NCBI GenBank assembly: GCA_947588875.1
Contig: CANPZK010000008.1
Location: 1 to 33,664 of the forward strand
Origin: an uncultured Clostridia bacterium
Lineage (GTDB): Bacteria; Bacillota; Clostridia; Oscillospirales; Acutalibacteraceae
DNA length: 33,664 nucleotides
Direction of reading: 5' to 3'
The notes beneath the pieces were generated by a model. That model was not told the DNA's origin. It made no database searches and saw nothing but the letters and a program-made list of their open reading frames with translations. Below are positions 1-33,664 of this stretch, one piece after another. Position 1 is the stretch's first letter. Each line of letters begins with the position of its first letter. The translations under genes were made by a program, and so were the position numbers.

Positions 1-1
1 G

Positions 2-184
2 AAAACCGCTAAAATCGCCCCCGCCTTGCTCGGAGCCGCCGCCCTCGCCGCCGCCATAAGCGCCTCCTTCGACAAAGGCCTGCGCTCGCTCATATTAAAC
101 GGCGGCTTTCTGCTCGCCGCGACTCTCGTCTGCTCTGTGATTTTCCCGATAATACTGATAATTAAAAGGAGGCTCAAGGGATGA
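2..184 (+). CDS. C-terminal fragment of a membrane protein, probably a GerAB-type spore germination permease (5' truncated by window start)
   Basis: Frame 2 is open from the window edge: KTAKIAPALLGAAALAAAISASFDKGLRSLILNGGFLLAATLVCSVIFPIILIIKRRLKG*. Hydrophobic, with ATGA overlap to the downstream Ger(x)C gene. Confidence 0.55.
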   Translation, partial: KTAKIAPALLGAAALAAAISASFDKGLRSLILNGGFLLAATLVCSVIFPIILIIKRRLKG

Positions 185-1218
185 AGCGCATTTTATCGCT
201 CGCTCTCATCTGCGCTCTGCTTTGCTTGACCGGCTGTTCGCCCATTGAGAACCGCCTTGACAAGCGGCTTATAATTCAGGGCGTAGGCATAGACAAAAAG
301 GACGGCGATTATAATATAACCGCCATGTATATGGACACCGCGAATCCCGTCGGCGAGGGCGACGTTACGTCGGAGCTTGCTCAGGGCAGCGGAAAGAGCG
401 TGCTTGCCGCTCTGACCGACACTGTGAACAAAACCGGCAGAGAGCCGCTTTACGGTCAATGCGGCTTCATAGTGCTCGGCGGCGAAATAGCACGCGGCGG
501 TATAAAGGAAGCCCTCGAATTTTTCACCGACTACTACGAGTTCCACCCGAATATAAAGGTGTTCTGCTCGGACGGCTCGGCTGAAAAAATAATGAAGGCC
601 GAGAACATGAACGACCGCCTCATGGGCGATTTTTCCGACGCCGAAACCACGACCGGCAAGACTATCGTCAGCTCCCTCAGCGAAATATACGCCGACATAA
701 TCGGCGGGAAGTCAAACGCCGTCACCGCTCTTGTGGGAATCGAGGAGAAGAACGCCGTTTTAAAGGGAGCCGCGGCATTTGACGGCGACCGCCAAAAGGC
801 TGTTTTAAGCAGCGACGAATGTATAGCCGTTCAGCTTTTACGCGGCGACGCCGAAAACGTCTGGGACATATTCCCTTCCGACGACGGCGACGGCATAAAT
901 TATTTTCTCTCCGACTGCTCGAGCAAGACCGACATAAGCGTTGACAACGGCTTATCGTTTCATTTTTACGTTTCCTCCCGCGCCGGAGCCTTCGCCGTAT
1001 CCGCCTCCTCAAAGACCGAGAGCATGATAGCCTCTCGGGTAAAGGAGCTTTGCGAGCGCTCGATACAAAGGCTTTTAAGGGAAAATCATCTCGACGTTTT
1101 CAATCTCGAGCGCTGTCTTTATCTTTACAGATATGAGAAATACAGGAGTCTTGAGGAGCCTAAGAAGGCTATCGCCCTCTCGGACATACGCATCGGCGTT
1201 GATGTTTCTTTGCTTTAA
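181..1218 (+). CDS. Ger(x)C family spore germination lipoprotein
   Basis: 345 aa. Lipobox-like N-terminus LLCLTGCSP, then IENRLDKRLIIQGVGIDKKDGDYNITAMYMD, typical of GerAC-type germinant receptor subunits. Confidence 0.85.
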   Translation: MKRILSLALICALLCLTGCSPIENRLDKRLIIQGVGIDKKDGDYNITAMYMDTANPVGEGDVTSELAQGSGKSVLAALTDTVNKTGREPLYGQCGFIVLGGEIARGGIKEALEFFTDYYEFHPNIKVFCSDGSAEKIMKAENMNDRLMGDFSDAETTTGKTIVSSLSEIYADIIGGKSNAVTALVGIEEKNAVLKGAAAFDGDRQKAVLSSDECIAVQLLRGDAENVWDIFPSDDGDGINYFLSDCSSKTDISVDNGLSFHFYVSSRAGAFAVSASSKTESMIASRVKELCERSIQRLLRENHLDVFNLERCLYLYRYEKYRSLEEPKKAIALSDIRIGVDVSLL

Positions 1219-1242
1219 TCTGTTTTTATTATAGTTATATTC

Positions 1243-1400
1243 TTGTTGACCGCAGTCGCGCCGCCGCCGGCGGCGGCACTCGTTGACCGCAGTCGTCGCT
1301 GCTTAGCAGCAGCTCCGACTGCTGGTTTATATTTAATTTATTTGCAGGAGGAGCTTCGCTCCTCCTGCACCTCCACTTACTCGTTTAAAGAATATTATTT
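1243..1400. repeat. Hairpin-repeat module (family 2): stem-loops GCAGTCG...CGACTGC (1289-1322) and TGCAGGAGGAGC...GCTCCTCCTGCA (1343-1369)
   Basis: Self-complementary arms read directly. Same modules recur at 5096-5140 and 5302-5328. Confidence 0.8.
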
Positions 1401-1406
1401 TATCCC

Positions 1407-1730
1407 CACTCTCTGCCACGGAATTAATTTATGGACGCAAAAGCTCAACTTTAGAAAAATCCTTGTGCGAGTAGCAGGGTTGCAAAGGGGCATCGCCACT
1501 TGCCCGCTCAAAAAATTATTTTTAGCTCCACTCTCTGCCACGGAATTAATTTGCGGGCGCAAAAGCTCAACTTTAGAAAAATCCTTGTGCGAGTAGCAGG
1601 GTTGCAAAGGGGCATCGCCACTTGCCCGCTCAAAAAATTATTTTTAGCTCCACTCTCTGCCACGGAATTAATTTGCGGGCGCAAAAGCTCAACTTTAGAA
1701 AAATCATTGTGCAAGTGGCAGAGGACTTGC
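1407..1730. repeat. 122-bp tandem repeat, two full units plus a partial third
   Basis: CACTCTCTGCCACGGAATTAATTT... starts at 1407, 1529 and 1651 (period 122). Units 1 and 2 are near identical. A diverged single copy lies near 5365-5450. Confidence 0.95.
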
Positions 1731-2187
1731 GAACGTCGCAGGTATTAATATTGCAAATAAACCTTTGAGCGGACAAAAGGGGGCATACGGGGGAGCTTTG
1801 CTCCCCCGTATTAAACCTAATTTCAAAGTAGCAGTCGCGCCGCCAGTGGCGGCGTGACTGCGGTCGGCGGGGCTTGCGAACGGAGCAGATATTAATATTG
1901 CAAATAAATCCTTTTAGCGAGTGGCAGAGGACTTGCGAACGTCGCAGGTATTAATATTGCAAATAAACCTTTGAGCGGACAAAAGGGGGCGTACGGGGGA
2001 GCTTTGCTCCCCCGTATTAAACCTAATTTCTAAGTAGCAGCTTTACCGGCGCAAGTCGGTAAAGCTGCGGTCGGCGGGAGCAAGCACGGGGCGCAGATAT
2101 TAATATTGCAAATAAATCCTTTTAGCGAGTGGCAGAGGACTTGCGAACGTCGCAGATACTAATATTGCAAATAAATCCTTTTAGCGA
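1715..2187. repeat. About 207-bp tandem repeat (two full units and a partial third), each full unit carrying a CGGGGGAGC hairpin and a GCAG...CTGC hairpin
   Basis: GTGGCAGAGGACTTGCGAACGTCGCAG recurs at 1715, 1921 and 2129. Hairpins at 1786-1810, 1831-1861, 1992-2016 and 2037-2068. Confidence 0.9.
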
Positions 2188-2197
2188 GAGGCGGGGG

Positions 2198-2225
2198 TGC
2201 AGGGGGAACGCCAGTTCCCCCTGCA
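2198..2225. repeat. Hairpin TGCAGGGGGAAC-gcca-GTTCCCCCTGCA of the family-2 repeats
   Basis: 12-bp perfect inverted repeat. Same flank (CTGCAAATAGAT) as the hairpin right arm at 5600. Confidence 0.8.
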
Positions 2226-2239
2226 AATAGATATATTTT

Positions 2240-2316
2240 AAGTAGCAGTCGGAGCTGCTGCCAAGCAGCGCCGACTGCGGTCGGCGAGAGCGGTCTTAGG
2301 CTGCAAGCCAAAAAAA
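2240..2316. repeat. Left arm of the 77-bp inverted repeat bracketing cadA-arsR
   Basis: The reverse complement aligns with 5061-5137 with about 4 mismatches by eye. Confidence 0.9.
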
Positions 2317-2359
2317 GAACGAGCGCCGCGTTTGGAGCGCAATCCCCAAATGCGGCGCT
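2310..2359 (-). terminator. Rho-independent terminator of the cadA transcript
   Basis: Minus strand: AGCGCCGCATTTGGGG-attgcgct-CCAAACGCGGCGCT followed by cgttcTTTTTTT. Confidence 0.8.
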
Positions 2360-2362
2360 TAT

Positions 2363-4495
2363 TTATATCCTCTTTCTCATTATCCGCATGGCGTTGAGCA
2401 CGGCGATTATCATAACTCCCACATCGCCGAACACAGCCTCCCACATACCGGCGACCCCGAAAGCGCCGAGAATCAGAAACAGGAGCTTAACGCCCAAGGC
2501 AAAGGCTATATTCTGAATTACTATGCCCTTTGTAGCCCTCGCGACCTTTAAAGCGTCTGCGAGCTTGGACGGTTCGTCGGTCATAAGCACGACGTCGGCG
2601 GCTTCAATGGCGGCGTCCGAGCCAAGCCCGCCCATGGCGACTCCTATATCGGCTCGGGCGAGCACAGGAGCGTCGTTTATTCCGTCTCCGACAAAGGCAA
2701 GACTTGATCCGGCGCTCTTAGTTTCGTTCAAGCGCTCCAAAGCCTCTACCTTTTGGTCAGGAAGAAGTCCGGCGTGATACTCGTCTATGCCGATTTTTTC
2801 GGCAGCGTCGGCGGCTATTTTCTCGCTGTCGCCGGTCAGCATGGCGACACGCCTCACTCCGAGCTTTTTAAGCTCGGCTACCGCTTTAATGCTGTCGCCC
2901 TTTATCTCGTCGGAGATGAGTATGCACCCGACAAACGAACAGCCCCTCGCGACGTACACGACGGTTCCGACCTTGGCGCAGGGAATAAAATCAACCGAAT
3001 ATTTTCTCATGAGCTTGTCGTTCCCGACGAGTATTTTTTCCCCGTTTTCAACCGCGATTACCCCGTGACCCGATATTTCCTCATAATTTTCGAGCCGCTC
3101 AACGTCTGTTCCCGATTTGTATTCGCTGATTATGGAGCGCGCGATGGGGTGATTTGAAAGGCTCTCGGCGGTAGCGGCGAGCCTCAATACCTCGTCCGAG
3201 CCGAAGCCCGCCGCGGGTATTATATCAGTCACCCTGAAAACGCCCTTGGTAAGCGTTCCGGTCTTGTCAAAAACCACGGTTTCCAGCTTGCTCAGAGCCT
3301 CCAGATAATTGCCGCCCTTTACCAAAACTCCTCTCTTTGAGGCCGCTCCGATTCCTCCGAAAAACGTGAGCGGTATTGAAATGACGAGGGCGCAGGGGCA
3401 GGATATTACGAGGAATACAAAGCACCTTCTGAGCCACTCCGCCCATTCTCCGCCGAAGAGCAGAGGAGGAACAACGGCGAGCGCCGCAGCGAGAATTACG
3501 ACTGCCGGAGTATAGTATCGTGCGAATTTTGTGATAAAGTTTTCGCTCTTTGCCTTTCTGCTCGAGGCGTTCTCCACGAGGTCTATTATCCTTGAGGCGG
3601 TGGAGTCGCCAAACGACTTCTCGACCTCGATTTCAAGTATGCCGCTCTGATTTACACAGCCCGACATAACGCGGTCCCCGAGCCTTGCCGACCTCGGCGT
3701 TGACTCTCCGGTGAGGGCTATTGTGTCGAGCATGGACTCGCCGCTCACAATGACCCCGTCGAGCGGTATCCTCTCGCCCGGTTTTACCATTATCCTGTCG
3801 CCTATCGACACATCATCGGGAGATACCTCGGCGTACCCGTCGCCGCGCCTTACGCGCGCGCGGTCGGGCCTTATATCCATTAAATCCGATATTGAGCGTC
3901 TGGAGCGCTTTACCGCGAGCCGCTGGAAAAACTCCCCAATCTGATAAAAGAGCATGACTGCGACCGCCTCGGGATATTCACCTATCGCGAATGCGCCGAC
4001 CGTTGAGAGCGTCATAAGGAAGTTCTCGTCGAACACCCTTCCCTTTAATATGTTCCTCAGGGCTTTCCACACTACGTCCGCTCCGAGGATAATATAAGCG
4101 AGAATAAATATTCCGAGCCAATAATAGCTTGCGGCATTGAAAAAATACAGAGCCATACCCAAGGCATAAACAGCCGCTCCCGACGCGAGCCTTATCGTCG
4201 TCAGCCTATCGGAGCTATTTTCGCCGTCCGGCTCTCCCTCAGCCTTTTCGCCCGACCTCTCACACGACTTTTCGCCCGCCTCGCTTACCGAAACGTCCGG
4301 CTCGTGCTTGTGGACTATATTTTCAACATCGGAAAAAAGGTCGCCCTTATACCGTCGGTCCGCCGTGACAGTGAGCGTCTGCTTGATGAGGTTTACCGAC
4401 GAGGAGCTGACTCCCGCGAGGGTTCCGACCTCTTTTTCTATTTTTGCAGAGCAATGCGGGCAATCGAGGCCCTTTAATACAAATACCTTTTCCAT
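2363..4495 (-). CDS. cadA: Heavy-metal-translocating P1B-type ATPase (Zn/Cd/Pb type)
   Basis: 710 aa with N-terminal HMA motif GLDCPHCSAKIEKEV, SCPCALVISIP, DKTGTLT and GDGINDAPVLARADIGVAMG. Adjacent ArsR regulator. Confidence 0.93.
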   Translation of the reverse strand: MEKVFVLKGLDCPHCSAKIEKEVGTLAGVSSSSVNLIKQTLTVTADRRYKGDLFSDVENIVHKHEPDVSVSEAGEKSCERSGEKAEGEPDGENSSDRLTTIRLASGAAVYALGMALYFFNAASYYWLGIFILAYIILGADVVWKALRNILKGRVFDENFLMTLSTVGAFAIGEYPEAVAVMLFYQIGEFFQRLAVKRSRRSISDLMDIRPDRARVRRGDGYAEVSPDDVSIGDRIMVKPGERIPLDGVIVSGESMLDTIALTGESTPRSARLGDRVMSGCVNQSGILEIEVEKSFGDSTASRIIDLVENASSRKAKSENFITKFARYYTPAVVILAAALAVVPPLLFGGEWAEWLRRCFVFLVISCPCALVISIPLTFFGGIGAASKRGVLVKGGNYLEALSKLETVVFDKTGTLTKGVFRVTDIIPAAGFGSDEVLRLAATAESLSNHPIARSIISEYKSGTDVERLENYEEISGHGVIAVENGEKILVGNDKLMRKYSVDFIPCAKVGTVVYVARGCSFVGCILISDEIKGDSIKAVAELKKLGVRRVAMLTGDSEKIAADAAEKIGIDEYHAGLLPDQKVEALERLNETKSAGSSLAFVGDGINDAPVLARADIGVAMGGLGSDAAIEAADVVLMTDEPSKLADALKVARATKGIVIQNIAFALGVKLLFLILGAFGVAGMWEAVFGDVGVMIIAVLNAMRIMRKRI

Positions 4496-4552
4496 AGCGC
4501 ACTCCTTGTTTTGTTTTTGTTTTTGTTTTGTCTTGCTTTATTCTTTTTATTG

Positions 4553-4568
4553 TTGCTCAATTATTCAA
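4553..4568 (-). promoter_or_regulatory. Putative ArsR/SmtB-type operator upstream of cadA
   Basis: Minus strand TTGAATAATTGAGCAA. Matches 13 of 16 positions of the site in front of arsR (TTGAATGATTGCTCAA). Confidence 0.6.
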
Positions 4569-4619
4569 CTAAGAGGGTAAAAAAACACCCCTGAAATATA
4601 CAGCCGAATTTTTATTTTT

Positions 4620-5006
4620 TCATTCTCTCAAATGCTCAAAGCCCTTGTCGAGAATTTCCTTAACGTGCGAATCCGCGAGCGAGTAATAAACCGTTTGCGC
4701 CTCCCGGCGAAACTTGACTAAGTTTGCGAGCCTAAGCGCCTTTAGCTGGTGCGACACCGCCGATTTTGTCAGACCGAGCAGCGCGGCTATATCGCATACG
4801 CACATCTCGCTCTGCTCGAGCGCGTGCAGTATCTGCACTCTCGTTCCGTCGCCGAAGAGCTTGAAAAGCGACGCAAGCTCGATATATTCCTCCTTGCTCG
4901 TCATGCTTTCGCTTACCTTTTTCACGACCTCGCCGTGAATCACTTCGCAATCGCAGAAGGGTTGCTTTTCCAATTTACGTCCTCCTTGTATTAGTTGAGC
5001 AATCAT
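4620..5006 (-). CDS. ArsR/SmtB family metal-responsive transcriptional regulator (CadC-like)
   Basis: 128 aa: LASLFKLFGDGTRVQILHALEQSEMCVCDIAALLGLTKSAVSHQLKALRLANLVKFRREAQTVYYSL. Contains the ELCVCDI-like metal-binding helix. Confidence 0.93.
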   Translation of the reverse strand: MIAQLIQGGRKLEKQPFCDCEVIHGEVVKKVSESMTSKEEYIELASLFKLFGDGTRVQILHALEQSEMCVCDIAALLGLTKSAVSHQLKALRLANLVKFRREAQTVYYSLADSHVKEILDKGFEHLRE

Positions 5007-5046
5007 TCAACAATGATATTATATGCTCTTTTTTATATTCTGTCAA
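4995..5046 (-). promoter_or_regulatory. Consensus promoter of arsR with operator just downstream of the -10
   Basis: Minus strand TTGACA (5041-5046), 17 nt spacer, TATAAT (5018-5023), then imperfect palindrome TTGAATGATTGCTCAA (4995-5010). Confidence 0.8.
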
Positions 5047-5060
5047 TAGCCGGGGATTAT

Positions 5061-5137
5061 TTTTTTTGGCTTGCAGCCTAAGACCGCTCCCGCCGCCCGC
5101 AGTCGTCGCTGCTTGGCAGCAGCCCCGACTGCTACTT
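5061..5137. repeat. Right arm of the 77-bp inverted repeat bracketing cadA-arsR
   Basis: Inverted match to 2240-2316, including TTTTTTTGGCTTGCAGCCTAAGACCGCT and the CAGTCG hairpin. Confidence 0.9.
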
Positions 5138-5700
5138 TGAAATTAGGTTTAATACGGGGGAGCAAAGCTCCCCCGTATGCCCCCTTTTGTCCGCTCAAAT
5201 AGTTTATTTGCAATATTAGTATCTGCGCCGCTCACAAGCCCCGCCGACCGCAGCTTTACCGACTTGCGCCGGTAAAGCTGCTACTTAGAATTTAATCTAT
5301 TTGCAGGAGGAGCTTCGCTCCTCCTGCACCTCCACTCACTCGCTCAAAGAATATTATTTTATCCCCACTCTCTGCGACGAAATTAATTTACGGGCGCAAA
5401 AGCTCAACTTAAGAAAAATCTTTGTGCGAGCGGCGGGGTTGCAAAGGGGCTGCAAGCCCCTTTGAGAACTATCCTAATTTTAAACCAGCAGCCGTGCCGC
5501 CGCAGGCGGCGTGGCTGCGGTCAACGAGTGTCGCCACAGGCGGCGCTCCAAGCCGAAGCGATTTTTGGGTACCGCAAGAGGGAACGCGAAGCTCCTCCTG
5601 CAAATAGATAGAATATAAAGCAGCAGTCGGCGATGCCGATGAGCATCGCCGACTGCGGTAAACGTGAAGGCAAGGGGTTTCAGGGGAACCGGAGTTCAAC
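5138..5700. repeat. Composite array of family-2 hairpin repeats, mostly in inverted order relative to 1243-2310
   Basis: Hairpins at 5153-5177 (TACGGGGGAGC), about 5255-5286 (GCAGCTTTACCG), 5302-5328 (TGCAGGAGGAGC), about 5490-5518 (CAGCCGTGCCGCC) and 5623-5656 (GCAGTCGGCGATGC). Confidence 0.85.
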
Positions 5701-5708
5701 TGAATAAA

Positions 5709-6914
5709 TTATTTTGCGAGGCGGCTGTTTACAGCCTGCAAAAATTCCTCTGTGTTGAGCTTTTTCTTGTTTTCGAGAGTTGAGAGCAAATAAAGATCGC
5801 CGGTCATTTCGCCCTCCTCGATTGTCTGTATAGTAGCCCTTTCGAGCTTGTCGGCAAAGGCGCAAAGCTCCGGAGTGCCGTCAAGCTCGCCTCTCTTGCG
5901 CAGAGCGCCGGTCCATGCAAAAAGCGTCGCTACGCTGTTAGTCGAGGTTTCCTCGCCCTTTAAATGCTTGTAGTAATGCCTCTGAACTGTGCCGTGTGCG
6001 GCCTCGTACTCATACACGCCGTCGGGCGATACGAGCACGCTCGTCATCATGGCGAGGCTTCCGAAGGCTGTCGCCACCATATCGGACATAACGTCGCCGT
6101 CATAGTTCTTGCAAGCCCAGATGTAGCCGCCGTTTGAACGCACTACGCGAGCTACCGCGTCGTCGATGAGGGTATAGAAATACTCTATGCCGGCGGAGTC
6201 GAACCTCTCCTTGTATTCGCTCTCGAATACCTCGTTGAATATATCCTTGAAGCGATGGTCGTACTTCTTGCTTATGGTGTCCTTTGTCGCGAACCATACG
6301 GTCTGCTTTGTGTCAAGGGCATAGTTGAAGCAGGAGCGGGCAAAGCTCCTTATGGACTTGTCTATGTTGTGAAGCCCCTGTATAATTCCGTCGGAGTCGA
6401 AATCGTGTATGAGAGTTCTCTCCTCGGTGCCGTCGGGCTTTGTTACGCAAAGCTCAGCCTTGCAGCCGCCCTCTACCACCATCTCGGTGTTTTTGTAAAC
6501 GTCGCCGTATGCGTGACGGGCAATACAGATGGGCTTTGTCCAAGTCGGGATAAACGGGGTGATGCCCTTGACGAGAATCGGAGTTCTGAACACGGTTCCG
6601 TCGAGTATGGCGCGGATAGTTCCGTTGGGCGACTTCCACATCTCCTTGAGGTTGTACTCGGTCATTCTGTCGGCGTTCGGGGTGATGGTAGCGCACTTTA
6701 CGGCTACTCCGTATTTCTTAGTAGCCTCCGCGCTGTCGAACGTTACCTGGTCGTTCGTCTCGTTTCTGTGCTCAAGTCCAAGGTCGTAATACTCGGTCTT
6801 TAAATCGACATATGGCGTTATGAGTATGTCCTTTATCATCTTCCAGATGATCCTCGTCATTTCGTCCCCGTCCATCTCGACGAGAGGGGTTTTCATTTGA
6901 ATTTTGTCTGCCAC
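5709..6914 (-). CDS. icd: NADP-dependent isocitrate dehydrogenase, eukaryotic-like homodimeric subfamily
   Basis: 401 aa: [96 protein letters not shown]. Confidence 0.95.
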
Positions 6915-6999
6915 TTAAAATCACTTCCTAATATTTTTCAATCAATATATTTTTAAAATATATTTTTTCAATCAAACATATTTTTCAACCAAATTCAAA

Positions 7000-8931
7000 T
7001 CAAGAATTTGCCTTTGTGTAGTTGAGCAGTCCTCCGGCAAGGATAATATCCCTCGTTCTGTCGGTCAGCTCGCACTTAGCCTTGATCTGTTTGCCGGTCG
7101 TCTTGTTCGTAATAACTATGTCGCCGCCGGACTTAACCGCCTCCTTAACGTCGGGCATTGAGAGAAGATCGCCCTGCGAGATCGAGTCGTAATCCTCCTC
7201 GTTCTCAAACGTGAGGGGAAGTATTCCCGCGTTGATGAGGTTCGAGCGGTGTATTCTCGCAAAGCTCTTAACGAGAACAGCCTTAACTCCGAGATAGAGC
7301 GGAGCGAGAGCCGCGTGCTCGCGCGACGAGCCCTGACCGTAGTTGGAGCCGCCCACTACAATGCTCTTTCCAAGCTCCTTGGCTCTTGCGGGAAATTCCT
7401 TGTCGCACACCGTGAAGCAGTGGTTTGAAATAGCCGGTATATTTGAGCGAAGCGGAAGTATCTTTGCGCCCGCCGGCATAATGTGGTCTGTCGTTATATT
7501 GTCGCCCACCTTTAAAGCGCACTGCGCCTCAATGCTGTCCGAAAGCGGCTGCGTCGTCGGGAACGGCTTTATGTTCGGCCCTCTGAGAACCTCTACGCTG
7601 TCCATCTCCTCCTCGGGAGCGGGAGCGGCGACCATATTGTCGTTTATCAAAAATTCCTCGGGCATGATTATCTCCGGCTGCTCTCCGAGCGTGGTCGGGT
7701 CGCAGAACACTCCGGCGAGCGCCGAAGCCGCCGCCGTTTCGGGAGAAACAAGATATATCTGACCGTCGGCGGTGCCCGAACGTCCCTCAAAGTTCCTGTT
7801 GAACGTGCGCAGTGAAACTCCCTTTGAGTTCGGCGACTGACCCATGCCTATGCACGGTCCGCAGGCGCACTCGAGTATTCTCGCGCCGGCGGCTATCAAA
7901 TCGCCGAGCGCGCCGTTGAGCGCGAGCATATTGTAAACCTGCTTTGAGCCGGGGGCTATTGCAAGGCTCACGTTCTCGGCAATGGTCTTGCCCTTTAATA
8001 TAGAGGCAACTATCATCAAATCTCTGTATGACGAGTTCGTGCATGAGCCTATGCAGATCTGGTCGACCCTCTGACCGGCAAGCTCCGAGATGCTCTTTAT
8101 GTTGTCCGGGCTGTGCGGGCAAGCCGCCATAGGAACAAGACTTGAGAGGTCGATGTCGATAACCTCGTCATAAACCGCGTCGTCGTCGGGCTTCTGCTCG
8201 CTCCAGTCCTCTTCTCTCCCCTGCGCCTTGAGGAACGACCTCGTTATCTCGTCGGACGGGAATATCGACGTTGTAGCGCCGAGCTCCGCGCCCATATTTG
8301 TTATTGTGGCTCTCTCCGGCACGCTCAGGGTCTTGACTCCCTCGCCGCCGTACTCGATTATCTTGCCTACTCCGCCCTTTACGGACATTATTTTCAGTAC
8401 CTCAAGAATTATGTCCTTTGCCGATACCCACGGCTTCAATTTGCCCGTGAGGTTTATCCTTACCATCTTTGGCATTGATATATAATAGGCTCCGCCGCCC
8501 ATCGCTACGGCTACGTCGAGTCCGCCCGCGCCCATTGCGAGCATTCCTATGCCGCCGCCCGTCGGGGTGTGGCTGTCTGAGCCGATGAGCGTCTTTCCGG
8601 GCTTGCCGAAGCGCTCAAGATGAACCTGATGACAGATTCCGTTGCCGGGGCGTGAGAAATATATGCCGTGCTTTTTGGCTACCGACTGGATAAATCTGTG
8701 GTCGTCCGCGTTTTCAAAGCCCGTCTGGAGCGTGTTGTGGTCGATATAAGCGACGCTTTTTTCCGTCTTTACCCTCGGAACGCCCATCGCTTCAAATTCA
8801 AGATAAGCCATTGTACCGGTCGCGTCCTGTGTGAGCGTCTGGTCGATTTTAAGTCCGACGTCTGTCCCGACGGTCATATCGCCGCTGAGCAGATGCGCCT
8901 TGATAATTTTTTGCGCTAAAGTCAAGCCCAA
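7000..8931 (-). CDS. acn: Aconitate hydratase
   Basis: 643 aa: TLIGSDSHTPTGGGIGMLAMGAGGLDVAVAMGG, CIGSCTNSSYRDL, ECACGPCIGMGQSP, GGSNYGQGSSREHAAL. Confidence 0.95.
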   Translation of the reverse strand: MGLTLAQKIIKAHLLSGDMTVGTDVGLKIDQTLTQDATGTMAYLEFEAMGVPRVKTEKSVAYIDHNTLQTGFENADDHRFIQSVAKKHGIYFSRPGNGICHQVHLERFGKPGKTLIGSDSHTPTGGGIGMLAMGAGGLDVAVAMGGGAYYISMPKMVRINLTGKLKPWVSAKDIILEVLKIMSVKGGVGKIIEYGGEGVKTLSVPERATITNMGAELGATTSIFPSDEITRSFLKAQGREEDWSEQKPDDDAVYDEVIDIDLSSLVPMAACPHSPDNIKSISELAGQRVDQICIGSCTNSSYRDLMIVASILKGKTIAENVSLAIAPGSKQVYNMLALNGALGDLIAAGARILECACGPCIGMGQSPNSKGVSLRTFNRNFEGRSGTADGQIYLVSPETAAASALAGVFCDPTTLGEQPEIIMPEEFLINDNMVAAPAPEEEMDSVEVLRGPNIKPFPTTQPLSDSIEAQCALKVGDNITTDHIMPAGAKILPLRSNIPAISNHCFTVCDKEFPARAKELGKSIVVGGSNYGQGSSREHAALAPLYLGVKAVLVKSFARIHRSNLINAGILPLTFENEEDYDSISQGDLLSMPDVKEAVKSGGDIVITNKTTGKQIKAKCELTDRTRDIILAGGLLNYTKANS

Positions 8932-8970
8932 AAAAATCTCCTCCTTTGATTGACTGCAAATTTTGTATCT

Positions 8971-8999
8971 ATTATATAATATAGGCGGTTAAAAGTCAA
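8971..8999 (-). promoter_or_regulatory. Sigma-A-type promoter of the acn-icd unit
   Basis: Minus strand TTGACT (8994-8999), 17 nt, TATAAT (8971-8976), upstream of the acn start. Confidence 0.7.
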
Positions 9000-9138
9000 C
9001 ATTATGAATTATTGTCTTTTGATTTTTTCATTTTGCAACAATATGTAATATTATTTCGCGGTTTTTAGGTGAGGTTTTTGCAGGATTTATTTTTTAATCT
9101 TTCATAGTTAAGCCTTACCCTCCGCCCGAAGCCGCCGC

Positions 9139-9192
9139 GCAAAAACAAACGCGCCGACATTTGCTTTAATAAAAATCAAACGCTCCGGCGCG
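9139..9192 (-). terminator. Possible terminator downstream of tsaD
   Basis: Minus strand CGCGCCG...CGGCGCG stem with an inner GTTTG/CAAA-type extension, followed by TTTGTTTTTG. Confidence 0.45.
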
Positions 9193-9203
9193 AAGTCCTC
9201 GCC

Positions 9204-10214
9204 TCAGCCCTTTTCTATCGACATAGTGGCGCAGGCGTTCAGCGACAAATCGGCAATATTTCCGCTTAAATATTCATAATAGCCCTGAGAGCCGACCATG
9301 GCGGCGTTGTCCCCGCACAGGCTCATATCCGGCATAAACAGCCTTATCCCCCTCTTGGCGCAGCCCTTTTGCATCTCCCGGCGCAGCAGGGAATTTGCCG
9401 AAACGCCTCCCGCGGTAACTATCGTGCCGGCTTTTAATTCCGCCGCCGCCCGAAAGACGTTATCCGTCAGGCTGTCCACCACCGCGCGTCTGAACGACGC
9501 GGAGAGGTCCTCGACCGGCAGAGTCTCGCCCCTTTGCTGTGAGTTATGTATGAGATTTATGACCGCCGTCTTTAAGCCGCTGAAGCTGAAATCATACGGC
9601 GCGTCGCGAACCACCGGGTGCGGGAGCTTAAACGCTCTTTCGTCGCCCCGCTCGGCTATTTTGTCGAGATGTATCCCGCCGGGGTACGGCATTCCCATAG
9701 TTCTCGCCGCCTTATCAAACGCCTCTCCCGCCGCGTCGTCGCGCGTTTTTCCTATTATCCTCATTTTAGTATAGTCCTCGACCATAACTATATGGCTGTG
9801 TCCTCCGCTTACCACAAGGCATAAAAACGGCGGCTCCAGCTCGCTGTGGCTCAGATAATTCGAGGCGATATGCGAGCGCAGATGATGAACCGGAACCACC
9901 GGTATGCCCGTCGCCAGCGACAGCCCCTTTGCGTAATTCACGCCCACGAGCAGCGCCCCGATAAGTCCCGGCGCATATGTAACGGCTATCGCGCCTATAT
10001 CCTTATAGCCGCAGCCCGCCTTTTCCATAGCCTCGTCAACCACGCCCACTATCGACTCGCAGTGGCGGCGCGAGGCTATCTCCGGCACAACTCCTCCGTA
10101 CAGCTTGTGCTCCTCGACCTGCGACGCTACCACCGAGGATATTATATTTCTGCCGTCCTCAACGACCGCCGCCGCTGTTTCGTCGCAGGAGCTTTCTATT
10201 GCAAGAATTTTCAT
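9204..10214 (-). CDS. tsaD: tRNA N6-adenosine threonylcarbamoyltransferase TsaD
   Basis: 336 aa: MKILAIESSCDETAAAVVEDGR, VVPEIASRRH, VVSGGHSHIV, FSFSGLKTAV, AGGVSANSLLR. Confidence 0.96.
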   Translation of the reverse strand: MKILAIESSCDETAAAVVEDGRNIISSVVASQVEEHKLYGGVVPEIASRRHCESIVGVVDEAMEKAGCGYKDIGAIAVTYAPGLIGALLVGVNYAKGLSLATGIPVVPVHHLRSHIASNYLSHSELEPPFLCLVVSGGHSHIVMVEDYTKMRIIGKTRDDAAGEAFDKAARTMGMPYPGGIHLDKIAERGDERAFKLPHPVVRDAPYDFSFSGLKTAVINLIHNSQQRGETLPVEDLSASFRRAVVDSLTDNVFRAAAELKAGTIVTAGGVSANSLLRREMQKGCAKRGIRLFMPDMSLCGDNAAMVGSQGYYEYLSGNIADLSLNACATMSIEKG

Positions 10215-10223
10215 ATTACTTTA

Positions 10224-10682
10224 TCACCCTTTAAAATAGCGCGTCATTATCAGCCCGTCCTCCTTGGGGCTTGAGTAAAAGCCCCTGCGCAGTCCCACGC
10301 GCTCAAATCCGTATTTTTCATACAAGCCTACGGCGCTTTTATTCGAGGGTCTGACCTCCAGAGATATAAAGCTCATTCCCAGCTCTTTTGCTGTTTTTAC
10401 GGCTTGCTCCACAAGTTTAGAGCCTATTCCTCTGTTCCTGTATTCGGGCAGGACTCCCAGATTGTTTACATAGCATTCGTCCGCCGCGCAGTACGCTCCT
10501 ATATATCCTACCGTTTTCCCGCCGCAAAGCGCGGCAAAAAAATGCGCCGTTTCGCTTTCAAGCGCTTCCTCTATGGCGCGCTCGCTCCACGGCTCGGAGA
10601 AGCACCGCCTTTCGATTTCCGCCGCTCCGCTTATATTCGTTTTGTCCATTCTCTGTATTTGTATTTGTGTCCGCGTCTGCAT
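10224..10682 (-). CDS. rimI: Ribosomal protein bS18 alanine N-acetyltransferase (GNAT family)
   Basis: 152 aa: LGVLPEYRNRGIGSKLVEQAVKTAKELGMSFISLEVRPSNKSAVGLYEKYGFERVGLRRGFY. Adjacent to tsaD. Confidence 0.88.
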   Translation of the reverse strand: MQTRTQIQIQRMDKTNISGAAEIERRCFSEPWSERAIEEALESETAHFFAALCGGKTVGYIGAYCAADECYVNNLGVLPEYRNRGIGSKLVEQAVKTAKELGMSFISLEVRPSNKSAVGLYEKYGFERVGLRRGFYSSPKEDGLIMTRYFKG

Positions 10683-10689
10683 ATTTATT

Positions 10690-11133
10690 TTACCGCTCGT
10701 TATTTTCCTTGATAAACTCCGCCAAATGCTCGGTCGAGAGCTTTATCGCCTTGCAGCATTTGTCGTAGGTTTCCTGATTGCCGCCGTAGGGGTCGAGTAT
10801 ATCCATCACATATATTTTATTTTTCGGCACTCCGAGGTTCATAAGCATTTCGGCGTGGTCCATGGTCATAGCCGCGAAGAGGTCCACCCTGCTCATATCG
10901 AGCGAGCGCACGCTCCTGCTTCTGTGCCCGGAAATATCTATTCCGAGCTTTTTAAGCGCGTTCACCGCCTCCGCCGTCGCCGGTCTGCCCTCCGCTCCGA
11001 CCGCGACGCCCGCGCTCTCGGACGTGCAGTCGAGGTTATTTTCCTCCGCTGTGCGCTGAAAGACAGCCTGTGCCATCGGGCTTCGGCAGGTATTTCCCGT
11101 GCATACAAAGAGCACGTTTTTTATTTTTTCCAT
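10690..11133 (-). CDS. Low-molecular-weight protein phosphatase (tyrosine/arginine phosphatase family)
   Basis: 147 aa: VLFVCTGNTCRSPMAQAVF (CX5R P-loop) and MDILDPYGG (DP motif). Confidence 0.9.
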   Translation of the reverse strand: MEKIKNVLFVCTGNTCRSPMAQAVFQRTAEENNLDCTSESAGVAVGAEGRPATAEAVNALKKLGIDISGHRSRSVRSLDMSRVDLFAAMTMDHAEMLMNLGVPKNKIYVMDILDPYGGNQETYDKCCKAIKLSTEHLAEFIKENNER

Positions 11134-11235
11134 TTTATACTTCCTTCCGTCTTTGGATATATGACCGTATAGCGCGCGAGCATTGAGGCTTGAGTGGCTC
11201 TGCCCGCTCGGGCGGCTGTTTTCTGCGGGAGGATA

Positions 11236-11372
11236 CGGGCGGCGACCCGCAAATTTCCGCTGCGCGGAAATTTGCGGGAAAACGCGGCGGGCCCGGCTTT
11301 TTGCGGCGGGGCTGGGTCCCTGCCCCCCGCCGCGTTTTCCCCGCGCGGCTGCGCCGCGCCGGTCGCCGCCCG
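11236..11372. repeat. Cloverleaf palindromic repeat, copy A
   Basis: Outer stem CGGGCGGCGACC (11236-11247)/GGTCGCCGCCCG (11361-11372). Hairpin 1 CGCAAATTTCCGC-tgc-GCGGAAATTTGCG (11248-11276). Central stem AAAACGCGGCGG (11279-11290)/CCGCCGCGTTTT (11327-11338). Hairpin 2 GCGCGGC-tgc-GCCGCGC (11343-11359). Confidence 0.93.
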
Positions 11373-11452
11373 AAACCGCAGCTCCCGCTCAAAGCCGTCG
11401 GGACGTTCACCCTGCCTCCACGCAATGCCGCCCCCTGTCGCGTGAAACGCCC

Positions 11453-14032
11453 TCAGTGAGCGTCGTACCAGGTATCGCCGATAGACGCGTCGGCAATAAG
11501 CGGCACCTTAAGCTCGACGGCGCTCTCCATCTCCTCGCGGAGTATCATCGCCGCGCGCACGGCCTCCTCCTTCGGAGCCTCGACAATCAGCTCGTCGTGT
11601 ACCTGCAATATCAGGCGTGAGCGCATATTTTCTCTTTTTAACCTCTCGTCAACCCTTATCATGGCTATCTTGATTATATCGGCGGCGGTTCCCTGGATAG
11701 GCATATTTCTCGCGACCCTCTCGCCGAAGGAGCGCATATTGAAGTTGGTGGATTTAAGCTCCGGCAGATAACGCCTGCGGTTGAACAGAGTGCTGACGTA
11801 GCCTCGGCTCTTAGCCTCGTCCACCACGCGGTCCATATACTCCGCAACCCCGCTGTAATGAGCCAAATACGACTTTATATAGCTGTCGGCTTCCTTTCTC
11901 GTCACGCCTATATCCTTTGAAAGCGAAAACGCGCCGATGCCGTAAACTATTCCGAAGTTTACAGCCTTTGCCCTGCTCCTCATCTGAGGAGTTACCATCT
12001 CGAGCGGCATATTGAACACCTGCGAGGCGGTTATAGCGTGTATATCCTCATTATTTGTAAAAGCCTCTATCATATTCTTGTCTCCGGCGACGGACGCGAG
12101 AACCCGCAGCTCTATCTGCGAATAGTCGGCGTCGACCAGCACGCAGCCCTCTCCGGCGACAAAAAATCTTCTCATCTGCCTTCCCTGCTCCGTCCTGACC
12201 GGTATATTTTGCAGGTTCGGCTCCGTCGAGCTTATCCTTCCCGTTCTCGTTTCGGTCTGATTAAAGCTGCTGTGTATCCTCCCGTCGTCGCCTATGACCT
12301 TGAGAAGTCCGTCGCAGTATGTGGACTTCAGCTTTGCAAGGGCGCGGTAGCTCAATATTTTATCTATGCACGGGTGATACGGGCGAAGTCCGTCGAGCAC
12401 ATCAGCGCTCGTCGAATACCCGGTCTTTGTCTTTTTGCCCATAGGAAGTCCGAGCTTTTCAAACAGAGCTGTCCCGAGCTGCTTGGGCGAATTGATGTTG
12501 AATATATACCCCACGTCGTCGTATATCGAGTTTTGCAGCTCGTCCACCGTCTTTTCAAGCGACAAGCCGTATTCCTCTATGCCGCCTTTATCGACCGCAA
12601 AGCCGCAGCGCTCCATCTTTGCGAGCACGCGCGCAAGCGGTATCTCTATATCATAGAGCAAAGCCTCCTGAGCGTTCGCCCTTATTTTTTCGAGCAACAC
12701 GCGGCTGAGCTCGAGTATTTCCGCCGCTTTAAGCGCAAGCTCGCCGCCGTCCGCTTGCGGAATGGCGACGCCGTACTCGCTCATCAGTCTTTCGCAGTCA
12801 TAAGAGCTTGCCGAGGGATTTAAAAGATATGCGGCGAGCGAAGCGTCAAACGCGGGATTTTTTATTTCCGCTCCCAGCTCCTCCGAGTATTTGAACAGCG
12901 GCTTGAGCGAATCCGAGAAAACAGGCGCGCCCGACTCAAAAAGAGCCTTGAAGAATTCCCCGTCGGCGCTGCCGTCGAGCGTTATTACCCGCAAATCGTC
13001 GAGGGCTATCGCGGCGCTCTTGCTCTCAATATCATAGGCGACCGCCGCAGATTTTGCCTGCGCTGCGAGCCTTACAGCCTCCTCCGGCGTTCCTGCCTGC
13101 GCTTTATACGACCGCGCTTCGCCCGAGTCGCCGTGCGCGCTCTGCGCCGCCGCGTCAAGCCCGAGCTTTTTTATTATGGAGAACATCTCTAACCTCGCGA
13201 GCATTGCCGCCGCCTCGCTCCTGTCGCCGTCCGTCAAAATATAGCTGTTTATATCCGTGTCTATCGGGGCGTTCCTCACTATCTCGCCGAGCATAAGGCT
13301 TAAATACGCGTTGTCGCGGTCGTCGGTCAGCTTTTTGCGCATCGCCGGCTTTATGTCCTCGCTGTCGATATTTTCATATACTCCGTCAAGGCTGCCGAAC
13401 CTTCTTATCAGCTCGCCCGCTCCCTTTTCACCTATTCCCTTTACTCCCGGGATATTGTCGGAGGAATCGCCCTGTATCGCCTTTATGTCGATAAGCTGAC
13501 GCGGCGAAACGCCGTAGTCCTCCATTATCCTCGCCTCGTCATAAATCCTTACGTCCGGTCTGCCCATCTTCGTCGCGGCGAGCCTTACCGTCACGCTTGG
13601 CGACACAAGCTGGAGACTGTCGCGGTCGCCCGTGGCTATGACGCACTCGTTGCCCGTATCCTCACACGCCTTTGCGAGCGTTCCGAGAATATCGTCCGCC
13701 TCAAAGCCCTCGCACTCGATTATTTTTATTCCGAGCTTGGTCAAAAGCTCCTTTATTACCGGCACCTGAGAGGCAAGCTCGGCCGGCATGGGCTTGCGCT
13801 GCGCCTTGTAGCCGTCATATTTCTTATGCCTGAACGTGGGCGCCTTTAAATCAAACGCCGCCGCTATCGCGTCCGGAGCGACGTCCTCCTTAATTTTCAG
13901 CAGCATCGTCATAAAGCCGTAGACGGCGTTTGTATAAGCGCCGTCCTTTGTCGTTAAGAGCTTTATGCCATAAAACGCCCTGTTTAATATGCTGTTTCCG
14001 TCAAGCGCCAATAGCTTCATAATTATCCTCAC
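11453..14032 (-). CDS. polA: DNA polymerase I
   Basis: 859 aa: N-terminal FLAP-type 5' nuclease (QGDSSDNIPGVKGIGEKGA), then DADYSQIELRVLASVAGD, RSRAKAVNFGIVYGIGAFSLS, LQVHDELIVEAP. The start may be internal at 14020 (MKLLALDGNS). Confidence 0.96.
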   Translation of the reverse strand: MRIIMKLLALDGNSILNRAFYGIKLLTTKDGAYTNAVYGFMTMLLKIKEDVAPDAIAAAFDLKAPTFRHKKYDGYKAQRKPMPAELASQVPVIKELLTKLGIKIIECEGFEADDILGTLAKACEDTGNECVIATGDRDSLQLVSPSVTVRLAATKMGRPDVRIYDEARIMEDYGVSPRQLIDIKAIQGDSSDNIPGVKGIGEKGAGELIRRFGSLDGVYENIDSEDIKPAMRKKLTDDRDNAYLSLMLGEIVRNAPIDTDINSYILTDGDRSEAAAMLARLEMFSIIKKLGLDAAAQSAHGDSGEARSYKAQAGTPEEAVRLAAQAKSAAVAYDIESKSAAIALDDLRVITLDGSADGEFFKALFESGAPVFSDSLKPLFKYSEELGAEIKNPAFDASLAAYLLNPSASSYDCERLMSEYGVAIPQADGGELALKAAEILELSRVLLEKIRANAQEALLYDIEIPLARVLAKMERCGFAVDKGGIEEYGLSLEKTVDELQNSIYDDVGYIFNINSPKQLGTALFEKLGLPMGKKTKTGYSTSADVLDGLRPYHPCIDKILSYRALAKLKSTYCDGLLKVIGDDGRIHSSFNQTETRTGRISSTEPNLQNIPVRTEQGRQMRRFFVAGEGCVLVDADYSQIELRVLASVAGDKNMIEAFTNNEDIHAITASQVFNMPLEMVTPQMRSRAKAVNFGIVYGIGAFSLSKDIGVTRKEADSYIKSYLAHYSGVAEYMDRVVDEAKSRGYVSTLFNRRRYLPELKSTNFNMRSFGERVARNMPIQGTAADIIKIAMIRVDERLKRENMRSRLILQVHDELIVEAPKEEAVRAAMILREEMESAVELKVPLIADASIGDTWYDAH

Positions 14033-15219
14033 ATTTCTCTGTCAAGCAGCGTAGACGCGCTGACTATCTCGTTGTCCTTCAGATAAACCCTCGCGACCCT
14101 TTTACCGACTATGCAGGTCACCTCGTAGTTTATCGTTCCTATCCACCGCGCTATATCGTCCGCGCTCGGCGCTCCCTCGGCTCTGCCGAACACGGTCGCC
14201 GCGTCGCCTATCGCTACGCCGTCTATATCCGATATATCGACCATCGTCTGGTCCATACATATTCTGCCCTTAATTTTCGCTTTTTTTCCTTTTAAAAGAA
14301 CATATCCGTCCCTTGCTATCGAGCGGACATATCCGTCCGCATATCCGACCGGCAGGGTCGCGAGCGCGACGGCTCCGTCGGCCGTATATGTTCTGCCGTA
14401 GCTCACCGTCATGCCCCTGCTTATTTTTTTCGTGTGCGACACGGCGGATTTAAGCTCCATGACCGGAACAAGGTCGAGCGGTTTTTTCACCTTGGCGGAC
14501 GGCGCAAGGCCGTATAATATTATTCCCGCTCTGACCATATCGAGGTGCGTTTCCGGATAATCCTCTATCGCCCCGCTGTTTGCGCAGTGGCGTATTTTGA
14601 ATTTTATCCCGCTCTCCTCAAGCCTGTTTACCGTATACATAAAATTATCAAACTGCGATTTTGTAAATTCCTCGCCGTCGCCGCCCTCGTCGGCTACGGC
14701 AAAGTGCGTGAACACTCCCTCCGGTTCAAACGACGGCATTGAGCATATTTTTACTCCGTCCTTTACCGCCTCGTCGTCGCCCTCCTGCGACTGGCAGAGA
14801 AGCCCTATTCTGCTCATTCCCGTGTCGAGCTTTAAGTGTATTTTAATTTTAACTCCCGCCCTTTGGGCGCAGTCGTTGAGCCTTTCGGCGTATTCAAGCG
14901 AATACACTGTCTGCGAGATGTTATTCTCGCTCAGCGTTTGCGCGCACTCCGTCGGCGTGTACCCGAGGATTAGTATGGGCTTTGTTATTCCGGCGCGGCG
15001 CAGCTGCATCGCCTCCTCGATATTAGAAACGGCGAACCAATCCGCCCCGAGCTTTTGGTACGCCTGCGACAGCATGACCGCGCCGTGGCCGTATCCGTCA
15101 GCCTTGACTACGCAGCACAGCATGGTATTTTTATCGACTCTATTTCTTATTTCTTTATAATTATGTATCGCGGCGTCGATATCTATTTCCGCCCACGTTC
15201 TCTTTACAAATTCAGTCAT
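14029..15219 (-). CDS. alr: Alanine racemase
   Basis: 396 aa: RTWAEIDIDAAIHNYKEIR, CVVKADGYGHG (PLP lysine), HLKLDTGMSRIG, RICMDQTMVDISD. Confidence 0.96.
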   Translation of the reverse strand: MTEFVKRTWAEIDIDAAIHNYKEIRNRVDKNTMLCCVVKADGYGHGAVMLSQAYQKLGADWFAVSNIEEAMQLRRAGITKPILILGYTPTECAQTLSENNISQTVYSLEYAERLNDCAQRAGVKIKIHLKLDTGMSRIGLLCQSQEGDDEAVKDGVKICSMPSFEPEGVFTHFAVADEGGDGEEFTKSQFDNFMYTVNRLEESGIKFKIRHCANSGAIEDYPETHLDMVRAGIILYGLAPSAKVKKPLDLVPVMELKSAVSHTKKISRGMTVSYGRTYTADGAVALATLPVGYADGYVRSIARDGYVLLKGKKAKIKGRICMDQTMVDISDIDGVAIGDAATVFGRAEGAPSADDIARWIGTINYEVTCIVGKRVARVYLKDNEIVSASTLLDREM

Positions 15220-15395
15220 ATTTCCTCTCCGCTTGCTTTCGGCGCGGAATCAAAAGCACCCTGCGCGCCGTTTTGATTATTTTTATTATATTACCATTGG
15301 CTTTGAAGGTCAAGGATTATCGGAGCAGGGGCTTGCGGCTCGTTTTCGGTTGGGCTGTCGCCTTGCTCGCCCGCGGTGCGGTGCGGGCGGGGAGC

Positions 15396-15567
15396 TTCGG
15401 GCGGCGACCGTTCCGCGCCTCCGGCGCGGAACCGAAAAACGCGGCGGCGGGGGTCGGTTCAGCTCACCTTTGGGGCGCGTTTCGGCTTTTGGGGCGCGCT
15501 CCGCTGGAGCCCCCTGCCCCCGCCGCGTTTTTCCGCGCGGCTGCCGCCGCGCGGGTCGCCGCCCGAA
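15396..15567. repeat. Cloverleaf palindromic repeat, copy B
   Basis: Outer stem TTCGGGCGGCGACC (15396-15409)/GGTCGCCGCCCGAA (15554-15567). Hairpin 1 GTTCCGCGCC-tcc-GGCGCGGAAC (15410-15432). Central stem AAAAACGCGGCGG (15435-15447)/CCGCCGCGTTTTT (15520-15532). Hairpin 2 CGCGCGGC-tgcc-GCCGCGCG (15534-15553). Further outer pair GGCTGTCG (15353-15360)/CGACAGCC (15605-15612). Confidence 0.93.
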
Positions 15568-15688
15568 AACCACGTCTCCGGCACAAAGTCAAACCGAGCC
15601 GCCGCGACAGCCGAAAGCTCCGCCCAAACCTCCTGTTCCAAGCGGTTTCCTTATATGTTCAATTTTAAATATATCAGACAAAAAGCTA

Positions 15689-15717
15689 TTGCCTGCCCTC
15701 AAATTTTATAGTATAAT
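15689..15717 (+). promoter_or_regulatory. Sigma-A-type promoter for the dockerin gene pair
   Basis: TTGCCT (15689-15694), 17 nt, TATAAT (15712-15717). Confidence 0.65.
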
Positions 15718-15727
15718 TTTTTTAAGC

Positions 15728-15806
15728 CTGCGGGAACAGCCGAAAGCGATAAGGCTCTTATCGAATAAGGCTGACTCTACACGCCCGCAGACACTTTGAA
15801 AAAGTG
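15728..15806 (+). promoter_or_regulatory. Structured 5' leader upstream of the first dockerin gene
   Basis: Nested helices CTGCGGG (15728-15734)/CCCGCAG (15784-15790), CAGCC (15737-15741)/GGCTG (15769-15773), CGATAAG-gct-CTTATCG (15747-15763). Separate RBS-proximal hairpin CACTTT-gaa-AAAGTG (15792-15806). Confidence 0.5.
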
Positions 15807-15819
15807 AGGTAAAACAAAA

Positions 15820-16560
15820 ATGAAGCTAAAACGATTGATCTCTGCCGCAATGGCGGCGGCGCTCGGCTGCACCTGTATTCTTTCGGCGGCGGCAGCCGGC
15901 AATTACGAGGGTCGTCCCTCGTACTCGAAAATCCTGAACCTGAAAAGCGGACAAACGGTCACAACCAACATCTACGTCAAAACGGAAACGCCAAAGCCGA
16001 CAAAAATCGCGGGCGTTCAAGTCAACCTCGTGCGCGACGTAAACGCCCTTGATTACAGCGCGCGTGTCAAGGGCATACCGGAGGACGAGCTTTCCTCGGA
16101 GCTTTGCCCGAACTTCCCCGGAATGTTGATAAATCTTCACCCGGAATTAAATCCCGACCATTCTATGTTCAGCCTGATGCTCTCGCCGGACAATAGGTTT
16201 GATTTTTCCAGTCGCACCCTGTTCGCAAGCGTTGAATTTGACGTAAAGAAAAGCGGAGCGACGAACCTCAACGCATATATAGTTTCCTACCCGGAGGACT
16301 CCGACGGTTTCCCGAGTATGCTCCAATACGCCAAGATAGAGCAGGAAATTTTAATCAACGGCTACAAGCTCGGCGACGTCACCGAGGACAACGCTGTCTC
16401 TATCGCCGACGCAATATTGGTTCAAAAGCATATAGTCGGCATAAGCACCTTCGACAGTCTTGAGGAGACCCTCGCGGACGTCGACGGAAACGGCTCGATC
16501 ACTATTGCCGACGCGATAGCCATACAAAAAAATATAGTCGGTCTTTTAAATTTATTATAA
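15820..16560 (+). CDS. Secreted small protein with C-terminal type I dockerin-like module
   Basis: 246 aa. Signal peptide MKLKRLISAAMAAALGCTCILSAAAAG. C-terminal duplicated Ca-binding repeats GDVTEDNAVSIADAILVQKHIVG ... ADVDGNGSITIADAIAIQKNIVG. Confidence 0.85.
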   Translation: MKLKRLISAAMAAALGCTCILSAAAAGNYEGRPSYSKILNLKSGQTVTTNIYVKTETPKPTKIAGVQVNLVRDVNALDYSARVKGIPEDELSSELCPNFPGMLINLHPELNPDHSMFSLMLSPDNRFDFSSRTLFASVEFDVKKSGATNLNAYIVSYPEDSDGFPSMLQYAKIEQEILINGYKLGDVTEDNAVSIADAILVQKHIVGISTFDSLEETLADVDGNGSITIADAIAIQKNIVGLLNLL

Positions 16561-16576
16561 ATCAGGTGATGCTATT

Positions 16577-17320
16577 ATGAAAAAAAGATTAAAAATGATT
16601 TCGGCAGTCCTTACGGCGGCAATGGCGGTTTCATCGTTCGCCTTTTCGGCGGCGGCAGCCGTTCCGGGGGAAGCGCCGTCAGTAGGCAGCGACCCGAGGA
16701 GCCTTGAAAGGAGCCTGACGGTTACGCTCGACGAGGGAGATGTTCTTGATTTCAGCACCCTGCTTGATTACGACGACGCGCCGGTATGCTCGTTCCAGGT
16801 TGAATTCTATGCGGACGCGGCGGATCTGGAGTTTGTCGGAGATACCGAATTTCCGAGCTTTGAGAGCGTGGACTACCACCAAGCGACTGAGGACGGCAGA
16901 CTTACCCTGAGAGCCTCAAAGCTCACGGCTCTGGACACCATCAACCTGTCAAACAATCCCACGCTGACCACGGCAAAATTCAGAGCGCTCAGGGATTGCA
17001 CAACGACGATAGATTATCTTGTAAAAAGCATTTATGTCACGGTTAAACTGGACGAAAACATAGAGGACATTTCATCGGTGCTCGATTATGTCGCTCTGAG
17101 CGACCGCTTTAAAATAAACGGTCACGGCATAGGCGACGTCAACGGCGACAACGCCGTCACGATTTCCGACGCAATATCAGTTCAAAAGCATATCGTAAGC
17201 ATTCTCAAATTAAGCGGCTCGGAGTTCACCCTTGCGGACGCCGACCGAAACGGCAATATAACGATCTCCGACGCGATACAGATACAAAAATCCATTGTCG
17301 GAATAGCCGACCTCTATTAA
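16577..17320 (+). CDS. Secreted small protein with C-terminal type I dockerin-like module (partner or paralogue)
   Basis: 247 aa. Signal peptide. C-terminus GDVNGDNAVTISDAISVQKHIVS ... ADADRNGNITISDAIQIQKSIVG. Confidence 0.85.
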   Translation: MKKRLKMISAVLTAAMAVSSFAFSAAAAVPGEAPSVGSDPRSLERSLTVTLDEGDVLDFSTLLDYDDAPVCSFQVEFYADAADLEFVGDTEFPSFESVDYHQATEDGRLTLRASKLTALDTINLSNNPTLTTAKFRALRDCTTTIDYLVKSIYVTVKLDENIEDISSVLDYVALSDRFKINGHGIGDVNGDNAVTISDAISVQKHIVSILKLSGSEFTLADADRNGNITISDAIQIQKSIVGIADLY

Positions 17321-17343
17321 CGGTCATACATTCAGAGCGATAG

Positions 17344-17380
17344 GAGCCGGGCCCAAAGCGGTCCGGCTCTTTTTTTCTTT
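17344..17380 (+). terminator. Rho-independent terminator after the dockerin genes
   Basis: GAGCCGGGCC-caaagc-GGTCCGGCTC followed by TTTTTTTCTTT. Confidence 0.85.
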
Positions 17381-17398
17381 GCCGGAAACGGGCAAGCT

Positions 17399-17445
17399 AA
17401 AAACAGCGGCTCTACCGAATAATGTCGGTAAAGCCGCTGTTTTAA
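17399..17445. terminator. Terminator, probably for the V-ATPase operon (could be bidirectional)
   Basis: AAAAACAGCGGCTCTACCGA-ataatg-TCGGTAAAGCCGCTGTTTT. Confidence 0.7.
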
Positions 17446-17490
17446 AATCTAAATTTATTCATAGGGAAAAGCCCAATACGCAGTCTATCC

Positions 17491-18126
17491 TCACTCCTGC
17501 TTAGAGGATTTTTGCTTCTTTATGACCTTGAGCCGAGAGAACTCCTCCCTCTCCTTTTCCTCGAGCGCGTCGGTAATAAACTTTACCGCCTCCTCGAATC
17601 TCGGTATCATTATATTCTTCAGGGCGTTTGCGCGCTTTTGCGTCTTCTTTATCGAATCGGCAAGGCGATACACGCTGTTTTCAACCTCGGCAAGCTCCGT
17701 CGTGAAAACCTTTACCTCGTTGAATTTTACATACGCGTCGTCAAGCGGCGAGGTCGTGTCGAAAAGCCCGTAATGAAGCTCCGGCTTTTCATCGCCCCGA
17801 ATGGAAACTATCGGTATCTCAACGCCCATTACGCTCCTGTAAGACAGCTTCAGGCTGTCCTCTATCGGAACGCTCTGCGAGATCTCCGAGCAGAAGCCGG
17901 AGAGTATATTAGCCCTTTGCAGGGAAAAATACGCCTCGCTGTAAGCGTTGTCTATCTTGTTCTGTATTTCGTTCGCCCTGTCTATCAGGGTCATCATCTC
18001 ACGAATGAGAATATTGCGTTTTTTGTCGAGCAGCTCATACCCCATCTTTGCAAGAGCGAGGGTCTTTTTTGTGCTCATTAAATTGCCCTTTGTCGCCGTA
18101 ATCTGTGCAGGCACAATATTCACCAC
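17491..18126 (-). CDS. ntpD: V-type ATP synthase subunit D
   Basis: 211 aa: ITATKGNLMSTKKTLALAKMGYELLDKKRNILIREMM ... NSVYRLADSIKKTQKRANALKNIMIPRFEEAVKFI. Confidence 0.93.
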   Translation of the reverse strand: MVNIVPAQITATKGNLMSTKKTLALAKMGYELLDKKRNILIREMMTLIDRANEIQNKIDNAYSEAYFSLQRANILSGFCSEISQSVPIEDSLKLSYRSVMGVEIPIVSIRGDEKPELHYGLFDTTSPLDDAYVKFNEVKVFTTELAEVENSVYRLADSIKKTQKRANALKNIMIPRFEEAVKFITDALEEKEREEFSRLKVIKKQKSSKQE

Positions 18127-18148
18127 CTTAGCTCAGAATATCAAAGGT

Positions 18149-19549
18149 TTATTTTATATCAAAGTCCTCCGGCGAGGTTTCCTTATAGTACTTTTCAAGC
18201 ACTGCGTCGTCAACGCGGTCAAGCTCAGCCCTCGGCAGCGTGCCGAGCAGCTTCCAGCCGAGGTCAAGGCTCTCTTCAATGGTGCGGTTCGTTGAAAAGC
18301 CCTGATTCACAAAGTGCGCCTCAAACAGCTTTCCGAACTGCATATACTTTTTGTCCGTCGGGGAAAGCTCCTCCTCGCCGATAACAGAAGCGAGGCTTCT
18401 CGCGTCGTTCACCTTGGCTACGGAGGCGAAAAGCTGGTTTTGCAGAGCCGGGTGGTCCGCCCTTGTAAAGCCCTCGCCTATGCCGTCCTTCATCAAACGC
18501 GAAAGCGACGGCAGAACGGACACCGGCGGATAAAGCCCCTGCCCTTGGAGCGCCCTGTCCAAAACTATCTGTCCCTCCGTTATATATCCGGTAAGGTCGG
18601 GTATAGGGTGAGTAATATCGTCGTTCGGCATTGTAAGTATCGGTATCTGCGTTACAGAGCCGGTCGAGCCTTTTACCATTCCGGCGCGCTCGTAAAGCGA
18701 GGCGAGGTCGGAATACAGATAGCCCGGGTAGCCCTTTCTTCCGGGAATCTCTCCCTTTGATGAGCTGAACTCGCGCAGAGCCTCGGCGTATGAGGTTATA
18801 TCTGTCATAATTACCAAAACGTGCATATTCAAATCAAAGGCGAGGTATTCCGCCGCCGTCAGCGCGCACCTCGGCGTGAGCGTTCTCTCGATTATCGGGT
18901 CGTTTGAAAGATTTAAGAACATAACGACCCTCTGGAGCACTCCGCTCTCCTCAAAGCTCTTGCGGAAGTAGTCGGCAACGTCGTTCTTTACGCCCATTGC
19001 GGCAAAGACGATGCAAAATCCCTGACCCGCCTCGTCGGCTATTTTCGCTTGGCGCACTATCTGCACGGCAAGCTCGTTGTGGCTCATTCCCGAGCCGGAA
19101 AAAATCGGCAGCTTCTGCCCTCTTATGAGCGTCATAAGCGTGTCTATCGTTGAAATGCCCGTGTTGATATAGTTCTGAGGATAAACTCGCGACACCGGGT
19201 TTATCGGCGTGCCGTTGACGTCCGCCGTCTTTTCGGGGAAAATCTCTCCGAGGCCGTCAAGCGGTCTGCCCACTCCGTCGAACACTCTGCCGATTATCTC
19301 GGGCGAGAGCGAGATCTCCATCGGGTGGCCGGTCAGCCTTGTCCTTGTGTTCTCAAGCGACAGTCCTCTCGTGCCCTCAAACACCTGAACGACTATCCTG
19401 TCGCCCTCCATCTGCACGACTCTGCCCTGCCGCCTTGTGCCGTTGTCAAGCCTGATCTCAACTATTTCGTCAAAGGACGCGCCCTTTACGCCGTCGATAA
19501 CTATAAGAGAGCCGTTGATCTCCTTAACGCCAACATAATCTATTATCAA
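18149..19549 (-). CDS. ntpB: V-type ATP synthase subunit B
   Basis: 466 aa: [67 protein letters not shown]. Confidence 0.96.
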
Positions 19550-19597
19550 TTAAATTACCTTCTTTCTCTCTGTTCGTCGGCTATTCGCCGCCGATTA

Positions 19598-21361
19598 TCA
19601 GCCGTGGGCAATAGCCTCGAGCTTTTCCCTGATCTCGTTTCTGTAATCCTCAAACATTTCCGGCTTGCTGTTCGGAATATCGTATTTCATCTTTGTCAGC
19701 TTGTCGAAAAGGCCTGTTTCGAGTATCCTCGATATGGGGATTCCGGCGTTTACAAGGTGCTTTGCCCTCTTGTTAAGGTAAAGTATGGTTTTCATCATCT
19801 GCTTTTGCTTTTCAAGCGGAACGTATGTATCGTCGGCGTGGAAGGCGTTCTGCTGTAAAAAGCCCACTCGGATAATGCGGCATATCTCGATAACGAGCTT
19901 CTGGTCGTCCGGCAGAACGTCGGAGCCGATGAGCTTTACTATCTCCATAAGCGAGCTTTCCTCCTGGAGCAGCGCGCTTATTCTCCTGCGGTATTTTATG
20001 AAGTCCTCTCCCGCGTTTTCGGCAAACCACGGGTCGAGGTCGCTGAAATATTCGCTGTAACTCGACAGCCAGTTTATGGCGGGATAATGTCTTGAATAGG
20101 CGAGGTCCTTGTCGAGCGCCCAGAAGCAGCGGATAAATCGCTTTGTATTCTGAGTTACCGGCTCGCTCATATCTCCGCCCTGAGGCGAAACCGCGCCTAT
20201 CATCGTGACAGAGCCGCGAGCGCCGCAGAGCGTGTCGGCTATGCAGGCTCTCTCGTAAAACTCGGAAAGCCTTGACGGCAGATAAGCGGGGAAGCCCTCC
20301 TCGGCGGGCATCTCCTCAAGACGGCCGCTTATTTCGCGCAGAGCCTCCGCCCAGCGCGAGGTCGAGTCCGCCATTATCGCGCAGTTGTAGCCCATATCTC
20401 TGTAATACTCCGCGAGCGTAACGCCCGTGTATATCGACGCCTCGCGCGCCGCGACCGGCATATTTGAGGTGTTGGCTATCAGCACCGTCCTGTCGGTCAT
20501 CGGGCGGTTCGACTTAGGGTCTATAAGCTCGGAAAACTCCTGCAAAACCTGGCTCATCTCGTTGCCGCGCTCGCCGCAGCCGACATATATTATGATATCC
20601 GCGTCGCACCACTTGGCAAGCTGGTGCTGCGTCATTGTTTTTCCCGTACCGAAGCCGCCCGGTATCGCCGCCGTGCCGCCCTTTGCTATCGGGAACAGCG
20701 TGTCTATTACCCTCTGACCCGTTATGAGCGGAACTGACGCAGAGAGTCTGTTCTTTACCGGGCGCGGAGTTCTTATCGGCCACTTTTGGCAGAGCGTCAG
20801 CTTTATCTCCTCGCCCTTTTCGTCCCTCAGCGTTGCGACTGTATCGTTGAGCGTGTACTCGCCGTCCGGCATAACGCTTGTGACCTCGCACTCGCCTACA
20901 AGCGGCGGGACGAGCAGCCTGTGCTCTATTATCGGCGTTTCGGGCAGCGTCGCGTAGATTTGTCCGCCGCTGAGCTTATCGCCGACCTTGACCTTCATTG
21001 TAACGCTCCACTTTTTATCCGGGTCGAGCGAGGGAACGCTTGCGCCCCTTGAGATAAACGCGCCGGACTTCTTCTCTATCTCCGACAGCGGTCTTTCTAT
21101 TCCGTCGAATATGTTATCTATAATTCCCGGTCCGAGCGTTACGTTCATCGGAGCGCCCGTGCCGACTATCGGGTCGCCGGGCTTCAGTCCCGACGTTTCC
21201 TCGTACACCTGAACGGTGGTCGCCTTGTCTGTGACGCCTATTATCTCGCCGACAAGCCTTTGCTCACCGACATAGACCATCTCCATCATAGAAAAATCCC
21301 TGGCGTTTTTTACGGTTACAACAGGTCCGTTGACGCCGTAAATTACATTTTGATTCGCCAT
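19598..21361 (-). CDS. ntpA: V-type ATP synthase subunit A
   Basis: Walker [45 protein letters not shown]. Start chosen at [15 protein letters not shown] (21361) with SD ggaggag; the ORF-track start is further upstream. Confidence 0.95.
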
Positions 21362-21411
21362 AAAATACCATCTCCTCCGGTACATCGAATTTTGTTCGCG
21401 GTGAACAATGC

Positions 21412-22002
21412 TTAAACCTTCAGCTTGGAGTTTTTCAGGAACCACTCTCTGCGATTCTCGAGCTTTGTATCGAGAGTGAAGTCAACGACAATGCCCTTTT
21501 TCGCGCACTGCGCCTTGAACCCTCCGACAGCTATATCCGAAGCGGTCTTTACGCTGCAATTTTGTCCGAGTATTTCCTTGATCTCAGCGCTCAGCGGCAT
21601 ATCGTCGCTTTTTATATATACCGTTATTTCATCTCCGCCAAAATAGCCGGCAGCCTCTGCGGCGTTCTTCTTCATCGCGTCCTTATACTGCTCGGTTTTG
21701 CTGTATTCCAAGAGCTTTTTTGTCGCCTTCGCGAACACCTCTTCGACCATCTCCTCGCGCCGTTTATACAGCGCCTGCCTGCCCTCGTCCTCTTTTTTGG
21801 CAAGCTCTCTCGTTATCCCCGCGCGCATGGTCGCCATTTCTCTCTGTATCAGCGCGTGGGCGTCCCTTATGCCCTCGTCCTCGGCTTTTTTCAGTTCCTC
21901 CGCCTTAAATCTCTCTACCTCGGAGCGAATCATATGCTTTTGCTCGTCGGCGTATTTCTGTATTGCATTTAAAAAGTTACCTGTCTTTTTGTCAGGCGAC
22001 AT
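21412..22002 (-). CDS. ntpE: V-type ATP synthase subunit E
   Basis: Coiled-coil-rich, MSPDKKTGNFLNAIQKYADEQKHMIRSEVERFKAEELKKAEDEG. Position in operon. Start at 22002 with SD gagagg. Confidence 0.85.
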   Translation of the reverse strand: MSPDKKTGNFLNAIQKYADEQKHMIRSEVERFKAEELKKAEDEGIRDAHALIQREMATMRAGITRELAKKEDEGRQALYKRREEMVEEVFAKATKKLLEYSKTEQYKDAMKKNAAEAAGYFGGDEITVYIKSDDMPLSAEIKEILGQNCSVKTASDIAVGGFKAQCAKKGIVVDFTLDTKLENRREWFLKNSKLKV

Positions 22003-22109
22003 AATAACCATCCTCTCCGAAGAGTGTAGTTTTTGCGCGCTCCGCACAAATCTGCGGCGCGCGGATATCAGGGGGATCGCTCTCCCTTACAGCGATAATT
22101 TTCGCCAAC

Positions 22110-22256
22110 GCTTCGGGCGGCGACCGCTTCCCGCGCCCCTGCGGGGGCGCGGGAAGCAAAACGCGGCGGCGCAGGGTAATCCTTAAGCGTGCGACGCAAG
22201 CCGCCGCGCCGCGTTTTGGCGCGCTGCCGCAGGCAGCGAGGGTCGCCGCCCGAAGC
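22110..22256. repeat. Cloverleaf palindromic repeat, copy C (inside the V-ATPase operon)
   Basis: Outer stem GCTTCGGGCGGCGACC (22110-22125)/GGTCGCCGCCCGAAGC (22241-22256). Hairpin 1 GCTTCCCGCGCCCC-tgcg-GGGGCGCGGGAAGC (22126-22157). Central stem AAAACGCGGCG (22158-22168)/CGCCGCGTTTT (22207-22217). Hairpin 2 CGCTGCC-gca-GGCAGCG (22222-22238). Confidence 0.93.
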
Positions 22257-22311
22257 GGAACCTCGCGATTGGTCGTCGGGGGACATAGGCGCGTTATTCA
22301 AAACGCCCGCG

Positions 22312-22620
22312 TCAGAGCTTTACGCCTATTGCCTCCTGAACGTACCTCGTTATGGAATCCTTTGTTCTTCCGTTTCCGTGACGGTCGGGGATCTCGACTA
22401 TCAGCGGCCTCTGCCTGTTGAGCTTTAAATCGTAGACAAGCTCCGGACAAAGAGATACAAGCCGCTCGGTCATAAGGATAACCGCCACGTCCTCCATCTC
22501 CATAGCCTCGGAAAGCGCCTTGCGCACCTCGCTGTCCTCGTGGATAACCACCCCGTCGATCCCCGCGAGCCGCATACCTATCTGTGTGTCAACATTGTCG
22601 CTTATCAAGTAAAAACGCAT
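22312..22620 (-). CDS. ntpF: V-type ATP synthase subunit F
   Basis: 102 aa: MRFYLISDNVDTQIGMRLAGIDGVVIHEDSEVRKALSEAMEMEDVAVILMTERL ... IVEIPDRHG. Confidence 0.92.
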   Translation of the reverse strand: MRFYLISDNVDTQIGMRLAGIDGVVIHEDSEVRKALSEAMEMEDVAVILMTERLVSLCPELVYDLKLNRQRPLIVEIPDRHGNGRTKDSITRYVQEAIGVKL

Positions 22621-22664
22621 CTTCTCACCTAATCCTTCGTCTGTGCGTTTTATGTATTCTTTAA

Positions 22665-23084
22665 TTATGAGAAGAGAATGAGGATTGAAATAAGAACGCC
22701 GTAGATCGCGATACCTTCCGCAAGAGCGACGAAGATGAGCGATTTACCAAACGCCTTCGGATCCTCCGACGTAGCCCCGATAGCAGCCGGAGCCGCGCCG
22801 CAAACCGCTATGCCGCCGCCTATGCCGGAAAGTCCCGTAACAAGGCCCGCGCCTATGTACTGGAGTCCCTTTGAGGACGCGTCCGCTGCCGCTGCGGTAT
22901 CAGTTCCGGCGGCGGAGGCTACGATAGGACAAGCCACGCAAAGCACCATCATTGCGGCGAACGAGATTATCTGTCTGAGCACGGCGCTCTTTCTGCTGCG
23001 GCGGCCGCGAGCCACCGAGCGATACGACAGTGTCATTGAAACGAGCAAGAAAAGTACAGGTAAAGTTAAAAGTATGATTTGCAT
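22665..23084 (-). CDS. ntpK: V-type ATP synthase subunit K (proteolipid) with N-terminal membrane extension
   Basis: 139 aa. C-terminal hairpin GAGLVTGLSGIGGGIAVCGAAPAAIGATSEDPKAFGKSLIFVALAEGIAIYGVLISILIL, preceded by about 75 aa with one TM, a basic loop and a signal-like TM. Confidence 0.9.
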   Translation of the reverse strand: MQIILLTLPVLFLLVSMTLSYRSVARGRRSRKSAVLRQIISFAAMMVLCVACPIVASAAGTDTAAAADASSKGLQYIGAGLVTGLSGIGGGIAVCGAAPAAIGATSEDPKAFGKSLIFVALAEGIAIYGVLISILILFS

Positions 23085-23143
23085 AATAAATTCCTCCTGA
23101 ATGATAAATATATTATCCCCGCAAGTGCGGAGCTTTTGACATA

Positions 23144-25081
23144 TCAGCGTCTGCGCTCAAGTCTTACCGGCTTAAACGCCCTGCCGTCGCCCACATAGAA
23201 GCGGCTGAACAGCTCGTAATATTCGAGCCTGAGCACCTGAATCGTTACGAGAGTCGCCTCGAGCGCTATAACGAAGCAGTTGCCGAATACTATCATGATT
23301 ATATACGGAACAGAGCCTTCAGCTCCTATAAGTCCGGCGAGCGTGAAGAACACGAGCATCATGCCGGCGTGGACAAGCACGAAGGTGCCTATTCTGAGGT
23401 AGGACATCGTGTTTGTTATATAGCTGAGCATAGCCTCGAACAGCTCAAAGAAGCTCTGCACGAGAAACTCTCCCCATTTTTCCGGCTTCCAGTTTTTTTC
23501 TCCGTTTATAAGCTTTGAAAGCGGCTCGCCGAGGTATATCAGAATGACCGGAATCACTATCAGGCAGATAACGTAAAAGACGTTCATTATCTGTATGCCG
23601 AACAGGGAAAGCAGCATTCCCGCTATGAGCGAGACGTAAAAGACTATGCCGCACACGCCGCTCGGACTGAACAGCGCCCTGCCGAAATCTCGTCGCTTCA
23701 ACGAGGAGATGACGTTTAAAAGCATCGCCAAAAATACGAGGAACACTCCGATTCCCGCGGCTATTATAACGAGCGTCGTCGCGCTCTCGATAGCCGGCAG
23801 CGGGGCGGATTTCAGCCCGATGGAGTTATACAGCGGGTCGAGCGCGTGCTCAAAGCCGAACACTGAGCCGTAGACAAAGCCGAACAGCGTCGCCGCTATG
23901 CCGCAGGGTATCAGTATCTTTCCTATGTCCATTCTCTTGAACTTCCACATCAGGAAGCCGATTATTGAAACGAGTATGCCCTGTCCGACGTCGCCGAACA
24001 TCATTCCGAATAAGACCGTGAACGTCAGCGAGACAAAGAGCGTCGGGTCCGGCTCGTTGTAGCACGGCAAGCCGTACATATCGACGAAAAATTCATACGG
24101 TCTTGAGAAGAAGTTGTTTTTCAGCTTGACCGGCGGGGAATGCTTGAGCTCCTCGCTGCCGTCCGAAAGGGAGCACTCTATGCTGTCGATTTCCTCGAGC
24201 CTTGCCACGAGCTTATCCGCGCTCTTTGCGGGGACCCAGCCCACAAGGATAAAGCTCTTGTTGTATATCATCGCGTTTTTCTTTATGCCCGAGTAAAGCT
24301 CCATCTCCGAAATTTTGCTGAAATATTTATCTATGTCATTTTTGTTGTATTTATAATAGCTGTCGAGCTTCGACGACGCGACCTCGTGATCCTCGCTCAG
24401 AGCGCTCAAATGATCCTTCAATATCTCTATCGACTGCTCCGGCGTGCCGTGGTATTCCTTTATATCGCATCTCTCAAAATATAGCCCCGAAAAAATTCGG
24501 TCTATATCGCTGCTCTTGTCTATCGGGGTCACATACACCCCCCAATAATGGGTGTCGTCCTCGGTGCAGACAAAGAACGAAACGTAAGGATTATCCTTGT
24601 ATTTATCGAGCTTTTCATAGCTCTCCCGAGGCAGTCGGCCGAAATTCGCCTTTATGAATTTGCACTCGAGAATCTTGTCAAAGTTGACTCCGATCCCCGT
24701 AAAGTGCGACGCCTCCTCGATGCTTCTTCTGCACTGGTCGATTCTCTGGTCTAAATCCGCCTTATTTACGACAAGCCTCTCAAGCTCGCCGTCCATCGCC
24801 TTAACCCTGTCAAGAATTTGCTCGTCGCTGTCTATCAAATCCGAAGCGTCAACTATCTGCGGCGTTATGCCGGCGGCGCTGAGCGTTTCGGTAAAATCCG
24901 CAAGCGGCTCCGTGTATGGATTCCTGTCGGTAACCGGGGAAAAGCCTCTTGTGTCGGAGTAAAAGTTAAGCGGGTCGTCGGGCTGGAACACGCCCGAGCT
25001 TCCGCATACGTTTATTACCTTTTCAAGCTCCGACTTAAGACCGATTATACCAACTGATTTAATGGGAGAAACAGCCATCAC
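23144..25081 (-). CDS. ntpI: V-type ATP synthase subunit I
   Basis: 645 aa: C-terminal multi-TM domain FGMMFGDVGQGILVSIIGFLMWKF, TMSYLRIGTFVLVHAGMM, FGNCFVIALEATLVTIQVLRLEYYELFSRFY. Confidence 0.95.
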   Translation of the reverse strand: MMAVSPIKSVGIIGLKSELEKVINVCGSSGVFQPDDPLNFYSDTRGFSPVTDRNPYTEPLADFTETLSAAGITPQIVDASDLIDSDEQILDRVKAMDGELERLVVNKADLDQRIDQCRRSIEEASHFTGIGVNFDKILECKFIKANFGRLPRESYEKLDKYKDNPYVSFFVCTEDDTHYWGVYVTPIDKSSDIDRIFSGLYFERCDIKEYHGTPEQSIEILKDHLSALSEDHEVASSKLDSYYKYNKNDIDKYFSKISEMELYSGIKKNAMIYNKSFILVGWVPAKSADKLVARLEEIDSIECSLSDGSEELKHSPPVKLKNNFFSRPYEFFVDMYGLPCYNEPDPTLFVSLTFTVLFGMMFGDVGQGILVSIIGFLMWKFKRMDIGKILIPCGIAATLFGFVYGSVFGFEHALDPLYNSIGLKSAPLPAIESATTLVIIAAGIGVFLVFLAMLLNVISSLKRRDFGRALFSPSGVCGIVFYVSLIAGMLLSLFGIQIMNVFYVICLIVIPVILIYLGEPLSKLINGEKNWKPEKWGEFLVQSFFELFEAMLSYITNTMSYLRIGTFVLVHAGMMLVFFTLAGLIGAEGSVPYIIMIVFGNCFVIALEATLVTIQVLRLEYYELFSRFYVGDGRAFKPVRLERRR

Positions 25082-25096
25082 TATACCTCCTTAAAT

Positions 25097-26140
25097 TTAT
25101 TGATATATCAATAGTTTTTTTATCGTGTCGGGATCTACCTTATATCTTACTCCCTCGATAATATTTATTATATTGTTCAGCTCCGTTTGCCCAAGCGTGA
25201 AATAACTCATCATAACAACCGTTGGAATCGTAGAAAAGCGTATCTGCCGCCTTGTGTAGTTATACCTTCCCCGCCTGTCTATCTCGCCGGCGTAGCTGTA
25301 CTCCATTTTCGCTATCCTTTTGCCGACGCTCGTCTGCGCCGCGATTGCAAACAGCTCCTTCGCGCTGCCTGCGGCGCACATCTCGTCGAGTATCCTGTCC
25401 TTTATCGAGCCTCCCGGAATAAGATGCTCCTTTATCTCGTCCGGCTTCATTTGATAATATTTCTGAAGTCTTAATATCCTGACAAAATTCTTTAAGTCTA
25501 TATCGGTGGAGAACATATCGGTAAGCCCTTTTTTCTCCGCGCCCGAGGTATGCTTGTCGATAATCTCAAAAAGATTTGAATATAAATCCGCATACAGGGC
25601 GTTTTCTATTTTCGGCACGTCGGGCGCCTCTCCGTCCGTCGGTTTGAACGGACTTAAAAGCCTTTTGTATTTCGAGCCCTCGAGCGCCGCGAGAAAATCG
25701 TCGTAATTTTCCGCCTTGGCGAGCAGCTTTAAATCTATTTTTGTGTGCGCCTCAAGATGAGAGGGCAGGTCGAATACGTATCTGTCCGCGTTGCCGGAGC
25801 TTAAAAGCATTAAAAAGTGCGAGAGCTGCTCCACCTCGGCTCTGTTTATGAGATACTGTGAAAACGACTCCCCCGTCGCTATCTCATAGTGGCTCAGCTG
25901 TGCAAATTCCTGTATGAGCAGGCGCTTCAGCACAGACTCGAGCTGACCGCGGTGAACGTCTCTCTCGCTCATATTGTTCAGCACCGTCGAGTACCTTGTG
26001 TGCGTTTTGAGATACGACATAACCTCGCCTACGCTTGAACAGCCCAGCAGGGATTGATAGTCCTTCTCCCGGAGCCGCTTGCCATACATTGCTCTCGCCT
26101 TTGCTATTATGGCGTTTGCGGCATATTTTGTGAATACCAT
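25097..26140 (-). CDS. ntpC: V-type ATP synthase subunit C
   Basis: 347 aa: YANAIIAKARAMYGKRLREKDYQSLL-type N-terminus (vATP-synt_AC39). Position in operon. Confidence 0.88.
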   Translation of the reverse strand: MVFTKYAANAIIAKARAMYGKRLREKDYQSLLGCSSVGEVMSYLKTHTRYSTVLNNMSERDVHRGQLESVLKRLLIQEFAQLSHYEIATGESFSQYLINRAEVEQLSHFLMLLSSGNADRYVFDLPSHLEAHTKIDLKLLAKAENYDDFLAALEGSKYKRLLSPFKPTDGEAPDVPKIENALYADLYSNLFEIIDKHTSGAEKKGLTDMFSTDIDLKNFVRILRLQKYYQMKPDEIKEHLIPGGSIKDRILDEMCAAGSAKELFAIAAQTSVGKRIAKMEYSYAGEIDRRGRYNYTRRQIRFSTIPTVVMMSYFTLGQTELNNIINIIEGVRYKVDPDTIKKLLIYQ

Positions 26141-26181
26141 TGCTCAGGCTCCTTTCCAAAATCTGCGTGTAATGTACTCGC

Positions 26182-26493
26182 TCAGGAGCCTGTCACCTGC
26201 GAAACTATCTCGTCGACCCATTTATCGCAGTTATCCGAAAAGGTCTTTTCGAGCCTGTCAAGGGCTTCCTTTTGCTTTTGCTTCGACTTTTTCAGTCTGT
26301 CGTCAGCCGCCATGCGCTCGGTGACCTCGTTCTTTTCGATTCGCTTTCTCGCGTTTTCGATGTACTTGTTGTAAACGGCGTCTCTCGCCTTTGCTATATC
26401 CTGCTCCGAGGTCGCCTTCTCGCGGTCCGCCTCTTCGGTGAGCTTGCGCGCCTTTTCGTCCATCTCAACTATTTTTGAGAGCATATCCTCCAT
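26182..26493 (-). CDS. V-type ATP synthase subunit G/H (peripheral stalk)
   Basis: Short coiled coil MEDMLSKIVEMDEKARKLTEEADREKATSEQDIAKARD. First gene of the operon. Start taken at 26493. Confidence 0.7.
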   Translation of the reverse strand: MEDMLSKIVEMDEKARKLTEEADREKATSEQDIAKARDAVYNKYIENARKRIEKNEVTERMAADDRLKKSKQKQKEALDRLEKTFSDNCDKWVDEIVSQVTGS

Positions 26494-26611
26494 ATGAACA
26501 CCTCCGTAAATGAATAAAGCGAGGCGCACAGTCCTCGCATTTCGCCGTTGAAATGAAAATAACAATAGCAAAAACCTACATATTAATATGCATCAGTTCT
26601 GCGTTGTCGTT

Positions 26612-26640
26612 ATTATAGCACTCTTAAACATATTTTTCAA
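26612..26640 (-). promoter_or_regulatory. Sigma-A-type promoter of the V-ATPase operon
   Basis: Minus strand TTGAAA (26635-26640), 17 nt, TATAAT (26612-26617). Confidence 0.7.
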
Positions 26641-26793
26641 GCATAATAATTGCCGATATTCAAAATTTATTTTTAAATTTTCAATGCGCACAATTCTTTT
26701 CGTTTCTTTGAAAAGAAATTTATCATAGCGACAAATCAAAAATTCATCGCGGAATTTTACCCGACGCATATTATAAGCGTAAGGAGTGATTTT

Positions 26794-27372
26794 ATGGAAA
26801 AAAGCAACGGCTTCAGCCGCGTGACAAAGGAATATCTGTGCGAATACGAGGAGATACTCGGCACAATGATATGTAAAATGACGAGTGCCGAGCTTGGGGA
26901 CAGCATTTCCGAGCGCTTCATAAACCAGATGATACCTCACCATATGGCGGCCATTGAGATGTCGCGCAATATTTTGAAGTACACCACCAATCTGCGCCTG
27001 CAAAGCATAGCCGACAATATCATATCCGAGCAGACTCAGAGCATTGCCGATATGACCGAGATTGAGCGCTGCTGCTCGGAGGTGTGCAATTCAAAGAGCG
27101 AGCTTACATCTTATCAGGGCAGAACCGACTCCATACTCAAGGCGATGTTTGCGGGAATGAAAAACGCACGGGCTGTCAACTGCATAAATTGCAGCTTTAT
27201 CCGCGAGATGATACCCCACCATATGGGCGCTGTGAGAATGTCCGAAAACGCCCTCGGGTACGACGTTTGCCGCGAGCTGAAGCCGATACTCCGCTCTATT
27301 ATCGCCTCTCAGCGCAGGGGGATAATGCAGATGAGGCGGCTCGCCGGCGAGCTTAACTGCTCCTTGAGGTAG
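26794..27372 (+). CDS. DUF305-like protein with two IPHH motifs
   Basis: 192 aa with two QMIPHHMAAIEMSRNIL / EMIPHHMGAVRMSENAL motifs characteristic of DUF305. Confidence 0.8.
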   Translation: MEKSNGFSRVTKEYLCEYEEILGTMICKMTSAELGDSISERFINQMIPHHMAAIEMSRNILKYTTNLRLQSIADNIISEQTQSIADMTEIERCCSEVCNSKSELTSYQGRTDSILKAMFAGMKNARAVNCINCSFIREMIPHHMGAVRMSENALGYDVCRELKPILRSIIASQRRGIMQMRRLAGELNCSLR

Positions 27373-27436
27373 GTTTCTCACGAGGGCTGGGCTGCCGCTT
27401 GTCCTGTTTTTGCTCTCTGCCTTGTGCCGAGGCTTG

Positions 27437-27572
27437 TTCGGGCGGCGACCGGCGCGGCGCGCCGCGCGGAAAACGCGGCGGGGCTGCGTCCTTCCCCGCT
27501 ATGAGAGCCCCCTGCCGCCGCGTTTTCGGCAAATTCCCGCCGGAGGCGGGAATTTGCGGGTCGCCGCCCGAA
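27437..27572. repeat. Cloverleaf palindromic repeat, copy D
   Basis: Outer stem TTCGGGCGGCGACC (27437-27450)/GGTCGCCGCCCGAA (27559-27572). Hairpin 1 GCGCGG-cgcg-CCGCGC (27452-27467). Central stem AAAACGCGGCGG (27470-27481)/CCGCCGCGTTTT (27515-27526). Hairpin 2 GCAAATTCCCGCC-gga-GGCGGGAATTTGC (27529-27557). Further outer pair GGCTGCCGC (27390-27398)/GCGGCAGCC (27608-27616). Confidence 0.93.
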
Positions 27573-27618
27573 CCCCAGCCTCCCGCTCAAACCCAAGGGA
27601 AGAGCCTGCGGCAGCCGT

Positions 27619-28041
27619 TTATGTATTGCCGTTTCTTCTTGCGGCAAGATAATCCTCAAGTATTATCGTCGCCGCCACGCTGTCGATAACCCGCTTGCGC
27701 TTTTTACCCCTCGTGTCGGTCGCGTTCAAATAATTGTGCGCCGTTATCGTGGTGCCTCTCTCGTCCTGCATAACGCATTCAATACCCGTCCTCTCGGACA
27801 GGCTCTCGGCAAAGGCGCGAGCCCTCTGAGCCGACTCGCCCTCGCTGCCGTCCATATTCCTCGGCAGCCCGACGACTATCAGCTCCGCCCCGCACTCACT
27901 CGCCTTTTCCGCTATTTTCACCTCAAGAACGTCAAGCTCCCTCTCCTCAATCACGCAAAGGGGCGACGAGAGCAGCTCGCTTTTGTCGCAGCGGGCGAGT
28001 CCCGTCCTCGCAAGCCCCAAATCAACCGACATTATTATCAT
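27619..28041 (-). CDS. ruvX: Holliday junction resolvase-like protein RuvX (YqgF)
   Basis: 140 aa: MSVDLGLARTGLARCD, IVVGLPRNMDGSEGESAQRARAFAESL, DERGTTITAHNYL, DSVAATIILEDYL. Confidence 0.92.
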   Translation of the reverse strand: MIIMSVDLGLARTGLARCDKSELLSSPLCVIEERELDVLEVKIAEKASECGAELIVVGLPRNMDGSEGESAQRARAFAESLSERTGIECVMQDERGTTITAHNYLNATDTRGKKRKRVIDSVAATIILEDYLAARRNGNT

Positions 28042-28055
28042 CTTTACACCTCATA

Positions 28056-28781
28056 TCACTGAAAAATATCATTCCCGCTCCGTCCTCTCTCATAGCCGTA
28101 GGCTATAAGCCCCTCGCCGTCGCTCGCGGAGTAAAACACCTCGGAATATTTGCCGTAGCCGAGGGATTTCAGCTCCTTTTTCAGCCACTGCTCGTCCTTG
28201 CCGGAGGCGTGAAGATTTTTCTTCATCAGCCTGCCGTCGGCTATGAGCGTTATAAAATACCGCGCGGCTTGCGGAGATATATTCATATCCTCGGGACACA
28301 TCGGGCGCTTTGCGGATTTCGGCAAAAACGACATTTTGCCGTTGCTTTCAAACACAGCCGTCTCTATTTCATCGAGGTCGTAATACCCGTTTACGCGGCA
28401 CTGTATAAGAAATTCATTCAAATCAATTCTCGCCTTTTTCATATTGTTGCGGTATATTTTGCCCTTGTCCATTATGACGAGCGCCCTGCCGCCGAAAAAT
28501 CGCCTGAGCCTGTCGGACTTCTGCGACAAAAGGGATATGAGCGCGACCGCAACACCGTAAATCACCATTGCCGTGAGCGGCTTCAGCGCGTCGCCCTCGA
28601 GCGAGGTCGCCATTTCTGCGGCTATCGAGCCTATCGTTATACCGTTGATATAGTCGAACATTGTGAGCTGCGACATCTGCCTGTTGCCGATGAGCTTAGT
28701 CAGCAAAAACAAGGCGACAAGCGAGCCTATCGCCGCCAAGGCTATCTTTGACATATCCATAATAATATCCATAACATTCAC
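28056..28781 (-). CDS. DUF421/YetF family membrane protein
   Basis: 241 aa: three N-terminal TMs, LIGNRQMSQLTMFDYINGITIGSIAAEMA, ALVIMDKGKIYRNNMKKARIDLNEFLIQCRVNGYYDLDEIETAVFESNGKMS. Confidence 0.92.
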   Translation of the reverse strand: MNVMDIIMDMSKIALAAIGSLVALFLLTKLIGNRQMSQLTMFDYINGITIGSIAAEMATSLEGDALKPLTAMVIYGVAVALISLLSQKSDRLRRFFGGRALVIMDKGKIYRNNMKKARIDLNEFLIQCRVNGYYDLDEIETAVFESNGKMSFLPKSAKRPMCPEDMNISPQAARYFITLIADGRLMKKNLHASGKDEQWLKKELKSLGYGKYSEVFYSASDGEGLIAYGYERGRSGNDIFQ

Positions 28782-28834
28782 CCGTTTTATTATGGGCGCA
28801 TTATGAAAAAATATTCGCGGCGTTTTTCTTTTTC

Positions 28835-29050
28835 ATCGCCAATGAGCGCCGCTTGTGGCGGATGAAGCGAATTGGGGATGGCGCAGCGGTCAAAAATCGT
28901 CGGCGCTCCAAGCCGAAGCGATTTTTGGGTACCGCAAGAGGAATCGCCAATGAGCGCCGCCTGTGGCGGATGAAGCGAATTGGGGATGGCGCAGCGGTCA
29001 AAAATCGTCGGCGCTCCAAGCCGAAGCGATTTTTGGGTACCGCAAGAGGG
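28835..29050. repeat. 108-bp tandem duplication, two units of a hairpin repeat
   Basis: ATCGCCAATGAGCGCCGC(T/C)TGTGGCGGATG... at 28835 and 28943. One internal mismatch seen. Each unit has a GCGGT-c-AAAAATCG...CGATTTTT...ACCGC stem. Confidence 0.95.
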
Positions 29051-29088
29051 AACGCCGGTTCCCCCTGCAAATAAAAAAGTTTTAAGCA

Positions 29089-29120
29089 GCAGCTTTACCG
29101 GCGCAAGTCGGTAAAGCTGC
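29089..29120. repeat. Family-2 hairpin GCAGCTTTACCG...CGGTAAAGCTGC
   Basis: Identical arms and loop to 2037-2068, same 3' flank GGTC. Confidence 0.9.
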
Positions 29121-29162
29121 GGTCCCACGCCGCCTGCACATCAACATAAATTAAAATCCATA

Positions 29163-29999
29163 TCAAACGATTGGCAGCATATGCGGCTCGCGCTTTTTAT
29201 ATACGGCTATCTCCTTAACTCCAAGCTCCGACAGAATATCAAGAGCTCCGTCTATTCCCTTTGCGAGATCCTCCGCTTTGTGCGCGTCGCTGCCGAGGGT
29301 TATATATCTTCCGCCCAGCTCGATAAAGCGCCTGAGAAAATACACGTCGCGGCAGTCGTCCATGCAAGACGACGAAAGCTCCGGATTGCGGCAGGTGTTA
29401 AATTCGAGCGCCCTCTCCCCCTTTGCAAGGAGCGACAGCGCCTCGTCGATCTCGGCTTTATAGTCGTTCATATCAATTTGTATTCCCGCCCTGCCGCAGA
29501 TGTACCTTAAGGGATAGGTTATATGCGCAAGGCTGTCGAACCGCCCCCACTCAATGCACTCGCAAAGCTCCGAAAAATATTTTTTCAAAAGCTCGGGTAT
29601 TGCCTCCCTGTGGTAGTCGAGCCAGAAAAAGTCGCCCATATCCTTTAAATTGTGCGTGGAGCAGAGTATGAAATCGTAGTCGGCTATGGCGAGCGCGTCC
29701 TCCGTCGCCCTTATATCGTGCAGAGGCTCGCCAAGCTCTATGCCGCACAAAAGCTCCGTTTTAGATACATTGCTTTTCCGCGCCGACTCAATATCGCTCG
29801 CGGACTGCCTGAGCAGGCTCGGCTGGTCGCCGAATTCGCTGTCCGGCTTATAATAGAACGCCGACTCAAAGTGGTCGGTCACTGTGAGATAATCAAGCCC
29901 AAGCTCGTCCGCTCTTTTCAGCTGCTCCGCAACGCTGCTGTCCGCGTCAAAGGAATTTTTGCTGTGTACATGGCTGTCAGCCGTAAATCTATGCCTCAT
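29163..29999 (-). CDS. PHP-domain phosphatase (histidinol-phosphatase family)
   Basis: ADSHVHSKNSFDADSSVAEQLKRADELGLDYLTVTDHFE ... LGSDAHKAEDLAKGID. Start chosen at 29999, not the longer ORF-track start. Confidence 0.87.
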   Translation of the reverse strand: MRHRFTADSHVHSKNSFDADSSVAEQLKRADELGLDYLTVTDHFESAFYYKPDSEFGDQPSLLRQSASDIESARKSNVSKTELLCGIELGEPLHDIRATEDALAIADYDFILCSTHNLKDMGDFFWLDYHREAIPELLKKYFSELCECIEWGRFDSLAHITYPLRYICGRAGIQIDMNDYKAEIDEALSLLAKGERALEFNTCRNPELSSSCMDDCRDVYFLRRFIELGGRYITLGSDAHKAEDLAKGIDGALDILSELGVKEIAVYKKREPHMLPIV

Positions 30000-30157
30000 C
30001 TGCAACCCTCCGGTTTCTTTTAAAAAAATTATATATTGACTTTCCGGGTTTTTCAAGTCCCATGAATTTTTCAGTCCGTTTGCCGCTGTGCGCCGCTCCG
30101 CTCCTCTAAAGCTATGCGGTGAAAAGCGCCTTTCTTTGACAAAATGCCGCGCCGCTA

Positions 30158-30186
30158 TTGACAGGCGGAGATAAAAATAAGATAAT
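30158..30186 (+). promoter_or_regulatory. Sigma-A-type promoter for the ACT-UPF0210 operon
   Basis: TTGACA (30158-30163), 17 nt, GATAAT (30181-30186). Confidence 0.65.
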
Positions 30187-30242
30187 ATTATAAGCGTATT
30201 ATGTTGTACGCACCGGAAAATTATTTTCAGGAGGACTTTTTT

Positions 30243-30512
30243 ATGCGCGCATTTATTACCGTTATCGGCAAGGACACAGTCGGAATCCTCGCAAAGGTTT
30301 CTTCGGCGTGCGCCGAATATGGAGTCAACATTCAGGAGGTCACACAGTCTGTCTTGCAGGATATGTTTGCAATGATAATGCTTGTAGATATAGACAAGTC
30401 GAGCGTTCCCTTTGACAAGCTCTCCGACAGTCTTTCCGCCCTCGGCGACGAGATGGGGCTTAAAATCCACATAATGCACGAGGACATATTTAACTCAATG
30501 CACAGAATTTGA
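30243..30512 (+). CDS. ACT domain protein (UPF0237 family)
   Basis: MRAFITVIGKDTVGILAKVSSACAEYGVNIQEVTQSVLQDMFAMIMLVDI. Directly upstream of the UPF0210 gene. Confidence 0.9.
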   Translation: MRAFITVIGKDTVGILAKVSSACAEYGVNIQEVTQSVLQDMFAMIMLVDIDKSSVPFDKLSDSLSALGDEMGLKIHIMHEDIFNSMHRI

Positions 30513-30530
30513 CCGCGGAGGCTTGAATAA

Positions 30531-31889
30531 ATGATAAACACACACGACATACTCGAAACGATAAATATGATTGACAACGAAAACCTCGACGTGAGGACTA
30601 TCACGATGGGGATCTCGCTGCTCGAATGTATAGACGAGAATATAGACCGCGCCTGCGACAAGGTATACGACAAGATCTGCCGCTATGCAAAGGATCTTGT
30701 CAAGACGGGCGAGGACATATCTAAGGAATACGGCATACCCATAATCCACAAGAGGATAGCCGTTACGCCTGTCGCAATGCTCGCGGCGGCGTGTCCGTCG
30801 AGCGACCCCGTTAAATTTGCTCACGCTCTCGAGAGAGCGGCTCAGACGGTCGGGGTAAACTTTATCGGCGGATACTCGGCTCTCGTTCAAAAGGGCTTTG
30901 CCCAGGGCGATTACAGCCTGATTGAGAGCATACCGCGCGCTCTGTCGGAAACCGAGCACGTTTGCTCGTCGGTAAACGTCGGAAGCACCAAGGCGGGCAT
31001 AAATATGGACGCTGTCGCGAAGATGGGAAGGATAATCAAGCAGACGGCTGAGCTTACAAGCGACCGGGAGTGCATCGGCGCGGCAAAGCTCGTTGTGTTC
31101 TGCAATGCTCCCGAGGACAACCCGTTTATGGCGGGCGCGTTCCACGGGGTGGGCGAGCCGGACTGCGAGATAAACGTCGGCGTTTCCGGCCCCGGCGTGG
31201 TGCGCTCCGTGCTTTCAAAGTGCGGCGACTGCGACATCACCGAGGTCGCCAATCTCATTAAGAAAACCGCCTTTAAAATCACGAGAACCGGTCAGCTTGT
31301 CGCTCAGGAGGCTTCAAGGCGGCTCTGCGTTCCGTTCGGAATAGTCGATTTGTCGCTCGCGCCGACTCCCGCCGTAGGCGACAGCGTGGCGCACATTCTC
31401 GAGGAGATGGGTCTGGAGCAGTGCGGCGCTCACGGAACCACCGCGGCTCTCGCATTGCTGAACGACGCCGTTAAAAAGGGCGGCGTTATGGCTTCGTCGC
31501 ATGTCGGCGGACTTTCGGGCGCTTTTATACCCGTTACCGAGGACGCGGGCATGATAGCGGCGGCAAAGAGCGGCTGTCTGACACTGACAAAGCTCGAGGC
31601 GATGACCTCCGTCTGCTCCGTCGGGCTTGATATGATAAACGTACCGGGCGACACGACCCCGGAGGTTCTTTCCGCCATTATTGCCGACGAAGCCGCTATC
31701 GGTATGGTGAACTCAAAGACGACCGCCGTCAGGCTCATTCCGGCGATAGGCAAGAGGGCGGGCGAATGGCTTGAATTCGGCGGGCTTTTGGGCGGCGGCC
31801 CCGTTATGGAGCTGAACACCGCCTCCCCCGCAAAATTCATATCACGGGGCGGCAGGATTCCCGCTCCGCTGCAAAGTCTTAAAAACTGA
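30531..31889 (+). CDS. PFL/UPF0210 family protein (DUF711)
   Basis: 452 aa: [70 protein letters not shown]. Confidence 0.92.
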
Positions 31890-31986
31890 TTTTTTTAATT
31901 GATTTTATTTTTACTGCCATATAAGCATTGAAAGCGATCGGCTGTCGCGATTTCCTGTTTACGCCAAAGCGAGGGGTTAAACAGGG

Positions 31987-32140
31987 TTCGGGCGGCGACC
32001 GGCTCCGTTCCGCCCTGCGGGCGGAACGGAGCCGCAAAAACGCGGCGGGCAGGGGCTTTTACCTTACAACAGGGGGGCTCCGCCGCCGCGTTTTTGCGCG
32101 CGCCCCGCCCGGCGGGGCGGGGCGCGGGTCGCCGCCCGAA
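31987..32140. repeat. Cloverleaf palindromic repeat, copy E
   Basis: Outer stem TTCGGGCGGCGACC (31987-32000)/GGTCGCCGCCCGAA (32127-32140). Hairpin 1 GGCTCCGTTCCGCCC-tgc-GGGCGGAACGGAGCC (32001-32033). Central stem AAAAACGCGGCGG (32036-32048)/CCGCCGCGTTTTT (32083-32095). Hairpin 2 GCGCCCCGCC-cggcgg-GGCGGGGCGC (32100-32125). Further outer pair GGCTGTCGC (31940-31948)/GCGACAGCC (32178-32186). Confidence 0.93.
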
Positions 32141-32270
32141 CCTCCCTCACGCCGCAGTGCAGTCAAAACGGGCAGCCGCGACAGCCCCCAAACGCCCGAG
32201 CCTCGCCTAAACGAAAAATAAAATCCCAGCCGCCCCGCTCACAATACCCCAATATTCCTGCAAGCATAGC

Positions 32271-32303
32271 TTCGCCCTGCGGAACATACTTCCGCAGGGC
32301 GAA
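32271..32303. terminator. Stem-loop between convergent genes, probably a terminator
   Basis: TTCGCCCTGCGGAA-catac-TTCCGCAGGGCGAA followed by ATTTATATT. The T-tract is weak. Confidence 0.55.
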
Positions 32304-32352
32304 ATTTATATTAAAAGAAGAGGTAAGCTAATCCGTCTGTTTTACCGTAATA

Positions 32353-33664
32353 TCAGTTGAAAAACTCGTTAAAGAAATCCTCAAATCCTCCGCCGTAGTT
32401 ATTGTTGCCCGAATTTCCGCTGTTGCCGTCCTCGCTAAAGCCGTTTGTCGTAGACGACGATTCGGGGATATACTCCTCAAGCTCGAGCTTCAGCGTCGCC
32501 TTCTGACCGTCGCGGCTGACAACTACGCTTACTACGTCTCCGACCTTGTGACTCTTTATCTGCGCCTCGAACTCGCTCTTGGTCGAAACCTCCTTGCCCT
32601 CGACGGATACTATCCTGTCGCCTCTGATAAAGCCCGCGTCATGCGCCGTGCTCCTCGAATCTACGCTCTGAACGTAAACGCCGGTCTCCTTAACGCCGTA
32701 CATCATGGCGGTCTGCTCGTTCGGAATGTCTAAAAGCGTAAGTCCCGTCTCGGTAATGCCCTTTACATAGCCGTATTCGGTTAGGTCGCCCACAACGTCG
32801 GAAATACTGTTTATCGGAATGGCAAAGCCTATGCCCTCGATCTCATTGCTGACAGACTTTGCGACTACCAAGCCTATAAGGTTGCCGTGTCCGTCAAAAA
32901 GTCCGCCGCCGGAGTTGCCCGGGTTTATCTCGGCATTCGTCTGGAGGAGGTTCATAACAGTCCCGTCAACCGTTATGTCGCGGTTCAGGGCGCTGATTAT
33001 GCCCTCTGTCACCGTTCCGCCGAGCTGTCCGAGCGGATTGCCTATCGCGACAGCCTTTTCTCCGACCTTTATCTCATCGCTGTTACCCATAACCGCCGGA
33101 GTGAGGCCTGTCGCGTTGATTTTCACAAGGGCTACGTCGAGAGTCGGGGAAGCCGTTCCGACCAGCTTAGCGTCATAGCTCTTTCCGGCCTTAGTTGTAA
33201 CCTTTATCGTCTTTGCGCCGTCGATAACGTGGTTGTTTGTTATAATATACCCGTTTTCGGATATTATAACGCCGCTGCCCGCGCCCTGAGTAATATAGTT
33301 CTGCGAGAACGCGCCGGTAGTTACCGATTCGGTGGTTATCTCAACAACGCTGTCCTGAGTTTTGGCGACTATGTCCTCCGTTGACATCGCGCTGCCCTCT
33401 GCCCCGGTTGAGACGGTTTCAACAACCTTTTGGATATTCACCCCGCCGCTTGAGGTGGGATTAAGACGGTTCGCAAGCATCGCTCCTCCAAAGCCGAGTC
33501 CGGCGCTCAGGAGCATACACGCGGCTATAAGCACCGCCATGCCCGCTCTGCCCTTTTTCTTAGTCTTATTTTTCTTTTTTGCGTTGCCGTACTGCGCCGT
33601 CTGCTGAGTCGGGGTGTAATAGCTCTGCGGCGTTGTGTAGCCGGAGCCGCCCTGCCGGGTCTGC
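32353..33664 (-). CDS. HtrA/DegP-like S1C serine protease with PDZ domain (N-terminus beyond window end)
   Basis: Catalytic motifs ITNNHVIDGA, TLDVALVKI and NPGNSGGGLFD, plus a C-terminal PDZ. The frame stays open past the 33540 ATG to the window edge (QTRQGGSGYTTPQSYYTPTQQTAQYGNAKKKNKTKKKGRAG). Confidence 0.93.
   Translation of the reverse strand, partial: QTRQGGSGYTTPQSYYTPTQQTAQYGNAKKKNKTKKKGRAGMAVLIAACMLLSAGLGFGGAMLANRLNPTSSGGVNIQKVVETVSTGAEGSAMSTEDIVAKTQDSVVEITTESVTTGAFSQNYITQGAGSGVIISENGYIITNNHVIDGAKTIKVTTKAGKSYDAKLVGTASPTLDVALVKINATGLTPAVMGNSDEIKVGEKAVAIGNPLGQLGGTVTEGIISALNRDITVDGTVMNLLQTNAEINPGNSGGGLFDGHGNLIGLVVAKSVSNEIEGIGFAIPINSISDVVGDLTEYGYVKGITETGLTLLDIPNEQTAMMYGVKETGVYVQSVDSRSTAHDAGFIRGDRIVSVEGKEVSTKSEFEAQIKSHKVGDVVSVVVSRDGQKATLKLELEEYIPESSSTTNGFSEDGNSGNSGNNNYGGGFEDFFNEFFN

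Follow-up and report, generated by a model that had tools for sequence, protein, structure and literature searches.

Paired hairpin stems in a REP/BIME-like repeat family of gut Clostridia probably turn over as cassettes at fixed sites

We describe a dispersed family of two-hairpin DNA repeats in related gut Clostridia in which the stems of both hairpins (H1 and H2) change while their pairing is retained, H1 and H2 types assort nearly independently, and whole stems or H1-plus-linker blocks are replaced at orthologous sites whose flanks and position stay unchanged. The stems of the family turn over at fixed sites, and this is probably the work of recombination between copies together with template switching, acting on the stem cassettes of a REP/BIME-like family in such a way that pairing is preserved; both processes are inferred from the footprints they would leave in sequence rather than directly observed. 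The starting point was a 33,664-nt stretch (the window) of contig CANPZK010000008.1 from an uncultured Clostridia bacterium of the Acutalibacteraceae, whose genome (G000) was compared with five congeners (G001-G005).

The tandem units and the element they carry

Two tandem units, unit 1 at 1715-1920 and unit 2 at 1921-2127, repeat with a period of 206 bp. Outside one hairpin core they are 94% identical (173 of 184 aligned columns), whereas in the H2 core between GCAG and CTGC identity falls to 33% (8 of 24 aligned columns; Fisher P = 2e-11), which confirms the original prediction that the units share near-identical flanks and differ in a hairpin. Both hairpins lie where it had placed them, GTAGCAGTCGCGCCGCCAGTGGCGGCGTGACTGCGGTC at 1828-1865 in unit 1 and GTAGCAGCTTTACCGGCGCAAGTCGGTAAAGCTGCGGTC at 2034-2072 in unit 2. 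It had further proposed that both arms were swapped between fixed borders; the upper stem does differ, but the GCAG and CTGC borders are themselves paired as the foot of the H2 stem, so that the full stem measures ~14 bp and the difference is confined to its upper part. The pattern GTAGCAG-N(0,30)-CTGC has seven matches in the window versus 0.24 in shuffles, and both units, folded as single-stranded DNA, reach z values of about -6 to -7 against shuffles, with good folding on both strands in each. The hairpin difference between the units is real, exceeds chance expectation, and belongs to a family of structured repeats.

The differing hairpin is the second of two in a repeat of ~120 nt, laid out as G-rich hairpin H1, A/T linker, and G(T/C)AGCAG-H2-CTGCGGTC. 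The 5' part consists of TTTGAGCGAG, a G-run, and H1 with its variable G-rich stem; the linker ends in TAAA and is followed by G(T/C)AGCAG, the variable-stem H2, and the closing CTGCGGTC. The unit 1 copy (1753..1872, + strand; covariance-model match of 100.8 bits) has H1 at 1785..1811 (+; ATACGGGGGAGC-ttt-GCTCCCCCGTAT) and H2 at 1831..1861 (+; GCAG-TCGCGCCGCC-agt-GGCGGCGTGA-CTGC), the core of which occurs once in the regions sampled. The unit 2 copy (1959..2079, +; 114.4 bits) carries a nearly identical H1 at 1992..2017 (+), and its H2 at 2037..2068 (+; GCAG-CTTTACCG-gcgcaag-tCGGTAAAG-CTGC) is the most frequent H2 of the family, with 28 occurrences in the same regions.

These copies belong to a cluster (1220-2330) that fills the gap between two convergent genes, a GerAC-like spore germination gene on the left (181-1218) and, on the right, a minus-strand gene for a heavy-metal P-type ATPase (2363-4495). 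The cluster also holds a third tandem copy at 2168..2289 (+; H1 2198-2225, H2 2245-2278 with arms TCGGAGCTGCTG..CAGCGCCGA), a head-to-head partner copy at 1278..1400 (-), whose left flank has its syntenic counterpart at a site in G005 bearing a different H2, and an additional H2-like half element with a GCGCC/GGCGG stem at 1252..1280 (-), which is the closest relative of the unit 1 arm inside the window. At 1394..1721, the central region of the head-to-head unit is amplified in tandem (122-bp period, 2.7 copies). Elsewhere in the window, covariance-model matches comprise a copy at 5088..5210 (-), a complete head-to-head unit at 5239..5529 with a 50-nt centre (copies 5239-5359 on the minus and 5410-5529 on the plus strand), a degenerate copy with an intact H2 at 5553..5667 (+; 38.9 bits), and a partial copy at 29042..29124 (+), whose G005 orthologue is without most of the right arm of H1, the linker, and H2. 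Other repeats were noted in passing. G000 has two copies of a 108-bp unit, ATCGCCAATGAGCGCC...CCGCAAGAGG (window 28835-29056), where G005 has a single one at the orthologous position, and a module related to this unit lies at 5530-5580, in front of the degenerate element copy; short repeats outside the element family, at 11340-11374, 15520-15567, and 27523-27576, share 20-mers with other G000 loci.

Covariation, assortment, and distribution of the family

Covariation was assessed in 149 distinct aligned copies against 500 shuffles and controls in which the pairing partner was slid along the sequence. Standard pairs occupied 97.4% of pair cells (79.6% when shuffled) and double-changed cells numbered 618 (179 when shuffled), while the covariation score was 0.495, compared with 0.172 for shuffled and 0.06-0.09 for slid partners, with all 500 shuffles lower; the alignment had been fitted to the model's own structure, which favours covariation, though the margin is large. 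H2 is highly varied, with 112 different sequences among 150 copies, and the family contains the sub-families with alternative complementary stem residues that are a trait of REP repeats. Stems in the sister genomes can be ordered into a graded series (CTTTACC/GGTAAAG, CTTTGCC/GGTAAAG, CGTTGCC/GGTAACG, CGTTGCC/GGCAACG). Among distinct stems, mispairs on the modelled strand were G.T in 63 and A.C in 21 cases, an excess that suggests the modelled strand, as RNA or single-stranded DNA, to be the folding one, with a P value weakened by the relatedness of the copies.

Within genomes, pairwise distances in the left and right arms were closely correlated (0.94 for H1, 0.92 for H2), those of H1 and linker less so (0.47), and those of H1 and H2 hardly at all (0.11). 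Tight linkage of the arms and near absence of linkage between the hairpins indicate that each stem moves as a unit and that the two hairpins move separately.

An exact-pattern search recovered 13 copies in G000, 22 in G004, and 13 in G005, and the covariance model at least 110, 150, and 134, respectively, with none in G001-G003. Across 300 sampled genomes of the bacterial family, covariance-model copies were numerous only in these three; three of the 300 had one weak match each (28-30 bits), and exact-pattern matches beyond the three genomes look like chance. Neither viral contigs (exact-pattern search) nor plasmids (blastn) yielded anything. In 853 kb of regions taken around matches we counted 206 copies, of which 13 have their midpoint in a called ORF, as befits a high-copy extragenic palindrome of the REP kind. 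Of 74 clusters, 36 lie in convergent gaps, a preference when set against 71 of 380 gaps (P = 3e-7), whereas divergent gaps, 73 of the 380, are avoided and hold 6 clusters. A simple terminator role was rejected despite this preference for convergent sites, as no T-run follows either hairpin, and neither a tRNA nor an Rfam family was matched (Rfam 15, none above gathering score).

The head-to-head and tail-to-tail dimers and clusters typical of REP repeats are also present. Head-to-head copies, their 5' H1 sides facing across a centre of typically 14-110 nt, are frequent and mostly form units of 240-280 bp that start with GACCGCAG and finish with CTGCGGTC. G004 additionally has tail-to-tail neighbours, linked through a conserved spacer of 27 nt; at two loci (L204, L207) this spacer is palindromic and the partners differ in H1/H2 subtype, like distinct left and right ends. 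Separately, a tandem of ~164-bp copies lies beside an element copy in G005 (L216:9189-9733), where the G000 orthologue is apparently single copy.

The same loci in two sister species

G000 and G005 are sister species, and the flanks of compared loci are mostly 85-98% identical between them. Over 25 orthologous pairs, median identity was 0.92 for flanks, 0.77 for H1, 0.72 for the linker, and 0.78 for H2; equal divergence of arms and flanks would have spoken against the exchange envisaged in the original prediction, and the two are not equal. Whole stems are replaced at orthologous sites with the element position held within a few bases. For example, L222:1410 and L252:4406 differ almost solely in the tip of H2 (CCtttGG vs GGCGCAAGG), and at L238:2783 and L243:10579 the linker is largely retained and H2 exchanged between colinear flanks. 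The reverse combination, with H1 and linker replaced and H2 retained, was seen at L218:3389/L210:5633 and L223:3038/L254:4503, in position to within 1-3 bp. In 18 of 25 comparisons H2 had a closer match among the paralogues of its own genome than in its orthologue, and in three the orthologue was nearer; the test pits a single orthologue against the best-matching of many paralogues and is biased toward the latter.

Smaller changes accompany these replacements. Between L231:11 and L211:7330 a compensatory G-C to A-T change in the stem goes together with an inverted loop (GGCGCAAGTC to GACTTACGCC), a combination that PMC8794818 treats as the strongest evidence obtainable for template switching and that was found here in this one case. 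Among stems of the same length, two-sided changes affected 6 of 180 pairs, each going from Watson-Crick to Watson-Crick, and nine pair changes were one-sided, two of them via G.T. One site is occupied in G000 and empty in G005 (L239 against L279), an insertion polymorphism flanked by 12/13-bp direct repeats that are imperfect and whose motif recurs in this genome, and partial deletions were seen at L235/L280 and at window 29042/L277.

The assemblies behind these comparisons are all fragmented (and metagenome-derived where named), with contigs that frequently terminate within these repeats. The window cluster at 1220-2330 is syntenic with G005 on its left only, the right flank lying on another contig (C3 and C31), which marks either a rearrangement point or a place where one of the assemblies broke. 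Similar breaks at L199, L198, and L230 could be repeat-mediated rearrangements or assembly errors.

Candidate mechanisms and relation to known repeats

How might such turnover proceed? Homologous recombination or gene conversion could copy blocks between dispersed copies, the homology for exchange being offered by the fixed segments (the 5' GAGCGAG region, the GYAGCAG foot, and the CTGCGGTC foot) and the blocks moved being H1-linker and H2. A replication template switch inside a hairpin would produce smaller rewrites in which both arms are changed, or the loop inverted, in one step. Ordinary compensatory substitution contributes in addition, and selection, or repair, would favour the folding of one strand. 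Units 1 and 2 would then be tandem copies that came by H2 cores of different subfamilies through such turnover. The templated or cassette-like exchange of the original prediction is partly, indeed largely, supported: colinear loci carry different H2, and the separability of H1 and H2 together with the one compensatory change with loop inversion argues for a templated component. Its view that point mutation could hardly explain the difference needs tempering, as compensation also proceeds point by point, through wobble intermediates and short steps between Watson-Crick pairs. Nor do units 1 and 2, being paralogues, catch one locus in the act of switching.

Several other explanations were weighed. 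Ordinary RNA-like evolution, whereby a transcribed, folding element accumulates successive compensatory point mutations via G-U and the two units are old paralogues from different subfamilies, would account for the graded stem series and for the 63 G.T against 21 A.C, as expected of a strand folding as RNA or single-stranded DNA. We nevertheless consider it unlikely as the whole account, since whole stems of unrelated sequence are found at one and the same orthologous site, with flanks that are ~92% identical, L222/L252 differ in the H2 tip and almost nothing else, the loop at L231/L211 is inverted, and H1 and H2 are nearly unlinked. Less likely still is that the copies are active MITE- or REPIN-like mobile units, with site differences arising from repeated or nested insertions and deletions instead of conversion of a resident copy. 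The head-to-head inverted pairs of mostly 240-280 bp, the filled and empty site with its matching direct repeats, the patchy occurrence within the genus, and the additional tandem copies at some loci all fit mobility; most compared sites, however, are filled in both species, many in the same register within a few bases, and partial-module replacements occur that re-insertion would not yield. The search for Y1 transposases (PF01797; controls such as E. coli positive) found none in G005 (87% complete), one in G000, which is IS200-like, and two in G004, in assemblies that are incomplete and in which a gene could have been missed. IS200/RAYT mobilisation was rejected because none of the Y1 transposases found has element hairpins around it. 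The G000 gene (L044, contig C138; a 176-aa open frame) shares its contig with apparent toxin-antitoxin-like and restriction-modification-like genes, as read by eye.

Variable stems within fixed feet and separable cassettes are also what a dedicated site-specific system would leave if it exchanged arms between copies by recognition of those feet, and the bolder form of this idea, an enzyme that recognises the fixed feet of the folded hairpin and swaps stem cassettes so that sequence is deliberately varied and structure kept, strikes us as improbable. Nothing points to a dedicated arm-exchange system; no candidate gene was found or linked in the genomes searched, and homologous recombination with template switching suffices, which leaves the site-specific reading very improbable. 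Most doubtful of all is that short-read assembly joined different repeat copies into apparent arm swaps: the 173 contigs, many ending inside copies, and synteny breaks at some clusters speak for it, but swaps also lie within doubly colinear loci (L222/L252, L238/L243, L233/L212, L203/L243), and the covariation agrees across three separate assemblies. Recombination between copies with template switching remains our preferred explanation, with points against it that we acknowledge: the G.T intermediates and graded stem variants imply that stepwise substitution contributes, the synteny breaks at several loci could be assembly errors, the 206 copies include a single clear loop inversion, and the genome searches found no mobilising enzyme.

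The closest known kind is the REP/BIME/REPIN group, where head-to-head dimers and stems with alternative complementary residues have been described before (PMC3733652, PMC3116915). Like the REP GTAG superfamily (PMC3733652), the repeats described here are small high-copy extragenic palindromes with alternative complementary stems in sub-families, G-T pairs, dimers joined head to head or tail to tail, and clusters amplified with flanking DNA. A tag resembling GYAG marks the foot of the stem, but here it overlaps the stem (the last G of G(T/C)AG is the first paired base, whereas the REP tag lies outside it). Unlike REP repeats, these repeats have a regular second hairpin (H1) and an A/T linker, and their stems exchange at orthologous sites; their host is a Clostridia lineage, and neither Clostridi- nor Firmicutes appears in the text of PMC3733652. 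As no RAYT was found in these genomes, we describe the family as working in the manner of a REP-type repeat but do not class it as REP. REPINs (PMC3116915) are likewise intergenic inverted doublets in which compensatory hairpin changes are reported to be common, but they terminate in strongly conserved 16-mers and are linked to a RAYT, while the stems here vary strongly. MITEs share the size (100-400 bp), inverted halves, non-coding nature, and high copy number, but no parent transposon was identified for our elements and a possible target-site duplication is seen at one site only, imperfectly. The template-switch study (PMC8794818) also reports multi-base compensatory changes, along with compensatory change and loop inversion as at our one orthologous locus, though in RNA genes (rRNA, microRNA) rather than in a dispersed DNA repeat with fast stem turnover. 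That gene conversion shapes REP evolution was proposed long ago, as a question in the title of a 1988 review cited in PMC12306157.

There is no evidence here for a new dedicated machine; the family is instead a natural experiment on stem change, bearing on the long-standing question of how a stem can alter both its arms while avoiding broken intermediates. Three related genomes together supply hundreds of its hairpins, many of them at orthologous sites, with steps ranging from a single wobble to whole-stem replacement, and with such a family one can tell apart how fast compensatory mutation, gene conversion, and template switching each proceed. The family also brings gut Clostridia into the range of REP-like repeats, here with an architecture of two cassettes.
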